Source of the DNA: Psychrobacillus vulpis
Lineage (GTDB): Bacteria; Bacillota; Bacilli; Bacillales_A; Planococcaceae
Reading direction: 5' to 3'
Assembly: GCF_006861825.1 (NCBI RefSeq)
Contig: NZ_VDGI01000009.1
Coordinates: 71,710 to 129,473, forward strand
DNA: 57,764 bases
The translations under genes were made by a program, and so were the position numbers. The notes below the pieces were generated by a model. It made no database searches. It worked only from the letters and a program-made list of their open reading frames with translations, and was not told the DNA's origin. Positions 1 to 57,764 of the stretch are shown in pieces (positions within the stretch are counted from its first letter, which is position 1; every line of letters begins with the position of its first letter).

Positions 1-101
1 TCCTGCGGGAAAAGCGAGACTGACGAGACCCTGCAGGAGCCAAGCGACGAAGCGGCTCGGCGCTCGCCCGCGGAAAGCGAGCGGTAAGCTTCGGAAAACC
101 T
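1..101 (+). repeat. Type A palindromic repeat, left end cut by window
   Basis: GC-rich intergenic element in an AT-rich background. It begins inside the conserved box CTCCTGCGGGAA and runs through CTCGCCCGCGGAAAGCGAG to the right arm AAGCTTCGGAAAACC. The outer left arm lies off the window. Recognised by alignment to copies at 35235-35343 and 43607-43729. Confidence 0.8.
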
Positions 102-197
102 ATCTACCCTATATTAAAAAACTACAGACAACTCTTTTTTTAGTTTATCTATTTCAATTATTAAAATGAATAATTTAAATTAAAAGGTTATTGTTTT

Positions 198-308
198 GGA
201 GAAGCGTCCGCTCGACTCCTGCGGGAATAGCTAGTCGAATACCACGCTAGTGTCGGGAGGAGGCTGAGGCGATGCCCGCGGAATGCGGGCCGTTTCAACG
301 ACTTTCTT
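198..308 (+). repeat. Chimeric A/B repeat
   Basis: The left arm (TTGGAGAAGCGTCCGCTCGA) is of type A. The right arm (GTTTCAACGACTTTCTT) is of type B. The conserved boxes lie between. The outer arms are therefore not complementary, unlike other copies. Confidence 0.7.
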
Positions 309-372
309 ATTAATTGGGCTATTGGACAACCTCATATAGCATAGTCGAATTATAAGGACTTCTTCAATTCTA

Positions 373-487
373 GAAAATCGTTGAAAATGGCGACACTCCT
401 GCGGGAATAGCGTTAGTCGAAGACCCCTCAGCGTAGCGAGGAGACTGAGACTACGCCCGCGGAAAGGGAGCCGTTTCAACGATTTTC
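373..487 (+). repeat. Type B palindromic repeat, tandem copy 1
   Basis: Terminal inverted arms GAAAATCGTTGAAA and TTTCAACGATTTTC enclose the boxes ACTCCTGCGGGAA and CCCGCGGAAAG. The element repeats with its flank at 181 bp period (next copy starts at 554). Short open frames crossing it are by-products of the repeat, not genes. Confidence 0.85.
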
Positions 488-553
488 TTATTAATTGGAC
501 TATTGGACAACTTCATATAACATAGTCGAATTATAAGGAATTCTTCAATTCTA

Positions 554-668
554 GAAAATCGTTGAAAATGGCGACACTCCTGCGGGAATAGCGTTAGTCG
601 AAGACCCCGCAGCGTAGCGAGGAGGCTGAGGATACGCCCGCGGAAAGGGAGCCGTTTCAACGATTTTC
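554..668 (+). repeat. Type B palindromic repeat, tandem copy 2
   Basis: Near-identical to 373-487. The spacer before it (488-553) matches 308-372, so the duplicated unit is about 181 bp and includes unique-looking flank. Confidence 0.85.
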
Positions 669-689
669 TTATTAATCGGATTATTGGAT

Positions 690-756
690 AACCCGCGTAG
701 CGACGAAGCGACTCGGCGCTCGCCCGCGGAAAGCGAGCAGTAAGCTTCGGAAAACC
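690..756 (+). repeat. Type A repeat, right half only
   Basis: Carries the CGACGAAGCG apex, the CTCGCCCGCGGAAAGCGAG hairpin and the AAGCTTCGGAAAACC right arm. The left half is missing. Confidence 0.7.
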
Positions 757-769
757 TAATCTACCCTAG

Positions 770-823
770 CTAAAAATAAAAAGACTGTAGGTAACTCGTT
801 ATTTCGAGTATCACTACAGTCTG
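770..823 (-). terminator. Rho-independent terminator after crh
   Basis: On the minus strand AGACTGTAG pairs with CTACAGTCT, followed by a T-rich run. A second small hairpin (AACCGGGC/GCCTGGTT) lies between it and the crh stop. It ends the yvcI-rapZ-mgfK-whiA-crh unit. Confidence 0.8.
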
Positions 824-849
824 AAACCAGGCGATTATGCCCGGTTCTT

Positions 850-1107
850 TTATTCCTCATTTGAGATAAACTTTGCTAAAACTTCTACCGCTTCTTCTTC
901 ATCTGAACCTTCAGCACTTAAGTTAACAGTAATTCCTTTGCTTATTGCTAAGCTCATAATTCCCATAATACTTTTCGCATTTACTTTTTTTTCATCTTTC
1001 TCTAAGTAAACATCTGCAATATAACGATTTGCCTCTTGTACAAATAATGCCGCTTGTCTTGCTTGTAGTCCTGATGGTAATTTCACTTCGACTTGTTTTT
1101 CTGTCAT
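850..1107 (-). CDS. crh: HPr-like protein Crh
   Basis: An 85-residue HPr-fold protein. In HPr the phosphocarrier histidine is residue 15; here that residue is Gln (GLQAR), so it cannot take part in PTS phosphotransfer. Ser46 (AKSIMG), the site used by HprK, is kept. In Bacillus, P-Ser-Crh is a co-repressor of CcpA. The start at 1107 is chosen because TGGAG precedes the ATG by a normal distance and gives Q15/S46 numbering; an upstream in-frame start would overlap whiA. It is last in the whiA operon and is followed by a terminator. HprK, which modifies it, is encoded at 17812-18747. Confidence 0.95.
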   Translation of the reverse strand: MTEKQVEVKLPSGLQARQAALFVQEANRYIADVYLEKDEKKVNAKSIMGIMSLAISKGITVNLSAEGSDEEEAVEVLAKFISNEE

Positions 1108-1126
1108 TGTCTTACGCTCCATTTCA

Positions 1127-2068
1127 CTAAATTGTTTCGCCTCTACGAAGTGCGTCTGCAATTTCATCTATTTTTCGTAATCGATGATTTATACCTGATT
1201 TACTGACATTCCCTGTTGAAACCATTTCACCTAATTCTTTCAATGTAACATCTTGGTATTCAACACGCAACCTTGCAATTTCTCTTAACTTTTCTGGCAA
1301 TTGGTCTAGGCCAATTGCATTTTCGATGAAACGAATATTTTCAACTTGTCGAATAGCTGCACTAATTGTCTTATTTAAATTTGCTGTTTCGCAGTTAACT
1401 AAGCGGTTTACACTATTTCTCATATCGCGAATAATTCGTACATCTTCGAATTTTAATAATGCACTATGTGCTCCTGCTATGCTTAAGAAATCAGAAATTT
1501 TTTCTGCTTCTTTTAAATAGGCGACGTATCCTTTTTTTCGCTCAATTGTTTTAGCATTTAAATCATACCCATTCATTAACTCTACTAATGCATCGCTATG
1601 CGTTTTATATAATGAATAGATTTCTAAATGGTAAGAAGACGTTTCAGGATTATTCACGGATCCTCCTGCTAAAAAAGCACCTCTTAAATACGCACGTTTA
1701 CAGCAATTCTTTTTTACCAATTCTTTCGAAATAGAATATTCGAACTGAAAATTCTCCTTTAGAATTTTCAAGTCTTCCAATAGATCTCTTGCTCCTTCAC
1801 GAACACGACAAATATATACATTATTTTTTTTCAATCTCATTTTTTTACGAACGAGTAATTCTACTTGATAAGGGTATAAAGACTTTATCAGTGTATATAG
1901 TCTTCTTGCAATAGCTGCATTTTCTGTTTGTACATCCAAACTTAGCATTTTGTTGCTAAACGACAATGACCCATTCATTCGAATAAGTGCTGAAAGTTCT
2001 GCTTTCGCGCAACAAGGCTTCGACTCTTCTTGTGTCATTTCTTTTTTTGTTTCAGAAGCAAACGACAT
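1127..2068 (-). CDS. whiA: WhiA/YvcL DNA-binding protein
   Basis: A 313-residue protein matching WhiA over its length. WhiA has an N-terminal LAGLIDADG homing-endonuclease-like fold without nuclease activity (here about residues 20-220) and a C-terminal helix-turn-helix (about 235-305, rich in [19 protein letters not shown] sequence). In Bacillus it is nucleoid associated and affects cell division and chromosome segregation. A GGGGG-type ribosome site precedes ATG. It lies between mgfK and crh, 19 bp before the crh start, in the conserved yvcI-rapZ-mgfK-whiA-crh order. Confidence 0.95.
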
Positions 2069-2120
2069 ACCCGTTTCCCCCTTCCTTGCTAGAAATTACA
2101 GACATTTGTTTGTACTGTAA

Positions 2121-3080
2121 TTAACCTGCATATTCTACTAGCCATTTTGCTACTTCGATTGCATCATGACGAACTGCTCCATCATGGACGACCGAAATGT
2201 CTTTTTTAACGATCTCTATATTTAACGTTTCTAATTTCTCAACATCTATTTTTACAGGAGATGCTTTTTCTTGTTTATATAAATACTGTACATTTTCAGG
2301 AATTTCTTCTTTACTAATTAAAACCGTATCTAAGAATTCTTCTCCAACATGATCTGATAGTGCTCGTACATGATCAGATGCAGTATAATTACTAGTCTCT
2401 CCTGCTTGGGTCATTAAATTACAAATATATACTTTTTTTGCTTTTGAACTAACTATCGCTTTTTTTATATCTTCTACTAATAAGTTAGGTAATATACTAG
2501 TATAAAGGCTTCCTGGACCGATTGCGATAATATCGGCTTGCCGAATGGTATTAATTGTTTCTGGTAATGGCTTCACATCTGAGGGAGTAATAAATACCTT
2601 TTCTATCTTCTTTCCATACGTTGGAATTTTGGACTCCCCACTAATAACAACTTTATCTTCAAATTGTGCATGAAGGGTAACTAATTGATTTGCTGCTGGA
2701 AGAACCTTACCATGTACTTTCAATACTCGGCTCATCTCTCTAATGGCATTGGCAAAATCACCTGTAATAGAAGTTAACGCCGTAAGCATTAAGTTCCCTA
2801 GCGAATGACCCTCCAACCCAGTAGAATTAGAAAAGCGATATTGGAACATTTCTTCAACTAATGGCTCTACTTCTGAAAGTGCAGCTAAAACATTTCGAAC
2901 ATCACCGGGTGGTGGAATATCATAATCATCCCGTAAGCGCCCAGAACTTCCTCCATCATCTGCTACAGTGACAATTGCTGTAATGTCGAGTGGGAATTTC
3001 TTTAAACCACGAAGTAAAGTAGATAATCCCGTACCACCACCAATAATAACTATTTTTTTCTGGTGTTTTGTACGATCCAT
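2121..3080 (-). CDS. mgfK: YvcK/MgfK gluconeogenesis and cell-shape factor (CofD-like)
   Basis: A 319-residue member of the YvcK/CofD-like (UPF0052) family, which binds UDP-sugars and is needed for growth and normal shape on gluconeogenic carbon sources. A glycine-rich loop GGGTG follows the first strand near residues 14-18, and DDGGSSGRL-type sequence follows near residue 45. I start at 3080 (MDRTKHQKK) because AGAAAGGA lies at proper spacing; the longer frame would overlap rapZ. It sits 4 bp after the rapZ stop. Confidence 0.93.
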   Translation of the reverse strand: MDRTKHQKKIVIIGGGTGLSTLLRGLKKFPLDITAIVTVADDGGSSGRLRDDYDIPPPGDVRNVLAALSEVEPLVEEMFQYRFSNSTGLEGHSLGNLMLTALTSITGDFANAIREMSRVLKVHGKVLPAANQLVTLHAQFEDKVVISGESKIPTYGKKIEKVFITPSDVKPLPETINTIRQADIIAIGPGSLYTSILPNLLVEDIKKAIVSSKAKKVYICNLMTQAGETSNYTASDHVRALSDHVGEEFLDTVLISKEEIPENVQYLYKQEKASPVKIDVEKLETLNIEIVKKDISVVHDGAVRHDAIEVAKWLVEYAG

Positions 3081-3084
3081 TACT

Positions 3085-3966
3085 TCATTCCTTTCTAATA
3101 GTAACATCTCTATGAGTGATAACTGTTTTATCTTCTGTTTTTAATAGTTTACCAAAGTATTCTGCTAGCGTAACAGATCTATGCTGTCCACCTGTACAAC
3201 CAAATGCAATAACTAGCTGTGTCTTACCTTCCCTTTTATACTGTGGAAGCATGAATGAGAACAAATCCGTTAATTTTTCGATTAAAGTTTTTGTATCTGC
3301 CCATTTTAATACATAACTAGATACTTCCTCATTGAGTCCTGATTTTAAACGCAGCTCCTCTATATAATAAGGATTCGGAAGAAATCGAACATCAAAGACT
3401 AAGTCTGCATCTATCGGAATACCGTGTTTGAACCCGAATGACATAACATTGACTGTAAACACATTACTTCCTTTTGGAGAAAACTTTTCTTGTATTTTCT
3501 CCCGTAACTGTCTAGGGCTCATTTTGGATGTATTATAGATGAATTGTGCTCTCCCTTTTAAATCGGACAGCAACTCTCTTTCTTTTTTTATTCCATCTAA
3601 AGGCAGACCTGAGTTTGCTAGAGGATGAGATCTTCTAGTTTCTTTATATCTTCTAACTAATACTTCATTTTCAGCATCTAAAAATAGCACTTTCGGAGCG
3701 ACAGAGGTTGCTTCGTGAAGTTTGTTGACAGAATCAGCTAATGAATGAAACATTTCTCCTCCTCGCAAATCCATTACTGCCGCAATATTACGAGGTTGTT
3801 TATTCGAATTGATCATTAAGTTAATGAACGTCCCTAAAAGCTCAGGTGGTAGATTATCGATACAATAATATCCTAGGTCTTCAAAGCTTTGAATTGCTAC
3901 GGTCTTACCTGCTCCAGACATACCAGTAATAATTACCACTTCGGTTTCAAGTTTTTGACTATCCAT
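3085..3966 (-). CDS. rapZ: RapZ/YvcJ nucleotide-binding protein
   Basis: A 293-residue P-loop protein. The Walker A motif GMSGAGKT is at residues 15-22, and the family's C-terminal [10 protein letters not shown] segment is present. Enterobacterial RapZ is an RNase adaptor; in Bacillus YvcJ binds and hydrolyses nucleotides and affects competence, so the RNA role should not be assumed here. GGAGGG precedes the ATG. The start overlaps the yvcI stop by 8 bp, which suggests translational coupling. Confidence 0.93.
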
Positions 3967-4441
3967 TGTTTAATTCTCCCTCCGATGACTGCTGAATTGT
4001 TTCTTTTATTAAACTAAAATCAGGCGTATATATAAATGTTCCGTATTGTACTCCTTGTTCCTGAACGGCAAACAATAAATTTGTTCGATCCCCTTCTGCC
4101 ATAGGTAATGTATGTAATGCTTCAACAGAGTGCCATTCTAACATACCTTCTTTTGTCTCATGCAAAGGAGTTCCTTCAAAATCTCTAGCGATAAACGTGA
4201 AAAGCATCCACTCATCTATTCGTTCTCCATTTTCTTCAATGACCATCGTATAGATTCCTTTTATATGTGGATTGATTGGGATTGCATTGGTTTCTTCCGT
4301 AAACTCTCGAATAGCTGAGTTGATTACGGATTCTCCAGTTTCCATTTTACCTCCTGGAGCTACATACCAGTTTCGTCTTGGCTTTTTTAATAAAAGAACT
4401 TTACCATCTTTACATATGAGTAAATTTGCGATTCTTTGCAC
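3959..4441 (-). CDS. yvcI: Nudix hydrolase YvcI
   Basis: A 160-residue Nudix hydrolase. The Nudix box runs [10 protein letters not shown]...REFTEET near residues 35-58, with Asn where the usual box has Gly after EE-T. I start at GTG 4441 because TTGGAG lies 9 bp upstream and this reproduces the usual YvcI N terminus (VQRIANLL); the longer open frame adds 42 residues without family resemblance. It is the first gene of the rapZ-mgfK-whiA-crh unit. The true nucleotide substrate is unknown. Confidence 0.88.
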
Positions 4442-4645
4442 GAATAGCCACTCCAAATCTATCGATACTTCAGACTGTTGACAAAATGTATTTCTATTCT
4501 CCAACGAACTATGCACTAATGCGAAAATGAACGTTGGTGGGGTACTTAGACTGTCAAGCGCTTTCATGAAAGTCTAAGGAGTTACCTTCCAATTAGATTT
4601 TGCATACAATCTGTGTTATTACTTTTTATTATACATTATATTTCA

Positions 4646-4686
4646 CAAAAAGAGGCTGCTTCATCGATAAAATCGAGAAACAGCCT
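4646..4686 (-). terminator. Terminator after trxB
   Basis: On the minus strand AGGCTGTTTCTCGAT pairs with ATCGATGAAGCAGCCT and is followed by CTTTTTG. It separates trxB from the yvcI operon. Confidence 0.85.
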
Positions 4687-4792
4687 GTTCAAATATTTCT
4701 AATATAAAAAGGGGGTCAATTTATAATTCTTACTATACACTTATTTTATTTCAGTACGATTACAAAAGGATTAAAATAAAATTAAAATAAAA

Positions 4793-5755
<963 letters not shown>

Positions 5756-5813
5756 CTACATATCTACTAACACTCAATCTATAGGATTTTTATTGTTGCT
5801 TCAACTTTTTTGC

Positions 5814-7340
5814 TTACGCATCAAAAAGAGGCAAAAATTGAATTAGCTCATTTACATACTTTGTAAGTGTGCTAGTTGTTATCCCATACTGCTCAGCATA
5901 CTGCTTTTTCGTCACATTTTTTGAGCGTGATGATTGAAACATATACTCTGTTGCAGCTGCTAGCGCTTTAGGATTTTTGAATCCATATCCTTTTTCTAAC
6001 GCCCGCTCCACTAACATAAACCACATTTGAAACAAGTAAGTTGCTGGTTGACTAAGTGGTTTGTATTTTTCATATAGTAAATCCGTCGCTGCGATTGCAC
6101 GTAAAAAAGCTTTTTCAGCAACAGAATTCTCACTAAATTCATGCCCTAATGACTGTGCTAAAAACAACTTTTCCATCGTCGTCAATTCCTCTACTACAAT
6201 CCATTTTGGATGAGAAATTATTTCTTGACGATGTTTTGATTTTCCCAACAAATAAAAGCCAAATATTCTTTCACTCACATGCTTATTTTGAACTTTCTCC
6301 AATATAAAGTCTTTTTGATGCTCAGAACCATTCCCATGCATTTCTTTTATTTGGGGTAGCCATGGCTCAAATCCTGCTTTTTCTGGGTCGAGCTTCAACA
6401 AAGCCTTCCATGCATTGCGAGACACTTCCTCATGACCTGCGAAATAAGCGGAATGTGACAACCAAAAATAAAACCCAGGATCGCCTTCAAACCCTTTACG
6501 TTGCAGACTTCTTAACCATTTGTATGCTTCTTCATACTTTCCGATTAATGCAAACGTAGCACCTAGTTTATATCGATGCTCCATAAAATATGGATTAATT
6601 TTAGATAGAAAATCAGTCATTTCCTCTAACTCTTCCGTATTTTTTTCATAGTAATGAATAACAGCTAAATTACACAGCGCATGAATATTACCTCTATTTT
6701 CATGTAGCACTTGGTGAAGCAACGCTTTAGCTTGCTCTTCTTCTCCTATATAAAAATAAGCAAGTGCTAAATTATTATAAGCCGCCCAAAAGTCTGGGTT
6801 ATCGGTAATAATCGATTCCAATAATTCGACTGCCTCTTGAAACTTTCCTTGCTCCATTAATCTTCGGGATTTTTCCTGTAGAAAAAGAGCTTCGCTTGAA
6901 GGACTGTCCATTTGTAGAGATTCTATATCTTCCTGTTCCGTAAAATCTACAATTTCCATTGCTTCTTCTGTATATTCTCCGTGAATATCCATCTCTAAAT
7001 ACTTTCTTGCAAATCTATTTGCTTCCATAAAATTTCCTAAATGGGCACTCACTTCTGCAAGTAAAAACACGATTTCGGCTTCGTTTGGATCAATCTCATG
7101 TGCGTCTCTTAAAAGCTCATGCGCAAAATCAAACTTATCTAATTCCATTTGTAGAATGGCATATTGCATGAGTATTAATGGATCATTTGGACTTAAGTCT
7201 ACTGCTCTTTTCAAATATTTATGTGCTTTTTCATATTGCTCTTTTTGTAGCTCATCTAATGCTTTTTTATAGTAATATTCGCCGTTCGGCAAAAACGAAA
7301 TAATATTTTCTTTTAAAACCTTTTTACTTTTATTATTCAA
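5814..7340 (-). CDS. TPR-repeat protein (YvcD-like)
   Basis: A 508-residue soluble protein built of tetratricopeptide repeats, clearest at about residues 20-130 (YYYKKALDEL, AHKYLKRAV) and 165-290 (AAYNNLALAYFYIGEEEQA). The C-terminal 35 residues look like a helix-turn-helix (KKQYAEQYGITTSTLTKYV). I start at TTG 7340 because CGGAGG lies 6 bp upstream; the longer frame lacks a site. Bacillus subtilis has a TPR protein (YvcD) between the his operon and trxB, so position agrees. Role unknown; TPRs suggest a protein-binding scaffold. Confidence 0.85.
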   Translation of the reverse strand: MNNKSKKVLKENIISFLPNGEYYYKKALDELQKEQYEKAHKYLKRAVDLSPNDPLILMQYAILQMELDKFDFAHELLRDAHEIDPNEAEIVFLLAEVSAHLGNFMEANRFARKYLEMDIHGEYTEEAMEIVDFTEQEDIESLQMDSPSSEALFLQEKSRRLMEQGKFQEAVELLESIITDNPDFWAAYNNLALAYFYIGEEEQAKALLHQVLHENRGNIHALCNLAVIHYYEKNTEELEEMTDFLSKINPYFMEHRYKLGATFALIGKYEEAYKWLRSLQRKGFEGDPGFYFWLSHSAYFAGHEEVSRNAWKALLKLDPEKAGFEPWLPQIKEMHGNGSEHQKDFILEKVQNKHVSERIFGFYLLGKSKHRQEIISHPKWIVVEELTTMEKLFLAQSLGHEFSENSVAEKAFLRAIAATDLLYEKYKPLSQPATYLFQMWFMLVERALEKGYGFKNPKALAAATEYMFQSSRSKNVTKKQYAEQYGITTSTLTKYVNELIQFLPLFDA

Positions 7341-7500
7341 GATAATCCTCCGAAAAATAATAAGGAACGTTTCCAATACACCTCTGCGTGGCACAACATT
7401 TTTTAGAGGCAAAATAAATTCCCCTAAAAATCTGTGGCTCACCGGTGGCTTTAACTTCATTCGGCCTTATTGCGGAATAAAGTTATGAACGTCCCTTATC

Positions 7501-7528
7501 AGTATATTCCTCAGTATATCATAATCAA
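7501..7528 (-). promoter_or_regulatory. Candidate SigA promoter for TPR gene and trxB
   Basis: Minus strand: TTGATT, 16 bp, TATACT. It lies 160 bp upstream of the TTG start. Confidence 0.5.
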
Positions 7529-7622
7529 TTATTATTTATGTGTTTAAAATTAAATACAAAATTACTGTAGAGGATGTCTTTTACAAATAGCTTTCAATGC
7601 TTGGCTATCGTAGAGACGTGGA

Positions 7623-8246
7623 TTATTTTTGTTTTTTACTATCATGTCTCTTTTGTAATACTTGTAATAGGTCATAAAAGCTTACTTTCTGATTTTGCAG
7701 AAGAACAAGCAAGTGATAAAATAGATCTGCTGCTTCCCATTTCAATTCTTCTGCATCGTTATTTTTAGAGGCAATGATAACTTCAGCAGATTCCTCCCCA
7801 ACTTTTTTACAAATTTTATCTACACCTTTTTCAAATAAGTAAGTTGTATACGCACCTTCTGGCATTGACTGCTCTCTTTCTTCGATTAGATTAATCAAAG
7901 AAGTAACAATATTGTAACCAACTGTATCATCAAACTTCTCAAGCATTGTATGGAAGCAAGTTCCCTCACCCGTATGACAGGCTGGTCCATTTGGTAATAC
8001 TTCCACAATAAGCGCATCAGAATCACAATCTTTTCGGATTGATATTACTTTTTGTGTATGACCAGAAGTTTCCCCTTTATGCCAAAGTTCTTGTCTACTT
8101 CGACTGAAAAACCAAGTTTCCTTCGTTTCTACTGTTTTTTTATACGATTCCTTATTCATATAAGCAAGTGTCAGTACTTCTCTTGTAATAGCATGTTGAA
8201 CAATAACTGGTATTAGCCCTTTTTCATCAAATTGTAGTTTCGTCAT
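7623..8246 (-). CDS. hisI: Bifunctional phosphoribosyl-AMP cyclohydrolase / phosphoribosyl-ATP diphosphatase
   Basis: A 207-residue HisIE fusion catalysing steps 2 and 3 of histidine synthesis. The N-terminal HisI domain (to about 110) has [10 protein letters not shown] and the metal cysteines in CDSDAL and [12 protein letters not shown]. The C-terminal HisE domain (about 115-200) has [15 protein letters not shown]. Its ATG overlaps the hisF stop by 4 bp, and GAGGAG precedes it. It is the last gene of the operon; I see no strong terminator behind it before the TPR gene. Confidence 0.96.
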
Positions 8247-8998
8247 TTCACTTCAACTCCTCTTTCACGAACGTAATTTTTCACTTCGCGTATGCTAGTT
8301 TCTTTAAAATGAAAAATAGAAGCTGCGAGTGCTGCATCCGCGTTTGCTTCTGTAAAAGCAGCTAATATATGTTCTACATTTCCAGCTCCACCACTTGCAG
8401 TAACTGGTATTGACACGGTATTTTTCACATGTTTTGTAATAGCGATGTCATACCCATCTTTTTCACCATCTTGGTCCATACTAGTAAGTAATATTTCTCC
8501 AGCTCCAAGTTTTTCTACTTCTTTCGCCCATTCTACTGCTTTCCATTCTGTTTTCTTTTGTCCACCATGCGTGTAAACTAACCAATCCTGATCTACTTCC
8601 GACCACTTCACATCTATTGCAACAATGATTTTATTCGAGCCAAATGTTTTAGCTCCTTCTGTAATAACTGCTGGGTTGCTTATAGCCGCACTGTTAATGG
8701 ACACTTTACTTGCACCTGCTTCTAAAAGCTGTTTCATATTTTCCACTGTACGAATTCCGCCTCCAACAACTAAAGGGATAGAAATGTGTGCAGCAGTTTT
8801 TTTCACTACATCCACCATTGTTTCTCTACCTTCAACAGAAGCAGAAATGTCTAAAAATACTAGTTCATCAGCACCCTCTTCACTATAAAAAGCGGCTAAT
8901 TCTACAGGATCTCCAGCATCTCTAAGTTCAACAAACTGAATTCCCTTTACAACTCGTCCATCTTTCACATCTAGACAAGCAATTATTTTCTTTACCAT
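8243..8998 (-). CDS. hisF: Imidazole glycerol phosphate synthase subunit HisF
   Basis: A 251-residue (beta/alpha)8 cyclase that, with ammonia, turns PRFAR into imidazole glycerol phosphate and AICAR. Catalytic aspartates are visible in [13 protein letters not shown] (Asp11-type) and VAIDVKW (Asp130-type), and the phosphate loops VVGGGIR and TASGGAG are intact. It normally receives ammonia from the glutaminase HisH, but no hisH is found in this operon or window. It overlaps hisA by 7 bp. Confidence 0.96.
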
Positions 8999-9735
8999 TT
9001 CGTGACCTCCTGCAATGCTTCCAGTAATGTAAATCTGTTATTATATATTGCTTTTCCTATAATGACACCACTGATGGACGTATCTTTCGCTAACTTTGTA
9101 ACTTGTTCAATATCTTCTAAAGAGCTAATACCCCCAGAAACAATAATAGATAGACCAGTTGCTTCAGCTAACTCCCTATTTGCATTTAAGTTTGGGCCTT
9201 GGAGTGTTCCATCTGTTGCAATATCTGTAAAAATAACAAACTTAGCTCCTTTTTCTGCAAAAAACTGTCCTACTTCAATAGCTGACTGTTTCGATGTTTC
9301 TAGCCAGCCATGTGTTGCGACCATTCCATCTTTTGCATCTAATCCGATTACAATTTTATCTCCACCGTATTCTTCCAATAATTCAGTTACTAATGTTGGA
9401 TTTGCTATTGCTAGACTTCCGATAATTACCCGGTCTATGCCATTCTCTATATAAAAACGGACATCTTCTTTTGTTCGAATACCTCCACCAATTTGCACAT
9501 TAACTGGTAGTTCTTTTGCAATTCGAATAACTTCATTTGCATGAACCTTCTCACCGTCTTTTGCGCCATCTAAATCTACAAGATGAATCCATGTTGCTCC
9601 TTGATCAGCAAATTGTTTAGCCATTTCAAATGGTGAATCACCATATACAGTTTCTTGTTCATAGTCCCCTTGATATAGTCGAACGCATTTTCCGCCTTTC
9701 ATATCAATTGCGGGATATATTTGAATCGGTGTCAT
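8992..9735 (-). CDS. hisA: ProFAR isomerase HisA
   Basis: A 247-residue (beta/alpha)8 isomerase for the Amadori step. Typical motifs are [17 protein letters not shown] at the N terminus with the catalytic Asp, QIGGGIR and IVSGGISS phosphate loops. I choose ATG 9735 (MTPIQIYPA); an upstream TTG at 9762 is less likely. It follows hisB by only 84 bp, where hisH would be expected. Confidence 0.95.
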
Positions 9736-9819
9736 GTTAGTTCTCTCTCCCTTTATGGACAAATCAGTAATTCCTTTTTTCTACTTAGTTACTGGCCAAG
9801 TTTTAGGCGCTGCGCTTTT

Positions 9820-10416
9820 TTATGTAAGTAGACCTTTAGTGGAAGGAACTCCTTTCACACGCTCGTCTTTTGTAATTGCTTCATCAATTGCACGAGCTAA
9901 TGCTTTAAATATTGCTTCGATCATATGATGTGTATTCATTCCATAGTGAATGATTACATGCACATTCATTCGAGCTTCTAGGGCAAACTTCCATAAGAAT
10001 TCATTCACGAGCTCCGTATCGAACTGGCCTACTTTTTCTTTTGGAAATGCTGCTCTAAATTCTAAATGTGGACGATTTGAAATATCAATGACTACTTGAG
10101 CAAGGGCGTCGTCCATTGGGACAAATGCGTTTCCGTATCGCTTAATGCTTTTTTTGTCTCCTAGTGCTTCTTTTACAGCCTGACCTAAAACAATTCCAAT
10201 GTCTTCTGTTGTATGGTGATCATCAATATGCGTATCACCATTTGCTTTTATCGTTGCATTAAACAAACCATGCTTTGTAAATAAATCAAGCATATGGTCC
10301 ATAAAAGGAACGCCAGTATCTATTATTGCTTTTCCTTCTCCATCCAGATCTATTTCTACCAATACTTTTGTTTCATTTGTCATTCTTTCAATTTTAGCCG
10401 TTCTTTTCATACTCAA
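9820..10416 (-). CDS. hisB: Imidazoleglycerol-phosphate dehydratase
   Basis: A 198-residue HisB of the monofunctional type (no phosphatase domain). The manganese-binding motifs DHHTTEDIG and HHMIEAIFKALARA are present. The start is a TTG that overlaps the hisD stop (TTGA) with GGGGG 7 bp before; the in-frame ATG at 10410 is an alternative. It ends normally (VPSTKGLLT), so the loss of hisH did not damage its C terminus. Confidence 0.95.
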   Translation of the reverse strand: MSMKRTAKIERMTNETKVLVEIDLDGEGKAIIDTGVPFMDHMLDLFTKHGLFNATIKANGDTHIDDHHTTEDIGIVLGQAVKEALGDKKSIKRYGNAFVPMDDALAQVVIDISNRPHLEFRAAFPKEKVGQFDTELVNEFLWKFALEARMNVHVIIHYGMNTHHMIEAIFKALARAIDEAITKDERVKGVPSTKGLLT

Positions 10417-11696
10417 TTTGAATCCCCCTTATCCCAACTTCTTGATTCGACCGAACGAGCATGTCCTTCCAATTGCTCCAACCTTGCTAGTCGTGCTATT
10501 TTAGGATATTGCTCTTTCCACATTTCTTCGGAGTAATATACAATGCTCGTTTTCTTTAAGAAATCATCTACACATAACCCACTTGAGAATCGTGCTGTGC
10601 TATTAGTTGGAAGCACATGATTTGTACCAGCAAAATAATCACCAACTGGTTCGCTACTAAATCTTCCGATAAAAATAGCTCCAGCATGTTTAATTTGTTG
10701 ACTAACTGCCTCTGCATTTTCCGTCATAATTTCTAAATGCTCGGGTGCAAGATCATCAATAGCTCCAATTGCTTGATCTAATGATTCCGCAATATAAATA
10801 TGACCAAAGTTTTCAATAGACGCTCTTGCAATTGCTTCTCTTGGGAGCTTTTTTAATTGTTTCTCAACTTCTTCAGATACTTCATTTGCCAGCTCTTCAC
10901 TCGTAGTAACTAATACAGAACTTGCGAATCGGTCATGCTCTGCCTGTGCAAGTAAATCTGATGCTAATTCATCTGCATAAGCTGTTTGATCTGCAATCAC
11001 CGCAATTTCACTTGGACCTGCTATCATATCGATGGCTACTTTCCCAAACACTTCTCTTTTAGCAAGTGCTACATAACTATTGCCTGGCCCTGTAATCTTA
11101 TCAACAGCTACTATGGATTCCGTTCCATAAGCAAGTGCTGCAATAGCTTGTGCCCCTCCTACTTTGTATATCTCGGTTATTCCAGCTATACGTGCTGCTA
11201 CAAGTACAGATGCAGGGAGCTTTCCTTCTTTCGATGGAGGTGAAACAATTACTACTCGTTTAACACCGGCAACAACTGCTGGAATAGCATTCATTAATAC
11301 GGAAGAAGGATAAGCTGCGGTTCCACCTGGTACGTATAATCCTACTGCTTCAAGCGGTGAAATTTTGTATTTTATATAAGAGTTATGTTCCAGTGGAAAA
11401 TCTATTTGTTGACGTGCTTGCTGTAAATGAAAAGCACGAATATTAGCTGCTGCTTCCTCTAAATCTTGAACTAATTGTGGATTAAAACTAGAAAATGCCT
11501 CTTCTATCTCATCCTTAGTCACTTTTAGACTAGTAAGCTTTGCTCCATCCCATTTTTCTGTATAGTCATAAAGAGCTTCGTCTCCATTTTTACGGACATT
11601 TTCTATCACTTCACGAACGGTGATGATGTGATCCATATTCCCTTGTTCCACTGAACGCTCCAAAGAAACTGTATTCGAAAGCTTTGCTATTTTCAT
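10413..11696 (-). CDS. hisD: Histidinol dehydrogenase
   Basis: A 427-residue zinc- and NAD-dependent enzyme catalysing the last two oxidations to histidine. Family landmarks: YVPGGTAAYPSSVLM (about 115), GPGNSYVALAKR, IAGPSEIAVIAD, AQAEHD and the late APEHLEI zinc/catalytic region. AGG-type site before ATG; 8 bp after hisG. Confidence 0.97.
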   Translation of the reverse strand: MKIAKLSNTVSLERSVEQGNMDHIITVREVIENVRKNGDEALYDYTEKWDGAKLTSLKVTKDEIEEAFSSFNPQLVQDLEEAAANIRAFHLQQARQQIDFPLEHNSYIKYKISPLEAVGLYVPGGTAAYPSSVLMNAIPAVVAGVKRVVIVSPPSKEGKLPASVLVAARIAGITEIYKVGGAQAIAALAYGTESIVAVDKITGPGNSYVALAKREVFGKVAIDMIAGPSEIAVIADQTAYADELASDLLAQAEHDRFASSVLVTTSEELANEVSEEVEKQLKKLPREAIARASIENFGHIYIAESLDQAIGAIDDLAPEHLEIMTENAEAVSQQIKHAGAIFIGRFSSEPVGDYFAGTNHVLPTNSTARFSSGLCVDDFLKKTSIVYYSEEMWKEQYPKIARLARLEQLEGHARSVESRSWDKGDSN

Positions 11697-11704
11697 GGGA
11701 TTCC

Positions 11705-12334
11705 CTACCTTTTATTTAATTCATTTTTTAATTGTGCAACAAACTCTCGAATTCGTTCACGTTTCACTCGGTAACTTACAGGATTGACTATTAATCGAGA
11801 AGATATGTCTACTATTTTTTCGTATTCCACTAAACCGTTTTCTTTTAGCGTTCGACCACTAGAGACAATATCAACAATTCTATCCGCTAGCCCTATCATT
11901 GGAGCTAATTCAATTGAACCATTGAGCTCAATTATTTCCACTTGTTCTCCTTTTTCTTTATAAAAGTTCGTGGCGATTGTCGGATATTTTGTTGCAACTC
12001 TTGGTGCAATTTCATTCATCTTTGTATTAGGAAGCCCTGCTGTAGCGATATAGCAATTACTAATTCGTAAATCAAGCAATTCATGTACATCTCTCAGTTG
12101 CTCTAACAATACATCTTTTCCTGCAATACCAATATCCGCAACACCGTGTTCCACGAAAACAGGTACGTCCATTGGCTTTGCTAGAATAAATTGAATTCGT
12201 TCCTCAGGTGCTTCTACGATTAACTTCCTCGAATCATTTATTTCCTTTGGTAAATCGAACCCTGCTTCTTCAAATAATTTATAAGCTTCTTCGAAAATGC
12301 GCCCTTTTGGCATTGCAATAGTTAATTCATTCAC
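11705..12334 (-). CDS. hisG: ATP phosphoribosyltransferase, short form HisG
   Basis: A 209-residue HisG of the short class, which lacks the C-terminal allosteric domain and works as a hetero-octamer with HisZ. It opens with [17 protein letters not shown] and has [12 protein letters not shown] and a late phosphate loop region [14 protein letters not shown] start at GTG 12334 with AAGGTGG upstream; it overlaps the hisZ stop by 8 bp, consistent with coupled translation of the partners. Confidence 0.95.
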
Positions 12335-13505
12335 GTAAAGAACCACCTTCTGATACTATTAATACTTCATCAAAACTTCTTTGATAGGCATCTAAATCAT
12401 TTACACTTTCTATATATTGAAGTGTTACTCGTTCTTTATTATTTCTTTTCTCAACTGCAAGTTCATTTGCTTTTGTATAAAAGCCTTCATGAAATAAAAG
12501 AAGTGTATTTTTTTCCACACTTACTGTCTTAGGCAAAACTTCTAAGAGTCTGTCTACTCTTATTCCGAAACCTGTAGCCCCAACCGTTTCATTGAACTGG
12601 TTGAATAATTCATCATATCTTCCTCCATTGCCTATAGGGGAGCCACTACCTTCAGCATGAATTTCAAAAATCATACCTGTGTAATAACTCATATGACTAG
12701 CTAATGTAAAGTCAAAAGAAACAATAGAAGGATCATTTAATTGAATTTCTAATAACCGTTGAAGCTGATCAACTTGTTCCAACAAATACTCTTGGTCAAC
12801 TGTTAGAAATTGTTTAAAATTCTCTAGAGACTTGGAATCTATTGAATAATCAATCCATTTTATAAGATTTTCTATTTGGTTCTCTGATAGTTTTATTTCT
12901 TCCAGCTTTTGTTCAAATCCTACGAAATTTTTCTCTACTAAAAGTTGTCGTAATGAATCTACTTGTTCTTTTGTATTCGTATTATTCGTTAGAATGGCTG
13001 TTAACACTCCTGCGTGTCCAATCGTAATACGAAAACTTTTCACACCCAATACTTTCACTAGCTCTACTGCAGTATGAATAATTTCGCTATCACCATATGC
13101 ACTAAAATCCCCAATCAACTCGAGTCCTAATTGTTCAAATTCAGCAGGTCTTCCACCTTCTCGGCGCTGCGAACGAAAGACATTTGCATAATATGCTAAA
13201 CGTAATGGATTTTTTTCCTTTAAAAGCTTGGAAGCTGCAATTCTTGCAATAGGCGTTGTCATATCTGGACGTAAAACGAGCATTTCACCTTGATTATCAA
13301 CTAGTTTAAATAGGGAAGACTCATCGATAGCAGATGCTTTTCCAATCGTTTCAAAGTATTCAACCGATGGAGTTTTAATAAAGTCATATCCTTTGCTTCG
13401 TATAAAATTTCTAGCAGTCGAACGTATATATTCTTTCTGCTCATTTACTTCTGGAAATGAATCTCTCATTCCTAAAGGTTTCTCAAACATTTGAATTTTG
13501 CTCAC
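12327..13505 (-). CDS. hisZ: ATP phosphoribosyltransferase regulatory subunit HisZ
   Basis: A 392-residue paralogue of histidyl-tRNA synthetase that activates short HisG and carries histidine feedback. Class II synthetase-like motifs are seen: motif 2 [18 protein letters not shown] (about 108-126) and the [10 protein letters not shown] motif (about 285). It lacks an anticodon-binding domain of HisRS length. GTG start with AGGAG 7 bp upstream. First gene of the his operon. Confidence 0.94.
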
Positions 13506-13531
13506 TCTATCACTCCTAATATCACTTTAAT

Positions 13532-13549
13532 GCACTAGAGTACTAATAC
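13532..13549. promoter_or_regulatory. TrpR/YerC-type operator palindrome of the his operon
   Basis: On the minus strand GTATTAGTACTCTAGTGC is an imperfect palindrome with half-sites GTATTAG and GCACTAG. It resembles the enterobacterial TrpR operator. It lies 15 bp downstream of the -10, where a bound repressor would block transcription. YerC, a TrpR-fold protein, is a predicted histidine regulator in Firmicutes. Confidence 0.55.
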
Positions 13550-13563
13550 GTTAAATTAAATAG

Positions 13564-13592
13564 ATTCTATCTCATTCTCCTCATTTAGTCAA
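13564..13592 (-). promoter_or_regulatory. SigA promoter of the his operon
   Basis: Minus strand TTGACT, 17 bp, TAGAAT. It is about 60 bp upstream of the hisZ GTG. No T-box leader fits in the short leader. Confidence 0.8.
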
Positions 13593-13738
13593 CATTCACC
13601 TAACTCCGTTTTTTCAAACAATAAAGCGGAAATACACTACTGTAATGTTCAGAAACACGATGTTACAGGTTTAGATAATGAGAGAAATGACCGTTTCCTA
13701 TGCATAAGAGGAATCCGAATATACAATTTCGATTGCTC

Positions 13739-13787
13739 AGCCTGTAGACAAACTTAAAGAAATTAGAGTATTTTTACAGGCTTTTTT
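13739..13787 (+). terminator. Orphan plus-strand terminator
   Basis: AGCCTGTA pairs with TACAGGCT and is followed by TTTTTTG on the plus strand. No plus-strand gene is recognised upstream (13506-13738). It may be a remnant of the repeated hairpins beginning with (A/G)GNCTGTAGACAAA. Confidence 0.6.
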
Positions 13788-13949
13788 GTTTTAAAATAAG
13801 ATTCGAACATGATTGGCAAGGCGATTTTCGCTACAGGCTATGCTTTCCGCGGGCTTGGCTTGAGCCTCCTCGTTGCAAGCTGAGGACACTGAAAAAGTCC
13901 CTATAATTCGATTTTGCCAAATGAGGTAGTTTAATATTTCAGTAAATAA

Positions 13950-14064
13950 GAAAATCGTTGAAACGGCTCCCTTTCCGCGGGCGTTGCCTCAGTCTCCTCG
14001 CTTTGCTGCGGGGTCTTCGACTAACGCTATTCCCGCAGGAGTGTCGCCTTTTTCAACGATTTTC
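13950..14064 (-). repeat. Type B palindromic repeat
   Basis: Arms GAAAATCGTTGAAA and TTTCAACGATTTTC; boxes TTCCGCGGGC and TTCCCGCAGGAGTGT in reverse orientation to the copies at 373 and 554. Confidence 0.85.
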
Positions 14065-14116
14065 TAGAAGTGAAAAAAGTCCCTATAATCAAGTGGTACA
14101 ATAACCCAATAGATAA

Positions 14117-14230
14117 GAAAATCGTTGAATGGCTCCCTTTCCGCGGGCGTTGCCTCAGCCTCCTCGCTTCGCTGCGGGTTCTTCGACTAACGCTATTCCC
14201 GCAGGAGTGTCGCCTTCTACAACAATTTTC
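14117..14230 (-). repeat. Type B palindromic repeat
   Basis: Second copy, with spacer TAGAAGTGAAAAAAGTCCC like that of neighbouring copies. The right arm has diverged (CAACAATTTTC). Confidence 0.8.
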
Positions 14231-14296
14231 TAGAAATGAAGAAGTCCGTATAATTCTACTTTGTTATATGAGGTTGCCTAATATTCCAGTAAATAA

Positions 14297-14352
14297 GAAA
14301 ATCGTTGAATTGGCTCCCTTTCCGCGGACGTTGCCTTAGCCTCCTCGCTTCG
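14297..14352 (-). repeat. Type B repeat, truncated at apex
   Basis: The left half of a B element. It breaks at CTCGCTTCGA and is followed directly by GGGCACTGAAAA. Confidence 0.75.
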
Positions 14353-14410
14353 AGGGCACTGAAAATCTCGAATTAGTATTTTTGTAGGAACTATTTGCTG
14401 TATTTATTTA

Positions 14411-14603
14411 AGAGAATTTAGCGCGACGCATGAGACTCCTGCGGGAAAGCGAGACAGACGAGACCCCGCACGAAGCAACAGAGATGAAGGAAGGCTAAGG
14501 GCGCCTCTTCCTGAGGCAACGCCTTCATGACCAACATCGTGTTGGCCCGAGGAGGCTCGTCGCTCGCCCGCGGAAAGCGAATGCCAAAGCGCAAAATTCT
14601 CTT
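14411..14603 (+). repeat. Type C repeat carrying hairpin module F
   Basis: Arms AGAGAATTTAGCGC and GCGCAAAATTCTCT enclose GACTCCTGCGGGAA and CGCCCGCGGAAAGCGA. About 60 bp of module F, with hairpin CCAAC-ATCGT-GTTGG, is inserted at the apex (14489-14547). Confidence 0.8.
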
Positions 14604-14819
14604 AGGACTATTTGATAGATTATTATTCTAATAACACTTTTTCAGTGCCCTTCTCGCTTTGCTGCGGGGTCTCAAGACTCAAGCTACTCCCGCTGGAGAC
14701 AAACTTTCCGCTCCAATCCATCCAATAAATGTAACTAGGACTATTCAAATAGAGTTGATCGATATAATGACAAGGAATCAAATCCCATGTATAGAGTTGG
14801 ATAATTTCGTAAAGCACAA

Positions 14820-14863
14820 AAAAGCTATTCTTCTTAGCTTGTTGACTAAGAAGAATAGCTTTT
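14820..14863 (-). terminator. Terminator after yvoF
   Basis: AAAGCTATTCTTCTTAG pairs with CTAAGAAGAATAGCTTT over 17 bp, with a T run on both strands. Confidence 0.9.
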
Positions 14864-15375
14864 CATTTACCATTATTTCTTTCTTGCATTTGTTCTTTCG
14901 TATAAATGATGCGCATCGGATTTCCTCCGACAAAGCAACCTTCTGGAACATCACGGTTTACGAGAGTAGCTGCTGAGATGATTGCATCGTTCCCTATCGT
15001 TACTCCTGGTAGAATCGTCGTATTGGCGCCAATTAACACACGATCACCAATTACTACATCTCCTATTCGATACTCATCTATTAAATATTCATGTGCTAGT
15101 ATGGTTGTATTATAGCCAATAATCGAGTTGTTACCGACTTTAATACGCTCGGGAAACATCACATCTACCATCACCATTAATGCAAATGATGTCTCTTTTC
15201 CTACTTTCATTTTCAAAAATGAACGATAAAAAAAGTTTTTCCAACTCAAAAATGGAGAGTATCTTGCTGCTTGTATGAAGATGAAATTTTTAACTACTTT
15301 CCAAAAAGGAACTGTATCATATACATGCCACAACGAATTGGCACCACTTACAGGATATCTTTCGGTTTTTCTCAT
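14863..15375 (-). CDS. yvoF: Left-handed beta-helix O-acetyltransferase (YvoF-like)
   Basis: A 170-residue hexapeptide-repeat acyltransferase. The second half shows the repeating [LIV]GxxxxI pattern (VGNNSIIGYNTTI, VIGDRVLIGANTTI, IGNDAIISAATL) and ends with the usual VGGNPMRII turn. Such enzymes form trimers and acetylate sugars or small molecules; the substrate is not known. Its ATG overlaps the ppaX stop by 4 bp. The order hprK-lgt-yvoD-ppaX-yvoF is as in Bacillus subtilis. Confidence 0.88.
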   Translation of the reverse strand: MRKTERYPVSGANSLWHVYDTVPFWKVVKNFIFIQAARYSPFLSWKNFFYRSFLKMKVGKETSFALMVMVDVMFPERIKVGNNSIIGYNTTILAHEYLIDEYRIGDVVIGDRVLIGANTTILPGVTIGNDAIISAATLVNRDVPEGCFVGGNPMRIIYTKEQMQERNNGK

Positions 15376-16028
15376 ATTAACTGACCTTTGGCAATTGGAA
15401 GTAGCTCACTTATATGATGAATCATATATGTTGGAAGAAAAGTAGCCAAAAATGCTTCTCCTTTTATCGACCAAGCAACAGCTGCTGTATCTACTCCTGC
15501 TTTTTGACCACCAATAATATCGTGAAAGTTGTCACCAATCATTAGAGCATTTTCTTTTTCGATCCCTAGTCTTTCTAATGCAAGATTAATTGGCTCTGGA
15601 TCAGGTTTCGGATTTTTAACGTCATCCACTCCAACAATTGTGTCAAATAGATTCTCACATTTCATCAGCTTAAGACCTCTATCAATCATAACTCTTCTTT
15701 TTGTAGAAACGATTGCTAGTTTGTAACCTTGCTCTTTTAATTCGTGTAAAGTGTCCACTACTCCATCAAAAGGAACAGCCATTTTGTCATGCATTTGAAT
15801 ATTCCATGATCGATAAGCTTCCATTAACGATGTAGCTAATGCAGGGTCGATTGCATTGCAAGTTTCTTGTAAGGAAGGTCCTAAAAATGGTAATACACTT
15901 TCTCTATCATATTTCCCAGGGAATTTCTCACCTAAAATATGTAAAAAAGTTTCGATAATCAAATCATTCGTATTTAATAAAGTTCCATCAAAATCGAACA
16001 ATAGTGCTGTATAGGGATCTTTCCTCAT
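15372..16028 (-). CDS. ppaX: Pyrophosphatase PpaX (HAD family)
   Basis: A 218-residue HAD-superfamily hydrolase. In Bacillus PpaX hydrolyses the pyrophosphate formed when HprK dephosphorylates P-Ser-HPr, which fits its place in the hprK operon. Motif I DFDGTLLNT, motif II STKRR region, and motif III/IV KPDPEPINLAL...MIGDNFHDI are visible. I use ATG 16028, which overlaps the yvoD stop (ATGA); a longer frame exists but would run into yvoD. Confidence 0.93.
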   Translation of the reverse strand: MRKDPYTALLFDFDGTLLNTNDLIIETFLHILGEKFPGKYDRESVLPFLGPSLQETCNAIDPALATSLMEAYRSWNIQMHDKMAVPFDGVVDTLHELKEQGYKLAIVSTKRRVMIDRGLKLMKCENLFDTIVGVDDVKNPKPDPEPINLALERLGIEKENALMIGDNFHDIIGGQKAGVDTAAVAWSIKGEAFLATFLPTYMIHHISELLPIAKGQLI

Positions 16029-16963
16029 GATGTTGCCACTTCCCTTTGTTTTGTTTGCTCTGACTTTCGCCAAACGTAGGCGACAATTATCGTTAATATA
16101 AATGCAGTCGCTAATCTAATTAAAAATAATGGCAATATCGGAATTCCTAGTGGAACAAAAATTAAAGTATCTTCTACTACTGCATGGCAAGCAACTAAGA
16201 AAATAAATGCCAGCGTCGCATCCTTTTTGCTTACCCCATCCTCTTGAACTGCTTGAATCATTACTCCCGCACCATAAGCAAGCCCAATAACAAGTCCTGC
16301 AACTAAGGTAAGAGAAGCATTTGGCTTGATTCCAATAATTTTTGTAAATGGCGCAAGTTTTTCCGAGAATTTTTGCAAATAATTACGATCCTTTAAAAAT
16401 TGAATAATAATCATTAGAGGAATAACAATAAGTGCAAGCTGTAATACGCCAAATGTTGCTTTTTGCAATCCAAGTAAGATTATTTCTCCCCAGCCATGTG
16501 GAACTTGTTGAGTGGCAGATACAATCCCGTATTTTGCAACCTCACCGCCACCTTGCCAAACTAAGTTAATAATAACAGCTGATAGGATCGCTAATCCGAA
16601 TCGGACGAGGAGCACTATCCAAAGTTTGACACCAACTCGAAGTGCCACACCTGTTTCGATAAAAATATTATGAGAAAAGGATAACATCGTAGCTAAAATA
16701 AATACTTCTTTCACTGTAAGCTCTAATGAAAGAATACCTGCGATACCTGCATAAAGATTAAGTCCATTTCCTAAAACTAATGGTATTGCGGCTTCACCAC
16801 GTAATCCTAGTAACCCCATAAAAGGTGATATTAAATCTATCACCCATGGTAGTACTGGAGTATATTGTAAAATAACAATCAATAAGGTAATCGGAAAAAT
16901 AATTTTACTTAATGTCCATGTCGTTTTTAACCCGGCCATTAGTCCCCTTTTTAACGTTTCCAC
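16025..16963 (-). CDS. yvoD: Nucleoside-recognition domain membrane protein YvoD
   Basis: A 312-residue integral membrane protein with about eight hydrophobic segments and two related halves (residues 10-150 and 160-300), as in proteins with tandem nucleoside recognition (Gate) domains. Transported compound unknown. GTG start with GGAGGGGG upstream. It sits between lgt and ppaX as in Bacillus. Confidence 0.85.
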   Translation of the reverse strand: METLKRGLMAGLKTTWTLSKIIFPITLLIVILQYTPVLPWVIDLISPFMGLLGLRGEAAIPLVLGNGLNLYAGIAGILSLELTVKEVFILATMLSFSHNIFIETGVALRVGVKLWIVLLVRFGLAILSAVIINLVWQGGGEVAKYGIVSATQQVPHGWGEIILLGLQKATFGVLQLALIVIPLMIIIQFLKDRNYLQKFSEKLAPFTKIIGIKPNASLTLVAGLVIGLAYGAGVMIQAVQEDGVSKKDATLAFIFLVACHAVVEDTLIFVPLGIPILPLFLIRLATAFILTIIVAYVWRKSEQTKQREVATS

Positions 16964-16980
16964 TATTCCCCCTCCATTCC

Positions 16981-17787
16981 TTACTTATCTAAATAACGTA
17001 CAGCAGGTTTGATCGTTACTCTTCTATAAACAAATAGGACGATTGCAATAGCGATTGTCACTAATGATATTAATTGTGCTTGTCGCAAATCACCATTATA
17101 AAGGCTATCTGTACGCATTCCTTCGATAAAGAATCGACCTACAGAATACCATGTTAAGTAAAATAAGAACATTTCTCCTCTTAGTAAATTAACTTTTCGA
17201 AGAAGTATTAATATTATTACTCCGATAAAGTTCCATAAAGATTCATATAGAAATGTCGGATGATAGTATTTACCTTCAATATACATTTGTTCAATAATCC
17301 AATTTGGAAGCATTAAATTTTCTAAGAAAGTTCTTGTTACTTCTCCACCATGAGCTTCTTGGTTGATGAAGTTCCCCCAACGTCCTACTGTCTGGCCGAT
17401 TAATAAACTAGGTGCGACAATATCCGTCACCTTCCAGAAGGAAGTACCTTTGTTTTTCGTATAAAAATACGCTGTTAAGAAAGATGCAATTAATGCACCA
17501 TGAATCGCAATACCACCATTCCAAATTTGGATAATCATCTCTGGGTTTTGACTATAAAAATCCCATTTAAAGATAACATAATATATTCGTGCGCCAATAA
17601 TAGCTAAAGGCACTGCCCAAATAAGTAAATCGGTTAAATACTCTTGATGGAATCCACGTTTCACCATTTCCCTTTGTGCCACTATATAAGCGAGTACAAT
17701 CCCCAACGCGATAATTACTCCATACCATCGAACCTCTATAGGTCCTAGTGAGAAAGCTACTGGATCAATTACTTGTAATAAATTCAT
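16981..17787 (-). CDS. lgt: Prolipoprotein diacylglyceryl transferase
   Basis: A 268-residue polytopic membrane enzyme that moves diacylglycerol from phosphatidylglycerol to the lipobox cysteine of prolipoproteins. The Lgt signature [14 protein letters not shown] is near residues 135-148, and the conserved [10 protein letters not shown] segment precedes it. About seven membrane helices. Between hprK and yvoD. Confidence 0.96.
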
Positions 17788-17811
17788 ACGTTACTCCCTT
17801 CAGCCAATTAT

Positions 17812-18747
17812 TTAATATTCAGATTCTCCATTTTGGCTTATTACATCATCTAAACGTTTTGCAAAGTCCTCAGCAGCATTAACACCCATTCGCTTTAAAC
17901 GATGGTTCATCGCTGCTACTTCAATAATAACTGCTAAATTTCGTCCTGGTCGTACTGGAACAGTTAGTTTTGTAATGGCTGTATTGATTATTTCCATTTT
18001 TTCTTCTTCCAGTCCGAGTCGATCATACGTTTTTTCCGCATCCCATATCTCTAGCTCAATAACTAGTGTAATACGTTTATAGCTTCGAATGGCACTTGCT
18101 CCAAATAAAGTCATTATATCAATAATACCTAATCCACGAATTTCAAGTAAATGCTCTATTAACTTAGGAGCATTACCAACTAATGTATCTTCACCTTCTT
18201 GCCGAATCTCTACACAATCGTCTGCAACTAATCGGTGACCTCTTTTCACTAGTTCTAGTGCTGTTTCACTTTTCCCAACACCACTTTTCCCTGTGATTAA
18301 TATGCCAACCCCATATATATCAACTAACACACCATGAACGGCAGTGGTAGGTGCAAGTTTACTTTCTAGAAAGTTTGTTAGTAAACTAGAAAATCTAGTT
18401 GTCGGCATTTTCGTCGTTAATACTGGAACCGACTTTTCGTTTGAAGCATCGATTAATTCCTGTGGTACTTCCATATCATGCGAAATAATGATTGCTGGTG
18501 TATCTGCTTCGCATAACTTCAACGCTCTTTCTATTTTTTCTGATGTTTCTAATAGCTGAAAAAATGAAATCTCTGTTTTCCCTAAAAGTTGTATTCGATT
18601 GGATGGATAATGCGTGAAATAACCTGCTATTTCAATTCCTGGGCGAGAAATATCACTAATTGCAATATGCCGTCCAATTCCTTCTTCCCCACTTACTAAT
18701 GTAAGATTGAACTTTTCTTTTACGTCCTTAGTCGTCACATGAGGCAT
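17812..18747 (-). CDS. hprK: HPr kinase/phosphorylase
   Basis: A 311-residue bifunctional enzyme that phosphorylates or dephosphorylates Ser46 of HPr and Crh according to metabolite levels. The N-terminal half is regulatory. The catalytic half has Walker [10 protein letters not shown] (about 153-161) and the HprK signature [10 protein letters not shown] (about 201-210). AAGGAG precedes the ATG. It heads the lgt-yvoD-ppaX-yvoF operon. Its target Crh (850-1107) and a cre site (56797-56810) are in the same window. Confidence 0.97.
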
Positions 18748-18870
18748 ATTCTAATACTCCTTTCACGCTTCTGTATTCACATAGTTCTTATTTTAGCATG
18801 ATTATTCTATTTAATAGTATCCATTTATCTTTTCTCCTTCTATTTATTAAATAGATAGGAGATGATACCA

Positions 18871-19419
18871 ATGAAAATTATGCTCGATGCAGGACATGGA
18901 CCAGAAACATTAGGTAAACAAACACCTGATGGGAAGCTGAAAGAATTTGAATTTAATCAAGCAGTTGTTCAGATTATTAAAAGAGAATTAGAGTGCTGTG
19001 GAGTTATCGTCATGCTAAGTCACCCTGGCACATCCGATGTACCTCTTTCCGAAAGAACAAATCTTGCTAATAAACTTGGAGTACAAGCATTTATATCCAT
19101 TCACGCAAATGCGTTTGGTTCTTCGTGGAATAACGTGAGTGGAATTGAAACTTTTACTTACACAAAGCCTTCTGAACAATCTAAAATACTTGCAAAATGG
19201 ATACAAGATTCTTTATGTTCTATAACTAATCGCTCAAATCGAGGTGTAAAACAAGCAAATTTTGCCGTTCTTCGGGACACAATAATGCCAGCAGTACTAG
19301 TTGAATGCGGTTTTATGACAAATAATGCAGAAGCTGCTTTATTGCAATCGTCTCATTATAGAAACCTTTGTGCAAAAGCAATTGCATATGCTATTCTTTG
19401 CTGGAAACAGAAAAACTGA
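18871..19419 (+). CDS. N-acetylmuramoyl-L-alanine amidase (Amidase_3)
   Basis: A 182-residue zinc amidase that cleaves the bond between muramic acid and the peptide stem. Metal and catalytic residues of the Amidase_3 family are all visible: LDAGHG (His), KEFEFN (Glu), SIHANA (His) and VECGFMTN (Glu). It has neither a signal peptide nor a cell-wall-binding or SPOR domain, like some mother-cell or phage enzymes released by lysis. ATG 18871 has AGGAG at good distance. It diverges from hprK. Confidence 0.9.
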   Translation: MKIMLDAGHGPETLGKQTPDGKLKEFEFNQAVVQIIKRELECCGVIVMLSHPGTSDVPLSERTNLANKLGVQAFISIHANAFGSSWNNVSGIETFTYTKPSEQSKILAKWIQDSLCSITNRSNRGVKQANFAVLRDTIMPAVLVECGFMTNNAEAALLQSSHYRNLCAKAIAYAILCWKQKN

Positions 19420-19448
19420 CAGATGCAAATAGCTTCTGTCAGTTTTTT
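19417..19448. terminator. Bidirectional terminator between amidase and yvlB
   Basis: ACTGACAGA pairs with TCTGTCAGT, followed by T6 on the plus strand and a shorter T run on the minus strand. Confidence 0.85.
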
Positions 19449-19451
19449 GGT

Positions 19452-20582
19452 TTACTCACTTTCTATTGTATATCTTACTAGCACAGTACCAGTTTTTGCA
19501 TCCCCAAATACTCTTAGTGGCACTGCTTCCGAATCCACTATTTTAGTGAACCCGACTTTTTTATTTAATAACTGTTCTGATTGTTTAAGCTGTGTGATAT
19601 CTGCAAGTTGGACATCTATTTTTCCTAGTTGAGAGGAAGCTTCTCCCTGTAAAGAGACATCCTTCCGCACATATAATTCGACAGTTCCTGCTACTGCAGT
19701 TCCTTCTATTTTACGTGCCTCTTTATCTTTAGTCGTTAAAATAACGTGTCCACTGACAGATGATCCTTCTACTTCCTTCAACTTACCATCTACATAAATT
19801 CGACCATTTACAGTTTCTACATCAACGGAGTCGCCTTCAACATTTTGTATTTGAACTGACCCATTTACCGTTTCAATATCTGCCTTTTCGAATTTCATTT
19901 CATCTAAATTCACTTTACCGTTTGTTGTTTTCACTTTAAAAGAATTTGCTTCTACGTTCTTCGCAATAAAGTCTCCATTAAACAATCGTGCGGAAATATG
20001 ATGATATGCTTTTTTCGGTACATATAATGCAACTTGAACTGATGTCGTCTTCATATCACTATAAATACGCAATTTATTTCCTTCTGTATTAAAAATAAAC
20101 TCATTGTGAAAACGATCTTTCGCTTCTTCTTCAGAGGAGTTTTTATACGATTTTACCGTCACTTCAGCGTGTGTATCGGCTTCTTCCGTAGGAAAAATTT
20201 CAACTTTACCATTTGCTATATCTATAGATATATCATCATATTGTGCTTGTTCCTGCACTAATTTTTCTTTAAAAACAACAGGTTCACCAAATGGCATATC
20301 AAAGTCAAATTCTTTAATTTTATCTACTGCTCCTTGCATAAACTGCATGAAACGTTCTCCAACTACGGTGAAATCTCTTTTTAAGTCTTCTATAAAATCG
20401 GCATTTTGCTGTTTATTTTCTGTTTGATCATTTGATGTGTATTTTTGTTTCTGTTCTTCTCTTACTAGTGGAGTGACAGATATTTCTTGTTTGCCTAGTG
20501 CCTCTAATAGAACCAATGCTTCTTGTGTAGTAATTGTACCATTTTCAACCATATCTAATATACGTTTACGTTCTTCTTGCAT
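19452..20582 (-). CDS. yvlB: YvlB-like DUF4097 protein
   Basis: A 376-residue cytoplasmic protein. Residues 1-35 form the short helical domain EERKRILDMVENGTITTQEA found at the start of YvlB-type proteins. From about 115 to the end a repetitive beta-rich DUF4097 region follows (KVKTTNGKVNLDE, IETVNGSVQIQN, VETVNGRIYVDG). The repeats suggest a beta-helix/adhesin-like fold. In Bacillus subtilis yvlB belongs to the yvlABCD envelope-stress (LiaRS/SigW-linked) region beside uvrA; yvlA, C and D are absent here. ATG 20582 follows GGAGG. Confidence 0.85.
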   Translation of the reverse strand: MQEERKRILDMVENGTITTQEALVLLEALGKQEISVTPLVREEQKQKYTSNDQTENKQQNADFIEDLKRDFTVVGERFMQFMQGAVDKIKEFDFDMPFGEPVVFKEKLVQEQAQYDDISIDIANGKVEIFPTEEADTHAEVTVKSYKNSSEEEAKDRFHNEFIFNTEGNKLRIYSDMKTTSVQVALYVPKKAYHHISARLFNGDFIAKNVEANSFKVKTTNGKVNLDEMKFEKADIETVNGSVQIQNVEGDSVDVETVNGRIYVDGKLKEVEGSSVSGHVILTTKDKEARKIEGTAVAGTVELYVRKDVSLQGEASSQLGKIDVQLADITQLKQSEQLLNKKVGFTKIVDSEAVPLRVFGDAKTGTVLVRYTIESE

Positions 20583-20627
20583 AGTGAAAGGCCTCCTCAT
20601 AAGTTAAAAGTATGAAACTATTTGCTT

Positions 20628-20728
20628 AGACTGTTGATATACGCTTCTTTGTAACTCATAAACCTTTGTTCTATACGTGTTGGCGCGCGCCACGACTCGC
20701 AAGAGTTTAAAGCTATTGTCTACAGCCT
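20628..20728 (+). repeat. Type E repeat
   Basis: Imperfect inverted ends AGACTGTTGATA and TATTGTCTACAGCCT. The interior has GTAACTCATAAAC and the palindrome GGCGCGCGCC followed by ACGACTCGCAAG, all matching the longer copy at 25774-25995. The rest of 20583-20777 shows no gene. Confidence 0.65.
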
Positions 20729-20777
20729 AAATAATTGCTTACCTTACTTAATACGATTGAGGGAAAAAAAGGTTTCA

Positions 20778-23669
20778 TTAGGATTCTACTGTTACAGTTT
20801 TCTTTTTAGATGCTTTTGTAACAACGTCATCCATTCTTTTTCGATCTCGGTCTAAAATAGTTTTTAAATACTTTCCTGTATAGGAATCTTTAGTAGCAGC
20901 AATTTTTTCTGGTGTTCCAACCCCTATAATTGTTCCACCCTTATCTCCACCTTCAGGCCCTAAATCTATCATATAATCTGCTGTCTTTATGACGTCTAAA
21001 TTATGCTCGATAACAAGTACTGTATCCCCATTTTCTACAAGACGTTGCAGAACTACAAGCAAACGTGCAATATCATCTACATGCAAACCAGTTGTTGGCT
21101 CATCTAAAATATAGAATGATTTTCCGTTTGAACGTTTATGCAGTTCAGAAGCTAGTTTCACCCGCTGCGCTTCTCCACCTGATAATGTCGTAGCTGGTTG
21201 ACCTAATTCCATATAACCAAGACCTACGTCAACTATTGTTTGAAGCTTTCGGCTAATTTTTGGATGGTTTTCAAAAAATACTAATCCATCTTCTATTGTC
21301 ATTTTCAATACTTCTGCAATATTTTTTCCTTTATATTGCACTTCTAATGTTTCGCGATTATAGCGTTTTCCATGACATACTTCACAAGGTACATAAACGT
21401 CCGGTAAAAAGTGCATTTCGATTTTAATAATTCCATCTCCACGGCACGCTTCACAACGTCCACCTTTGACATTGAAACTAAATCTTCCTTTTTTATACCC
21501 TCTTACTTTGGCTTCATTTGTTGCTGCATATAAATCTCGAATATCATCGAACACTCCAGTATATGTAGCCGGATTAGATCTAGGTGTACGTCCAATAGGA
21601 GATTGATCGATATCAATCACTTTTTCTAATTCTTCTATTCCTTCAATGCTTTTGTTTGCACCTGGCTTCACTTTCGATCGGTTTAATTTTTGTGCAAGTG
21701 ACTTATAAAGAATTTCATTCACAAGTGTACTTTTACCAGAACCAGATACTCCAGTTACTGCTGTAAATACACCTAAAGGAATATCAACGTTGACATTTTT
21801 TAAGTTATTTTCTGATGCGCCTTTAATTTTGATATATCGTCCGTCCGGCTTTCTTCTTTCCATAGGTAAAGGGATAAACTTTCTCCCACTTAAATACTGA
21901 CCAGTAAGCGATTTTTTGTCTTTCATTACTTCTTCAGGTGTACCAGCAGCAACAATCTCTCCCCCACGTATACCTGCTCCTGGGCCGACATCGATTAAAT
22001 AATCGGCAGCCATCATTGTATCTTCATCATGCTCTACAACAATTAAGGTATTCCCGATATCCCGCATATTTCTTAAAGTATCAATTAATCGGTCATTATC
22101 CCGTTGATGTAAGCCGATGGAAGGCTCATCTAAAATATATAAAACTCCTGAAAGTCTGGATCCTATTTGAGTTGCTAGTCGAATTCGCTGTGCTTCCCCA
22201 CCTGATAATGTTCCGGCTGCACGATTCAACGTTAAATAATCGAGACCAACGTTTTCTAGAAAGCCAATACGTTCGTTAATTTCTCTTAAAACTAATCGCG
22301 CTATTTGCATATCCTTCTCGGATAAAGTTAACTGTTCAAAAAATCGATTTGCTTCTTCAATAGAAAACTCTGTTACTTGACCAATATGTAAGGAATCCAC
22401 TTTCACTGCAAGTGTTTCTTCCTTTAAACGATAGCCTTTACAAGTTGGGCAATCATGGTGTGCCATATATTTTTCCATTTGTTCACGAATATAGTCAGAG
22501 GAAGTATCTTTGTATCGACGCTCAATATTAGACAAGACCCCTTCGAATTGAATCGTATTGTCTCGTACTTGTCCAAATTCGTTTTCGTAACGAAAACGAA
22601 TTTTATCTTCACCAGAGCCATACATAATTTTATTCCACTGATCTATTGGCAATTTTTCTACTGGCACTTTCATTTTTATTTTGTAGTGCTTGCATACTGC
22701 TTCTAACAATTTCGGATAGTACTGAGAGCTCGTTGGCTGCCAAGCGACAATTGCCCCTTCCTCTAAAGTTAAACTTTTATCAGGAACAACTAAATCTGGA
22801 TCCACTTCTAGCTTTGTTCCTAATCCATCGCAGTCTGGACAAGCCCCAAATGGACTATTGAACGAAAACATACGAGGCTCTAACTCTCCAATAGAAAAAC
22901 CACAAATTGGACATGCATGATGCTCACTAAATAGAATCTCTTCATGTTCCATAACATCTATTAATACTCGTCCATCTGCAATTCTTAAAGCAGATTCTAA
23001 AGAATCACTTAACCGTGCTGCTACGCCTTCTTTCATCACAATTCGGTCAATAACAACTTCAATGTTATGCTTTTTATTTTTATCTAAATTAATATCATCA
23101 TCTAAATCGATTAACTCTCCATCTACACGAACACGTACATATCCTTGCTTTTTCATATCTTCAAGTAATTTCACATGTGTTCCTTTTCTACCAGATACAA
23201 TTGGAGCAAGTACTTGCATACGTGTTTTTTCAGGATATTCACTTAAACGATCGACCATTTGTTCAATCGTTTGGGAAGAGATTTCTATCCCGTGCTTAGG
23301 ACATATTGGTTTTCCGACGCGTGCAAATAATAGACGTAAATAATCATAAATCTCCGTCACAGTAGCTACTGTAGAACGCGGATTTTTACTAGTCGTTTTC
23401 TGGTCGATTGAAATAGCAGGAGAAAGTCCTTCTATTACATCAACATCTGGCTTATCCATCTGCCCTAAAAATTGTCTCGCATAGGCTGACAAGGATTCTA
23501 CATAGCGTCTTTGCCCTTCTGCATAGATTGTATCGAAGGCTAAAGAAGACTTCCCAGAACCTGATAATCCTGTCATTACAACAAGCTTATCTCTAGGTAT
23601 TGTTAAGCTAACATTCTTTAAATTATGTGCTCGAGCACCTTGTATAACTATTTCTTGGTTTTTCAACAT
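20778..23669 (-). CDS. uvrA: Excinuclease ABC subunit A
   Basis: A 963-residue ATPase that finds DNA lesions together with UvrB in nucleotide excision repair. Two ABC modules: Walker [10 protein letters not shown] (about 33) and GVSGSGKST (about 645), with signatures [11 protein letters not shown] and [11 protein letters not shown]. Zinc fingers CPIC...CPDC and CEAC...CEVC are complete. Its start is 3 bp from the uvrB stop; GGAAGGA lies in the end of uvrB. Confidence 0.98.
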
Positions 23670-23672
23670 TTT

Positions 23673-25655
23673 TCATCCTTCCAGCTTCAATTCAAGGATT
23701 GCATCACGTAATTCTGCAGCACGTTCGAAATTAAGCGCTTTTGCTGCATCCTTCATTTCTTTTTCAAGATTTACTAGTAATGTTGCTTTTTCTTCTTTCG
23801 TTAATGCTTTGCCACTTGTTAACTGCTGAGCGTATGACGCTTCTTCCTCTGCGACTTGCGATGCTCGAATAACTTCTCTTATTTTCTTCACAATTGTTTT
23901 TGGTGTAATTCCATGCTTTTCATTGTATTCCATTTGAATAGAACGACGACGTTTCGTTTCATCGATTGCCTTTCGCATAGAATCTGTCATTTTATCTGCA
24001 TACATAATTACTTCTCCATTTGCATTACGTGCAGCTCGTCCAATCGTTTGAATTAAGGAACGTTCAGATCGTAAAAATCCTTCCTTATCTGCATCTAAAA
24101 TAGCCACAAGAGATACTTCTGGAATATCGATACCTTCTCGAAGCAAGTTAATTCCAATTAGTACATCATATGTTCCTAAACGGAGCTCTCGTATAATTTC
24201 AATTCGTTCTAACGTTTTAACTTCTGAGTGCAAATACTGTACTTTTATTCCTATTTCTTTTAAGTAGTCTGTCAAATCCTCTGACATTTTCTTTGTTAAT
24301 GTCGTTATAAGCACTCGTTCATTTTTCGCTGTACGATCATATATTTCATTAATTAAGTCATCTATTTGCCCTTCAATCGGTTTCACAGTAACAACAGGGT
24401 CAAGTAGTCCCGTTGGACGAATAATTTGTTCTACCATTTCCGGTGTATGTTCAAGCTCATATGGGCCTGGAGTTGCCGATACAAAAATAGCTTGGTGAAC
24501 ATGCTCTTCAAATTCAGTGAACGTAAGCGGGCGGTTATCTAGTGCAGAAGGTAATCGGAATCCATGATTTACTAATACTGACTTCCTTGCTTGGTCCCCA
24601 TTATACATTCCTCTTACTTGTGGTAATGAAACATGACTTTCATCTACTACTAACAAGAAGTCTTTTGGAAAATAATCGAGTAACGTATAAGGTGTTGCTC
24701 CCGCTTCACGTAATGTTAAATGACGAGAATAATTTTCAATACCTGAACAAAAACCCATTTCGCGCATCATTTCTAAATCGTAATTTGTACGCTGTTCTAA
24801 ACGTTGTGCTTCCAATAATCTATCTTCGCTTCGTAAAAGTTTTAGTTGTTCTTCTAGCTCTTTTTCAATATTTTCTATCGCAACTACCATTTTTTCTTCT
24901 CGGGTTACGAAGTGAGATGCAGGAAATATAGCTACATGGTCACGTTCTGCTAATATTTCTCCCGTTAGTGAATCGACTTCTCGAATACGATCGATTTCAT
25001 CCCCAAAGAACTCGACACGAAGACATCTCTCATCTCTTGAGGCAGGGAATATTTCTACAACATCTCCACGTACTCGGAAAGTACCACGGGTAAAATTAAT
25101 ATCATTCCGTTCATATTGAATATCGACTAACTTTCGAAGTAACTGATTACGTTCTATTTCCATTCCTGTTCGAAGAGAAACAACCATTTCCCTATATTCT
25201 TCTGGATTACCGAGGCCGTAAATACAGGAAACGGATGCAATAATAATGACATCTTTTCTTTCAAATAGTGAAGACGTTGCCGAGTGACGAAGCTTATCAA
25301 TTTCTTCGTTTATGCTCGAATCTTTTTCTATATAAGTATCTGTTTGTGGCACATACGCTTCTGGTTGATAATAGTCATAATAGCTGACGAAATATTCTAC
25401 AGCATTATTCGGAAAGAACTCTTTAAATTCGCTATAAAGCTGTCCTGCAAGCGTCTTATTATGTGCCATAACAAGCGTTGGCTTATTGATTTGTTGGATA
25501 ACATTTGAAATGGTAAACGTTTTACCTGTTCCAGTTGCTCCTAGTAGCGTCTGATGCTTTGTTCCTTCTTGAACACCTTCTACAAGTTGTTCAATTGCCT
25601 TAATTTGATCTCCTGCTGGCTCATACGGAGCTTGCAAATCGAATATTTGATCCAT
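23673..25655 (-). CDS. uvrB: Excinuclease ABC subunit B
   Basis: A 660-residue helicase-like damage-verification protein. Walker [11 protein letters not shown] is near residue 39, the beta-hairpin region [10 protein letters not shown]...IEKDSSIN near 92-117, helicase motifs (DESHVS, IGRAARN) follow, and the C-terminal UVR domain (from about 620) binds UvrC. GGAGG before ATG. First gene of uvrBA, with a LexA-type box upstream. Confidence 0.98.
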
Positions 25656-25719
25656 AGTCTGCCTCCTACGGTTTGGATAATTTTAGTTTAACATAATCTC
25701 TTTTTGAACACGACAAAAA

Positions 25720-25733
25720 CGAACGTATGTTTT
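25720..25733. promoter_or_regulatory. LexA (SOS) box of uvrBA
   Basis: CGAACGTATGTTTT matches the Bacillus LexA/DinR consensus CGAACRNRYGTTYG except at the last positions. It is about 65 bp upstream of uvrB, next to a candidate promoter on the minus strand (TTGTCG and TATGTT). Confidence 0.75.
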
Positions 25734-25749
25734 TTTGAATTGGAAAAGA

Positions 25750-25773
25750 AAAGCCGCTCTGCATAAGCGGCTT
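25750..25773 (-). terminator. Hairpin terminator, copy 1 of a duplicated hairpin
   Basis: AAGCCGCT-CTGCATA-AGCGGCTT, followed on the minus strand by TTTTCTTTTCC. An identical hairpin core is at 25999-26022. This copy keeps the T tract expected of a terminator for the IDEAL gene; the two are separated by a type E repeat. Confidence 0.7.
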
Positions 25774-25995
25774 CAGACTGTTGACAAACGCTTTCATTCT
25801 TCGTTACTGGCACTCGTTGTAAGCTCATGAACTTAAGTTCTATTTCGCGGACTCACATGATGTGAGTTAGGCAACCGTTGCCACAGGACGTGGCGTACTT
25901 AGGTTGCGAACCTCTAAACGCGCGGCGCGCCTCGACTGACAAGCGTTTTCAAGTCAATCTGAAGTGACACCTTCGAAATTTGATTTTGTCTACAA
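25774..25995 (+). repeat. Type E repeat carrying module F
   Basis: Ends CAGACTGTTGACAAA and TTTTGTCTAC form an imperfect inverted repeat. The interior shares GTAAGCTCATGAAC and GGCGCGCCTCGACT with 20628-20728. Module F is at 25850-25912 in reverse orientation, with hairpin ACTCACATGATGTGAGT. Confidence 0.65.
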
Positions 25996-25998
25996 AGT

Positions 25999-26022
25999 AA
26001 AGCCGCTCTGCATAAGCGGCTT
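25999..26022. repeat. Hairpin, copy 2 of duplication flanking type E repeat
   Basis: Same AAAGCCGCTCTGCATAAGCG core as 25750-25773, here extended to a 16 bp stem by TACAAAGTA/TACTTTGTA. It overlaps the stop codon of the IDEAL gene. Confidence 0.75.
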
Positions 26023-26258
26023 TACTTTGTATTTTGTAATTGATGTAATGCTTCTGTGTATTTCAAAAACGCAGCTCGATCTTTTTTGTCTAGCGCCTCA
26101 TCAATCAATTCTAGCAATCGCAAACTACTTTGTTCCCGGTGGATAATGTTCAAAAACATATCAAGATATATTTCGTTCAACAATTTTTCGGCAGAGCTTT
26201 CTTTTCCTGTGTGACCCATTGCTCTCAAAAAATCTGCATATGAATATTGTTTGTCCAT
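26022..26258 (-). CDS. IDEAL-domain protein
   Basis: A 78-residue helical protein. The last third holds the IDEAL motif region (LLELIDEALDKKDRAAFL), a small domain found in Firmicute proteins and named after this sequence. Molecular role unknown; in some ComK-related proteins the domain is linked to competence control, and comK lies next door at 26438. I prefer ATG 26258 because GGGGTG lies 8-9 bp upstream; an ATG two codons earlier is too close to it. Confidence 0.8.
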   Translation of the reverse strand: MDKQYSYADFLRAMGHTGKESSAEKLLNEIYLDMFLNIIHREQSSLRLLELIDEALDKKDRAAFLKYTEALHQLQNTK

Positions 26259-26377
26259 TTCCATCACCCCGATGCCTTTTTTCCATTATATAAAAGTGAA
26301 AGAGGAGTTGCAATTGTTTTGAGAAAATTGCGATTTTATTATCAATAAAAAATATTTGTAAAATTCGTTATATTGAC

Positions 26378-26405
26378 TTGAATTATTTCCATATTTAACT
26401 ATAAT
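26378..26405 (+). promoter_or_regulatory. SigA promoter of comK
   Basis: TTGAAT, 16 bp, TATAAT, about 33 bp upstream of the comK ATG. AT-rich tracts upstream (26318-26360) could hold ComK AT-boxes, but none matches the AAAAN5TTTT consensus exactly. Confidence 0.6.
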
Positions 26406-26437
26406 TGATGTATAATCTACTAAGGAGTGAAATATTA

Positions 26438-26980
26438 ATGTCTACAAAAACAGATGATAAATCCTTCCTAGTTTCATTTGAAACTGCAGTATTACAACCA
26501 ATTCAAATGAATAATAAAATTTTCACAAAGGTTACGAATATTTCTGGAGAGACAACAATTATAGGCAGAAAGCCTTACGATATTGTTCGTCAATCTTGTT
26601 CCTACTATGGTTCCTCTTTTCAGCAATCAGTAAAGCTTTCGAAAGAAGCTCTTGGAAACTACCACAAACTACCTACTATCATTGCACATGACTATGGAAA
26701 TCCCTGTATATTAATACCTACTCTCTCGCCAAAATCCGATTTAAACGTTTGGTTTTCATATAGAACAATTCAATCATTTCATTCAAGCGAGGAAGGTTGT
26801 GTTGTTGTTTTAACGAATGGACATTCTGTCCTTATCAATTCTTCTGCCGCTACTATTAGCAGACAAATTGCATTTGCTAACATGTTAAATATACATTTTC
26901 ATAAACGAATGAGTCGGCTAACAAATGAAGCGATATTAATATCTCGAAATCAATTATTCCAAAAAGACTTTCAAGACTAA
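26438..26980 (+). CDS. comK: Competence transcription factor ComK
   Basis: A 180-residue ComK-family protein, close to the 192 residues of Bacillus subtilis ComK. The family core is recognisable in IIAHDYGNPCILIPTLSPKS and VWFSYRTI (about 95-128) and the C-terminal ISRQIAFAN region. ComK binds paired AT-boxes and turns on DNA uptake genes. ATG 26438 has AAGGAG upstream. It converges with and overlaps by 4 bp the YhjD-like gene. Confidence 0.92.
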   Translation: MSTKTDDKSFLVSFETAVLQPIQMNNKIFTKVTNISGETTIIGRKPYDIVRQSCSYYGSSFQQSVKLSKEALGNYHKLPTIIAHDYGNPCILIPTLSPKSDLNVWFSYRTIQSFHSSEEGCVVVLTNGHSVLINSSAATISRQIAFANMLNIHFHKRMSRLTNEAILISRNQLFQKDFQD

Positions 26981-27342
26981 CGAATCTTCTCTACAATAGC
27001 AAAATACATAGAAAGTAGCTCTTCTACCCTGTTACGGAGACGGACATTTAAGTAACGACGATGTTCTTCATACCCACCATGAAAAAATACATATTCAGTG
27101 AACATATCATCCCCTTCTCCACGTAGAACTTTCATGCTATGACGCTTCATATAAATATGTGTCTCTTTTAACTCTTTTTGGACTTGCTTTACTGCTTCTT
27201 CAACCATGGAAATATACGGACGCTTCAACTTAAAAGGACCTTGCTCGAAAATCGTTCGATCCTTCTCCAAAATGGTTAAAACCATCGGGAGATAAATCAT
27301 ATTTTCTAAATATGGTATCGATTCTTCCGGTATTAATGGCAT
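26977..27342 (-). CDS. YhjD-like conserved protein
   Basis: A 121-residue soluble protein resembling Bacillus YhjD (start MPLIPEESIPYLENMIYLPM, middle FKLKRPYISMVEEA). Charged and helical, with no recognised catalytic motif; function unknown. The start at 27342 follows AGGAGG. Convergent with comK. Confidence 0.75.
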   Translation of the reverse strand: MPLIPEESIPYLENMIYLPMVLTILEKDRTIFEQGPFKLKRPYISMVEEAVKQVQKELKETHIYMKRHSMKVLRGEGDDMFTEYVFFHGGYEEHRRYLNVRLRNRVEELLSMYFAIVEKIR

Positions 27343-27512
27343 GTCGCATCCTCCTTTTAAGAACATTTGTTCTTATTATATTGTACAACTTTTAGAAGAA
27401 AATGCAACAATCTAGGAAGAGCACTTTTTCTATAGCTACAAGTAAGTTTATTTACACAAAATAATGCCTCTACGAGCATAGCCAAAGCTTACAGAAATAT
27501 TCATCTAAACAG

Positions 27513-27553
27513 AAAAAAACTGCCAATCTAAAAACAGAAAGAGCAGTTTTTTT
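27513..27553 (-). terminator. Terminator after EAL-HDOD gene
   Basis: AAAAAACTGC pairs with GCAGTTTTTT around a 19-nt loop; T-rich on both strands. The remaining 27343-27512 shows no gene. Confidence 0.8.
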
Positions 27554-27581
27554 ATATAAATTCCAATTAAAAAGTGGGACT

Positions 27582-28808
27582 TCAGAATATCTGCAACGTC
27601 CAACGACGTGCCTCTAGATAGAAATCATTTAAAGTAGAATGATCAATTCCAATAGATGTTGCCCCCGAAATCATATCATCCCAACGAACTTCATCGCATG
27701 CAATGGCAAGCTCAAGAAAAGGCGTCATTTCTGTTTTAGTTCCAGAAAGTGTTTCTGCTACCTCATCAGAGAGTGGCAAATCCTGTAACAATTGAATCAT
27801 GGGGCGATGAAGTAGCGTGTCTATTAAAGAGAACATTCCTACTAAGAAATACTCGGAAGCATTATGTAAAAATTTTCGTTTTGCAAGTAACTCACAAAGT
27901 TTCGCTCGAAACAAGGATGCTTCAATAAGGGCTAATCCATCTTTAGAATGATTCGTTATAGATTCACGGAGTAATAATACATGCAACCAATGTTTTAGCT
28001 CATCTAAACCAAGCATTACCACCCCCTGCTTAATAGAACGGACCTTCGACTTCGTACGAACTGCAGGCCAATTAATCATCTTTAATACTTTAAATGAAAG
28101 AGAAACATCGCGTTCAATTTCTTCTGCTATTTCTTCAATCGAAACTGCATTATCTCTTAGCAGTGCAATAATACGAAAATACTGTGCTATATTCGTTGGA
28201 ATTTCTGTTCCTTTAATAATCTCTGGCTTAGCAAAGAAATAACCTTGAAAAAGCTCATAACCAGCAGCTTTTGCTTCATAAAATTGAGCACGTGTTTCTA
28301 CTTTTTCTGCAAGCAACACAATATGCGGATAATTTGTTTTCACAATTCGTTCAATGGCTTGCCTATCAGCTAATTTACTTGCAAGAAAGTCTACTTTTAT
28401 AAAGTTAACAAGGGAAAATAACTCATCGTATAAAGTAACATTTTTTTGAAAAATAAAATCATCTAATGCAATTAAAAAGCCAAGTGATTTAATCTCACGC
28501 AATTTTTGAAGTAACATATGCGTAATAGGAATATCCTCTAAAATCTCAACAACAATTCGATTAGATGGAAATTGACTGAACACCTCTTTTTCTAGTAAGT
28601 TTTCAGTGAAATTAATAAAACATAGTTTATCCCCAGCTAGTTCATTAATTCCGATTGTAAGAAAAGAGTGTATTAGCACTTCTAAAGTAGCAGAATCTCC
28701 ATCTATATTAGGAAACGAATTCTGCTGATCATTTCGATATAACAATTCATATGCAAAAATATATTCATTTTTAGCAAAAATCGGCTGTCTCGCAACGAAA
28801 ATGTCCAC
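27582..28808 (-). CDS. EAL-HDOD signalling protein (YuxH-like)
   Basis: A 408-residue cytoplasmic protein with an N-terminal EAL-like domain (about 1-200) and a C-terminal HDOD domain (about 205-395), the layout of Bacillus YuxH. EAL domains cleave c-di-GMP, but here the signature is YEL (FAYELLYRN). IDDF-type sequence survives as ALDDF, but other catalytic positions look lost, so it is probably a non-enzymatic adaptor. GTG start after GAGGAG. It diverges from the enoyl-CoA hydratase gene. Confidence 0.85.
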   Translation of the reverse strand: MDIFVARQPIFAKNEYIFAYELLYRNDQQNSFPNIDGDSATLEVLIHSFLTIGINELAGDKLCFINFTENLLEKEVFSQFPSNRIVVEILEDIPITHMLLQKLREIKSLGFLIALDDFIFQKNVTLYDELFSLVNFIKVDFLASKLADRQAIERIVKTNYPHIVLLAEKVETRAQFYEAKAAGYELFQGYFFAKPEIIKGTEIPTNIAQYFRIIALLRDNAVSIEEIAEEIERDVSLSFKVLKMINWPAVRTKSKVRSIKQGVVMLGLDELKHWLHVLLLRESITNHSKDGLALIEASLFRAKLCELLAKRKFLHNASEYFLVGMFSLIDTLLHRPMIQLLQDLPLSDEVAETLSGTKTEMTPFLELAIACDEVRWDDMISGATSIGIDHSTLNDFYLEARRWTLQIF

Positions 28809-28966
28809 TTGAACTCCTCAAATCCTTAATATTTCAATAACATAATTGTACCAAATTGGAAAAAGAAAATCGATTATATATAAAACTATCAACTTCAGAT
28901 GACAGACTACTCGGAAAATGATATGTTTTGTATGGGGTAATGATTGTATGTTTAGGGGGAGAAAAA

Positions 28967-29743
28967 ATGGAAACAATTCGTTATGAGCAGCACGGAAATA
29001 TTGCATACGTGACATTAAATAGACCGGAAGCGCTAAATGCATTTAATTACGATATGTTACGTGAGCTGGGAGACATTGCAGAATCTATTCGTATTAACCC
29101 AGATATCCGTGTCGTAATTTTTACAGGTGCTGGAGAAAAATCATTTAGTGTAGGGGCAGATTTAAAAGAACGAAGAACATTAACAAATCAACAAGTAAAA
29201 CGAAATATATATAAAATTGGGGAAGTATTTTCGGCTATTGAAAACTTACCGCAGCCAACAATTGCAATGCTAAACGGCTATGCGTTTGGAGGAGGAACAG
29301 AGCTTGCACTTGCATGTGATTTCCGAATCGCATCCGAAGACATTCAATTAGGATTAACTGAAACTAGTTTAGCTATAATCCCAGGCGCTGGAGGTACGCA
29401 ACGACTGCCACGCCTAATCGGTGAAGCAAAAGCAATGGAGTTGATCTTAACAGCCAAGAGACTAAAAGCAGAGGAAGCATTAGCATACGGTTTAGTAACT
29501 AGAGTTACCCCTCGTGAAACGTTAATAAAAGAAACGGAAAGCTTCGCTGCACTTATGCTTGCAAATGGACCAATCGCACTCCAACAAGCAAAGTTTGCAA
29601 TTAAACATGGCATGAACGTAGATTTACAAACTGGCTTAAGTATTGAGCGTAAAGCCTATGAAATTACTATTCCAACAGAAGATCGTGTGGAAGCTTTAAA
29701 CGCATTTAGTGAAAAGAGAAAACCTATATTTAAAGGTAAATAA
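28967..29743 (+). CDS. Enoyl-CoA hydratase/isomerase, methylglutaconyl-CoA hydratase type
   Basis: A 258-residue crotonase-fold enzyme. The oxyanion-hole regions and both catalytic glutamates are present: GGGTELALACDFRIA (first Glu) and LTETSLAIIPGAGGTQRLPR (second Glu). The ETxLAIIPGAGG form is that of methylglutaconyl-CoA hydratase (AUH/YngF) in leucine breakdown, which is the best guess; a fatty-acid role is possible. It stands alone, with GGGGGAG before ATG 28967 and a strong terminator. Confidence 0.88.
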   Translation: METIRYEQHGNIAYVTLNRPEALNAFNYDMLRELGDIAESIRINPDIRVVIFTGAGEKSFSVGADLKERRTLTNQQVKRNIYKIGEVFSAIENLPQPTIAMLNGYAFGGGTELALACDFRIASEDIQLGLTETSLAIIPGAGGTQRLPRLIGEAKAMELILTAKRLKAEEALAYGLVTRVTPRETLIKETESFAALMLANGPIALQQAKFAIKHGMNVDLQTGLSIERKAYEITIPTEDRVEALNAFSEKRKPIFKGK

Positions 29744-29809
29744 TAAGAAAAGTACAGTCGTCTACACAGGAGCTGAAACGAAGAAAAAGTCTATACTTTC
29801 ATATTTTTA

Positions 29810-29856
29810 TAAAGGAGAGATAACACCAGATCATTTTGGTTTTATCTCTCCTTTTT
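29810..29856 (+). terminator. Terminator after enoyl-CoA hydratase gene
   Basis: AAAGGAGAGATAA pairs with TTTATCTCTCCTTT, followed by TTT. Confidence 0.88.
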
Positions 29857-29907
29857 AACGCCAATTGATGTCCAAATATGATAGAGAAAGGAAATTTTAA
29901 TCCTTTT

Positions 29908-30012
29908 CGAGAGAAACCGACTGCCATCCGAGAGAAAAAGCCCCTTATGCGAGAGAATAAACAGTTTATCCGAGAGAATCCGTACCTTATCCGAGAGCAT
30001 TCTCTCCCAAAG
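29908..30012. repeat. Array of five 21-bp degenerate repeats
   Basis: CGAGAGA (last copy CGAGAGC) begins at 29908, 29929, 29950, 29971 and 29992, an exact 21 bp period. The 14 bases between differ, though several end in TTATC/G. Since 21 is a multiple of three, all frames stay open and give seven-residue peptide repeats; I see no start with a ribosome site, so I do not call a gene. Confidence 0.85.
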
Positions 30013-30043
30013 CGAACCAAAAACATCCAAAGTAAAAGAAGTC

Positions 30044-30844
30044 TCACTGTTTCGTAGCAATTAACGTATATAATCCTGGTATTTTGTTCTCTATTCCTTC
30101 AGGTGAATTCGATGGAAATGCCCATCTGACTCCAATCTCTTCTTCTAAAGAATTTATAGTAAGACCTGATTTTGAAATTGAGGTAATAATTTCACCTAAA
30201 GTCCATCTTCGAATATTAACTTTCTTTAAAGAAGCACGATCTTCCTCTGATAGAAGAAAACTATAGGCTACCTCCTCTTCTATCACTTCTTTGTTAAAAT
30301 AATCGCCATTCGCGATCATTTGATTTTCTTCAACATTCACTAACTTAGAAACGACAGGATGATAATCCCTTAAAATAAATCGTCCTCCCGGTTTAAGTGA
30401 ATTAGAAATCACTTTAAATAACGGAAGTAAATCAACAAAATAATGGAGAACACCTAATTCTAAAAGGACGAAATCAAAATCATTTAAGAGCTCATCTTCT
30501 GGAACTTCTAAAATATCTGAAACTATGTATTTTATATTTACTTTTGCTTCCTCTGCCAACTCCATAGCGTATCTTTTATTATCTTCGGAAATATCCACTA
30601 CTAAAACCTCTGCCCCTAACAAAGCAAAAGAAACCGCCTTGTTTCCTTTCGATCCTAGTAAATTTGCCACTTTTTTATTTGTAACATCCCCCATGTATTT
30701 CAAATAGTGTGATACTGAATCCAATGGTTTTTCTATTAACTTTTTTGCATATTCTTTAGGTGTACCATGCCGATTAGTCCAAGCTTGATAAGCAGATTGA
30801 TTCCACCCTATTTGATTGATATGACTAACTATTTTTTGTTCCAT
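30044..30844 (-). CDS. Class I SAM-dependent methyltransferase
   Basis: A 266-residue methyltransferase-like protein. The SAM-binding fold begins near residue 58 (VANLLGSKGNKAVSFALLGAE), with the acidic end of strand 2 in VLVVDIS and motif IV FDFVLLELGVLHYF. The glycine loop is atypical (LGSKGNK). Substrate unknown. ATG 30844 follows GGAGG by 7 bp. Next gene upstream is a histidine phosphatase 73 bp away, perhaps cotranscribed. Confidence 0.85.
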   Translation of the reverse strand: MEQKIVSHINQIGWNQSAYQAWTNRHGTPKEYAKKLIEKPLDSVSHYLKYMGDVTNKKVANLLGSKGNKAVSFALLGAEVLVVDISEDNKRYAMELAEEAKVNIKYIVSDILEVPEDELLNDFDFVLLELGVLHYFVDLLPLFKVISNSLKPGGRFILRDYHPVVSKLVNVEENQMIANGDYFNKEVIEEEVAYSFLLSEEDRASLKKVNIRRWTLGEIITSISKSGLTINSLEEEIGVRWAFPSNSPEGIENKIPGLYTLIATKQ

Positions 30845-30916
30845 CAAGCTACCTCCGATAAAAAAATTTAAATATGGATATTTACAGTAATAGAAAAAGA
30901 GTGCTTGAGCAACTCC

Positions 30917-31462
30917 TTAGAATTTGGTAGGCTCGTAATTAAAATTATACGTTCTAAAATCTCCATTAGATGAGGACATTCTCAAAATATTTCCGTCTTC
31001 TGGTATCCCTTCAAAATAAGCACCAATACAACCAGTCGTACATTTGTGTCCAGATATTAAAATATTTAACTCTTTTTTGCTATATTCCCCCTCTAGCTCT
31101 TGCATGAAGTCAAAAACTCTTTTTATGTAGCTATCGATTTCTTCAACACCTTCATAAACACTCGAGTCAGGAACTCCACCAAACATTATTACTTCGGATT
31201 TCTTTAATCTGTCGGCTCCTCCCAAATCAAAAACATCCAGTCTTGCATCAATTATAGCTTTTCTACCTGTTGCAATTTCTGCTGTTTGAATAGCTCTTTT
31301 TTGCGGAGAGGAAAATACATAGTCAAATGCAATATTTTTAAGTTCACTCCTTAAAGACTCCGCTTGTTTTATTCCATATTCATTTAATGGCAACCCTAAT
31401 CTTCCTTGGAGCTTTCCTTCTTTGTTCAAATCTGTTTGTCCGTGTCTAATCACATAAATCAT
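30917..31462 (-). CDS. Histidine phosphatase family protein (phosphoglycerate-mutase-like)
   Basis: A 181-residue enzyme of the branch-1 histidine phosphatase group. The catalytic RHGQT is at residues 6-10, and the second histidine is in ISGHKCTTG (about 137). Substrate not predictable. AGGAGG before ATG. It diverges from the DoxX/YndJ operon. Confidence 0.88.
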   Translation of the reverse strand: MIYVIRHGQTDLNKEGKLQGRLGLPLNEYGIKQAESLRSELKNIAFDYVFSSPQKRAIQTAEIATGRKAIIDARLDVFDLGGADRLKKSEVIMFGGVPDSSVYEGVEEIDSYIKRVFDFMQELEGEYSKKELNILISGHKCTTGCIGAYFEGIPEDGNILRMSSSNGDFRTYNFNYEPTKF

Positions 31463-31570
31463 TGCGGTTACCTCCTAAATTTCACATACATAGTTCGACT
31501 CTCTAGACTATTCTCTAGCACTAGCCAAAACACCTTCATCTTATGATAAGCTTGACAAGAGGTGATGTCC

Positions 31571-32473
31571 GTGAAGAGTAATCCTATATATGTTGAAATA
31601 ACTATTAATTCAGAAATGGAGAAGTTGTGGGATGCCACGCAAAAACCAGAGCTACATGAGCAATGGGACCTCCGTTTTTCTTCTATTACCTATTTACCGA
31701 AACAAGAAAATGAACCGCAACATTTTAATTATAAAACGAATATTGGATTTGGTATGAACATAGCAGGATGGGGGAAAAGTGTTGGAACTTTTCACGCAAA
31801 AGATGGTTCGAGAACGTCTTCCTTGCACTTTGGAACAGAACAGGCTATTTCCATCATTCGTGAGGGAAAAGGCTACTGGAAATATAAGCCCGAACAAAAT
31901 TCAATGAAGTTCCTTACACAGTATAATTATGAAACTAATTTCGGACGAGTAGGTAACTTCTTTGATTTTCTAATTTTCCGACCAGCTATAGGGTGGGCAA
32001 CTGCACTAAGTTTTGATGTGTTAAAGAGATGGCTTGAAAAAGGAGAATCCCCTTCCACGCAATACGGACGATTTTTTAGTTATTGGATGATCACTATATT
32101 ATTCTTCTTTGTATGGCTGTATCAGGGGTTAGTACCAAAATTAATGTCAATGCACCCAGAGGAAGTTTCAATGACGAAAAGCTTACTCGCATTGACAACA
32201 AACCAAGCGACTACTATCGTCACATTGATTGGAATAGGGGAAATAATTTTTGGACTGATTTGGTTATTTTACAAAAATAAAAGAAGATTGCTAGGTTTAC
32301 AGTTGATCCTTTTTCCTTTGTTAACTATTTCGGCAATTGTTGCTCAACCAGCTTCGCTTAGCCACCCTTTTAATCCATTAACTTTTAATATAACTTTATT
32401 CATTCTCTCCATTATTGGATTTTTCATGAGTAAGGATATTCCGACTGCAAAAAGTTGCAAGCGAAAAAAATAA
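31571..32473 (+). CDS. SRPBCC-like plus DoxX-like membrane protein
   Basis: A 300-residue protein with an N-terminal soluble START/SRPBCC-like region (about 1-150, EITINSEMEKLWDATQ) and a C-terminal DoxX-like membrane part with four hydrophobic segments (about 168-190, 212-232, 240-258, 268-288). Function unknown. I start at GTG 31571, 5-6 bp after AGAGGTGAT; ATG 31565 is too close to the site. First of three tightly spaced genes with a DUF4166 protein and YndJ. Confidence 0.72.
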   Translation: MKSNPIYVEITINSEMEKLWDATQKPELHEQWDLRFSSITYLPKQENEPQHFNYKTNIGFGMNIAGWGKSVGTFHAKDGSRTSSLHFGTEQAISIIREGKGYWKYKPEQNSMKFLTQYNYETNFGRVGNFFDFLIFRPAIGWATALSFDVLKRWLEKGESPSTQYGRFFSYWMITILFFFVWLYQGLVPKLMSMHPEEVSMTKSLLALTTNQATTIVTLIGIGEIIFGLIWLFYKNKRRLLGLQLILFPLLTISAIVAQPASLSHPFNPLTFNITLFILSIIGFFMSKDIPTAKSCKRKK

Positions 32474-32484
32474 GGAGAATGTAA

Positions 32485-33096
32485 ATGTCTATCTATAAAG
32501 AGATACTAGGAGATCAATTTCAGCACCTCCAGCCAATGCTTCAAAAGAGATATCAATTTCCTGAGGGAAAATCTTTTAAAGCAACGGGTACTATGAAGAA
32601 AATTAGTAGAGGGCCTAAATGGCTGTTCCCCTTTTTCTTACTAGGAACTCGTTGGCACTTCTTATTTCCAGAATATGGTGAGAACATCCCGTTTACAATC
32701 GTGAATAGCAGTCGAACTGCTTTAAATGGAGAGAAACAAATCCACTGGGAAAGAACTTTTCATTTCCCAAAAAAGAAAAGATTTTTTAATGCACTTATGA
32801 GTCTAGATATTAAGAGAAATGTAGTAAAAGATTATCTTGGAGAGCCTAGTTTGTTTTATTCTGAATTAGTTTTCTTTGTTTCAAAAGAAGGGCATTTGCG
32901 AATTGAATCACGAAAACAGCGTCTTATCATGGGATCAATTGAAATTCCCTTACCTAGAATTTTTCAAGGTGTCGTCCAGGTGAAAGAATATTATATAGAA
33001 GAAAGTGGTGTTTATTCAATACATGTTGTCATTACAAATCCATTAATCGGTACTTTATTTGAGTATGAAGGAGAATTCCAAGCCGATGACTTTTAA
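32485..33096 (+). CDS. DUF4166 protein
   Basis: A 203-residue soluble protein resembling DUF4166 members (starts with YKEILGDQFQHLQPMLQ; middle FPFFLLGTRWHFLFPE, WERTFHFP). No catalytic motif recognised. AAGGAG precedes the ATG, 11 bp after the DoxX-like gene, and its end overlaps yndJ by 11 bp. Confidence 0.8.
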   Translation: MSIYKEILGDQFQHLQPMLQKRYQFPEGKSFKATGTMKKISRGPKWLFPFFLLGTRWHFLFPEYGENIPFTIVNSSRTALNGEKQIHWERTFHFPKKKRFFNALMSLDIKRNVVKDYLGEPSLFYSELVFFVSKEGHLRIESRKQRLIMGSIEIPLPRIFQGVVQVKEYYIEESGVYSIHVVITNPLIGTLFEYEGEFQADDF

Positions 33097-34642
33097 CCGA
33101 ATTGCGTTATTACATATAATTTTACTTCTAGTTGTCATGATTTTTAACGTAGCCCCTTGGTATTTTTTAATGCTAACTGTAGCACAGCTATTATTTGTAC
33201 CGCTCACTTTACAATTAATCTTAAAAAAAGAGAATCGACTGTATTATTATTTTGCCCTGCCAGCTTTTGCAGCTGTTTCTATCCTTCAATTAACGACAAA
33301 TACTAAGTTCGATGTACTATTTGCAGCCATCTATCTCCTTTTCACATTTGTCGTTGCTTTATATGGCTTAGGGAGATTTATCCGCCGCGGCTTTGCACAC
33401 TTAGAAGAATTTTCAATTGACGTTGGAATGATGTATTTATTTATTGGCGGTGTTTGGTTCTTTGCTTCTGTCGCAGAAATTAATACTGGCTTTCCTCCTA
33501 TAATTACATGGTTAACAGGAATTCACTTTCATTACTCAGCCTTTTTATTGCCTATTTTTGTTGGATTTATCGGTCGTTTATATAAAACAACCATATACAA
33601 AGTTGTCTGTACAATCATTTTAATATCTCCAATTGTAGTAGCAATAGGTATTACATTCTTCCATTGGCTTGAAGTTGTTTCTGTACTTCTTTACATCATT
33701 GGTATCTATGGTTTGATCATTTTAACTTTCAAAACACCATTTACGAATACATTACAGAAGTACTTGATTCGAATATCATTTGGAGCTTTAGGTATTACAA
33801 TTATTTTTTCATTGTTGTATGCAGTAAGAATTTCTACTGTGAGTATCGACTTTATGTTACGTTTTCATGGATTATTCAATTGTATTTTATTTGGACTATT
33901 TGGGGTGATTGGTTGGTCTTCGACACCTCCACTATCGAAAGAAAAAGGTTGGACATTCCCGATTAGTAATATGAGGGGGAAGTATGTAGTTGGTGAACAG
34001 ATTCTAAAGAAGAATTTAGGAATCCATTCTTATAAAGGTCTCGTAGATAATATGAATATGTATATACCCAAAAAGTCGATAGCACCTACTATCACCCACT
34101 TTTATGAAAACACGACTCAGTACAGATTATATTCGGAAGTACACTGGCACAATTGGTTTAAGCCTTTTGCAGCTATCTATCGACTAATTAGTAAAAAAGT
34201 ACAACAGCTCAATCTTCCATTTTCGAACAAACAAATGGAAATGACAGGGGACATAGTCTCAATAGAAGAAGGTCGTACAAAAACGAGAGCGTGGGTCCGA
34301 AAAATAGATAAAGAAGTGATTTTTGTTGCCCTTTACTCCATCCATCAAGCGAACGATAAAAAGTATATGAATATTGCCTTACCACTCCCTTGGTCATCCA
34401 TGGTTGGAATACTAGAATTGCATCAGCAAGGAGACAATCTACTTTTAACAGGTAATGGAACAACTAATTCGGATGCAGGAATCTATTTAGCAGCTAGCAA
34501 ATACGTATTCAAATTACCACTGCAAGAACAATTTCTAATAGAAGAAATAAAAGAAGGTCATCTTCACGCTAAACATGAAATGCGGATATTTACTATCCCT
34601 TTTTTAACGATTAACTATGTGATTGTAATAAAAAATGAATAG
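33086..34642 (+). CDS. yndJ: YndJ-like membrane protein
   Basis: A 518-residue protein. The first 290 residues are nine or so hydrophobic segments; the last 220 are soluble and beta-rich. This matches YndJ of Bacillus, whose role is unknown. The start at 33086 overlaps the DUF4166 gene, with AAGGAG 12 bp upstream, a little far but inside the previous gene. The three genes are probably one transcript. Confidence 0.75.
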   Translation: MTFNRIALLHIILLLVVMIFNVAPWYFLMLTVAQLLFVPLTLQLILKKENRLYYYFALPAFAAVSILQLTTNTKFDVLFAAIYLLFTFVVALYGLGRFIRRGFAHLEEFSIDVGMMYLFIGGVWFFASVAEINTGFPPIITWLTGIHFHYSAFLLPIFVGFIGRLYKTTIYKVVCTIILISPIVVAIGITFFHWLEVVSVLLYIIGIYGLIILTFKTPFTNTLQKYLIRISFGALGITIIFSLLYAVRISTVSIDFMLRFHGLFNCILFGLFGVIGWSSTPPLSKEKGWTFPISNMRGKYVVGEQILKKNLGIHSYKGLVDNMNMYIPKKSIAPTITHFYENTTQYRLYSEVHWHNWFKPFAAIYRLISKKVQQLNLPFSNKQMEMTGDIVSIEEGRTKTRAWVRKIDKEVIFVALYSIHQANDKKYMNIALPLPWSSMVGILELHQQGDNLLLTGNGTTNSDAGIYLAASKYVFKLPLQEQFLIEEIKEGHLHAKHEMRIFTIPFLTINYVIVIKNE

Positions 34643-34707
34643 ACAACAAGTTGCGTAACGTCTTTATACCTTTAGCGACTATACAGACCCTGCAGGTGCA
34701 TGTTAAG

Positions 34708-34933
34708 GGCACTGAAAAAGTTCCTATAATCCGACTTTGCCAGATGGGGTTATCCATTAATCCAATTAATAAGAAACTCGTTGAAACGGCTCCCTTTCCG
34801 TGGGCGTTGCCTCAGCCTCCTCGCTACGCTGCGGGGTCTTCGGCTAACGCTATTCCCACAGGAGTGTCGCCTTTTTCAACGATTTTCTAGAAATGAAAAA
34901 GTATTTATCTAAAAAATAAACAGGTTTCAGTGC
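34708..34933. repeat. Extended type B repeat with CACTGAAAA outer ends
   Basis: Outer ends GGCACTGAAAAAGT and TTTCAGTGC enclose a spacer and an inner B element (34773-34887, arms GAAACTCGTTGAAA and TTTCAACGATTTTC). The same layout is at 43912-44138. Confidence 0.75.
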
Positions 34934-34954
34934 TCTCAGACTATGGACGCATCG

Positions 34955-35109
34955 TCAAATGGAAGGCAACCTAAGTTCGCCGCATTCCGTGGAAACGGTT
35001 GTATGACCCACATCGTGTGGGTCTCAACGCCTCTATAACCAACATCGTGTATTGCCCAAGCGGCTCGGCGCTCGCCAGCGGAAAGCGAGCGGTAAGCTTC
35101 GGAAAACCT
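34955..35109 (+). repeat. Type A right half carrying module F
   Basis: Module F (34961-35056) with hairpin GACCCACATCGTGTGGGTC (35005-35023) precedes the A right half (GCTCGGCGCTCG, AAGCTTCGGAAAACC). A second partial F hairpin (CCAACATCGTGTATTG) is at 35039-35054. Confidence 0.7.
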
Positions 35110-35234
35110 GATCTATCCTATTTAAAAATAAAAGACTGATTAGACCTTGGCATATATTTATCTCCAATTGGCCGCGCTCATAATTTTGGTTTCTCGTCAT
35201 CATTTTCCATCAAAGTAGAAGTTATCATTTTATT

Positions 35235-35343
35235 GGTTTGGAGAAGCGTCCGTTCGACTCCTGCGGGAAAAGCGAGACAGACGAGACCCTGAAATCGGCT
35301 CGGCGCTCGCCCGAGGAAAGCGAGCGGTAAGCTTCGGAAAACC
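35235..35343 (+). repeat. Type A palindromic repeat
   Basis: Left arm GGTTTGGAGAAGCGTCCG and right arm AAGCTTCGGAAAACC are partly complementary (GGTTT, GAAGC, CCG). Boxes CTCCTGCGGGAAAAGCGAG and CTCGCCCGAGGAAAGCGAG. The 110 bp spacer before it (35125-35234) recurs inverted at 43730-43850. Confidence 0.8.
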
Positions 35344-35349
35344 TTATCT

Positions 35350-35415
35350 ATCCAATAAAAAAAGACTGTTTCTTTTGTCTACAGTCTGAAAGCCCATCCA
35401 ACATGGATGGGCTTT
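35350..35415 (-). terminator. Two hairpins ending the kimA transcript
   Basis: The first is AAGCCCATCC/GGATGGGCTT (35390-35414). The second, on the minus strand, is AGACTGT/ACAGTCT followed by seven T (35357-35385), like the crh terminator. Confidence 0.8.
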
Positions 35416-35422
35416 TCTAAAA

Positions 35423-37249
35423 TTACTTTTTAAAACGATAAGGTACCGTTGTTATAACTACGTCTCTTCTGTGTAGTAAGATTTCCCTTATAAGTAAACT
35501 GGACTGGTTATGAAGAATATTATGCCAGCCTTTTTTCGGAATAAACTGTGGGATTAAAACAGTTACTTGATAGTTTGATTCAATCGCCTTGTTTTCTACC
35601 TTACTGATAAATTTCGATAATGGTTGAATGAGACTTCTATAATGTGAATATAAGGTCACCAACCGAATATCCGGTTGCCATTTTTTCCACTTTTCTTCAA
35701 ACGCTTTTTCGTCTTCTTTATCAAAAGCGACATAAACCGCTAGAATTTGTTCTGGATTTAGTGATTTTGCATAGTTCAAAGAGTGCTCAACAACATAAGT
35801 AATGCCTGCAACAGGCACAATAATCACATTACCTTCGATTGCTAAAGGTGGTTCACAGGAAGATATACTAAGTTGTTCACCAACGGCCATATAATGCCTT
35901 TTAACTTTGTGAAACCCAAAAACGAGTAGGGGTAAAAATATTAATACTGCCCAGACCTGGCCGAATTTTGTAATAAAGAAGATCATCATAACCGTAAAAC
36001 TAATTAACGCACCTACAAAGTTAATACTCAATTTAACAATCCAGCCCTTAGGCTTTTCACGAATCCATTTCACAAGCATTCCTGTCTGAGATAATGTGAA
36101 TGGAATAAAAACACCGACTGCGTAAAGTGGAATCAGTTGCTCCGTTTGACCTTGAAAGACAATGATGAGAAGGATCGACGTAATCCCTAGTGTAATGATT
36201 CCGTTAGAATAACCTAACCGGTCACCTCTCATTTTAAACATACTTGGAATATATTTATCCTTCGACAGATTAAAAGCCAGTAAAGGAAAGGCTGAGTACC
36301 CCGTATTTGCAGCGAGAACAAGTATCAACGCTGTTGTACCTTGGATGAAATAATACATATAATTTCTTCCAAACGTTTCAGATGCTATTTGTGAAATAAC
36401 GGTTTCCTCCACTTTCGGTGAAATACCATAATAATAGGCGAGCACTACTATTCCTACCAATAAAACAGCAAGTAAAGAGCCCATTATTGCAAGTGTTTTA
36501 GCCGCATTTTTAGCACTAGGATACTTAAAGTTAGGTATCGCATTAGAAATTGCTTCCACACCTGTTAACGCAGAACTACCAGAAGCAAATGCTCTAAGTA
36601 ACAAGAATAGTGTAATCCCTGCAACTGGAGTGCCAAGTGGTGCATGTAAATCAGGAGAGACATTCCCAGTTATTATATTAAAGAGCCCAACTCCAATTAA
36701 AATAAACAACGCAAGCACAAATAAATATACAGGATACGCGAGAATTGATGCGGACTCAGTGATTCCTCGTAAATTTAAAATGGTGATTAAAATAACAAGT
36801 ACACTTGCAATTAACACATTATGATCATGTAAGCTTGGAATAGCGGAAGTAATAGCGTCCGTTCCAGCAGAGACACTTACCGCAACAGTCAAGATGTAAT
36901 CCACTAACAAAGATCCACCTGCAATTAATCCAGCATTTTCACCCAAGTTTTCTTTTGAGACAACGTATGCACCTCCACCACGTGGATAAGCAAAAATAAT
37001 TTGTCTATAGGACAGGATTAATGCAAGCAATAGGATTAGCACTCCTACTGCGATTGGGATAGAATACCAGAAAGCTATTGTCCCAATCGTCATTAATACA
37101 AGTAATATCTGTTCTGGTCCATAAGCAACAGACGATAAAGCATCTGAAGAAAGGATTGCCAAAGCTTTCGTTTTATTCAATTTTTGTTCACCTAATTCAG
37201 ATGACTTCAATGGACGACCTATTAAAAATCTTTTTACTACTGATAACAT
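35423..37249 (-). CDS. kimA: Potassium importer KimA (APC superfamily)
   Basis: A 608-residue protein, the same size as Bacillus subtilis KimA (formerly YdaO), a high-affinity proton-coupled potassium importer inhibited by c-di-AMP. About twelve membrane helices (residues 35-460) include the conserved LSSDALSSVAYGPEQ and YPRGGGAYVVSKENLG near the N terminus; a soluble USP-like domain (about 465-608) follows. GGAAG before ATG. The leader carries a c-di-AMP riboswitch, which supports the call. Confidence 0.93.
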   Translation of the reverse strand: MLSVVKRFLIGRPLKSSELGEQKLNKTKALAILSSDALSSVAYGPEQILLVLMTIGTIAFWYSIPIAVGVLILLLALILSYRQIIFAYPRGGGAYVVSKENLGENAGLIAGGSLLVDYILTVAVSVSAGTDAITSAIPSLHDHNVLIASVLVILITILNLRGITESASILAYPVYLFVLALFILIGVGLFNIITGNVSPDLHAPLGTPVAGITLFLLLRAFASGSSALTGVEAISNAIPNFKYPSAKNAAKTLAIMGSLLAVLLVGIVVLAYYYGISPKVEETVISQIASETFGRNYMYYFIQGTTALILVLAANTGYSAFPLLAFNLSKDKYIPSMFKMRGDRLGYSNGIITLGITSILLIIVFQGQTEQLIPLYAVGVFIPFTLSQTGMLVKWIREKPKGWIVKLSINFVGALISFTVMMIFFITKFGQVWAVLIFLPLLVFGFHKVKRHYMAVGEQLSISSCEPPLAIEGNVIIVPVAGITYVVEHSLNYAKSLNPEQILAVYVAFDKEDEKAFEEKWKKWQPDIRLVTLYSHYRSLIQPLSKFISKVENKAIESNYQVTVLIPQFIPKKGWHNILHNQSSLLIREILLHRRDVVITTVPYRFKK

Positions 37250-37332
37250 AATTCCACTTCTTCCTTTAATATTGTTGCTTTCTCCAACATAATGCTATCC
37301 CTAAATGATGATATTAAACCTTAAGAAAACGA

Positions 37333-37374
37333 CAAAAAAGCCCACAAGGCATAAGTAAATAGCCTAGTGGACTT
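37333..37374 (-). terminator. Riboswitch-controlled terminator of kimA
   Basis: On the minus strand AGTCCACTAGGC pairs with GCCTTGTGGGCT, followed by TTTTTTG. It lies between the riboswitch and kimA. Confidence 0.85.
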
Positions 37375-37382
37375 TATATCAT

Positions 37383-37552
37383 TAGTCTCACCAGTTCCAT
37401 TTCCTCTCCCATTACGCTTACGAGGTTAGCTGTCGGATTTGGGCCAAAGAGTAGCCCTACCTACATTCGTAGGATTCACCCCATATGACTCATCAAAGCC
37501 ACATAAAATGGTTCCCCCGTTCCGGATGGATTAAGCGATATAGAAATATGAA
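37383..37552 (-). promoter_or_regulatory. ydaO-type c-di-AMP riboswitch
   Basis: Minus-strand landmarks of the ydaO-yuaA class appear in order: CGCTTAATCC, GGAACGGGGGAACCA, GGGGTGAATCC, TAGGGC, CCGACAGCTAACCTCGTAAG and GGAGAGGA. Ligand binding promotes termination in this class. A -10 TATAAT is at 37560-37565. Confidence 0.92.
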
Positions 37553-37714
37553 ACTGGACATTATACTACTCCTGTTTTTTCAATTTGTAAATAAAAAAAT
37601 TGGAGCAATTATAAGAGTTCTTTAATCGGATAAATTTTGGAATTAGGTATTGTAATATATTTTTTACAAAAAAAGAATAAGACAGATATTAACTTCGTAA
37701 TGAGGTTCAATGTA

Positions 37715-38497
37715 TTACCCCATTTTTCTACAAACATAAATCATTTCATAGGCATCGTTACTGATTGGTGTTCCGTTCCAATCCTTATATACATGTAAAA
37801 TTTCAAATCCATTATCCGATAATATTCTTTCCATTTCCTTTGGATATGTATATCGTAAACTAATATTCGTTCTTTTTTCTTCTACAATTTCCCCATCATC
37901 ATTTTTAAACTTTCTTATAGTGATATAGTGTTGAATTTGACTGATTGCATCGTAATTACTAATTGTATAAACGTCTACCTCTTTATTACAAACTGTGTCG
38001 TTATACGTTTTCCAATATTCTTCTGTACTTGGTTGCAGTAACTCTTCAGCACTTGGAAATCTCGTTCCGAAAATAAAAACTCCATCTTCTTTTAAGTGAT
38101 TATGGATTGAATTTAAAAGCATGTTTTGTGATTCATTTGTATAGAAATGTTGAATAGAGTTTCCTACCATATAGATTAATGAGCTTTTACAATTTAAATC
38201 TAATTGAGTACAATCTTGCTCTATCCATTCAATTTGAACATTTAGTTCTTGTGTTTTTTTCTTCGCTTGTTCAATCATACCTGTATGTAAATCTACTCCA
38301 ATTAAGTTATAGCCTTCACTAGCTAAAGGAATTGTCATTCTTCCTGTACCACAAGCTAAGTCAATAATCGGACCTGCTTTCTTTGAAGCCCATTTTACTA
38401 AAAGTGGGAGTTCGCCGATGTATGCATTATTTTCGATATCATATGAAACTGGATCATCGTATTCTTCTAGATTGTCAGTAAATATTTTGTTTGTCAT
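37715..38497 (-). CDS. Class I SAM-dependent methyltransferase
   Basis: A 260-residue methyltransferase with a typical motif I (IIDLACGTGRMTIPLA, about 44-59), acidic loop GVDLHTGM and motif post-I QDCTQLDL. It resembles small-molecule methyltransferases of the ubiE/YodH type; substrate unknown. AAGGAGG precedes the ATG. A metallopeptidase gene follows 35 bp upstream on the same strand. Confidence 0.88.
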   Translation of the reverse strand: MTNKIFTDNLEEYDDPVSYDIENNAYIGELPLLVKWASKKAGPIIDLACGTGRMTIPLASEGYNLIGVDLHTGMIEQAKKKTQELNVQIEWIEQDCTQLDLNCKSSLIYMVGNSIQHFYTNESQNMLLNSIHNHLKEDGVFIFGTRFPSAEELLQPSTEEYWKTYNDTVCNKEVDVYTISNYDAISQIQHYITIRKFKNDDGEIVEEKRTNISLRYTYPKEMERILSDNGFEILHVYKDWNGTPISNDAYEMIYVCRKMG

Positions 38498-38532
38498 GAA
38501 ATCCTCCTTAACTTAAATGTCCTATTTTATTA

Positions 38533-39372
38533 TTATTGAAAAAGCCATTGTTCCAGCTGTTCTTCAAACCCTTCGTCTTTCCAAGCCACAATAGCTTCCA
38601 TTTCTCCAATCTCTTTCACTTTGAGCTGAAAAAACATGTCCCCTATAAAATAGGCTAATCTACTGTATCCAAACTTTTTTCCACCATTGATGGAAAACCA
38701 TTCACGAAATAGCGCTTCTCGTGTTAAGACTTTGTAGTCATCAGCAAATGCTTTTTTTATAGCTTCTGCATTTTCTTCCGCGAAAGATAACCATTCATAT
38801 CCTTCATCATTATAGGAAAAATAAATAGATGGGTGTACATTTAGAACAGTTTGTCGCGAGAAATGCGTCGCTACTCCTTCTCGGTAAAGCCCAATGAGTA
38901 GGCTTGTCCAATGGACGGTTGGCCAATCCATCCCCGCATGATCAGAAATAATATTTTGCGCTGCGTGACCAAATTCGTGTGCAACAATTACGCGTAAATG
39001 ATCGAGCTCTGGCGATAACTTTTCTAAAGCAAAAGTGATGTCCGGAATAATCTGGTGATTGGTATAAGCATTTGATCCAAATCCACCAACAATTAAGTTT
39101 ATGTCGACAGGAAAAGTAATCCGGTACAACTTTTCATATTCCGCTGCTATTTCCTGAATGATGGGTAATATATTTTCATGCACTTGTTTAATTACAGTAA
39201 AATGTTGAGGGTATTTTTTTATCGATTCAGTATGTCTTTCATCGGCGTCTTTACAATGAAGAGCAAAATAATCTGCAAAAATAGTTGGATATTCCGCATA
39301 GTAACTTCTTAAAAAATGAATAGATGGTTCGTAATTATTAAGAAAGCGTGGCACTGTATCAATAATTTTCAA
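38533..39372 (-). CDS. Putative zinc metallopeptidase (HEFGH)
   Basis: A 279-residue protein. HEFGH at about residues 140-144 (VIVAHEFGHAAQN) is a gluzincin-type HExxH, and a Glu in REGVATHFSRQ about 40 residues later could be the third zinc ligand. No signal peptide, so probably cytosolic. Family not named with certainty; DUF2268-like proteins are comparable. TTG start after GGAGG. Confidence 0.72.
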   Translation of the reverse strand: MKIIDTVPRFLNNYEPSIHFLRSYYAEYPTIFADYFALHCKDADERHTESIKKYPQHFTVIKQVHENILPIIQEIAAEYEKLYRITFPVDINLIVGGFGSNAYTNHQIIPDITFALEKLSPELDHLRVIVAHEFGHAAQNIISDHAGMDWPTVHWTSLLIGLYREGVATHFSRQTVLNVHPSIYFSYNDEGYEWLSFAEENAEAIKKAFADDYKVLTREALFREWFSINGGKKFGYSRLAYFIGDMFFQLKVKEIGEMEAIVAWKDEGFEEQLEQWLFQ

Positions 39373-39481
39373 AGTAATGACCTCCTATATCCGCACTCAA
39401 AAATATATTTAACTCAAACTACAACTTCCGACTTTTGATAATTATCGTAGTAGGGATAGATTTTGCCTTTTCAAAAGAGTA

Positions 39482-40169
39482 CTATCTATTTTCATGCCTT
39501 TGCATGTCTTCTTCAGAGCAATATACATCTTCAATCACTTTCTCAACCATAAATCCATTATTAACTAAGGCATTGATATAAGTACTGATTCTAAATTGTT
39601 GCATGATTGCAGGGGTCCCCCATACCTCATGGTCGTAAGGGCCTTCCTCATGATAGGATTTATTGAAAGCTAGAACTCCATCTTTATTACTTACTCGACT
39701 ATGCAATGGATGCTCCCAACTAAAAATAAATATCCCCCCTAGTTTTAGGTATTTATTAATATTGGATAAAGTTTTATTTAAATCAGTTGTCCATCCAAGG
39801 GCATATATGGAATATACAATGTCAAAATAATTATGTGGTAAGCCGGGGTTTTCTTCCATTGGTGATTCAAATAATTGAACAGGCGAACCACAATTCTCTA
39901 ATAAGAGTTTAGCTGCATTTACTTGTTTTTCAGATAGGTCTAAACCCCATAGTTCAGCCGCATTTCGTTGGTTCATATATTGTAATGAATGCCCACTACC
40001 ACATCCAATATCTAACACTTTTAAATTCGCAATATCACCAAATAGATTAAGATTATCTTCAAGTGGTGCTATCGGTCCATACTCTGGAAGTGGGTGGGGT
40101 TCTTCCATAAAAACGTTCTGCTACTTCATTCCAACTTTGTTTGTTTGCTGCTAATGACTTAACATTCAT
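39482..40169 (-). pseudogene. SAM-dependent methyltransferase, frameshifted near the 5' end
   Basis: The gene starts at ATG 40169 with GGAGG upstream and reads MNVKSLAANKQSWNEVAERF. The family continuation (PLPEYGPIAP, VLDIGCGSGHSL, ELWGLDLS) is in another frame, open from 40108 to 39482. Removing one base from a run of five T (40109-40113) joins the frames. Motif I and the rest are intact, so the change is recent, or is a sequencing error. A second start inside (ATG 40108) would give a 208-residue protein lacking the first helix. The start overlaps the amidase stop. Confidence 0.8.
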
Positions 40170-41647
40170 ACTTCAATACCTCCATCATTTTCTAAGCTTG
40201 GACTTTTACGATGCTTTGTAGCTTGCTCAAAAGCATAAGTAAGTTTTATTAAAACACCTTCACTAAAAGCTGAACCTGCAAAAGTTATGCCAAATGGTCT
40301 CCCACCTTTCATATATCCAGCTGGCAGAGCTATTGAAGGGTATCCTGCTTTAGCACAAATTGTGGAACCTATATAAGAAGGAAAAAGAATCGCATCTAGA
40401 TTAAACTTTTTTAAAGCATAGTCTATTCCCTGTTCTTGAGAAAAATATAAATCTTCTAATTTTGCATTTAAATAATCTGGATTTCTTAAAGTATTAGATA
40501 TATGTTCTCTATTCTCCAGCTTATCTTGTCCGTATTTTAATGCTTTTTCTCCCAAACTTTTATTAAACTGAATTAATTCACTAATAGAATGAACGGGCAA
40601 TTGCGGAGGTAATTTTGAAAGATAATTATCTAAACTATGTTTCAACTCATATAATGGCACTCCCCAACTCCAATCTCTATGGAAAGACGGAATATCTATA
40701 TCTTCAATAACCATGGCTTCCTCGTCGCTCAGTATTTGAATGGCATTTTTAAATAATTCTTCATCATACTCGGCTGATTCATTTGAAACAGTATTGAATA
40801 CACCAATTCGTGCACCTTTTAAACCGTTAGAATCTAAATAAATTGAATAATCCTGCTCTGATTTCCCTTCACTTTTAAAAGTTGCTGGATCAAGTGGATC
40901 TACACCAGTTAGTGTTCCTAATAATATTGCTGCATCCGTGACGGTTCTTGCAAACGGACCTGCTGTATCTTGAGAATATGTAAAAGGAATAGTACCAGTT
41001 CGGCTCACTAAACCAACAGTAGGTTTAATACCAACTACTGAGTTTTGAATAGCTGGACTGAGTATAGATGCGTCTGTCTCCGTACCCACGGATAAAACAG
41101 TGAAGTTAGCAGCAACTGCCACTGCTGATCCTGAACTAGAACCGCCAACAAACAGATCTGCATCCCCATATGGATTTCTTACTTGCCCACCTCTTGCACT
41201 GTAGCCAGCCCACATTTCAGAAGACATCCCATTCGCTAATTCGGTCATATTCGTCTTTCCTAAAATAATTGCCCCTGCTTTTCGGAGCTGCTCAACAAGA
41301 AATGCATCTTTATCGCTAATATTATTTTCCAACGCTAATGTTCCCGCACTTGTATGCATAGAATCCTTTGTTTCAATATTATCTTTAAGTAAAACAGGAA
41401 TACCATGTAAAGGCCCTCTCGCTCCTTTTATTGTTCTCTCATAATCCAATGCTTCTGCAATAAAAATGGCATCTGGATTTATTTCCAGAATGGAATTGAT
41501 TTTTGGCCCGTCTTGATCATACTTTGCAATTCTAAATAGATAGTACATGACTAATTCTTTTGATGTTATTTCTCCTTTTTCCATCCCTGCCTGTATATCT
41601 TGAATAGTTAATTCTTCTCTAAAAAATGTATTAAATTTAATTTCCAT
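40166..41647 (-). CDS. Amidase-signature family enzyme
   Basis: A 493-residue amidase of the GatA-like signature family. The catalytic Ser-cisSer-Lys triad is visible: Lys in PVLLKDNIET (about 86), and GGSSSGSAVAVAAN with GTETDASI for the serines. These enzymes hydrolyse amides; GatA itself is unlikely since no gatC or gatB is near. Substrate unknown. AAGGAG precedes the ATG, overlapping the end of the disrupted Nudix gene by 11 bp. Confidence 0.88.
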   Translation of the reverse strand: MEIKFNTFFREELTIQDIQAGMEKGEITSKELVMYYLFRIAKYDQDGPKINSILEINPDAIFIAEALDYERTIKGARGPLHGIPVLLKDNIETKDSMHTSAGTLALENNISDKDAFLVEQLRKAGAIILGKTNMTELANGMSSEMWAGYSARGGQVRNPYGDADLFVGGSSSGSAVAVAANFTVLSVGTETDASILSPAIQNSVVGIKPTVGLVSRTGTIPFTYSQDTAGPFARTVTDAAILLGTLTGVDPLDPATFKSEGKSEQDYSIYLDSNGLKGARIGVFNTVSNESAEYDEELFKNAIQILSDEEAMVIEDIDIPSFHRDWSWGVPLYELKHSLDNYLSKLPPQLPVHSISELIQFNKSLGEKALKYGQDKLENREHISNTLRNPDYLNAKLEDLYFSQEQGIDYALKKFNLDAILFPSYIGSTICAKAGYPSIALPAGYMKGGRPFGITFAGSAFSEGVLIKLTYAFEQATKHRKSPSLENDGGIEV

Positions 41648-42083
41648 AAAACTCTCCTTTGTTCCTCATAGCATCTGCCGCTATAATACTATCCCTCAAA
41701 TAATGTGAAGTCCCCTCGTTATTGACAATCTCATCCGTCGTCATCCAATGGATAGATTCAACCTCATCTGGACTTTTTACGTGTGGCTCCCCTTTATCAA
41801 ATTCGCATAAAAAAACTATGTCCACACAACCTGGTTCCCATTTGCTAATACCAAAGAAGTATTCCGCACATATTGAATTGAGTTCTTTACTTCCACTACC
41901 CACTTCTTCAAACAACTCTCGGCGTAACATTCTTTCCAAAATATCGGTAGAATCTCCTTCGTGCTCCACTGTTCCACCTACTAAGGCCAATTCGCCCCCT
42001 GCATGCGCTTCCTTAATACTCCTTCTGACTAAAAGCCACTAATCTTCTTGAAATACAGCACCCTCCACATTTATAGCAAACAT
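41637..42083 (-). pseudogene. Nudix hydrolase with amber stop at codon 15
   Basis: From ATG 42083 (AAAGGGG upstream) the frame reads MFAINVEGAVFQED, then TAG (42039-42041), then WLLVRRSIKEAHAGGELALV in the same frame. The Nudix box follows (GGTVEHEG...RRELFEEVG). Family members have a sense codon, often Lys, at the stop. The downstream part is unbroken to 41637, so decay is early; reinitiation at GTG or ATG inside would lose the first strand. Confidence 0.82.
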
Positions 42084-42202
42084 GTATAATCCCCTTTCAT
42101 AAATCCATTATGTAATCTTCTTGATAAGTTACCATATCTCCTTTTTATTTCCACTTTCCTTCGATCAGAATTTAGCATCAACTATTTTCGGTATCTCTAT
42201 TA

Positions 42203-42243
42203 AAAAAACTGACGAACCCATAAAAGGTCGTCAGTTTTTTTAA
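42203..42243 (-). terminator. Terminator after DUF378 gene
   Basis: AAACTGACGA pairs with TCGTCAGTTT, with T7 on each strand. Confidence 0.85.
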
Positions 42244-42257
42244 ATGAAATACTACTG

Positions 42258-42578
42258 TTATTTCTTTTCCTCAGGATCTTTCGCTGAATAATTTTTTATA
42301 TCTGTAAAGTCAGCTTCCTCACCAAATTCTGTACCATAATTAACATTTCCATAACCACGTACATTTCTATCTACTTCCACATCTTTCGCAGGTTCAAATA
42401 AAAGTGGTAAACAAATTAGTCCACTTAAACCAACAAGCGCATAAATTACTCTCGAAATAGCTGTTGTTTCTCCTCCCAAAATAGAAGATATTAAGTCGTA
42501 TCTAAAAAATCCAATTAAACCCCAGTTAATTGCACCAATTATAACAAGCACTAAAGCAATCCGATGTATAGCTCTCAA
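42258..42578 (-). CDS. DUF378 membrane protein (YuzA-like)
   Basis: A 106-residue protein with two membrane segments (about 5-27 and 40-62). The DUF378 hallmark INWGLIGFFRYDLI is in the first loop. The 40-residue polar tail is longer than in most members. Function unknown. I start at TTG 42578 with GAGGAGG 8 bp upstream. Confidence 0.82.
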   Translation of the reverse strand: MRAIHRIALVLVIIGAINWGLIGFFRYDLISSILGGETTAISRVIYALVGLSGLICLPLLFEPAKDVEVDRNVRGYGNVNYGTEFGEEADFTDIKNYSAKDPEEKK

Positions 42579-42587
42579 GATTAACAC

Positions 42588-42963
42588 CTCCTCAACTTTT
42601 CTGTATGAACTTTAACGACGAATGAAAACACATAATTGCATTATCATAAATAGCTAAGATTCGCTCTTAGCTTTTGCAAGAAATAAAGTTTAATGCAAAA
42701 CAATAAAAATTTGTTCAAAAAAATCATTTTTGTTTAAAATGAAACCTTGTTATGAATATAAACTCCTCATATCACCAATCTATGTACAAGTGATGTTAAT
42801 TTGATAAAAAAACATAAGCTTAATTTGCATTAAACAAATTTCGCGCAAATGGAGATATTCCTTTTTTCGAAGCTATAAATTGAAACAAACTTTATTGTTA
42901 GAATATAATTGAATTTGAGAAAGCTACCAGGAAAATTTTTCTTAGAGGAGAGGAGCAAAACCA
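42588..42963. other. Intergenic region with one promoter
   Basis: AT-rich, no gene seen. It holds the promoter at 42880-42909 and presumably the DUF378 promoter, which I cannot place. Confidence 0.6.
42880..42909 (+). promoter_or_regulatory. SigA promoter of GyrI-like gene
   Basis: TTGAAA, 18 bp, TATAAT, 55 bp upstream of ATG 42964. Confidence 0.7.
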
Positions 42964-43443
42964 ATGCAATTTCGTATTGTTGATAGAGATGCTTTTCAAG
43001 TAATAGGAATTAATCGAGAATTTCCATATGATGTTGAAGATGGAGGCATACAAGAGTATCAAAAATTTTGGAATGAAATACATGAAAATGGAACCGTAAA
43101 TCAATTAGATCATTTAAAAGATGGAGAAACAAAGGGACTTTTAGGTATTTGGGCTGAGGTAAATAAAGAGAAAAATATAATGGACTATTATGTTGCTGCA
43201 GAATATAGTGGTGAAACGCCAATTGGATTAAAGAAAATTGAATTTGCTGCATCTAAATGGGTCGTTTTTGAGGTACTAGGACCATTTCCATCTGCTATGG
43301 CTAATGCTTGGGGAAAAATTTATTCCGAATGGTTTCCTTCCTCAGGATATGAGCCAGCAGAAATGAAACCATTTGAAGTTTATATTGATACTAATACTCA
43401 AAATCCTAATGCATATAATGAAATCTGGATTCCGATTAAGTAA
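42964..43443 (+). CDS. GyrI-like/AraC effector-binding domain protein
   Basis: A 159-residue stand-alone effector-binding domain (SHV/GyrI-like): starts FRIVDRDAFQVIGI, ends with the family's FEVYIDTNTQ...NEIWIPIK. Such domains bind hydrophobic small molecules and usually sit behind AraC or MerR DNA-binding domains; here there is none. Ligand unknown. AGGAG before ATG and its own promoter and terminator make it a single-gene unit. Confidence 0.85.
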   Translation: MQFRIVDRDAFQVIGINREFPYDVEDGGIQEYQKFWNEIHENGTVNQLDHLKDGETKGLLGIWAEVNKEKNIMDYYVAAEYSGETPIGLKKIEFAASKWVVFEVLGPFPSAMANAWGKIYSEWFPSSGYEPAEMKPFEVYIDTNTQNPNAYNEIWIPIK

Positions 43444-43556
43444 AAATCTTCTTTCATTTTATATTGCCCGTATTCACCATAAGGTTACGCATAATCTATA
43501 AAATATTGAGATTTGTAGAACTTAACTTGCGGATATGGGTGCTCTACATAATCATA

Positions 43557-43600
43557 GTAAAAAAAGCGTTTTTACTTACTGTAGAAACGCTTTTTTTTTT
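43557..43600 (+). terminator. Terminator after GyrI-like gene
   Basis: AAAAAGCGTTT pairs with AAACGCTTTTT, followed by a long T run on the plus strand. Confidence 0.88.
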
Positions 43601-43606
43601 TAAAAT

Positions 43607-43729
43607 AGGATACCGAAGCTTACCGCTCGCTTTCCGCGGGCGAGCGCCGAGGCGCTTCGTCGCTATGCTCCTGCAGGGTCTCGTCTGTCTCGCTTTTCCC
43701 GCAGGAGTCGAGCGGACGCTTCTCCAAAC
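43607..43729 (-). repeat. Type A palindromic repeat
   Basis: Arms CCGAAGCTTACCGCTCG and CGAGCGGACGCTTCTCC; first hairpin CTCCTGC/GCAGGAG is well formed. Reverse orientation to 35235-35343. Confidence 0.85.
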
Positions 43730-43856
43730 TATAAAATGCTACCTTTATACTTTGATGGAAAATGATGATTAGAAACCAAAATTATGAGCGCGCCCAATTA
43801 GAGATAAATATATACCAAGGTCCAATCAGTCTTTTATCTTTAAATAGGATAGATCA
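43730..43856 (-). repeat. Spacer between paired A repeats, inverted copy of 35125-35234
   Basis: Contains AAACCAAAATTATGAGCGCG and CCAAGGTCCAATCAGTC, the reverse complement of the spacer next to the A repeat at 35235. So A-spacer-A is a larger repeated unit. Confidence 0.75.
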
Positions 43857-44209
43857 AGTTTTCCGAAGCTTTCCGCGGGCGAGCGCCAAGCCGCTTCGTC
43901 GCCAAGCTGAGGGCACTGAAAAAGTCCCCTAAAATCAGCTTTTCAGATGGAGTTGTACAATAACCCAATAGATAAGAAAATCGTTGAAATGGCTCCCTTT
44001 CCGCGGGCGTTGCCTTAGCCTCCTCACTTCGCTGCGGGGTCTTCGGCTAACGCTATTCCCGCAGGAGTGTCGCCTTTTTCAACGATTTTCTAGAAATGAA
44101 AAAATATGCATCTTAAAAATAGACAGTTTTTCAGTGCCTTGCTATGCTCCTGCAGAGTCTCGTCTGACTTGTTTTTCCCGCAGGAGTCGAACGGACGCTT
44201 CTCCAAACC
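43857..44209 (-). repeat. Type A repeat interrupted by extended type B
   Basis: A halves are 43857-43911 (TTTTCCGAAGC ... GCTTCGTCGCCAAGC) and 44139-44209 (TATGCTCCTGCAGAGTCTCG ... GGACGCTTCTCCAAACC). Between them is 43912-44138. Confidence 0.78.
43912..44138 (-). repeat. Extended type B repeat inserted in a type A repeat
   Basis: Outer ends GGCACTGAAAAAGT and ACAGTTTTTCAGTGCC; inner B element at 43976-44090. Confidence 0.8.
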
Positions 44210-44224
44210 ATTAAAATGTTACCT

Positions 44225-44400
44225 TTCTACTTTAATCTTGTCATGTGTTGAATCAATGAAGATATGGTCTGCATGAAGAAGTCCTTTATCCTTGAATCTT
44301 TTAAAATACGAAAGTAAATCTGTTCGAAGACATCCAAGTCTTCTAATTTGGATACTAAATGATGGTTTGGTAAAAGCTGCTCAATGGTTAGCTGTTCATG
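44225..44400 (-). pseudogene. IS1182-type transposase remnant
   Basis: Two pieces of a transposase survive in different frames. The first (from about 44400) reads EQLTIEQLLPNHHLVSKLED, like the IS1182 N terminus. The second (about 44300 to 44225) reads KDKGLLHADHIFIDSTHDKI, like the DDE-region IDSTH motif. Several hundred codons between them are gone. It lies between repeats at 44209 and 44460. Confidence 0.7.
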
Positions 44401-44459
44401 TTAATTGATTTAATTTTTCGTCATCCTATCTTTTTCCTTGGATACTTTTTAGAGCACTA

Positions 44460-44586
44460 GTTGATTGGAACGGAGGGCGACGACTCCTGCGGGAAAAGCG
44501 TGAGTCTTGAGACCCCGTAGGGAGCATAGCGACCGAAGAGGCTCAAGCCACGCCCGCGGAAAGCGTTCGCCCGGAGTGGAAATCAA
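44460..44586 (+). repeat. Type D palindromic repeat
   Basis: Outer arms GTTGATT...GGGCGACG and CGTTCGCCC...AATCAAC. Inner arms GCGTG...CTTGAG and CTCAAG...CACGC. Boxes ACTCCTGCGGGAA and GCCCGCGGAAAGC as in types A-C. Confidence 0.8.
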
Positions 44587-44607
44587 CTGCATTCCATTTT
44601 AAAAAAA

Positions 44608-44690
44608 TGACTGTAGGCAAACTGAAATTTCTTTGAGTTTGTCTCCAGCCTGAGCGTTTCTACTTCTGTAGAAACTCTGTCTAAGTAAGT
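44608..44690 (-). terminator. Two hairpins after EamA transporter gene
   Basis: One hairpin is GAGCGTTTCTAC-TTCT-GTAGAAAC (44655-44678). The other, on the minus strand, is GGAGACAAACT/AGTTTGCCTACAG region (44608-44652), followed by seven T. Confidence 0.7.
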
Positions 44691-45562
44691 GATTTCATTT
44701 TGTTCTTTTTTAAAAATCCAAACTTTGTTTCAGATATGATTATTGCAAAAAGAATAATGATAGCACCGAGAATCATTTTAAAGGTCATTACTTCGCTTAA
44801 AATAACAACGGAGAACGCCATTCCCCAAAATGATTCAGTAGATAGAATGATTGCAGCTTTCGTTTCTGTTATGTATTTTTGAGCAACTGTTTGCATTAAA
44901 TAGGCGATCGTTGTGGAAAAAATACCAAGGTAAAGAAGGTTCAGCATTCCTTCTGTTTCCAATGAAAAAGAAGCTTCTCCTCTAAATAGTACAACAATCC
45001 ACCCAATAACTGCAGCCACTACCATCTGAACAATTGTGAGAACAACAGGATCCTCATCTTTTACAAATCGAGATGTGTAAAATATATGAAAAGCAAATCC
45101 AACTGCACATAATAGTGTCAATAAATCACCTATATTAATCTCGGAAGATAACTTTAGTGAGAGTACTGCTACACCGATCACAGCTAAAACTGCTCCGCCA
45201 AGTTCGTACATATCCATTTTTCTCTTATATAGAAAAAATCCTATAAAAGGAACAATGACCACATTTACTGCTGTTAAAAAGGCATTTTTGGAAGGTGTCG
45301 TGAACTGTAGTCCTACCGTTTGAAGAGCGAAAGCTACATATAAAAAGATTCCTATTATAGTACCTTTTATCAATGTACTTTTATTTAATTTTTTCAGTTT
45401 TTTATGAAACAGGATGATTAAAATAATTGCCCCAATTAAAAACCTTCCTGCTAAAATCTGATAGGGAGTATAGTATTCTAAGGACACAGCACTAGCAACG
45501 AATCCACTCCCCCATATAATTGCTGTTACTATAAGCAATATTTCGCCAATATATTTTTGCAT
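44681..45562 (-). CDS. EamA/DMT family transporter
   Basis: A 293-residue membrane protein with ten predicted helices in two EamA halves (about 1-135 and 150-285). The N terminus IVTAIIWGSGFVAS and the second-half FAFHIFYTSRFV are typical of drug/metabolite exporters. Substrate unknown. GGTGG precedes the ATG. Confidence 0.9.
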   Translation of the reverse strand: MQKYIGEILLIVTAIIWGSGFVASAVSLEYYTPYQILAGRFLIGAIILIILFHKKLKKLNKSTLIKGTIIGIFLYVAFALQTVGLQFTTPSKNAFLTAVNVVIVPFIGFFLYKRKMDMYELGGAVLAVIGVAVLSLKLSSEINIGDLLTLLCAVGFAFHIFYTSRFVKDEDPVVLTIVQMVVAAVIGWIVVLFRGEASFSLETEGMLNLLYLGIFSTTIAYLMQTVAQKYITETKAAIILSTESFWGMAFSVVILSEVMTFKMILGAIIILFAIIISETKFGFLKKNKMKSLT

Positions 45563-45652
45563 ATAAATCCACCAACCTTTATATTTTTACCTCGAAATCG
45601 CACTGAATCAGTGGTAAAATCAATATTATTAGTATAACGTATTCATTTCTAA

Positions 45653-45707
45653 AAAAAGCGTTTTCTCACTACAAAATTTTATCTGTAGAAGAAAAACGCT
45701 TTTTATT
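45653..45707 (-). terminator. Terminator after disrupted Nudix gene
   Basis: AAAAAGCGTTTT and AAAAACGCTTTTT form the base, with CTAC/GTAG further in. T-rich on both strands. The rest of 45563-45851 shows no gene. Confidence 0.75.
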
Positions 45708-45851
45708 ATATTTATTTTTACCTTCTACGATTCCAAGTCCAGTCTTATGTAGAAATGTTAGAAATGGTTATGACTACGAATAAATATGTAATCAGGGAGG
45801 AAAACAATTAACTCTCTTCTTACTTTCTTCTGGTGAACAAAGATCCTACTA

Positions 45852-46322
45852 TTATTCCGTGTACAAGCGGCCACCTAGTTTGTATGGATTTACTTCCCAT
45901 GTCTCGTATGGGACGTAGTGCTGTGCTTGCATTGCATCCAATGTTCGAGATTTCATATGTGGGCGAGTAATATATTGATCAATATTTGATTCGGTTAATT
46001 CAACAAATTTCGCTTCTACAATTTCTTCTGGTTGAACTTTTATCTCTCCACTTACATATTGGGCTTTAAATACAACCGATAAAATATGTTTAGTAACATT
46101 ATAATAAACACCTGTTATTCCTAAAGGTCTAATGACAATTCCCGTTTCTTCTAGTACTTCTCTACAAACAGCTTGGTCTAAAGCCTCCCCTACCTCCACT
46201 TGCCCTCCTGGAGCTTCTCAAGTATCATTGCGCCAATGAGTTTTTACTAAAAGTACTTCCCCTTTTTCATTTTCTATATGTGCAGAAACTGCGATAATAT
46301 GTTTTGGATCTTTGTTACCCAA
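45852..46322 (-). pseudogene. Nudix hydrolase with opal stop at codon 35
   Basis: From TTG 46322 (GGGGG upstream) the frame reads GNKDPKHIIAVSAHIENEKG and HWRNDT, then TGA (46218-46220), then EAPGGQVEVGEALDQAV and the Nudix box REVLEETG. Nudix proteins have Trp before E-x-PGG, so a TGG to TGA change is the likely cause. The rest is open to the normal end, so the lesion is recent, or is a sequence error. Confidence 0.82.
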
Positions 46323-46424
46323 TTTTTTTACCCCCTATAATCAGTTCGTAGCCATCTATTTCTTCATCCATTAATATATATCCTCTTTCATTACATGAAG
46401 AACAATTTTGAAATTCAATTAGTA

Positions 46425-46850
46425 TTAATCACCAAATGCAAAAATCAGTTCAGTCTCGCAAACTATTTTCCCATCTACAGAAGCTATTCCCTTCCCTTTT
46501 CCGATTGGCCCTTTTAAACGGGTAATTTCTATTTCGAGACGAAGTTGATCACCTGGTTTTACTTGCTGTTTAAACCGGCAATTATCTACACCAGCTAAAA
46601 GCCCTAATCGACCTTCATTTCCTTCTTTAGTGAGCATCACAACAGCACTTACTTGAGCTAATGCTTCGACAATTAATACACCTGGCATAACTGGATAGTT
46701 GGGGAAGTGTCCATTAAAAAATTCTTCATTTGCAGTCACATTTTTAATACCGACCGCTCTCTTTCCTTCTTCTAGTTCTAAAATCTTATCTACTAAAAGA
46801 AATGGATATCGATGCCTAATAATATCTTTTATTTTCTGCGTATCAAACAT
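46425..46850 (-). CDS. fabZ: (3R)-hydroxyacyl-ACP dehydratase FabZ
   Basis: A 141-residue hot-dog-fold dehydratase of type II fatty acid synthesis. Catalytic His is in [15 protein letters not shown] (about 45-59) and Glu in IVEALAQ (about 60-66). [10 protein letters not shown] opens the domain. GGGAG precedes the ATG. No other fab genes are near. Confidence 0.96.
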
Positions 46851-46942
46851 TATTTCATCTCCCTTATCTACTTCCCCACATTATAACACTTAGTACTAGT
46901 ATCTGGTATTAAAAACTTGGAAGTACAACCCAGTAAATAAAA

Positions 46943-47206
46943 AAAGCGCGAGGCGCCCTTTAAGAGCATCTTCTCTTCATCGTTTCTAGCGTGCTTTGGA
47001 CAGTATGTCGGCCATCTTATTACCGAATAAGCTTTAAGATGGACGGGAAGTGGTTTGCCACTTCCCGTCCATCTTTTTCGGTAATCCTTTGGCTGTCGTT
47101 TGTCCGTCTCCCGCTTGAAATGGTTGGAGTTTTGCTTTAGGTTAATGAAAGAATCGATACTATCTACCTAGAGAGCGGCGCCCGAAGATACAATTTCGGG
47201 CGCTCT
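46943..47206. repeat. Long imperfect palindrome
   Basis: A perfect 16 bp stem GATGGACGGGAAGTGG/CCACTTCCCGTCCATC with loop TTTG is centred at 47055. Further pairs flank it: TTACCGA/TCGGTAA, GGCCA/TGGCT, GGACA/TGTCC, and AGCG with CGCT. A second hairpin GCGCCCGAA/TTCGGGCGC is at 47178-47203. No open frame of note. Confidence 0.75.
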
Positions 47207-47343
47207 TCGCTTCTCAATTTTAGAGATACTGCTCATTTTTTCAACTATTAATACCATAAAACATATGAACAAAAACAAGTATGGTGAAAAAATTGAAATT
47301 AGTTCTTTTATAGGAACTATTTACTATATCCTTTTTTTATATA

Positions 47344-47472
47344 AGAGAATTTAGCGCGGCGGTATGAGACTCCTGCGGGAAAGCGAGACAGAAGAGACCC
47401 CGCACGGAGCGAAGCGAAGGAGGAGGCTCGTCGCTCGCCCGCGGAAAGCGAATGCCAAAGCGCTAAATTCTC
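47344..47472 (+). repeat. Type C palindromic repeat
   Basis: Arms AGAGAATTTAGCGC and GCGCTAAATTCTC. Inner arms GCGAG...GACGAG and CTCGTCGCTCGC. Flanks (TAGGAACTATTTACTATAT before, TGCTATTTGTTAGATAAT after) match those of 14411-14603. Confidence 0.85.
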
Positions 47473-47605
47473 GTAGTGCTATTTGTTAGATAATTTATTG
47501 GAATGACACTCTTTCAGCGACCTTACAAGTCTTTACTAATCCTAGTAAAAGTACTATAAACACTGGGTTCATAGTACATCAATTTTATATACTTTCTTAT
47601 CTTTT

Positions 47606-47652
47606 AAAAAAAGCATCTTATCTAAAAGTTTTTTGTAGATGAAGATGCTTTA
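47606..47652 (-). terminator. Terminator after anti-sigma gene
   Basis: AAAGCATCTT pairs with AAGATGCTTT, with a run of eight T on the minus strand. Confidence 0.85.
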
Positions 47653-47655
47653 GAG

Positions 47656-49275
47656 TCAATATAATGGAACTTGCCATTTATCTTTTAATTCATAATAACG
47701 AGTTACTGAAATTAAGTGTAAAGTTAATTCTTCCGGAATTTCTTCTAGGTCATATGTTTTGAGGTTTAGATTTAATTTATAGCGATCGTTTTTATCTTTT
47801 TCATTAAGTATGGATCCGCTTTGATAAGTTGGATATGTGTTTCCTTTATCATCTACTAAAATCCAAGTACCAAGTTCTGAAGAAAGTGCTTCTTTGCCAC
47901 CCTTCATCTCAATTTGAAAGATTGTTTCTTTTTCTATTGGTATTAGTGACTTACGTAAAGAAAACTCGCTTTTTAATTTCGCTTTATTAATTGTTATATA
48001 ATTTCCTTCGTATTCGAATGAAACCGGATTGTTTTTCAATTCTTTTGGTTTAATTTTAACAGAGAAATCAGAAGGTACTGTTTTAAAAACACCATCCAAC
48101 ACAAAAGTTAGTTTGTTGTTAACTTTTTGTGGAATATATGATTCATTCCATGCAACTTGTCCAAGTTGCTCCATATCTTCTCCAGTACCTGAAAGCATTC
48201 TTAAGCTATCATGCTCCCCTTTTTCTTCCAACAATCTATTATTACGATAATAAATAGTCTTCTTTTCCTCATTCTCAATATGATACTGGATTGCAGTCCC
48301 ATAGCTAGTAGAGGTGTTTACTTTTTCTTCTCCAAACTTCTCTTCAAGCTTTTGAATCTTTTCTTTTACAAGCGCTTGTTCTTCATTCGTAAAAGATGTT
48401 TCGTAGGATAAGTCATTGGAAGAAGGGGCAAATTGAACTTCCTTCATATTTACGACTACTCCATGAGCGCTTTTTTTAGCATCATTTAATGGGATTGTCT
48501 TTGTTAATTTTTTATTTTCTATTAAATCTACTGGAACTTCTAGTTTCCAATTGCCTTTAACTCCATTTAACTCAACTAAATCGAACTTTATCGTTAACTT
48601 ATCCGTCGCTTCTTGGTCACGCAATGAAAATTCTATAAATCCATAGTCACTGTCTTCTCTCCAACCTGTTCCAATTCTATCATTTTCATTTCCATTCTGA
48701 TCTAATGCAATAATCTTATTTTCAGAGTCAGCGAGATTAAGATGTGTATCCAGTGGTTTTCCGTTTTGATTTAAAACTTGAAAGGATAATGCAACTCGAG
48801 AGGAATCGGCAACGACATCTTCCACTTTTAATGTAATTCCACGATCCGTTACTTCTAGATTCACCCTATCGCCTAAACCGGACTCAGTAGCCATTCTTAA
48901 TCCTTCATCCACTTGTTCCGTACCAAACATGCCACCTATCAACTGAGCAAAACTTGGGTTCAGTGCAGCAGTTAAACCCAAAGCTAGCACAATTCCCGCT
49001 GCCGATAGTAAAATGCGTTTCCAAGTATTACTTTTTCTCCGAACTACCTTCTGTTCATAAGGTTCAATCTGATCCAAAACAATGGAAGCAAAATCATCCG
49101 GTAATGTTGGTGTTTGTAATGTTTCTTTTAGAAATTGTTGTTCTCCTTTGAAAGCCTCAACGACTCGTATACAATCATCACAGCTTTTAACATGAGCGTG
49201 TATTTGATCATGCTCTTGTACTGTAAGTAAGTTATCAACGTACTGAGAAAGTTTATCTACCTTCGGACAGTTCAT
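47656..49275 (-). CDS. Anti-sigma factor with DUF4179 domain
   Basis: A 539-residue single-pass membrane protein. The cytoplasmic N terminus is a zf-HC2 type domain (HAHVKSCDDC, about 26-35). One membrane helix follows at about 86-108 (ILLSAAGIVLALGLTAAL). The large outside part has a DUF4179-like domain from about 110 and beta-rich tail. It overlaps the ECF sigma gene by 23 bp, so it most likely binds that sigma factor at the membrane. Confidence 0.88.
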   Translation of the reverse strand: MNCPKVDKLSQYVDNLLTVQEHDQIHAHVKSCDDCIRVVEAFKGEQQFLKETLQTPTLPDDFASIVLDQIEPYEQKVVRRKSNTWKRILLSAAGIVLALGLTAALNPSFAQLIGGMFGTEQVDEGLRMATESGLGDRVNLEVTDRGITLKVEDVVADSSRVALSFQVLNQNGKPLDTHLNLADSENKIIALDQNGNENDRIGTGWREDSDYGFIEFSLRDQEATDKLTIKFDLVELNGVKGNWKLEVPVDLIENKKLTKTIPLNDAKKSAHGVVVNMKEVQFAPSSNDLSYETSFTNEEQALVKEKIQKLEEKFGEEKVNTSTSYGTAIQYHIENEEKKTIYYRNNRLLEEKGEHDSLRMLSGTGEDMEQLGQVAWNESYIPQKVNNKLTFVLDGVFKTVPSDFSVKIKPKELKNNPVSFEYEGNYITINKAKLKSEFSLRKSLIPIEKETIFQIEMKGGKEALSSELGTWILVDDKGNTYPTYQSGSILNEKDKNDRYKLNLNLKTYDLEEIPEELTLHLISVTRYYELKDKWQVPLY

Positions 49276-49819
49276 AAAAATAGCCTCCTTCTCGTTTTAT
49301 CGTATCTCTCATTTTTTTCTTTGCTCGGTGCAGTTTATTGCGAATATCTGATAAAGGGACTTCGACCAGTTCACTTATTTCGTTATAGCTTAACTCGTTT
49401 ACATACCGCAAAAGTATAATCATTCGTTCGTCTTCTGGTAGGGTTGCTATAAGTCGTTCTAGTTGTCTGCTTTTCTCCTTTTTCAAAAAGATGATTTCAG
49501 GATAATTAGTGTTTACAACTTTTTCTTCATTCATTTCTACTTGCTTCATCTTGTAACTTTTTTTACGAAACTCATCCATACAATGATTGATTGCCACCCT
49601 GTAAATCCATCCAGCAAACGATCCTTTTTCATCATATTTATCTAGTTGATGATACACTTTGATGAATGCTTCTTGTACTAAGTCTTGTGCATTCTGCGGA
49701 TTTTTCGTCATTCGTAAAATCGTCGCATATAGCTGATTTTTATATTTATTAATAATATGTGCGTATGCTTGCTTGTTACCTGATAGCACCTCATGTATCC
49801 ACTGCAGTTCTTCTTCCAT
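49253..49819 (-). CDS. ECF-type sigma factor
   Basis: A 188-residue sigma-70 family factor. Region 2 (about 20-90) includes NAQDLVQEAFIKVYHQLDKY and FAGWIYRVAINHCMDEFRKK; region 4 (about 125-175) includes LPEDERMIILLRYVNELSYNE and a helix-turn-helix IRNKLHRAKKKM. ATG 49819 follows AAGGAGG. Regulon unknown. Confidence 0.92.
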   Translation of the reverse strand: MEEELQWIHEVLSGNKQAYAHIINKYKNQLYATILRMTKNPQNAQDLVQEAFIKVYHQLDKYDEKGSFAGWIYRVAINHCMDEFRKKSYKMKQVEMNEEKVVNTNYPEIIFLKKEKSRQLERLIATLPEDERMIILLRYVNELSYNEISELVEVPLSDIRNKLHRAKKKMRDTIKREGGYFYELSEGR

Positions 49820-49876
49820 ATTGACCTCCTTGCTAAAACGATCATGCGCATGTCTCGTTTTTATCACTCACCTATC

Positions 49877-49905
49877 ATAACGAGTTTATCAGTAAAATAA
49901 TTTCA
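49877..49905 (-). promoter_or_regulatory. Candidate self-activated ECF promoter
   Basis: Minus strand TGAAAT, 17 bp, CGTTAT resembles ECF promoters (TGAAAC...CGTA), about 58 bp upstream of the sigma gene. Confidence 0.4.
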
Positions 49906-49929
49906 TGTACGTTGAAAATTAATTTCCAA

Positions 49930-49981
49930 CAAAAAAAGTGTCTTCTTCTTACAAAAATTCATTTGTAGAAGAAAACACTCT
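49930..49981 (-). terminator. Terminator after EamA transporter gene
   Basis: AGTGTCTTCTTCTTACAAA pairs with TTTGTAGAAGAAAACACT (one mismatch, one bulge); seven T on the minus strand. Confidence 0.85.
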
Positions 49982-50041
49982 TAACTATTAGTTGTAGCTG
50001 ATGAATTCATCTCCTGTGTTAGTCACAAGGAAATAGCGGTT

Positions 50042-51025
50042 CTACAAAATTTCTTTCATAGAAGTGGACGCTTTTATTTTATTTATCGGAACTGGCTCAC
50101 TTTTCTGCTGTCTACGTAGAAAAATATTATTCGAAATCAATGAAAATATAATAAACGTAATTCCTATTAATTCATAATAATTTACTTGATTTCCTTGAAC
50201 AAGTGAAATCACAAGTGTTGTAACAGGAACAAAATTAATAAATAACAATCCATTTAACGGAGTTAGAATGCTAACACCAATATTCCAGCCAATTAGTGCA
50301 ATAAGTCCTGGAAAAATAATCATAAACAATAAATGCGGACTTACAATCGTAATTGTTTCCATGGAAGGTACACTCACATAACCGGAAAATGTAAGGATCA
50401 AAACGATAACAGCAGCTGAAACTGTCCCAAGAAGACAGCTTAATGTAGAATACCGTAACGCAGACCATCCCCGAAACTTACTGCCCCCCATTGTGTAAAC
50501 AACCCATCCAATAACCGCAATCAAAATGAGCACTGAAGGAACAATATTATCGGTTGCAGATAGAAATGCTCCAAAATCACCTTTTGTTATAACGAGAGCC
50601 GCACCGATAAATGCTATTAAAACACATACTAATGTGAAAGTATAAGGTCTACGTCTATATAACATCCATACAATCACAATAGATATCATCGGCATTAAAG
50701 ATTCCATAATGGATGCGACCATTACCCCCGGCCCTCCTAACAAATCTTCTCCCCAGAAAATAAGTAAATTATATACGGTGAAAGCCATCGTACCGAAAAA
50801 CCAGAGTGAGAATCCCATTCCTTCCAATTGAAACGCCTGTTTTCCTTCTTTCCATAATAGAAGGATTACTAAAATAACTGTCACTGTACCATAACGAAAA
50901 ATAGTAAAATAAAATGGATCTATATATTGAAAAGCATCGTGCGCGACAGGAAACATTGCTCCCCACGACACACTCGCAATAAGACATAATATAGCACCTA
51001 CTAATACATTACCTTTCATAACCAC
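50042..51025 (-). CDS. EamA/DMT family transporter
   Basis: A 327-residue membrane protein with ten helices in two EamA halves. Start MVMKGNVLVGAILCLIASVS; SWGAMFPVAHD and GGPGVMVASIMESLMPM are conserved. I choose GTG 51025, 6 bp after AGGAG; ATG 51019 is the alternative. It diverges from a LysR regulator 153 bp away, which probably controls it. Substrate unknown. Confidence 0.88.
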   Translation of the reverse strand: MVMKGNVLVGAILCLIASVSWGAMFPVAHDAFQYIDPFYFTIFRYGTVTVILVILLLWKEGKQAFQLEGMGFSLWFFGTMAFTVYNLLIFWGEDLLGGPGVMVASIMESLMPMISIVIVWMLYRRRPYTFTLVCVLIAFIGAALVITKGDFGAFLSATDNIVPSVLILIAVIGWVVYTMGGSKFRGWSALRYSTLSCLLGTVSAAVIVLILTFSGYVSVPSMETITIVSPHLLFMIIFPGLIALIGWNIGVSILTPLNGLLFINFVPVTTLVISLVQGNQVNYYELIGITFIIFSLISNNIFLRRQQKSEPVPINKIKASTSMKEIL

Positions 51026-51094
51026 ATCAATCTCCTTCAAATGTTTGCCTTATCTATTAAACGTCATATTTAGTCATCATGTAAAATGAATATT

Positions 51095-51113
51095 AATGAT
51101 GTTTGCTATCATT
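51095..51113. promoter_or_regulatory. Candidate LysR operator
   Basis: AATGAT-GTTTGCT-ATCATT is an inverted repeat in the intergenic region between the EamA and LysR genes, where LysR proteins usually bind. Confidence 0.4.
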
Positions 51114-51178
51114 TTTAGTGATATCATAATTAATAGATTTAATAAGTGGAGTTATTAGTTTCAAAAGGAGAAAGTAAA

Positions 51179-52066
51179 ATGGAGTTTAAAGACTTAGAAA
51201 TTTTTCAACTGGTCGCTCAAAAAGGGACGATTACAGAAGCAGCAAAAGCATTAAGCTATGTTCAATCGAATATTACGTCAAGAATTCATAAGCTTGAAAC
51301 CGAGCTAAATACGCCGCTATTTAATAGACATAATCGTGGAATGAGTTTAACGCCAGAAGGAAAAAAACTACTAGTTTATTGCGAGAAAATATTAACACTA
51401 ACGAACGAAATGAAAAGAGTGGTACAAAGCGGGGAGGATCCCTCCGGTAAATTAGAAATAGGATCAGTAGAAACAGTCATTAAATTACCGAATATCCTAT
51501 CTACCTATACGAAGAAGTATAAAAATGTTGACTTATCACTACTAACAGGAGTTACCGACCAATTGCAGCAAGATGTATTGAACCATCGTTTAGATGGAGC
51601 CTTTGTAACGGAAACAGATGTGCATCCTGACCTCGTCTCTCATGATGTTTTTCAAGAAGAACTTGTCCTAATTTCAGATATGAAAGCAACTTCGTTAGAA
51701 CAACTAATACAGGAGCCATTCCTTTGTTTTAGCAAAGGGTGTGGATACCGTGCAAGACTAGAGGCTTGGTATAAAAATCAGAATATTACTCCTCAAAAAG
51801 TGATGGAATTCGGGACATTGGAAACCATTTTAAGCAGTGTTGCTGTAGGGCTAGGCATCACATTTGTTCCAAGATCTGCAGTTTCCCATTTAGAAAAAAG
51901 AGGGCTTATCCAATGTCATACCCTTCCCGAACAATATAGTAAGATCAAAACTGTTTTTATTAGACGTTCCGATGCCTATCTAACAACTACAATCGAAAAA
52001 TTTATCGAAACGATAGAACAGACTAAAGATGAAACGACAGAGCCCTTATCCTTTATTTCCAATTAA
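51179..52066 (+). CDS. LysR-type transcriptional regulator
   Basis: A 295-residue regulator. The N-terminal winged helix (about 1-60) has TITEAAKALSYVQSNITSRI and LNTPLFNR; the substrate-binding domain follows from about 90. ATG 51179 is preceded by AAAGGAG. Divergent from the EamA transporter gene; effector unknown. Confidence 0.92.
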   Translation: MEFKDLEIFQLVAQKGTITEAAKALSYVQSNITSRIHKLETELNTPLFNRHNRGMSLTPEGKKLLVYCEKILTLTNEMKRVVQSGEDPSGKLEIGSVETVIKLPNILSTYTKKYKNVDLSLLTGVTDQLQQDVLNHRLDGAFVTETDVHPDLVSHDVFQEELVLISDMKATSLEQLIQEPFLCFSKGCGYRARLEAWYKNQNITPQKVMEFGTLETILSSVAVGLGITFVPRSAVSHLEKRGLIQCHTLPEQYSKIKTVFIRRSDAYLTTTIEKFIETIEQTKDETTEPLSFISN

Positions 52067-52118
52067 AAAAGCGTCTTCTTTCTACCATCCTATAGTAGAA
52101 AGAAGACACTTTTTTTTA
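52066..52118. terminator. Bidirectional terminator between lysR and gntP
   Basis: AAAAGCGTCTTCTTTCTAC pairs with GTAGAAAGAAGACACTTTT; T-rich on both strands. Confidence 0.9.
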
Positions 52119-52121
52119 TTG

Positions 52122-53444
52122 TTAAGAAATAATCATATTAAGGATTAACACTCCAGCTAGTCCCACTAACGAAAGAATCGTTACCATGACCGACCATGTT
52201 TTAATTGTTTTCCCTATAGAAAGATTGAAGTATTCTTTATAAATCCAGAAACCTGCATCATTTACATGGGAGAACGTAATACTTCCAGCTCCAGCAGCTA
52301 ATACCATTAGTTCAGGGCTAACACCTGTTATTCCAACTAGTGGTGCTGCAATACCAGCAGCTGTCATACCAGCTACAGTAGCTGATCCAACTGCTACTCG
52401 TAAAATAGCAGCGATTAACCAAGTTAGAAGTAACGGAGAAAGTGTTGAATTTGCCATCATATCCGCAATATATTTGTCAATATGACTGTCAATAAGTACT
52501 TGTTTGAATGCTCCACCAGCAGCGATGATTAGTAGAATCATTGCAATTCCGCTAACAGCTTCTGTAACCGATTGCATAACTTCTTTCATTTTTTTACCGC
52601 GGTTCAGACCAAAAGTAAAGAATGCAAAAATCACGGACAGCAATAATGCAACATTAGCATTACCGATAAAATCAAAGAACGGCATAACTGCAGAATCTGG
52701 TGCAGCGATTACAACAATTACATGTGAAGCAATCAAAATGACTGGCATTAAGGACGTTAGTAAACTCGTAACAAATCCAGGCATTTCTTCCTCTGTAAAT
52801 TCTTTCGGATTAAAAAGCCCTTTTGGAATTTCTACTTCTAAACTTTCTTTCTTAAATAACCTCGTAAATAACGGTCCACCAATTATAATGGCAGGAATGG
52901 CAATAACAATTCCATATACTAGTGTTTTCCCTATATCTGCATTGAATACACTCGCAATTGCTGTTGGTCCTGGATGTGGTGGAACAAAGCCATGCATCGT
53001 AATAAGTGCAGCAATCACGGGCATCCCAATATATAACACTGGCACTCCAGCTGCAGTAGCAATCGTAAATACTAACGGAATTAATACAACAACTCCAGTT
53101 TCAAAAAACAGCGCTATCCCTACGACAGTAGCTGTCAAAACAGCCGCTAGTTGAACTCTCTTTTTACCAAACACACGAATCAGCGTTGTCGCAATTCGTT
53201 GTGCTCCCCCCGAATCAGTCATTAATTTACCAAGGATAGCTCCGAAAACAATAATCATTGTTAGGCTTCCAAGTGTCCCACCTAAACCACTTTGAACAGA
53301 TGTCATTGCTTCAAGGGGTGACATTCCTTCTAAAATTCCAACTGATAGGGCAACAAGAATGAGTGAGATAAAAGCATTTAATTTGAAAACAATCATTAAA
53401 ATTAGTAACAGGGCAACCCCTATACAAATAGAAACTATCGGCAT
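52122..53444 (-). CDS. GntP family sugar-acid permease
   Basis: A 440-residue transporter with about twelve helices, of the gluconate:proton symporter family. Typical features are FFETGVVVLIPLVF (about 113), HGFVPPHPGPTAIA (about 152) and the late SHVNDAGFW motif. It is last in the operon with the aldolase, kinase and dehydrogenase, so it probably imports their acid-sugar substrate. ATG 53444 follows GAGG. Confidence 0.92.
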   Translation of the reverse strand: MPIVSICIGVALLLILMIVFKLNAFISLILVALSVGILEGMSPLEAMTSVQSGLGGTLGSLTMIIVFGAILGKLMTDSGGAQRIATTLIRVFGKKRVQLAAVLTATVVGIALFFETGVVVLIPLVFTIATAAGVPVLYIGMPVIAALITMHGFVPPHPGPTAIASVFNADIGKTLVYGIVIAIPAIIIGGPLFTRLFKKESLEVEIPKGLFNPKEFTEEEMPGFVTSLLTSLMPVILIASHVIVVIAAPDSAVMPFFDFIGNANVALLLSVIFAFFTFGLNRGKKMKEVMQSVTEAVSGIAMILLIIAAGGAFKQVLIDSHIDKYIADMMANSTLSPLLLTWLIAAILRVAVGSATVAGMTAAGIAAPLVGITGVSPELMVLAAGAGSITFSHVNDAGFWIYKEYFNLSIGKTIKTWSVMVTILSLVGLAGVLILNMIIS

Positions 53445-53527
53445 CGTATTCCTCATTTCGTTTAGCTATTTTTTACTTAAACTCTACAATTATTAATAAG
53501 TAAACCGCAAAATGAATTCAATAATGT

Positions 53528-54364
53528 TTATTTATTAGCAAACAATCGCACGAATTTAGTCATTACTGGTTCCATAGACTGTTGCATTTCTGCCATTACA
53601 GTAGAAAGGTGAACCATGTGTTTATTCTCAAAAGAGTTTTGTAAATAGGAAACGGCAGCCATAGATACTTCTGTATTCACGTTGATCTTACATATTCCAA
53701 GTTGTACTGCTTGTTTAATAACAGTATCTGGAGTTCCTGACCCACCATGAAGCACAAGTGGAACATCTACAGCCTGTTGAATTCTTTCTAAAAGTGGTAA
53801 ATCAATTTTTGGCTCGCCCTTATACATACCATGTACAGTTCCGATAGCAGCAGCTAAGAAGTCTACTCCTGTTTCCAACACAAAGTCTTTCGCAGACTGT
53901 GGATCTGTAAGAGTACCATCTCCTTCTTCCTCATCGGAGAATTCTCCTTTTGCTAAAGAACCAATTTCAGCTTCCACTGACACGCCTGCCATATGAGCAA
54001 TTTCTACAATTTCCTTCGTACGACGGATGTTTTCTTCTATATCATAGGCAGACCCATCAAACATAACAGATGTGAATCCACAACGAATGGCACGAATAAT
54101 CGATTCTTTTTCGTACGCATGATCTAGATGTAGTGCAATAGGAACAGGAGATTTCTCTGCCATTGCTTTTACAAGTGCAGAAAAACCTTCTACATCTACT
54201 GTTGGGAAATAGCGTTCCCCAAGTGCAATAATTACTGGCTGATTTTCCTGTTCTGCAACACGAATTGCTGCTTGTACCGTTTCTAAACTGTAAACATTAA
54301 AAGCAGCTACAGTGTATTTTTCTTTCTGCGCTTTTGTTAAAATCTCTTTTGTATTTACTAACAT
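53528..54364 (-). CDS. Class II fructose-bisphosphate-aldolase-like enzyme
   Basis: A 278-residue zinc aldolase of the FbaA/GatY/KbaY family. Zinc ligands and catalytic residues are visible: HLDHAYE (about 80), EAEIG, GTVHGMYKG, LVLHGGSG and NVNTEVS. Such enzymes cleave a phosphorylated ketose to dihydroxyacetone phosphate and an aldehyde. In DUF1537 kinase clusters the last step is often a decarboxylating class II (AraD-like) enzyme, so an FBA-type aldolase suggests a different or longer acid sugar. GGGGG before ATG. Confidence 0.9.
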   Translation of the reverse strand: MLVNTKEILTKAQKEKYTVAAFNVYSLETVQAAIRVAEQENQPVIIALGERYFPTVDVEGFSALVKAMAEKSPVPIALHLDHAYEKESIIRAIRCGFTSVMFDGSAYDIEENIRRTKEIVEIAHMAGVSVEAEIGSLAKGEFSDEEEGDGTLTDPQSAKDFVLETGVDFLAAAIGTVHGMYKGEPKIDLPLLERIQQAVDVPLVLHGGSGTPDTVIKQAVQLGICKINVNTEVSMAAVSYLQNSFENKHMVHLSTVMAEMQQSMEPVMTKFVRLFANK

Positions 54365-54384
54365 GTCTTTTCCCCCTTTAAATA

Positions 54385-55830
54385 TTATTTATTTAAAATT
54401 TCAACTGTTTCTTTTAAAGTAGTAACGGCACCTACATTACCCGGAAAAATAATGTACGCAATTCCTGGGAACTTACTTTCTTCCCCTGTATACCATACAG
54501 GAATTCCAGGTTTGATCTGACCAGCTACTGCCGCTCTTTTTACTTCTAATCCTTTTGTTCCGATATCACTAGATGTGATACCGCCTTTCGCGACAATGTA
54601 ATTTGGGCGTACATTTAGTCGTTGTACGATACTTGTAACTGCATCTGAGATTTTAATAGATAGTTTTAACTCTTCTTCTTTTTTACCTTCACCTAAATCC
54701 AGTCTCTCTCGATTTGTAAAAACAGTAACGGTTTTACCATCTCGAATTAAGCTTTCTGTAGTTGAAATTACTCTATTTATTTCTTCTTGGAACTTTTCAG
54801 GTTGCAATACAAGATGGGTATCAAATTCAATGAACTCGATGAAATCACATGTTTTCAATACTTCTAGCTGCTCCGTTGTTTTTTTCACGTGAGATCCAAC
54901 TAGGATTAAACCACCATGATTCGTTTCTTCCTGAATCAATTCTTCTCTTGTTAAAAGTGCTTTATCACTTACGCCACCAATAACTTTCGTAAGCGCAGCT
55001 GCACTTCTGAACATGAATTGTTTTCCTGTTTCAATTGCTTTAACTAGTGCAATCACAAAGATTTCTACATCGACGTAATCTACTGCATTTACGACTACTT
55101 TATTAAAATCAGTTACTTGCATTAATTGATTTGTAATTCCTTCAATATCAAGTGAGCGTAAGCTTTCAAGTGAAATATAAGTTGTGTTTTCAGCTGTGAA
55201 TTTACCAGCTGATTTTTCTTCAACATATTCGCCTAAATGAGATTTTGTATATCCAAATGTTCTGTCTTTCGCAAATTCTGTCTCACCAGCAGGTACTAAA
55301 TAATCTTCATATTGTACATAGTGGATGTTGTCCACCGTAAAGCGGCCACCTTCTTTGAAGAATGGGAGAATTACTTCCCCGTCAAATTGGATGTCTGAAG
55401 CTGCTTCAATCGTATTTTTCAGCACTACAGTTTCCAGTGGATAATGACCTCTTAAAGTAGAGTCTCCACGGCTAATGACTATAAATTCTTTATTTTGTTT
55501 GGTTGAGGCTGCTACAATGTTTGCAGCAATTTCTGTATGGGCTTTTTCTGTTTCCGCCGCAGTAAATCCTCGCGAATTTGTCAGTATAAAAAACATTGCG
55601 TTTTCTTCTTGGAATCCTTTTTCTATACTCTCTACTGACCAATCTGTATACACGGAAACGCCATGAACAGTTTGTACACCTGTTGGGTCATCGTCTAGTA
55701 CGATAATTTTTTTATTTAAATTAGCTAATTCTGCTTTCAACATATCTTTTACAGACTCTGTATCTACTGTTTGGATACTACTAAAAACTTCTTGAACTAA
55801 TCTTTTTACTGTACTATCAATTGTAGTCAT
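54385..55830 (-). CDS. Four-carbon acid sugar kinase family (DUF1537)
   Basis: A 481-residue kinase of the OtnK/DtnK family, which phosphorylates oxo-acid sugars such as 3-oxo-tetronate. N-terminal DDDPTGVQT (about 41) and SRGDSTLRGH (about 119) belong to the substrate domain; AKGGITSSD (about 415) and FPGNVGAVT to the nucleotide domain. Some 40 extra residues precede DDDPTG. GGGAGAG before ATG, 3 bp from the dehydrogenase stop. Exact substrate not predictable from sequence alone. Confidence 0.9.
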   Translation of the reverse strand: MTTIDSTVKRLVQEVFSSIQTVDTESVKDMLKAELANLNKKIIVLDDDPTGVQTVHGVSVYTDWSVESIEKGFQEENAMFFILTNSRGFTAAETEKAHTEIAANIVAASTKQNKEFIVISRGDSTLRGHYPLETVVLKNTIEAASDIQFDGEVILPFFKEGGRFTVDNIHYVQYEDYLVPAGETEFAKDRTFGYTKSHLGEYVEEKSAGKFTAENTTYISLESLRSLDIEGITNQLMQVTDFNKVVVNAVDYVDVEIFVIALVKAIETGKQFMFRSAAALTKVIGGVSDKALLTREELIQEETNHGGLILVGSHVKKTTEQLEVLKTCDFIEFIEFDTHLVLQPEKFQEEINRVISTTESLIRDGKTVTVFTNRERLDLGEGKKEEELKLSIKISDAVTSIVQRLNVRPNYIVAKGGITSSDIGTKGLEVKRAAVAGQIKPGIPVWYTGEESKFPGIAYIIFPGNVGAVTTLKETVEILNK

Positions 55831-55833
55831 GAA

Positions 55834-56727
55834 TTAAACTCTCCCAACTTCAACATTTGCAAGTTTTTCAAAGTATTGAACAACACCGCCATGATCGTCT
55901 GCAGCTTTTCCATCTACCTTTAACGCATGAAAAATTTCTAATAACTGGCTAGATAACGGCATTGGTACACCAATGCTATGCGCTGTGTCCATTACGTTTG
56001 TTATATCTTTTAAGTTAATATCAATTCTTCCACCAGCTACGAAATTACGATCAAGGATTAACGGAACTTTTGCATCAAGTACTGCACTTCCTGCAAGTCC
56101 ACCACGTATTGCTTGATACATTTTTTCCACATCAATACCAGCTTTTGTAGCTAATACTAATGCTTCTGACATAGCAGCTATATTTAAGTTAACGATTACT
56201 TGGTTGGCTAATTTAGCAGTGGCTCCGCTACCATTTCCACCTACTAACGTTACTTCTGCACCTACCGCGTATAATACATCTTTTACTTGTTCAAATACTT
56301 CTTCTTTCCCACCGACCATAATAGCAAGTGTGCCATCTATCGCTTTTGGTTCCCCACCACTAACAGGAGCATCTAACATTTCTACCCCTTGTTTTTCTGC
56401 GATTTGTGCAATTTCTTTCGAAACAACTGGTGTAATGGAACTCATATCAATAATAATTGAACCCTTTTTAGCACCACTAAGTACACCATTTTCTCCTAAA
56501 ACTACTTGTTGGACATGATGGGAAGCAGGAAGCATAGTAATAATAACATCGCTATTTTCCCCTATTACTTTTGCAGAATCTCCAGCTGTTGCACCAGCAT
56601 CTATTAACGTTTGGACCGCTTCTTTGTTAAGGTCGTTCACCATCACTTCGTACCCTTTTGACAATAAATTCAAGGCCATAGGTTTCCCCATGATACCTAA
56701 ACCAATAAAACCAATTTTTTTTGTCAT
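55834..56727 (-). CDS. NAD(P)-dependent beta-hydroxyacid dehydrogenase (GarR/LtnD-like)
   Basis: A 297-residue 3-hydroxyisobutyrate-dehydrogenase family enzyme. Rossmann motif GFIGLGIMGKPM at residues 5-16, substrate loop DAPVSGGEPKA (about 120), catalytic Lys in ATAKLANQ (about 170). Relatives are tartronate semialdehyde reductase GarR and L-threonate dehydrogenase LtnD. Its place before a DUF1537 kinase favours the oxidising LtnD role. ATG 56727 follows AGGAGG. First gene of the operon. Confidence 0.9.
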   Translation of the reverse strand: MTKKIGFIGLGIMGKPMALNLLSKGYEVMVNDLNKEAVQTLIDAGATAGDSAKVIGENSDVIITMLPASHHVQQVVLGENGVLSGAKKGSIIIDMSSITPVVSKEIAQIAEKQGVEMLDAPVSGGEPKAIDGTLAIMVGGKEEVFEQVKDVLYAVGAEVTLVGGNGSGATAKLANQVIVNLNIAAMSEALVLATKAGIDVEKMYQAIRGGLAGSAVLDAKVPLILDRNFVAGGRIDINLKDITNVMDTAHSIGVPMPLSSQLLEIFHALKVDGKAADDHGGVVQYFEKLANVEVGRV

Positions 56728-56796
56728 CCTAATTCCTCCTAATCTAAATAATATTCCCTGTTTGGCTATATGAAATTCTAATAATTTGATGTGAAT

Positions 56797-56810
56797 TGAA
56801 ACCGTTTGCA
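56797..56810. promoter_or_regulatory. Catabolite-responsive element (cre)
   Basis: TGAAACCGTTTGCA is a full match to the CcpA consensus TGNAANCGNWNNCA. It is 70 bp upstream of the sugar-acid operon start. Confidence 0.85.
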
Positions 56811-56829
56811 ATGTACTTTACGAAAATCA

Positions 56830-56881
56830 TTGTATACTACTTTTAAATTTTTGTATACATTTTAGTTATACTTGTACACAA
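56830..56881. promoter_or_regulatory. Three GntR-type operators at 21 bp spacing
   Basis: TTGTATACTA (56830-56839), TTGTATACAT (56851-56860) and TTGTACACAA (56872-56881) are near-palindromes of the TNGTNNACNA kind used by FadR-group regulators. Their centres are exactly 21 bp apart. Confidence 0.7.
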
Positions 56882-56971
56882 AATAAGTGATACTAATATT
56901 AGAACTATCTTTATGTCCTTTTTTTTGATAAATTATTTGTAGATAAGTTGGAAGAAATAGGAGTGAAAGTA

Positions 56972-57601
56972 ATGACTCAAAACGATAAAAATTCTCGCTC
57001 TGCTTACCATCAAGCGTATGAAGTGATTCGTGATAGAATTTTAAACGGAGATATGCCAGGCGGCACAAAAATTGTGGAAGAAAAATTAGCAGCTGAATTA
57101 GGATTTAGCCGAACTCCTATTAGAGAATCTCTGCGACAACTAAGTAATGAAGGACTTATCGTTAATAAGAAAGTTGTAAAGCCTACCGAAAAAGATTTAC
57201 GTAACCTATTTCAAGTTAGGATTCTTTTAGAAGGTTTCTCAGCGAAATCAGCTGCAACATACTTGCCAGAAGAAGATTTAAACTGTCTTTCAAAATGTAT
57301 TGAAATAGGACGAAAAGGAACAGCGGAAGAGATAATGGATGCGAATGAGCGTTTTCACGAAGTTATCGTACAATCTAGTGGCAACTCACTGATGATAGAA
57401 ACAATAGATCGAATGAAGTCCACTATCTATCTTTTTCGTAAGACCGTTGTGTTATACAACCGTCCACGTTTAATAGATGAGCATGAGGAAATTTATGAAG
57501 CTATTAAAGCTAGAGATGGTGAAAAGGCAAAACAATTAATGGAAGATCATCTTAAAGAAGATTTAGATTTTTGCTTACATATATTAAGAAGCGAGAGATA
57601 A
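56972..57601 (+). CDS. GntR/FadR-family transcriptional regulator
   Basis: A 209-residue regulator with an N-terminal winged helix (about 10-75; EEKLAAELGFSRTPIRESLRQL is split by the wing) and a C-terminal FCD ligand domain (about 80-200) that keeps metal-site histidines in ANERFHEVI and DEHEEIYEAI. Members bind sugar acids or other carboxylates. Divergent from the sugar-acid operon with its candidate operators between. AGGAG before ATG 56972. Confidence 0.92.
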   Translation: MTQNDKNSRSAYHQAYEVIRDRILNGDMPGGTKIVEEKLAAELGFSRTPIRESLRQLSNEGLIVNKKVVKPTEKDLRNLFQVRILLEGFSAKSAATYLPEEDLNCLSKCIEIGRKGTAEEIMDANERFHEVIVQSSGNSLMIETIDRMKSTIYLFRKTVVLYNRPRLIDEHEEIYEAIKARDGEKAKQLMEDHLKEDLDFCLHILRSER

Positions 57602-57617
57602 TCATTTCTGAACAATA

Positions 57618-57643
57618 AAAGCCCCACTTTTTAAAAGAGGCAC
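57618..57643 (+). terminator. Weak or damaged terminator after gntR
   Basis: AGCCCCACTTTTTAAAAGAG resembles a terminator stem but lacks a T tract; the IS element begins right after it. Confidence 0.35.
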
Positions 57644-57644
57644 T

Positions 57645-57764
57645 GACTACCCTAATTGAGACAGGAATAAAACACCCTATTATGCAGCCAATTGACGGTA
57701 TTGAACCGGCGATTGGCTGTTTAATTTCGTTTGAATACGGATATTGTTATAATAAGTAATGTAT
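57645..57764 (-). mobile_element. IS3-family insertion sequence, right part cut by window
   Basis: The element end probably lies near CACTGACTACCCTAATTGAG. It contains the 3' end of a transposase gene (57680-57764). The other end is beyond the window, so ends and target duplication cannot be confirmed. Confidence 0.6.
57680..57764 (-). CDS. IS3-family transposase OrfB, C-terminal end
   Basis: The last 27 codons read YITYYNNIRIQTKLNSQSPV followed by QYRQLAA and stop. YYNxxRIQxKL and SPxQYR are hallmarks of the IS3-family OrfB C terminus, just past the DDE domain. The rest lies outside the window. Confidence 0.85.
   Translation of the reverse strand, partial: YITYYNNIRIQTKLNSQSPVQYRQLAA

Follow-up and report, generated by a model that had tools for sequence, protein, structure and literature searches.

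The repeat examined here, termed the rod, is a hairpin-shaped DNA element of roughly 125 bases that occurs in many Bacillus-like genomes and keeps its shape while its sequence changes. In Psychrobacillus vulpis it is the body of IS1182-type MITEs, and these units have landed mostly in rods, chiefly at the apex. Its fold is conserved, it has grown in copy number as the body of IS1182 MITEs, and carriers of several types contain it. We give roughly even weight for and against the view that the rod is a structure-coded, non-autonomous mobile module of the Bacillales, spread as the internal body of units bounded by terminal inverted repeats (TIRs). The best explanation taken whole, which includes movement in trans by ordinary transposases, above all those of the IS1182 family, and a role as a landing site, seems likewise finely balanced.

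Copies, fold and distribution

A preliminary description of the window, the whole 57,764-nucleotide stretch of contig NZ_VDGI01000009.1 that was analysed, listed eight copies of a repeat with constant boxes: A (43607), B (373, 554, 13950 and 43976), C (14411 and 47344) and D (44460). All eight are present, and the boxes recur far above chance, with 13 matches to one (at most 2 mismatches) and 18 to the other (at most 1) versus 0.48 and 0.40 expected. The covariance model that had been proposed was built (R1) from an alignment of 89 diverse copies (A1), in which the only row from the window is the 44458-44589 copy. At E≤1 it finds 14 matches in the window, every named copy among them, and all but one reach E≤3.5e-13; the additional ones lie at 1 (cut by the window edge), 190, 14112, 34768, 35232 and, weakly, 14632. 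An inserted element interrupts one more A copy (about 43853-44210). The rods and related features are as follows.

44459..44589, + strand: rod, D type (GTTGATT arms), the copy under study; R1 123.1 bits, and sequence
43603..43733, − strand: rod, A type; R1 100.3 bits
43912..44138, no strand: IS1182-type MITE in the apex of the second A rod; ends GGCACTGAAAAA / TTTTTCAGTGCC, flanks judged by eye
About 43853-43911 and 44139-44210: second A rod, split halves around the MITE 43912..44138
43971..44094, − strand: rod, B type, within the MITE 43912..44138; R1 89.1 bits
14355..14649, no strand: IS1182-type MITE in the apex of a B-like rod; from end pattern and duplication analysis
About 14300-14354 and 14650-14722: outer remains of the B-like rod; R1 match 14632-14722 (−), 20.1 bits
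14411..14603, + strand: rod, C type, within the MITE 14355..14649, with a Bacillaceae-1 element in its apex; R1 85.7 bits
14479..14545, + strand: Bacillaceae-1 element (Rfam RF01690) in the apex of that rod; rod matches on either flank, scores 59 and 53
13945..14068, − strand: rod, B type; R1 86.1 bits
14112..14231, − strand: rod, B type; R1 75.3 bits
369..492, + strand: rod, B type; R1 82.5 bits
550..673, + strand: rod, B type; R1 86.9 bits
190..311, + strand: rod, A/B hybrid with mismatched arms; R1 50.4 bits, no rod fold
1..104, + strand: rod, A type, cut by the window edge; R1 81.6 bits
34768..34891, − strand: rod, B type; R1 86.4 bits
35232..35347, + strand: rod, A type, shortened apex; R1 73.7 bits
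47344..47474, + strand: rod, C type; R1 100.4 bits
44210..44355, − strand: remains of an IS1182-family transposase gene, divergent from rod D; tblastn E 2e-5 to 3e-5
44609..44651, no strand: terminal hairpin of the same IS1182 relic (GACTGTAGGCAAACT..AGTTTGTCTCCAGCC); sequence and L043 match
37399-37547, − strand: c-di-AMP riboswitch (ydaO/yuaA leader); 105 bits

A diverse subset of 106 was drawn from 208 distinct copies. Of that subset, 95 fold into a single rod and 89 were aligned, the other six (L008, L022, L042, L053, L164 and L179) being short or cut. The alignment, made without regard to structure, yields 31 predicted pairs, of which 21 change on both sides. Paired cells amount to 91.8%, versus 74.1% when shuffled and 39-45% when slid, and cells changed on both sides number 487 versus 155. 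A null that preserves phylogeny was also used, in which inferred substitutions were replayed along a FastTree tree at random columns (60 null alignments; our own script, after the R-scape idea). Against it, significance at E<0.05 is reached by 14 of 7260 column pairs; all but one are structure pairs, and the exception, columns 70-89, flanks the apex. The compensatory change and conserved fold of the preliminary description are supported, and in the kind of statistical test that it had proposed the covariation holds against shuffles, slides and the phylogeny-preserving null. Because the boxes served to pick the copies, their invariance is partly a matter of choice; for the arms, folding was the only selection.

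Two structural details of the earlier account stand in part. Arms are complementary within most copies but not in the copy at 190, and the boxes do face each other, although they are mostly paired together (CT/AG, CTGCGGG/CCCGCGG) rather than opposed in an internal loop. Bases of the rod stay unpaired in three places: on one side only, in a run that follows the left box; in a slight asymmetry inside the boxes; and in 3x3 loops beyond them. The four strands of the outer 3x3 loops read GNA in 70/88, 56/89, 49/89 and 68/89 rows. At the apex, 171 of 221 distinct segments are readable; 108 have triloops, 79 of them GNA, and the loop is closed by C-G in 128. The 38 tetraloops include 5 GNRA, 11 GNYA and no TNCG.

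These data bear on the proposal that rods are decayed IS1182 leaders with no present role, whose arms differ through drift and gene conversion. IS1182 remains adjoin the D copy, chimeric and truncated rods occur at one orthologous site, and one relic has a rod at each end, all of which speak for it. Drift would break pairs, yet the paired fraction is about twice that of slid arms, 13 structure pairs survive the phylogeny-preserving null, and the boxes are near invariant, though in copies picked by those boxes. We regard decay without function as improbable. At the orthologous site, which lies within a genus and was compared by eye, the rod persists with different inner arms, and other copies are truncated or decayed; its chimeric copy indicates that arm swapping by gene conversion may add to point compensation. 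In L253, compared with L254 and L255, each arm resembles that of a different relative and the arms are mismatched, likely by gene conversion between rods.

In the P. vulpis genome (4.02 Mb, 76 contigs) there are 198 exact box-to-box elements, and the left box plus NAGC, with at most 1 mismatch, matches 275 times (134 forward, 141 reverse). Of 151 genomes in its family, itself among them, 77 have at least one exact element, as do 44 of 398 genomes of the class; 16 other genomes of the genus have from 0 to 14 each. Genera among the matches listed include Lysinibacillus, Sporosarcina, Caryophanon, Peribacillus, Neobacillus, Rossellomorea, Halobacillus, Oceanobacillus and others. The match listed for Caryophanon latum agrees in sequence, contig number and position with that of genome G034. 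The 44458-44589 copy, used as query, matched 15 plasmid records at 60-80% identity and no phage record. Rods also stand under the record names Arthrobacter beigongshangensis and Bacillus subtilis DE0224 (L105, L101, L117), perhaps mislabelled or contaminated records. In three genomes the counted rods all lie on one contig strand (G200, 9/9 minus; G328, 6/6 plus; G157, 4/4 plus), a pattern from which most high-copy genomes differ. No Rfam family matched the rod; RF01690 alone reached its gathering score, inside or beside some rods, and the rods of L136 matched nothing in Rfam at that level. Searches of open-licence papers listed no description of the repeat, which may be in print elsewhere.

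IS1182-type MITEs and other carriers

The B and C rods sit within units of about 200-300 bp with ends GGCACTGAAAAA. These ends are common to a resident IS1182 with an intact transposase frame, L061, whose 492 residues are assigned to IS1182 by NCBIfam NF033551 (367 bits, cut-off 270). Its left end is GCCACTGAAAAA, its leader holds an A-type rod, and its right end lies beyond the contig; a second, partial copy (L062) supplies the right end GGACACTGAAAAA.

Because a first test of the DNA flanking the units used loci picked by rod boxes, it was repeated on loci chosen by MITE ends (pattern GGCACTGAAAAASTS), with the threshold of the earlier test, the highest of 120 controls. Thirty loci gave 29 ends, L390 having been dropped because its end is too near a contig edge. 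Rod sequence scores above threshold beside 27 of the 29 ends (the misses are L371 and L387), which are non-independent in that three units were seen from both ends. Of these 27, 21 are placed near the apex, at 0.40-0.65 of rod length, and the right half accounts for 5. Paired ends define 18 distinct units, 16 of them carrying a rod.

With element ends taken as AG/CT, mean identity between the two target flanks is 0.56 at length 10 versus 0.41 at 9 and 0.40 at 11, and 14 of 32 pairs reach 80% identity at length 10, a count that includes some nested pairs made up of non-partner ends. Shifting the element ends outward by one base makes the same register 8 bp, and shifting them inward by one base makes it 12 bp. 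The units have duplicated about 10 bp of target, at constant length. The fold, the rod-flanked ends and this duplication together support the mobile palindromic element suggested in the preliminary description. Insertion of rod-bearing units into rods accounts for the nests at 43853-44210 and 14300-14722, among others. The pattern GGCACTGAAAAASTS omits units ending in GCCACTG, such as a rodless one of 154 bp with GCCACTG / GCCACTGAAAAA-type ends that recurs within the right box of B rods. None of its eight copies (L008, L023, L024, L027, L374, L378, L386, L389) contains a box at up to 3 mismatches, so rod cargo is not needed for landing there.

It is possible to combine these observations in one scheme. 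TIR-bounded rod units would be mobilised in trans by ordinary transposases, chiefly of the IS1182 family, and the folded rod, as a cruciform or a single-stranded hairpin, may be recognised as a landing site. Each new rod-bearing copy would then supply a new non-genic site, so that the family would feed on itself by nesting. The demand for shape, together with the fixed boxes, would preserve arm complementarity even as arm sequences drift or are exchanged among copies, and the rod would be kept because its folded form serves as a landing site or is bound by protein.

Targets of IS1182 elements elsewhere were sought in 11 further loci (G015, G051, G047, G026, G006), where the model found no rod outside the IS. 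Mirrored outer flanks, as expected of a hairpin-like target, occur in L419, L420 and L421 (scores 18, 14 and 14; control maximum 10), are borderline in L415 (10), and are absent in the other seven. A palindromic target is thus clear in 3 of the 11 only, and hairpin choice is unproven as a general rule. For relatives of the IS1182 unit described here, hairpin targeting is plausible given the IS1272 precedent.

Other carriers were found through their rods and are examples of existence, not of frequency. Genome G015 has four copies of a rod unit with ends GGGTCTTTACCAAAA / GGCTCTACACCAAAA and exact duplications, TTTATTTT and TTCTTATC, in L188 and L189. Three units with ends GGCTSTTTTCG, each with a rod, occur in the named loci, and their 8-bp duplication is exact in L097 and L138. 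In G034 a rod unit of 162-164 bp lies between TATAT and ATATA in 8/8 fetched copies. Searches for the transposases of these three unit types found none, and the G015 unit ends are absent at two G015 ISL3 copies (L224, L250). ISL3 leaders were considered as a source of rods and set aside: of 30 ISL3 loci, rods were seen only in L240 (three matches) and L232 (weak). A tentative and somewhat doubtful extension would have one shape-coded module, with covarying arms and two fixed boxes, adopted inside units of unrelated transposon families. On that reading IS1182 (duplications of about 10 bp), two unit types that duplicate 8 bp and a TA-flanked type would share the module as a common internal landing pad or protein-binding hairpin, the elements carrying their own target.

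The Bacillaceae-1 element, listed in Rfam as an sRNA (RF01690), has rod sequence on at least one side in five of six copies (flank score above 15): 14479-14545 and 34955-35021 of the window, L025:1575-1641, L389:1344-1410 and L018:1020-1086. Rod sequence is clear on both flanks at 14479 and in L389. The sixth copy, 25852-25918 (−), lies between GACTGTTGACAAAC and TTTGTCTACA (window 25760-26030), which resemble the ends of one IS1182 group, within a flanking terminator-like repeat. Instead of an RNA gene, RF01690 may be an element that inserts into loops.

Leader rods, solo rods and the favoured strand

The D copy belongs to an IS1182 relic. Its region, 44459-44654, matches the IS1182 leader of L043 (1604-1399) at 79%, and 44242-44342 and 44354-44425 match the L043 transposase at the DNA level; remains of that transposase lie within 44210-44425. 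Leader match and transposase remains together identify rod D as the leader rod of a decayed IS1182. The L043 IS also occurs in Lysinibacillus fusiformis (L133).

In 30 IS1182 loci (L061 and L192-L220, several at contig edges), a rod lies upstream of the transposase domain in 11, and in 10 of these it is antisense (L061, L193, L197, L202, L209, L211, L212, L214, L216, L218); the one sense rod, in L215, is a weak match. Four transposases of this rod-bearing-leader survey were checked as IS1182. The rod stands between the terminal hairpin and the transposase start or remains in L197, L202, L209, L211, L212, L216 and L218; L193 and L215 depart from the order terminal hairpin, rod, transposase. Similar IS without rods exist (L206, L207). 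An IS1182-type relic in L281 and L282 bears two outward-pointing rods, one close to either end, of which the second is a short variant. Antisense leaders are known from IS10 and IS200. Leader rods of IS1182 are a likely source of some solo copies.

Most solo rods stand apart from IS1182 genes. A gene match lies within 1.2 kb of 11 of 120 rods, and 4 of the 11 (L106 twice, L128, L143) are doubtful because the query frame overlaps its own rod. Only 6 of 105 solo rods have inverted repeats outside the arms above the control 99% level, in a scan that is conservative since the controls include high scores (maximum 26); TIRs do not, then, bound all rods. Rods and IS1182 genes show no co-occurrence among 61 genomes (both, 17; rod only, 10; IS only, 24; neither, 10), and movement of a bare rod was not seen.

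Of 94 rods in named loci, 3 lie within long frames and 89 have two classifiable neighbours: 41 are tandem co-oriented, 20 tandem opposed, 20 convergent and 8 divergent. No housekeeping partner emerged, since 23 of 24 divergent neighbours are ordinary by eye and one (L142) is transposase-like.

Gene context and base pairing bring in the reading that rods are structured RNAs, either 3'-UTR or intercistronic elements or antisense RNAs in IS1182 leaders, kept by selection at the RNA level, mobility doing no more than distributing them. With IS1182-linked rods removed, 40 of 58 tandem rods are co-oriented with the genes (p=0.005), as are 8 of 9 where the genes oppose the majority strand, a weak hint of transcript-level selection that favours RNA. 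Rods show no bias to the G-rich strand (51/103), to the majority gene strand (54/105) or to a replication strand, and leader rods are antisense to the transposase in all but one rod-bearing locus. At 20 variable pairs there are 67 G.T and 19 A.C mismatches, whereas shuffling gives a ratio of 1.1; either pairing is selected on the ACTCCTGCGGGAA strand as a single strand, or a strand-biased mutation pattern mimics selection. In the former case a single-stranded state of the rod is probably important.

Several results weigh against RNA. In a second set only 16 of 29 rods are co-oriented (pooled 56/87, p=0.0097). A consensus scan of 147 rods shows no excess of promoter-like sites upstream in the rod sense (27/147, equal to antisense), the highest of four windows being 3' of the rod on the antisense strand (43/147), nor an excess of terminal T-runs (19/147 after the rod versus 13/147 on the other side). 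A discrete sRNA gene gains no support from the first count, and an intrinsic terminator was rejected on the second, which agrees with the preliminary statement that these are not simple terminators. The Rfam match is absent, and the apex loops are rich in GNA triloops, with few GNRA and no TNCG. In DNA, C-GNA-G hairpins have exceptional stability and GNA/GNA loops are likewise extra stable; the GNA triloops lean towards a DNA form, though no more than suggestively. Covarying helices are present, and would be equally expected of folded single-stranded DNA. We consider the RNA reading unlikely, though a substantial minority case.

The same strand-specific pairing, the mostly C-G-closed GNA caps and the GNA/GNA 3x3 loops would suit a hairpin of single-stranded DNA with a dedicated HUH (Y1/RAYT-like) transposase to move it, in the manner of REP/BIME, and the genome has one Y1 gene of RAYT-like size. 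Fifty Y1-gene loci (30 returned by the search, 20 around RAYT-like matches) contain a single weak rod match, in L325 (25.3 bits), and replication-strand bias is absent. A RAYT gene flanked by the repeat was thus not seen in these loci, and a dedicated HUH transposase is quite unlikely.

Relation to known systems and significance

Movement by IS1182 transposases has its closest precedent in IS1272, a member of the family that is reported to target stem-loops (PMC5678879, PMC4923244). Like IS1272 and IS1182-family MITEs, rod units have TIRs in common with a resident IS1182 and insert into hairpins (PMC5678879, PMC4923244). IS1272 is reported there to replace the stem-loop without duplication (PMC5678879, PMC4923244), whereas rod units duplicate about 10 bp; moreover, the hairpin carried and the hairpin targeted are one conserved family in rod units. 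REP/BIME sequences and their RAYTs resemble rods as high-copy intergenic palindromes with a preferred strand, but are given as 20-40 bp (PMC3733652) rather than about 125 nt, and no RAYT lies beside rods in the loci examined; the GTAG or CGTC tag of REP/RAYT hairpins is named in the title of that paper (PMC3733652). The Bacillus cereus repeats bcr1-18 are described as elements of 100-400 bp from Bacillales and are called mobile (PMC6542083). By that description they are confined to the B. cereus group and tied to TTTAT (PMC6542083), which sets them apart from rods, found in many other genera. RF01690 shares places with rods but is a 67-nt element in or beside the apices, not the rod itself.

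A widespread covarying element of the Bacillales has thus matched no curated Rfam family. If the RNA reading were true, rods would constitute a large unlisted RNA class. If instead rods do act as landing pads, they would clearly exemplify a transposon that brings along the structure it targets, and hundreds of naturally varied hairpins would allow shape-directed transposition to be tested.
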